Assembly: GCA_013695115.1 (NCBI GenBank)
Contig: JACDBD010000197.1
Coordinates: 1-11,906, forward strand
Length of the DNA: 11,906 nucleotides
Source of the DNA: Actinomycetota bacterium
GTDB lineage: Bacteria > Actinomycetota > Acidimicrobiia > IMCC26256 > JACDBD01
Reading direction: 5' to 3'
Shown here in pieces: positions 1-11,906 of the stretch (positions are counted from its first letter, which is position 1; every line of letters begins with the position of its first letter). The notes beneath the pieces were generated by a model, which saw only the letters and a program-made list of their open reading frames with translations, searched no databases and was not told the DNA's origin. A program made the position numbers and the translations under genes.

Positions 1-201
1 GCGCGCGCACGCTGGCACCGTCCTCCGAAGACAGCACCCCCACCCTGATGCCCAGCGCGACGACGATCTCGGCCGGCCGGCCGGTGGACTCGTCGGCACC
101 GCCCGAGCCGGGCTCCTCGCTGCCACACCCGCCCACGACGCAGCCGCGCCAACCAGGCCCGCGAGCATGTACCCGAGCGTCCGGCGGCGTGCGGCGGCCA
201 T
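1..201 (-). CDS. Putative lipoprotein, 5' end only, with apparent frameshift
   Basis: This is the start of a minus-strand gene cut by the left edge of the window. From the ATG at 201 the first frame reads MAAARRRTLGYMLAGLVG, a basic stretch then a hydrophobic one, as in a signal peptide. That frame then loses sense. From about position 142 a different frame reads CVVGGCGSEEPGSGGADEST and onward to the window edge with nearly every third codon base G or C. VVGGC looks like a lipobox with the acylated cysteine at 125-127, followed by the usual Gly/Ser/Glu-rich linker. One missing base between about 142 and 150 would join the two halves into a normal lipoprotein leader. It could be a real mutation or a sequence error. 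The start lies 49 bases past the sigma factor stop on the same strand, so co-transcription is possible. The mature domain is not visible, so no function is assigned. Substrate-binding lipoprotein is only one possibility. Confidence 0.5.
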   Translation of the reverse strand, partial: MAAARRRTLGYMLAGLVGAAASWAGVAARSPARAVPTSPPAGRPRSSSRWASGWGCCLRRTVPACAR

Positions 202-250
202 GCGAGCGGGTCCGGCGCGGATGGCCTTCCGGGACCTCTGGGTCTACGGC

Positions 251-1189
251 TTAGACCGCCAGCAGGTCGCGGGCGCCGGTGTCGGCGGATGGGTGGCGAA
301 GCTTCGACATCGCCCGGGCTTCGATCTGGCGGATCCGTTCCCGGGTCAGGTTGAAATACTCGCCCACTTCTTCCAGCGTGCGGGGCTCGCCCCGGTCGAG
401 GCCGAAGCGCAGCGCCAGGATCTGGCGCTCTCGCTCGTCCAGCGGAGCCAGTAGCTTCTCGATCTCCTCGGGCAGCAGCGCGGTGGCCGCGACCTCGAAG
501 GGCGACTCGGCCGAGCGGTCCTCGACGATGTCGCCCAGCTCGGCGTCGCCGTCCTCGCGCAGCGGCTCACTGAGCGACAGCGGCTCGGCGGCGAAGCGAA
601 GCGCCTCGGTGACCTTGTCTTCGGGCATCTCGACCTCGATCGAGAGCTCCACGAGCGTGGCCGGCCGTCCGAGCTTGAGCTCGAGACGTGACCGGGCCTT
701 CTGGAGGCGCGCCAGCGTGTCGCCGGCGTGGACCGGCAGGCGGATGGTGCGGCCGGTGTTGGCGATGCCGCGGGTGATGGCCTGGCGGATCCACCAGGTG
801 GCGTAGGTCGAGAACTTGAAGCCCTTGCGCCAGTCGAACTTCTCGACCGCGTGCATCAGGCCGAGGTTGCCCTCCTGGATCAGGTCGAGGAGGGGCAGGC
901 CCGACGCCTGGTACTTCTTGGCGATCGAGACCACCAGGCGCAGGTTCGACTGGACGAACGTGCGCTGGGCGTCGTCGCCCTGGCGGGCGCCCCGGCGCAG
1001 CTCCCGCTTCTTGGCCGCGGCGAGGTCCTTGCCGCCGGCCAGGAGCTCCTCGCGGGAGGCGTTGCCGCCCTCGATCTCCTGGGCGAGGCGGACCTCGTCG
1101 TCCTTGGTGAGCAGGGGGTACTGCCCGATATCGGTGAGGTAGAGCCGGACGAGATCTTCCTCGTCCCGCTCGACACGCTCTTTCGCCAC
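251..1189 (-). CDS. RNA polymerase sigma factor, RpoD/SigA-like (sigma-70 group 1 or 2)
   Basis: A promoter-recognition subunit that binds core RNA polymerase in the cytoplasm. Counting 312 residues from the GTG at 1189: region 1.2 at about 11-40 (DLVRLYLTDIGQYPLLTKDD), region 2 at 76-160 including DLIQEGNLGLMHAVEKFDW, the melting segment FKFSTYATWWIRQAI and TRGIANTGRTIRLPVH for -10 contact, region 3 at about 160-225, and region 4 at 240-300 with the -35 reading helix TRERIRQIEARAMSKLRHP. Region 1.1 is absent, and a basic spacer at about 44-72 separates regions 1.2 and 2.1. A TTG at 1267 would give 338 residues, but the GTG is preceded by AGAAGG six bases away, and a promoter at 1281-1308 would leave the TTG almost leaderless, so the GTG is preferred. 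Whether this is the primary housekeeping sigma or a group 2 paralogue cannot be told from the window. Region 4 is of the type that reads TTGACA-like -35 boxes, such as the one in front of its own gene. Confidence 0.95.
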   Translation of the reverse strand: MAKERVERDEEDLVRLYLTDIGQYPLLTKDDEVRLAQEIEGGNASREELLAGGKDLAAAKKRELRRGARQGDDAQRTFVQSNLRLVVSIAKKYQASGLPLLDLIQEGNLGLMHAVEKFDWRKGFKFSTYATWWIRQAITRGIANTGRTIRLPVHAGDTLARLQKARSRLELKLGRPATLVELSIEVEMPEDKVTEALRFAAEPLSLSEPLREDGDAELGDIVEDRSAESPFEVAATALLPEEIEKLLAPLDERERQILALRFGLDRGEPRTLEEVGEYFNLTRERIRQIEARAMSKLRHPSADTGARDLLAV

Positions 1190-1280
1190 GTGAACCCTTC
1201 TGGGTGTCTTTTCGGGGGGTCTGTTCCTGCCATTGGACGGGCCCGGGCGCGTGTTCCCAAGCGCCAAAAAGGGCTTCGTC

Positions 1281-1308
1281 TATCTAGCTACGATACCGGC
1301 TCCGTCAA
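1281..1308 (-). promoter_or_regulatory. Candidate sigma-70 promoter of the sigma factor gene
   Basis: On the minus strand TTGACG (1303-1308) is followed after 16 bases by TAGATA (1281-1286). Five of six bases match the -35 consensus, and the -10 is weaker. Transcription would start near 1274 and give a leader of about 85 bases before the GTG at 1189. The site lies in the divergent gap between the sigma and monooxygenase genes. Confidence 0.45.
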
Positions 1309-1318
1309 GGAGGGCTTT

Positions 1319-1353
1319 CATCGAGCCCGGACGGGCCCCGGGAGGGCTCGATG
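1319..1353 (+). repeat. 10-bp inverted repeat enclosing the RBS and start codon of the ABM gene
   Basis: CATCGAGCCC (1319-1328) and GGGCTCGATG (1344-1353) are exact reverse complements separated by 15 GC-rich bases. The right arm contains the end of the GGAGG ribosome binding site (1341-1345) and the ATG at 1351. If the transcript begins upstream of 1319, the RNA would fold with the start codon paired, limiting translation. As DNA the same symmetry could be an operator in the divergent region. The repeat is seen directly; its role is inferred. Confidence 0.6.
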
Positions 1354-1674
1354 GCCTCGGATGAGGTGGAGCTGGCGGTCGTCGTCGGGGCCTTCGACGC
1401 CCGCACCGGGCGGGAGGCCGAGCTGGCGGCGACCCTCGCCAAATACGTCGTCATGACCCGGGGCCGCCCCGACTGCCGCAACGTCGATCTCGTGGCGTCC
1501 GTCCTGCACGCGGGCCGGCTGGTGGTGATCGAGAAGTGGGGCTCGGCCGACGCCGCCCGGGCCCACCTCGACGCCGACGAGACGGTGGAGATGGCCAGAG
1601 AGGCGACCGACCTCCTCGCCCGCCCCCCCGACCTCGACCTGCTGGAGGCGGTCAGCGCCCACGACCTGGAGTAG
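1351..1674 (+). CDS. ABM-domain (antibiotic biosynthesis monooxygenase / YgiN-like) protein
   Basis: A 107-residue single-domain protein of the dimeric alpha-beta barrel (ABM) fold, the family of quinol monooxygenases and related cofactor-free oxygenases. The order of elements fits: a first strand VELAVVVGAFDARTG with the loop to a helix (REAELAATLAKYVVM), then CRNVDLVAS (Asn44), the strand RLVVIEKWGSADAARAHL with Trp63 and His72 in the usual places, and a C-terminal strand LDLLEAV. The length is typical. GGAGG lies five bases before the ATG, supporting this start, although the region can fold (see inverted repeat). It is the only plus-strand gene in the left half, divergent from the sigma factor and converging on the next gene with 11 bases between stop codons. 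The substrate cannot be read from the sequence; many family members are of unknown function. The family call is fairly firm, the specific reaction is not. Confidence 0.8.
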   Translation: MASDEVELAVVVGAFDARTGREAELAATLAKYVVMTRGRPDCRNVDLVASVLHAGRLVVIEKWGSADAARAHLDADETVEMAREATDLLARPPDLDLLEAVSAHDLE

Positions 1675-1685
1675 CGGGCTGAGCG

Positions 1686-2309
1686 TCAGCCGCTCGCGGC
1701 CTTGAGCGTCTCCCGGCGGATCGACCCCTTCTTCTTGAGCGCGGGACGCGGGTCGGAAGCGGCGCACTCGGCGCAGATCGCCTCGATGTCGGACCACGCG
1801 AGCGCGTCGGCCGACCACAGCCGCTCGAAGGCGGCGTCGGCGACGTCGGTGAAGCCGTTGTAGAGACGGAAGTGGTAGAGCCGGCGGACCCGGCGGGTGT
1901 GCTCGCCCAAGCGAGCGACGCGACCCTCGGCCCATACCTCCCACGCGTGACGATGGGCGTCGCTGAGCTGCTCGTCGACGGGTGCGTCCGCGAAGCCGGG
2001 ACCGAGGCGGTCGGCGGCTCGCAGGAGTCCAATCGCGAGCTCGGTGCGGGCGACGGGCTCGTCGAAGTGTGTGCGATACCGGCCGTCCTCGAAGTTCGCG
2101 CCCGAGAACCACAGCGCGGCCCGCCCGTCGACGACATCGGCGGTGGCGCCGGTGAGCGGCAGCGGGAGCTCCTCGTCGATCTCGACCGTGATGTCGACAT
2201 CATCGGGGAAGCCGGTCTTTGCCGCGAGCTCCTCGGTGAGCCCGGCGATCGCGCCGGCGTCGTAGTCGACCAGCGTGAAGGTCTCCGGCGTGACCTGCAC
2301 CCGCGCCAT
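1686..2309 (-). CDS. Conserved-looking protein of unknown function, 207 aa
   Basis: I do not recognise this family. The protein starts MARVQVTPETFTLVDYDAGA from the ATG at 2309, with GGGAG about eight bases upstream. The N-terminal half is acidic and strand-like (DDVDITVEIDEELPLPLTGA, then DVVDGRAALWFSGANFED). The C-terminal half is helical and rich in His, Arg and aromatic residues (HRHAWEVWAEGRVARLGEHT, then RRLYHFRLYNGFTDVADAAF). A short CAEC motif and a basic tail (KKKGSIRRETLKAASG) end it. There is no signal peptide or membrane segment, so it is probably cytoplasmic. It lies 74 bases after the ferritin-like gene on the same strand, with a hairpin in the gap, so it may be the third gene of that unit, expressed at a different level. 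The adjacent His residues and CxxC suggest possible metal contact, but that is a guess. A longer minus-strand reading starting further upstream overlaps the ferritin-like gene and is rejected. Confidence 0.75.
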   Translation of the reverse strand: MARVQVTPETFTLVDYDAGAIAGLTEELAAKTGFPDDVDITVEIDEELPLPLTGATADVVDGRAALWFSGANFEDGRYRTHFDEPVARTELAIGLLRAADRLGPGFADAPVDEQLSDAHRHAWEVWAEGRVARLGEHTRRVRRLYHFRLYNGFTDVADAAFERLWSADALAWSDIEAICAECAASDPRPALKKKGSIRRETLKAASG

Positions 2310-2326
2310 CAAACAGCTCCCTCGCT

Positions 2327-2349
2327 CGGCGCCGGGATACCCGACGCCG
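2327..2349 (-). terminator. Hairpin between the ferritin-like gene and the 207-aa gene
   Basis: CGGCG-C-CGGG, the loop ATA, then CCCG-A-CGCCG: nine base pairs with one symmetric mismatch and a three-base loop. There is no run of T after it on the minus strand, so it is not a classical intrinsic terminator. It could be a weak attenuator or a stabilising 3' stem for the upstream message. A second small stem, CTGAC-GGG-GTCAG (2375-2387), spans the upstream stop codon. Confidence 0.4.
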
Positions 2350-2383
2350 CCCCTTCGGGGTCGCTCGTCCGCACCTGACGGGG

Positions 2384-3211
2384 TCAGTCGCCGCTGGCGA
2401 CGCCGTGGAGGGCGTCCGCGGCGGCGCGGGCCTCCTCTTGCGCCTCGGTCGCGACCTCGGAGAGGTCGTCGATCTCCTCGGTCGAGAAGCCCGCCATCTC
2501 GCGGAACTTGCGGGCGAGCTGGATCGGGTTCTCGTCGGTCTCGCCCCGGAACCCGCCCAGGCTGAAGAGCTTGTCCACGGTGCGCTGGAACTCGAGCGCC
2601 CGCTCGCGCCGCTCGGGGTCGTTCTCGGTGAGGCGGCGCAGCCAGTCGGAGCCCATCTTCACGTGGGTCACCTCGTCGGCGAGCATCCAGTCCTCGCACG
2701 CGGCCAGCACCGGGTCGCCCGAGACGTCACCGAACTCCTTCATCGTGTTGAACACGTCGATGGCGAGGCCCTCGAGCGCACGGTTCACACCGGTGAGGCG
2801 CAGGAGCGCGTCGGGCGCGCAGGCGGCCTCGTAGAGGAAGGTGGCCTCGGTGAACTCGCCGATCTCGGAGCCCATGTGCTCGGATAGCTTCACCGAGATC
2901 TCGCAGTGGCGGGACTCGTCCCAGCACTGGCGGGCCATGTCCAGCTTGAGCTGGAACGGGATCTCGTCGTCGTCGAAGTCGAAGGTGGTGCGGCCGGCGC
3001 CCTCGAGCGCCTGGATCTCACCCACGAATATGCCGTGCATGAGCTGGCGGGCGCGGTCGGCTGCGGCCGGGCGGGCGGGCTCGAGCCGGGCCGAACCGGT
3101 GTTGCGCTCGGAGACCTTCGCCTGGCGGGGGTCGCTGATGGCGTCCTCGATGCGGGCCCGGACGAACCGGGAGTCCCGGGCGAGCTCCTCGACCGGCAGG
3201 ATCTTCTTCAT
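2384..3211 (-). CDS. Ferritin-like diiron-carboxylate protein (full ligand set), 275 aa
   Basis: A predicted four-helix-bundle protein of the ferritin-like superfamily, resembling DUF455/MiaE/PaaA-type proteins. The diiron signature is visible in order: Glu65 in helix 1 (VGEIQALEGA), Glu99-Ser-Arg-His102 in DESRHCE (ExxH), Glu147 in RALEGLAIDVF, and Glu180-Val-Thr-His183 in DEVTHVKMG (second ExxH). That is a complete Glu/His set for a carboxylate-bridged iron pair, so oxygen or peroxide chemistry is plausible. The substrate is unknown. The first 50 residues are variable and the C-terminus is a helical Ala/Glu-rich tail (about 245-275). There is no export signal. The ATG at 3211 overlaps the TGA of the upstream gene as ATGA, and AAGGAG lies about ten bases before it, so translation is probably coupled. 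The neighbour is a second, degenerate ferritin-like protein, which suggests a heteromeric complex. The fold call is good; the exact family name is uncertain. Confidence 0.82.
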   Translation of the reverse strand: MKKILPVEELARDSRFVRARIEDAISDPRQAKVSERNTGSARLEPARPAAADRARQLMHGIFVGEIQALEGAGRTTFDFDDDEIPFQLKLDMARQCWDESRHCEISVKLSEHMGSEIGEFTEATFLYEAACAPDALLRLTGVNRALEGLAIDVFNTMKEFGDVSGDPVLAACEDWMLADEVTHVKMGSDWLRRLTENDPERRERALEFQRTVDKLFSLGGFRGETDENPIQLARKFREMAGFSTEEIDDLSEVATEAQEEARAAADALHGVASGD

Positions 3212-3882
3212 CCGACGCTCACTCCTTCGGCGGCCTCGTCGGCCTGCCCTTCCGGGTTCCCCAGCGTACCGGGGCCGGTGATGCCCCCGGCGCTGCGGAT
3301 CAGGTCCTCCAGCGCCTGCTGGCGCCGGGAGGCCCGCTCCACCTCCTCGGGCGTCTGGATCAGGGACTGGAGGAGCATCTCGCCCTCCCGCCAGTCCTCC
3401 ATCTCGTCCTGGAGGATGAAGCCCAACGAGCGGATCGTGGGGGCGTCGGTGATCCGGCTCGTCGCGTTCATGTGGAACGTGTACGCGGCGACCTTGCGGG
3501 GGATCAGCACGCGGTAGACGCCCACGAGCTTCTCGATGGTCAGCTCGGGCGCCTCGGGGTCGCGCACCGCGTCCACGAACTTCACCATTTCCTCGTTGGG
3601 AGGCTCGGTGAGGCGCTCGGTGTTCATCTCCCGCAGCTCGGGGAGGCGCTTGTTCCACAGCTCGGCGTGCCAGGCGTGGTGGTAGCACTGGCGCCCGAGC
3701 ACGAACTTCACGTCGAGCTCGGGGACGGTCGCCACCCAGCCACCGAGCGCCTCGAACAGGCGCATCTCGATCCACTTGTAGTTGCCGACGCGCCGCGCCG
3801 ACTCGACCACGCCGAACAGCCCGGGCAGCTCGCGCCGGTCCCAGGGGGCGAAGGCGGGGCGGGGCGCGCCCGATGCGGTCAC
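3208..3882 (-). CDS. Ferritin-like protein with degenerate metal ligands, 224 aa
   Basis: A soluble, mostly helical protein that looks ferritin-like. Candidate helices are YKWIEMRLFEALGGWVATV (Glu39, Glu44), then the His-rich GRQCYHHAWHAELWNKRL (His68, His69, His72, Glu74), then VYRVLIPRKVAAYTFHMNAT, then LGFILQDEMEDWREGEMLLQ (Glu160, Asp163). Canonical ExxH pairs are missing: Gln65 stands where the helix-2 Glu would be expected, and helix 4 has ExxD. It may bind metal differently, or act as a non-catalytic partner, as PaaC is to PaaA. The last 25 residues are Gly/Glu-rich and probably disordered. A TTG at 3918 would add 12 residues, but these would be encoded by the 18-bp palindrome and its flank, so the GTG at 3882 is preferred, with GGGAG about ten bases upstream. 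The gene begins 50 bases after the DUF3558-like lipoprotein gene and overlaps the next gene by four bases. Confidence 0.75.
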   Translation of the reverse strand: MTASGAPRPAFAPWDRRELPGLFGVVESARRVGNYKWIEMRLFEALGGWVATVPELDVKFVLGRQCYHHAWHAELWNKRLPELREMNTERLTEPPNEEMVKFVDAVRDPEAPELTIEKLVGVYRVLIPRKVAAYTFHMNATSRITDAPTIRSLGFILQDEMEDWREGEMLLQSLIQTPEEVERASRRQQALEDLIRSAGGITGPGTLGNPEGQADEAAEGVSVG

Positions 3883-3901
3883 GGACGAGAGTCTCCCGTC
3901 A

Positions 3902-3919
3902 CTTGACCGATCGGTCAAG
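3902..3919. promoter_or_regulatory. Perfect 18-bp palindrome, TetR-type operator candidate
   Basis: CTTGACCGATCGGTCAAG is fully self-complementary, with no spacer. Inverted TTGACC/GGTCAA half-sites of this length and composition are typical of operators for TetR-family dimers. It lies 20 to 37 bases before the GTG of the ferritin-like pair and in no accepted coding sequence. A further half-site, GGTCAA (3943-3948), lies inside the end of the lipoprotein gene. No regulator gene is present in the window, so the protein would be encoded elsewhere. The palindrome is certain; the class of regulator is inferred. Confidence 0.7.
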
Positions 3920-3932
3920 CAAGGTGACGGCC

Positions 3933-4445
3933 TTATTCCAGGCGGTCAATGGCCCTGGCGGCGAGATTCTCGGCTGCCTCCCGGAGCCGCGCTTCGTCGG
4001 TCTCGCCGTCGAGGGCTCCGGTCACGGTGAGCGTGAGCTGTCCCGCGTCGGTGCAGGCGACGATGTTGCCGAACCCGCCCTGGATGTCGAGGTACGACCA
4101 GTAGGTCGGAACATCGAATCCGACGACCTTCTCGTTCGCCGGGTCCATGGCGAGCGCGTCGACACAGAGCTGCTCGTCGGGACCGACGAGCAACGAGACG
4201 CTCACGCTCGTACCGTCGGTCACGCTCGCCCAGTCGCACAGCCGCACGCCGACCTCGTCCGAACCATCGGCGACCGGGTTCCCCACTGCAGCCGCGACTT
4301 CCCCGCGGGTGAGCAGCTCGCAGACCCGGACGTCACCCCCAGGGGCACGCCCCGCCTTCGACACACCATCGTCGCCGTCGGAACAGGCCGGGAGCGTCAA
4401 CGCCAGCGCGCCGGCGGTCAGCACCATCGGTCGTATGCCTCTCAT
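3933..4445 (-). CDS. DUF3558-like secreted lipoprotein, 170 aa
   Basis: A small exported lipoprotein. The leader MRGIRPMVLTAGALALTLPAC gives a basic start, a hydrophobic core and a lipobox LPAC with Cys21 as the acylated residue, followed by the linker SDGDDGVSKAGRAPGG. The globular part begins RVCELLTRGEVAAAVGNPVA and continues to RLCDWASVTDG, the pattern of actinobacterial DUF3558 proteins (C-x-LL-T-x-x-E-V, then LCxW). Further cysteines in LCVDALA and VACTDAG could pair in disulfides outside the membrane. The ATG has GGAG seven bases upstream and overlaps the TGA of the transporter gene (ATGA), so translation is probably coupled. The function of DUF3558 proteins is not established. Being the last gene of the nadE-transporter unit does not by itself indicate a role. 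The lipoprotein call is firm, the family call moderate. Confidence 0.8.
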   Translation of the reverse strand: MRGIRPMVLTAGALALTLPACSDGDDGVSKAGRAPGGDVRVCELLTRGEVAAAVGNPVADGSDEVGVRLCDWASVTDGTSVSVSLLVGPDEQLCVDALAMDPANEKVVGFDVPTYWSYLDIQGGFGNIVACTDAGQLTLTVTGALDGETDEARLREAAENLAARAIDRLE

Positions 4446-5320
4446 CCGATCGCTCCGTTGTCGACTCGCGCGTCGGGCGCCAGTTCGGCGATCGCGATCC
4501 CGACCAGGATGATCGCCGCGCCGGTCAGCCTCACCGCGCCGAGGCGCTCGCCGGCGAAATAGCCCACGATCCCGGCGAAGACCGGCTCGGTCAGAAGAAT
4601 GAGCGCGGCCCGGCTGGGGCTGATCCGCCGCTGCCCGTAGAGCTGGAGTGAGAGTGCGACCGAAGAGCAGGCGACACCGGTGAACGCGGCGGCGAAGAGC
4701 GCGATCCCGGTCAGCTCCCCCAGCCCGGTCGCGGCCGTGACTGGCACCGAGGCGCCCGCGAGCACGGCCATCTGCACGGTCACGAACGGGATCGTGTGCA
4801 ACCGGTTCGCGTACCCGCCCTGGTACACGATCCAGATCGCGAACGCGACCGCGCACGCGAGCGTGAGCAGCTCACCCCGGCCGAACGTCAGCTCGGCCCC
4901 GGTCAGGAGGAACAGTCCGCCGGTGGCAACGACGATCCCGAGGCAGACGCCGAGCGGCGGCAGGCGGCGGCGCACGATCGCCTCGATGACCGGCGTGAAG
5001 ATCGCGTACAGACCGGTGATGAACGCCGACGTCGACGACTCGGTGTACTGGAGGCCGATGGTCTGGGTGATGTACCCGGCGAACAGCAGCAGACCGGCGA
5101 TGGTGCCGGCGTGCCAGAGCAGTCCCGGCGGCTCCCGGTTGCGCCGGGCGATTCGCCATGCGAATGGCGCGAGGACTGCCGCACCGATGACGAACCGGAT
5201 AGTGATGTACCCGGCCGGGGTGACGTCTTCGATCGCGTCCTGCACGAGGACGAACGTCACGCCGAAGAAGAACGCCGCGAGCACCAACGCGCCCTCGGCG
5301 ACGAACCGACGGTCGCGCAA
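4442..5320 (-). CDS. EamA-family (DMT superfamily) transporter, 292 aa
   Basis: An integral membrane protein of the drug/metabolite transporter superfamily, with two EamA repeats of about five helices each. Ten hydrophobic segments can be traced: about 9-28, 37-55, 66-86, 96-115, 122-140, 150-168, 176-197, 204-224, 232-255 and 263-283. Family features are visible in the first repeat (LAAFFFGVTFVLVQDAI near the N-terminus, TSAFITGLYAIFTPVIEAIV in helix 4) and at the end of the second (SPSRAALILLTEPVFAGIVG, then LTGAAIILVGIAIAEL). The length is typical. Members export or import amino acids, purines, vitamins or drugs; the substrate cannot be predicted. The start is a TTG at 5320, six bases after the nadE stop, with no clear ribosome binding site, which suggests translational coupling. 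It is followed by the lipoprotein gene with a four-base overlap. A link to NAD precursors is suggested only by position. Confidence 0.9.
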   Translation of the reverse strand: MRDRRFVAEGALVLAAFFFGVTFVLVQDAIEDVTPAGYITIRFVIGAAVLAPFAWRIARRNREPPGLLWHAGTIAGLLLFAGYITQTIGLQYTESSTSAFITGLYAIFTPVIEAIVRRRLPPLGVCLGIVVATGGLFLLTGAELTFGRGELLTLACAVAFAIWIVYQGGYANRLHTIPFVTVQMAVLAGASVPVTAATGLGELTGIALFAAAFTGVACSSVALSLQLYGQRRISPSRAALILLTEPVFAGIVGYFAGERLGAVRLTGAAIILVGIAIAELAPDARVDNGAIG

Positions 5321-5326
5321 CTGTCG

Positions 5327-7036
5327 TTAGCCGGGCCAGCGGTTCGTGATGGGCAGCCGGCGGTCCTTGCCGAATGCCTTGGGCGACACCCGCACGCCCG
5401 GGGGCGCCTGGCGGCGCTTGTACTCGCTCCGGTCGACGAGCCGGGCGACCCGGCGGACCTGCTCGGCGTCGAAGCCGGCGTCCTCGAGCTCGGTGACCGA
5501 CTGGTCGTCCTCGACGTAGCCCTCGACGATGGGGTCGAGCTCGGCGTAATCGGGCAGCGAGTCGGAGTCCTTCTGATCGGGGCGGAGCTCGGCGCTGGGC
5601 GGCTTCTCGAGCACCGACTCCGGGATGAGGGCCCGCCCGGCGCGCTCGTTACGGTCGCGGGCGAGGGCATATACGAGCATCTTCGGTACGTCCTTGATGA
5701 CGGCGAAGCCGCCGGCCATGTCGCCGTAGAGCGTGGAGTAGCCGGTGGCGAGCTCGCTCTTGTTGCCGGTGGTGAGCACGAGCGCACCGAACTTGTTGGA
5801 CAACGCCATGAGGATGGTGCCCCGCACGCGGGCCTGGACGTTCTCCTCGGCCAGACCGGGCGCGGTCCCCTCGAACGAGTCGGCCAGCAGGTCGAGGAAA
5901 GCGGAGTGGGCGGCCTCGATCGGGATGATCACGGTGCGGATGCCGAGATTGGCGGCGAGCGCCTCGGCGTCGGCGAGGCTGCCCGGACTCGAGAACCGCG
6001 ACGGCATGAGCACGCCCAGCACGCGCTCGGGACCGAGCGCGTCGACGGCGATCGTCGCGACCAGCGACGAGTCGATGCCGCCCGAGAGGCCGATCACGAC
6101 GTCGGTGAAGCCGTTCTTCATGACGTAGTCACGGGTGCCGAGCACGAGGGCCTCGTAGACCTCTCGCACCGGCGGCAGCGCCGGCTCGATCCGGGGCCCC
6201 ATGGCCCGCTCGCGCAGCTGGGCGTCGCTCACCCGCACCTCGGGCAACGACCCCGCGCTCACCCGGCCGCGCGGGTCGAGCAGGCGGCGCCGGAACGCGG
6301 GCCGCACGTCGACGTCGACGATCAGCAGGTCCTCCGCGAACTGCTTGGCCCGGGCGACCAGCCGGCCTCTCTCGTCGAACAGCATCGACGCGCCGTCGAA
6401 GACGAGCTCGTCCTGCCCACCGACGAGGTTCACGTACAGCAAGGGAACGCCGGCGTCCGCGGCTCGGGTCGCGAGCATGGTCTCCCGTTCGCGCAGCCGC
6501 CCGGCGTAGTACGGCGACGCGTTGATGTTGACGACGAGCTCGGCACCGGCGTTGGACTGGGTGACGATCGGCCCGTTGGGGCTCCACGCGTCCTCGCACA
6601 CGGTCACCGCGACCCGCACCCCGCCCACGACGAGCAGGGGGCCGTCGACGGTGGAGGGCTCGAAGTAGCGCTCCTCGTCGAACACCGCGTAGTTGGGCAG
6701 CAGGTGCTTGTGGTACACGCCTGCCACCTTTCCGCCCGCGCACACCGCGGCGGCGTTGTAGAGGTCGCGCTCGGCGTGGGGGAAGCCGATCACGGCCGCG
6801 GCCCGGCCGGTGCGGGCCGCCACCTTCTCCAGGGTCTCCTGCGCCGCCTCCACGAACGCCGGCCGCAGCAGCAGGTCCTCGGGCGGGTACCCGGTGATCG
6901 CGAGCTCGGGGAAGGCGACGAGATCGGCGCCGGCATCCTCGGCCTGCTCGTAGGCGTCGAGGATGCGGGTGGCGTTGCCCTCAAGGTCACCGACGACGAG
7001 GTTCAGCTGAGCGGCGGCGACGCGCAGCGGAGGCAT
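5327..7036 (-). CDS. nadE: Glutamine-dependent NAD+ synthase
   Basis: Catalyses the last step of NAD+ synthesis, amidating nicotinic acid adenine dinucleotide with ATP and ammonia drawn from glutamine. The 569 residues contain a nitrilase-fold glutaminase domain (1 to about 270) with the catalytic triad Glu44 (FPELAITGYPPEDLL), Lys110 (YHKHLLPNY) and Cys147 (VTVCEDAW). A synthetase domain (about 285-569) follows, with the ATP pyrophosphatase loop LSGGIDSSL at 317-325, the motif TTGNKSELATGYSTLYGD and the C-terminal RSEYKRRQAPPG. All key residues are present and the length is usual for bacteria of this type. The ATG at 7036 matches the usual beginning of the family (MPPLRVAAAQLN). An upstream GTG at 7057 would add seven residues and almost touch the glnE start. 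There is no Shine-Dalgarno sequence, but TATCCT ends six bases before the ATG, suggesting a leaderless message. It heads the unit with the transporter and lipoprotein. Confidence 0.96.
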   Translation of the reverse strand: MPPLRVAAAQLNLVVGDLEGNATRILDAYEQAEDAGADLVAFPELAITGYPPEDLLLRPAFVEAAQETLEKVAARTGRAAAVIGFPHAERDLYNAAAVCAGGKVAGVYHKHLLPNYAVFDEERYFEPSTVDGPLLVVGGVRVAVTVCEDAWSPNGPIVTQSNAGAELVVNINASPYYAGRLRERETMLATRAADAGVPLLYVNLVGGQDELVFDGASMLFDERGRLVARAKQFAEDLLIVDVDVRPAFRRRLLDPRGRVSAGSLPEVRVSDAQLRERAMGPRIEPALPPVREVYEALVLGTRDYVMKNGFTDVVIGLSGGIDSSLVATIAVDALGPERVLGVLMPSRFSSPGSLADAEALAANLGIRTVIIPIEAAHSAFLDLLADSFEGTAPGLAEENVQARVRGTILMALSNKFGALVLTTGNKSELATGYSTLYGDMAGGFAVIKDVPKMLVYALARDRNERAGRALIPESVLEKPPSAELRPDQKDSDSLPDYAELDPIVEGYVEDDQSVTELEDAGFDAEQVRRVARLVDRSEYKRRQAPPGVRVSPKAFGKDRRLPITNRWPG

Positions 7037-7042
7037 ACCCCA

Positions 7043-7052
7043 AGGATACGGT
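7043..7052. promoter_or_regulatory. Overlapping divergent -10 elements for leaderless nadE and glnE
   Basis: Minus strand: TATCCT (7043-7048), then six bases, then the nadE ATG at 7036. Plus strand: TACGGT (7047-7052), then six bases, then the glnE GTG at 7059. Both hexamers fit the actinobacterial TANNNT -10 pattern at the spacing seen for leaderless mRNAs, and they share two bases. No TTGACA-like -35 is visible for either. The arrangement is seen directly; its activity is inferred. Confidence 0.5.
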
Positions 7053-7058
7053 GCCACC

Positions 7059-9827
7059 GTGGTCCTGGCGCCGGTGCTGAACGAGCCGATCGAGCGCGCC
7101 GCCGACCCCGGGATCGCCCGGGCCGTCGTCGAACGGGTCGTCGAGGCGCACCCGGAGGTCGCGGACGACCTGGCCGAGCGCGCATTGGTGCGTGACGGAC
7201 TGATCGCGCTCGCGTGCGCGTCGCGATCGCTGTCGACCGCGGTGATCGGCCACCCCAGCCTGCTCGATCCGCTGCGCGACGAGCGGGGCTTCGCGACCGA
7301 ACGCGACGCCGACGGGTACGCGGCATCGTGGCAGGAGCACGCCGATCACTCCCCCGCCGGCCTTCGGGGGTGGAAGCGCCGCGAGCTCCTGCGCACCGCC
7401 GCCCGCGACCTGCTCGGCCTGGCCGACCTGCCCGCGGTCGGACGCGAGCTGGCCGCGCTGGCGGAGACGTGCTTGGGGGCCGCGGTCGGGATCGTGGCTC
7501 CGGACGTCCGCCTCACCGTCGTCGGGATGGGCAAGCTCGGCGGCCGGGAGCTCAACTACGCCAGCGACGTCGACGTGCTGTTCGCCCACGACGGAGATGC
7601 CGACGCGGCCGAGCGCAGCGCGCGCGAGCTGCTTTCCACGATGAGCACGCCGACCCCGGAAGGGATCGTGTTCCGCACCGACGCCGACCTGCGTCCCGAG
7701 GGGAAGTCGGGACCGTTGAGTCGCAGCATCGACTCGTACGCGGCGTATTGGGAGCGCTGGGCCCAGACGTGGGAGTTCCAGGCGCTGATCAAGGCCCGGT
7801 GGGTCGCGGGGGACGCCGACCTCGGCGAGCAGTTCCTCGACGCGGCCCGCCCGCACGTGTGGCCGGAGATGCTCGACCCTGACGCGGTGCGCGAGGTGCG
7901 GGCGATGAAGGGGCGCGCCGAGAGCGAGACCGCTCGCAAGGGGCTGACCGAACGCGAGCTGAAGCGGGGACGGGGCGGGATCCGCGACATCGAGTTCGCG
8001 GTCCAGCTCCTTCAGCTCGTCCACGGCCGTCACGACGAGTCGGTCCGGCCGGCGAACACGCTCGCCGCGCTCGGCGCGCTCGCGGCCGCCGACTACGTCG
8101 GGCGCCCCGACGCCGACGAGCTCGATGAGGCGTACCGCTACCTGCGGACGGTCGAGCACCGGCTCCAGCTCTGGGACGAGCAGCAGACCCACACGCTGCC
8201 GTCGGACGGGACGGCGCGCCGCCGGCTCGCCCGCGTAATGGGCTACCGCGACCGGGGCGACGGATCGGCGGTCGAACGCTTCGACGCCGACCACCGCGCC
8301 CAGCAGGCGCGGGTGCGCACGATCCACGAGCGCCTCTTCTTTGCACCGATCCTCGACACCCTGGCGGGCGCGGGCCCGCTGACCGGCGAGGCGGTCGAGG
8401 AGCGCCTGACCGCGTTCGGCTTCGTCGACGTCGCCTCGACCCGGGCCGCGCTGCGCGAGCTCGCCACCGGGCTCACCCGCCGATCGAAGGTCATGCAGCA
8501 GCTGCTCCCGGTCATCCTGGGCTGGCTCTCGGCCGCGCCCGACCCCGACCTCGGGCTCCTCCAGCTCCGACGCCTGGCCGAGGGACCCGCCCGTTCGGCG
8601 TCGTTGGCGACGACCTTCCGCGAGTCTCCCGGCGCGGCCGAACGCGCCTGCCGGCTGCTCGGGTCGGGCCGAGTGCTCGGCGAGGCGCTGCGGCGCCAGC
8701 CCGACTTCGTCGAAGCACTAGGCGACGACGAAGCGCTGGCGCGCGAGAAGACGCGCGCCGAGCTCGTGGAGGAAGCGCTGGGAACCCTGGGATGGCGCGG
8801 CGGCGCCGAGCAGCGACGCGAGGGTCTGCGACGGTTCAAGCGCCGGGAGCTGCTCCGGATCGCGGCCCGCGACGTGCTCGGGTTCGCGACCGTCGAGGAG
8901 GCGGGACGCGAGCTGGCCGGGGTGGCCGAGGCGTGTGTCGAGGCCGCGCTACGAATGCTCGAGCCCGAGCAGCCGTTCGCGGTGATCGGCATGGGGCGGT
9001 TCGGCGGCGGCGAGCTGTCGTACGCGTCCGACATCGACGTGTTGTTCGTCTACGACGGCGACACGCCCGCCGACTTCGCCGCCGCCGAGCGCACCGCCGA
9101 GGCGCTGATGCGAGAGATCGGGGCCACCACCGCCGAGGGCCAGACCTTCCGGATCGACGCCGACCTGCGGCCTGAGGGCAAGCAGGGCCCGCTCGCCCGC
9201 AGCGTCGACGGCTACCGGACCTACTACGAGCGCTGGGCCAAGACCTGGGAGTTCCAGGCGCTGCTGAAGGCGCGGCCGGTGGCAGGGGATCCCGAGCTCG
9301 GTAAGCGATTCGCGGCGCTGGTCGAGCCGTTCGTGTACCGCGACCCGTTCCCCGACGACGCGGTCCGCGAGGTGCGCAGGATGAAGGCGCGCATCGAGCG
9401 GGAGCGCATCCCGCCGGGCGAGGACCCGGAGTTCCACCTGAAGCTGGGGCGGGGATCGCTGTCGGACGTCGAGTTCACCGTGCAGTTGCTCCAACTCGTC
9501 CACGGTGCGATCCGGCCCGAGGTGCGGGCGACGGCGACGATCGAGGCGTTGCGCCGACTCCAAGAGGCGGGACTGATCGACAACGACGACGCCACCGCGC
9601 TCGAGGAGTCGTACCGGTTCTGCGAGCGGGCCCGGAACGCCAGGTACCTGCTCACCGGCTCACCGACGGACGCCCTGCCGACCGACGGCGCCGAGGCCCT
9701 CAAGCTCGCTCGCGTGCTCGGGTACATCCACCGGCCCCAGGCGAGCCTGCGCGACGACTACCGCCGGGTCACTCGTCGCGCCCGCAAGGTGTTCGAACAG
9801 ACTTTCTACGGGCGGGCCGAGACGTAG
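7059..9827 (+). CDS. glnE: Bifunctional glutamine synthetase adenylyltransferase / adenylyl-removing enzyme
   Basis: Adds AMP to, and removes it from, a tyrosine on each glutamine synthetase subunit, turning ammonium assimilation down or up with nitrogen status. The 922 residues show the tandem layout of the family (about 946 in E. coli). Two nucleotidyltransferase modules are present: GMGKLGGRELNYASDVDV at 156-173 with Asp170 and Asp172, and GMGRFGGGELSYASDIDV at 644-661 with Asp658 and Asp660. Each is followed by DADLRPEGK and an ERWA-TWEFQAL segment, so the internal duplication is plain. By family knowledge the N-terminal half removes AMP and the C-terminal half adds it, with helical regulatory regions between. 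All metal-binding aspartates are intact in both halves. The GTG at 7059 lies 22 bases from the divergent nadE start, with no good ribosome binding site but a TACGGT hexamer six bases before it. Its substrate GlnA is encoded nearby at the right edge. Confidence 0.96.
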   Translation: MVLAPVLNEPIERAADPGIARAVVERVVEAHPEVADDLAERALVRDGLIALACASRSLSTAVIGHPSLLDPLRDERGFATERDADGYAASWQEHADHSPAGLRGWKRRELLRTAARDLLGLADLPAVGRELAALAETCLGAAVGIVAPDVRLTVVGMGKLGGRELNYASDVDVLFAHDGDADAAERSARELLSTMSTPTPEGIVFRTDADLRPEGKSGPLSRSIDSYAAYWERWAQTWEFQALIKARWVAGDADLGEQFLDAARPHVWPEMLDPDAVREVRAMKGRAESETARKGLTERELKRGRGGIRDIEFAVQLLQLVHGRHDESVRPANTLAALGALAAADYVGRPDADELDEAYRYLRTVEHRLQLWDEQQTHTLPSDGTARRRLARVMGYRDRGDGSAVERFDADHRAQQARVRTIHERLFFAPILDTLAGAGPLTGEAVEERLTAFGFVDVASTRAALRELATGLTRRSKVMQQLLPVILGWLSAAPDPDLGLLQLRRLAEGPARSASLATTFRESPGAAERACRLLGSGRVLGEALRRQPDFVEALGDDEALAREKTRAELVEEALGTLGWRGGAEQRREGLRRFKRRELLRIAARDVLGFATVEEAGRELAGVAEACVEAALRMLEPEQPFAVIGMGRFGGGELSYASDIDVLFVYDGDTPADFAAAERTAEALMREIGATTAEGQTFRIDADLRPEGKQGPLARSVDGYRTYYERWAKTWEFQALLKARPVAGDPELGKRFAALVEPFVYRDPFPDDAVREVRRMKARIERERIPPGEDPEFHLKLGRGSLSDVEFTVQLLQLVHGAIRPEVRATATIEALRRLQEAGLIDNDDATALEESYRFCERARNARYLLTGSPTDALPTDGAEALKLARVLGYIHRPQASLRDDYRRVTRRARKVFEQTFYGRAET

Positions 9828-9851
9828 GTAACCCGATCGCGGTCGGTGGGA

Positions 9852-9866
9852 CGCACCGTCGGTGCG
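9852..9866. terminator. Short hairpin in the convergent glnE / protease gap
   Basis: CGCACC-GTC-GGTGCG forms a six-base-pair stem with a three-base loop, 25 bases past the glnE stop. No T-run follows on either strand, so it is only a weak terminator candidate. The rest of the 102-base gap (9828-9929) holds no other clear element. Confidence 0.3.
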
Positions 9867-9929
9867 ACTAGGTAGGCGCGGGCCCACGGCCGAACGGCGG
9901 GGTTGAGCGCTATTCGACGGTGTTCGGGC

Positions 9930-11252
9930 TCAGACGCAGGTCAGGACGGCCTGATCGGGCCGGACGAGACCGTGGCCGGTGTCGTTGTCGACGCCCGCGC
10001 CGGCGAGGTCCTGGGCGGTGGTGCGGAGCCGGGCCTCGGTCTGGGCCCGGTTACAGCCCTTGCCTCGCACCAGCGCCGCGGACCCGGCCACGTGCGGGCT
10101 GGCCATCGACGTGCCGTTGATCGTCCGGTACCCGCCGTCGTTCCAGGTCGAGACGATGGCGACGCCGGGGGCGGCCAGGTCGACATACGCCCCCGAGGTC
10201 GAGAAGGCCGCCCGCAGGTTGCTCGAATCGGTGGCGGCCACCGCGAGCACCTCGGGGAACGCGCCCGGGTACGACGGCGAGTTCGCAAAGCCGCACCCTG
10301 AGCCGCCCTGGCCGCAGTTCCCGCCCGCCGCCACGACTGTCACTCCGCTCTGCACCGCGTTCTGGATCGCCTGCTGCAGCACCGAGGAGCTGTTGGGGGA
10401 CCCGAGACTCAGGTTGATCACCGTGGCGCCCTGGCTGACGGCCCAGTCGACGCCGCTGGCCACGTCGGACGTAAACCCCGAGCCATTGGCACACAGGACC
10501 TGCACCGGCAGGATTTGAGCGCCAGGGGCGGCGCCGGCGATGCCCACGCCGTTGTTGGCGGTGGCTGCGGCGATCCCGGCCACGTAGGTGCCGTGGCCGC
10601 TGGGGTCGCTGGTTCCGCCCGGGCCCGAGAAGGCGGTGCCCCCGTCGTCGCTGTGGAGGAAGAAGGCGCCCGAGAGCACCTTCCCGCTGAGGTCCGGGTG
10701 CGACGCGTACACACCGGTGTCGATCACCGCAATGACTTGGCCGCTGCCGGCGGTGAACTGACCGGGGGCGAACGCGGTCCAGGCGTCCTCGATGCGCAGA
10801 TGGGTGCTGTCGAGCGCGTACTGCGCCGTCGGATCGTTGTGCGAGACGGCCGACACCGGCGCGTCGACCTCGACCGCGACCAGATCGCCGTCGGCGGCCC
10901 TCTCGTCCGCGACCGCGGCGGCCTGGTCCGCGTCGGCGACCGGCGTAGTGGTGATCTCGAGCTGTCCGCCGGCGGATTGCTCCGCGGTGACCAGCGGGAT
11001 TCGCCCGTCGGCGGTGCGCTGCTCGCTCTCGGCGACCTCCTGGCGGGCCTCGGCGCCGGCCGCGCCCGGTGGGATCGGGGCATCCGAAGCGGGCGGGGGC
11101 GGCGGTTCGGGGCTCGGCGCCTCCGTCGTCGCGGCGGCGGCGCCCGCGCACGCGCTGGGTGTCGGCGGCGGCGGCGGCGGGGTTCCCCCGCCCACGCACG
11201 CGGTCAGACCGAGCGAGCCCGCGACTCCAACCAGGATGAACGCGCGCCGCAT
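9930..11252 (-). CDS. Subtilisin-like (S8 family) serine protease, predicted lipoprotein, 440 aa
   Basis: An extracellular, probably membrane-anchored protease. The leader MRRAFILVGVAGSLGLTAC ends in a lipobox LTAC with Cys19. A Pro/Ala/Glu-rich linker (22-66) includes runs of six and five prolines. Residues about 80-150 may be a propeptide or inhibitor-like domain. The catalytic domain (about 153-440) has Asp178 in AVIDTGVYASHPD, His220 in DPSGHGTYVAGIAA, the oxyanion Asn312 in AAGGNCG and Ser382 in NGTSMASPHVAG, so the triad is complete. Cys313/Cys320 and Cys400/Cys439 are placed so that disulfides are plausible. The ATG at 11252 has no ribosome binding site but has TAGAGT seven bases upstream. 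The gene begins 43 bases after the glnA stop on the same strand and converges on glnE. No functional link with nitrogen control is evident. Related actinobacterial proteins include mycosins, but the type VII secretion genes expected beside a mycosin are not seen here. Confidence 0.95.
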   Translation of the reverse strand: MRRAFILVGVAGSLGLTACVGGGTPPPPPPTPSACAGAAAATTEAPSPEPPPPPASDAPIPPGAAGAEARQEVAESEQRTADGRIPLVTAEQSAGGQLEITTTPVADADQAAAVADERAADGDLVAVEVDAPVSAVSHNDPTAQYALDSTHLRIEDAWTAFAPGQFTAGSGQVIAVIDTGVYASHPDLSGKVLSGAFFLHSDDGGTAFSGPGGTSDPSGHGTYVAGIAAATANNGVGIAGAAPGAQILPVQVLCANGSGFTSDVASGVDWAVSQGATVINLSLGSPNSSSVLQQAIQNAVQSGVTVVAAGGNCGQGGSGCGFANSPSYPGAFPEVLAVAATDSSNLRAAFSTSGAYVDLAAPGVAIVSTWNDGGYRTINGTSMASPHVAGSAALVRGKGCNRAQTEARLRTTAQDLAGAGVDNDTGHGLVRPDQAVLTCV

Positions 11253-11259
11253 TGGCGAG

Positions 11260-11265
11260 ACTCTA
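11260..11265 (-). promoter_or_regulatory. Candidate -10 element for a leaderless protease transcript
   Basis: TAGAGT on the minus strand fits TANNNT and ends seven bases before the protease ATG. No -35 box is visible. The gap to glnA is only 43 bases and lacks a terminator, so read-through from glnA is also possible. Confidence 0.35.
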
Positions 11266-11295
11266 CTTGCGCCCGCCCCTGGCCTCCGACGCTGC

Positions 11296-11906
11296 TCAGA
11301 TGTCGTAGTAGAGGTAGAACTCCCACGGGTGCGGGCGCAGCCGCACCGCGTCGATCTCGTTCTCCCGCTTGTACGTGATCCAGGTGTCAATGACGTCCTG
11401 GGTGAACACGCCCCCGGCGAGGAGGTAGTCCTGGTCGGCCTCGAGCGCGGCCAGGCTCTCGTCGAGCGACCCCGGCACCTGGGGCACCGCCGCCAGCTCC
11501 TCGGGCTCGAGGTCGTAGAGGTCCTTGTCGACCGGGTCGGGCGGCTCGATACGGTTCTGGACACCGTCGAGGCCCGCCATCAGCATCGCCGCGAAGGCGA
11601 TGTACGGGTTGGCCGACGGGTCGGGGCAGCGGAACTCGAGCCGCTTGGCCTTCGGGCTCTTCGAGTACAGCGGGATGCGCACGCACGCGGACCGGTTGCG
11701 CTGGGAGTACACCAGGTTCACCGGCGCCTCGTAGCCCGGCACCAGCCGCTTGTACGAGTTGGTGGTCGGCGCGGCGAACGCCAGGATCGAGGGCGCGTGC
11801 TTGAGCAGCCCGCCGATGTACCAGCGGGCCATGTCGGAGAGGCCGCCGTAGCCCTTCTCGTCGAAGAACAGTGGCTCGCCGCCCTTCCACAGTGACTGGT
11901 GGCAGT
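11296..11906 (-). CDS. glnA: Glutamine synthetase type I, C-terminal part
   Basis: Makes glutamine from glutamate, ammonia and ATP as a dodecamer in the cytoplasm. About 203 C-terminal residues are in the window; the N-terminus and start lie beyond the right edge. The reading frame at the edge gives [16 protein letters not shown], the conserved metal/substrate region. It continues with [20 protein letters not shown] (the glutamate/ATP-site loop), [20 protein letters not shown], and the end [15 protein letters not shown]. The adenylylation loop reads [11 protein letters not shown], with the target Tyr at codon 11515-11517, so this enzyme is of the GSI-beta kind controlled by GlnE, whose gene is 1.5 kb away. 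No frame break is visible. The protease gene follows after 43 bases on the same strand. Upstream regulation cannot be seen. Confidence 0.97.

Follow-up and report, generated by a model that had tools for sequence, protein, structure and literature searches.

Phenylacetyl-CoA epoxidase contains, in PaaA and PaaC, two related ferritin-like subunits of which one is catalytic and the other structural, and it is with this system that the locus reported here is best compared. Aldehyde-deformylating oxygenase and R2lox, whose folds resemble those predicted here, are enzymes not known to have a degenerate partner subunit. The locus likewise encodes two ferritin-like proteins, here termed P1 and P2, whose mutual identity of 25% compares with the 17% given for PaaA and PaaC, together with a common fold, in PMC4498308. 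Unlike PaaA/PaaC, the P1-P2 pair also exists as one polypeptide; its identity to aldehyde-deformylating oxygenase and R2lox is at most about 18% in the rows seen; and P1 and P2 are smaller than the bacterial multicomponent monooxygenases (methane, toluene), whose Pfam family they do not match at E up to 1. Near the pair, no gene for an effector or gamma component of that type was recognised, and neither PaaB nor PaaE was recognised by eye among the conserved neighbour clusters of 80 loci.

The window, i.e., the whole stretch of 11,906 nucleotides analysed (GCA_013695115.1, contig JACDBD010000197.1), carries these genes in a minus-strand operon. P1 (3208..3882, minus strand) encodes 224 aa, from a GTG start at 3882 to a stop at 3208-3210, and P2 (2384..3211, minus strand) encodes 275 aa; the stop of the former and the start of the latter share an ATGA overlap read directly from the sequence (3208..3211, minus strand), through which the two genes may be translationally coupled. 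The third operon gene, P3 (1686..2309, minus strand; 207 aa, start inferred from homologues), lies next to a convergent gene for an ABM-domain protein (1351..1674, plus strand; Pfam PF03992). Neither P1 nor P3 matched any Pfam or NCBIfam family above cut-off, and in P3 the residues E74, D100, F106, W123, R130, Y145, and F153 are invariant in 60 aligned sequences. The span highlighted by the original prediction, 3208-3919, holds P1 and an upstream palindrome but leaves the partner gene P2 (3211-2384) outside.

Judged from sequence and predicted structure, P1 and P2 are probably a two-part oxygen-using enzyme. More specifically, we consider it reasonably probable that together they form a single heteromeric non-haem diiron oxygenase or oxidase of the DUF455 type, with P2 as the catalytic subunit and P1 as its partner. 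Fold class, ligands, and pairing give good support to the combination of a catalytic with an altered subunit, and a family of fused proteins strengthens it; beyond this, we infer complex formation, the identity of the metal, O2 chemistry, co-transcription, and induction. In the proposed mechanism, the diiron site of P2, built from six ligands, would activate O2, while P1, with I127 in place of the Glu of the third bundle helix and with two further ligands changed, would act as a structural or regulatory ferritin-like subunit, possibly with a single or a non-iron metal. Electrons would be delivered by a ferredoxin or reductase whose gene lies elsewhere in the window's genome.

The evidence for P2 is the more direct. 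The protein is a member of DUF455 (PF04305; E 3e-19), scoring 70 bits against a curated cut-off of 34.3, and shows the E + ExxH + E + ExxH ligand pattern of ferritin-like diiron carboxylate proteins, with exactly two ExxH motifs (99-102 and 180-183). The Glu65, two ExxH pairs, and Glu147 named in the original prediction are all present, and the complete set of E65, E99, H102, E147, E180, and H183 is invariant in 70/70 sequences, the window's own included, as well as in 48/48 rows combining 26 P2s with 22 fused relatives at 21 to 27% identity. In the AlphaFold model, a predicted ferritin-type helical bundle, helices 50-78, 86-112, 135-164, and 167-194 bear E65, E99/H102, E147, and E180/H183, respectively. 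A sequence search of the PDB with P2 returned no match at E up to 1, and the P2 profile gave a weak match to R2lox (E 0.021) in which the Glu and ExxH residues of both proteins align. A PDB search with a further profile, A3, gave nothing useful, and a comparison of A3 with the profile A5 was discarded as uninformative, the two sharing the same set of fused proteins. The family is large, with 4678 P2 matches among 8000 scored candidates, and its members, where named, are mostly called 'uncharacterized ferritin-like protein (DUF455 family)' or 'DUF455 family protein'. No paper was found whose title points to a function of DUF455; PMC4520260 is a fold-assignment survey that names the family.

P1 is also predicted to form a ferritin-type helical bundle, and its relatives are listed in the databases as 'hypothetical protein'. 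A direct alignment with P2 pairs E39 with E65, H69 with E99, H72 with H102, I127 with E147, E160 with E180, and D163 with H183, and the helices of the two models are consistent with this register. Three of the six ligand-equivalent positions are thus as in P2 (E39, H72, E160), two carry other metal-type residues (H69, D163), and one is lost (I127). The diiron pattern is absent: the window's own P1 contains no ExxH at all, and an ExxH at 74-77, present in 35/78 sequences, lies five residues outside the ligand register and is variable. Across the 78 P1 sequences, E39, H69, and H72 occur in every one, D163 in 77, and E160 in 76; position 127 is occupied by I, L, A, V, or M. Because the substituted residues are themselves conserved, and so under selection, the site is better described as altered than as decayed. 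The 'degenerate' upstream site originally proposed therefore stands as to the missing in-register ExxH and the lost ligand, but not as a simple degeneration. The predicted His-rich helix and similar helical plan are both borne out, H68 accompanying the invariant H69 and H72 in 73 of the 78 sequences. Such conserved ligand changes make it possible to test directly how the metal site of a ferritin-like subunit is lost or changed.

Both models, together with their fold matches, thus indicate four-helix bundles of the ferritin-like type, as had been anticipated. In Foldseek, the top match of P1 is a PaaAC chain, and aldehyde-deformylating oxygenase and R2lox rank among the best matches of both proteins, with identity no higher than about 18% in the rows seen; a family missing from these match lists was given no weight. 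By sequence, P1 retrieved from the PDB just two unrelated isomerase chains (E 0.064 and 0.088). The relatedness of P1 and P2 is drawn from a blastp alignment, from the fusions, and from the fold they share, the profile comparison between them giving a low probability (0.6 to 3.3). A 43-column match between the N and C halves of the fused proteins was rejected as an artefact, since the cut points varied. Among the three families to which the original prediction had pointed (DUF455, MiaE, and PaaA_PaaC), P2 belongs to the first and P1 matches none, DUF455 included (no match at E up to 1, hence below the curated cut-off); neither protein matched the MiaE or the PaaA_PaaC Pfam model at E up to 1, with the proviso that HMMER filters remove most hits above ~0.1. 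The suggested resemblance to PaaA/PaaC accordingly holds for predicted folds, pairing in 38/38 genomes, and colinear fusion, but not for family membership by Pfam, and the best reading of the analysis is that the pair may work like PaaA/PaaC from outside that family.

Pairing was assessed by searching 198 genomes of the window's class, whose named close relatives are Acidimicrobiia, with both proteins. Strong hits to P1 were found in 40 genomes and to P2 in 38, the former count being drawn from 68 matched genomes after exclusion of 28 with weak hits only (E 2e-32 or above), and the latter from 45 after exclusion of seven (E 3e-5 or above). The pairing originally put forward is general in this set: in 38/38 strong-P2 genomes, P1 lies within 1 kb of P2 on the same strand, with P1 first in 36 and the order reversed in two (G149 and G250). 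Three of the 41 strong P2 loci are extra lone copies, and two genomes (G134 and G239) carry P1 alone. A second set, the best 80 of 91 confirmed loci chosen by P1, consists almost entirely of records from Acidimicrobiia and other Actinomycetota, with a few odd labels; its order is P1 then P2 in 73/80 and P1-P2-P3 in 68/80. Of the seven loci without an adjacent P2, six (L074, L096, L099, L103, L122, and L130) come from genomes that all encode P2 elsewhere, and in the seventh (L120) the sequence stops directly after P1. Profiles built from the 80 loci kept 77 P1, 69 P2, and 59 P3 sequences, those with stops or less than 70% coverage being removed. As the loci are related, counts across them are not independent.

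Exceptions to the paired arrangement are of several kinds. In G134 (L003 2139-2489; also L167), the sequence after P1 matches no more of P2 than its first 21 residues and, beyond these, two separate pieces of P3, as if the operon were decaying, in a genome rated 100% complete. Beside the lone P2 paralogues of L170, L172, and L196, a protein of 106-122 aa, membrane-bound by eye, adjoins P2, and the two such proteins tested gave no Pfam match. In L171, an ABM-domain gene stops 9 bp ahead of the lone P2, and L192 (2293-3962) carries tandem P2 genes, two on one contig.

The pair also occurs as a single protein. In G041, a genome outside the window's class, a 445-aa protein combines a P1-like N half with a DUF455 C half and, used as a query, found 1585 relatives among 8000 scored candidates. 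All of the best 120 listed carry DUF455 (PF04305) as their sole family; in 119/120 the N half is matched by the P1 profile and the C half by the P2 profile, with no crosswise match, in a sample that resembles the query by virtue of its selection. Those named among the matches listed are a few Actinomycetota and one Dormibacteraceae. Profile comparison gave 97.5 for P1 against the fused N half (207 columns) and 97.8 for P2 against the fused C half (230 columns), as compared with 0.1 and 0.7 for the crossed pairs (P1 with fused C, P2 with fused N). At the level of sequence, P1 and P2 thus correspond in order to the two halves of one fused protein, a finding that is new here. The existence of split and fused forms of one protein is good evidence that the halves work together and makes a heteromeric catalytic/structural complex likely. 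In a tested fused protein, Pfam leaves the P1-like half without annotation, the DUF455 model spanning the P2 half only. Pairing and fusion show what to co-express and put a name to this unannotated domain, in which R79, E82, R84, R90, and D146 are conserved between P1 and the fused N half.

Fused genes were found in 5/296 genomes of the phylum (G041, G417, G425, G433, and G458), in a search that was limited to five scored candidates for each genome and is ill suited to detecting separate P1 or P2 copies in those genomes. In G041's class, a match was obtained in 2/39 genomes, that of the second (G349) being confined to the DUF455 half. The fusion of G458 is distant (391 aa; L218 3284-5855) and follows or overlaps a circularly permuted ATP-grasp-like gene (PF14403).

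A bolder generalisation, to which we give limited credence, is that this DUF455 branch is a class of two-bundle heteromeric diiron oxygenases whose partner is encoded either as a neighbour gene or as an N half, and that the acidimicrobial partner bears a second, E/H/H/E/D metal site, making a two-site heterodimer. That same site suggests a different and rather unlikely alternative, in which P1 is itself a metalloprotein, with E39, H69, H72, E160, and D163 binding Zn, Mn, or one Fe, and the two genes encode separate members of a single pathway, either two enzymes or an enzyme with a sensor, and not one complex. The conservation of all five residues in 76 to 78 of the 78 P1s is consistent with such a role, as are distant P1-like proteins (~24 to 39% identity; 18 loci fetched) that occur without P2, three of the 13 tabulated (L149, L150, and L153) retaining all five residues. 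However, in the 26 fused N domains examined, E39 is the sole P1 site residue to remain, yet these domains are still joined to a P2-like half, and the P1s of the two reversed pairs have E39, H69, and H72 but D and Q at 160 and 163. Since fused domains and reversed pairs lack parts of it, the full P1 site is dispensable for the pair as such.

The fold comparison leaves room for a further reading, namely that the pair handles iron or peroxide in the manner of bacterioferritin, rubrerythrin, or Dps and is not a substrate oxygenase. Bacterioferritins rank level with oxygenases among the fold matches of P2, which does not decide the matter; because of this tie, the probability assigned to iron or peroxide handling was raised slightly and that of the heteromeric oxygenase lowered slightly. 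The former nevertheless remains improbable: P2 belongs to DUF455 and matches no Pfam ferritin or rubrerythrin family at E up to 1, its profile has its weak sequence match in R2lox, and a ferredoxin is encoded in two of the operons. The gene immediately preceding P2 in each of the reversed lineages encodes a 4Fe-4S dicluster ferredoxin (L165 3530-3835, plus strand; L166 5540-5839, minus strand), from which electron supply is suggested; the observation rests on these two lineages, a wider search around G250 otherwise returning P2s at ~45-53% identity and many weak hits.

Neighbouring genes offer clues to the substrate of the proposed heteromeric oxygenase. Open reading frames near the reversed pairs look by eye like acyl-CoA enzymes, and a TetR gene is found near both (Pfam-tested in L166, by eye in L165); in L194, genes for AMP-binding and acyl-CoA dehydrogenase proteins (Pfam) come after a lone P2. 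A nucleoside-type clue comes from the clear fused genes (L161 2196-3131, L215 1336-2265, L216 6870-7895, and L217 1987-3093), as an inosine-uridine nucleoside hydrolase gene (PF01156) adjoins 4/4 of them (G041, G417, G425, and G433) and a PfkB kinase open reading frame overlaps two (L215 and L217). The pair might on this basis act on nucleosides or RNA-derived compounds, as a MiaE-like or nucleoside-modifying hydroxylase, which we hold to be decidedly improbable: the association involves four loci, in only one of which hydrolase and fused gene share a strand, the G458 fusion lies by an ATP-grasp-like gene, no nucleoside hydrolase was seen by eye among the genes conserved around typical P1-P2 loci, and the lone P2 of L194 has the AMP-binding and acyl-CoA dehydrogenase genes after it. 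As the acyl-CoA-type and nucleoside-type clues disagree, no substrate is chosen here.

Other genes are also conserved around the pair (the cluster of the ABM gene downstream in 58/80 loci, a nadE-like gene upstream in 49/80, and a sigma-factor-like gene downstream in 57/80), these being script-chosen open reading frames named by eye except where Pfam was applied. That the order reflects vertical inheritance of a stable region without shared function is very hard to credit, despite the conserved nadE-like and sigma-factor-like genes and a mirror-tree coevolution test that did not discriminate, since the pair is kept in reversed order in two lineages, is fused elsewhere, and overlaps by ATGA here.

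Regulation of the proposed oxygenase would centre on the palindrome TTGACCGATCGGTCAA (3903..3918), a perfect 16-bp putative TetR-type operator located 20 bp upstream of the P1 start. Matches with up to three mismatches are expected by chance 0.03 times in the window, and the broader class TGACCGNNCGGTCA occurs five times in the genome, as against none for a control pattern. Within 150 bp before P1, TGACC-N(2-6)-GGTCA is found in 14/80 loci, where 0.18 are expected from the rest of the loci and the reversed control gave 0; its centre varies among the 14, and it is absent from the other 66. In sequence terms, the palindrome is a real TetR-like site, not a universal feature before P1. The operator foreseen ahead of the pair is upheld to this extent, although it is not universal and the window showed no recognisable TetR gene. 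A likeness to the RutR box was considered; the RutR operator is an approximately 16-bp palindrome in PMC10891134, but no paper with those letters was found and no claim is made.

A second pattern, TTGACC followed after 17 to 18 bases by GAGAAT, precedes P1 in 14/80 loci, five of them with the palindrome, against an expectation of 0.02 that is post hoc, the pattern having been composed after viewing the same sequences; the window's own second hexamer, GAGACT, deviates from it. This recurrence suggests TTGACC as a -35 element, and the TTGACC of the palindrome may double as that hexamer. P1, P2, and P3 would be co-transcribed from a promoter overlapping the operator, with a ligand freeing the operator from its repressor so that the enzyme is made. 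The operator offers a route to the inducer, and so perhaps to the substrate.

Four further genome copies of the TGACCGNNCGGTCA class trace a small putative TetR regulon with a TetR gene among its members. One copy (C22:12805) separates a minus-strand gene from a luciferase-like monooxygenase gene, after which comes a hydrolase, another (C153:5360) lies between divergent genes, one of them with DUF7064/7065, and a third (C199:44) is close to a contig start, while the fourth (C234:2954) is located by the TetR gene, whose product is a candidate regulator.
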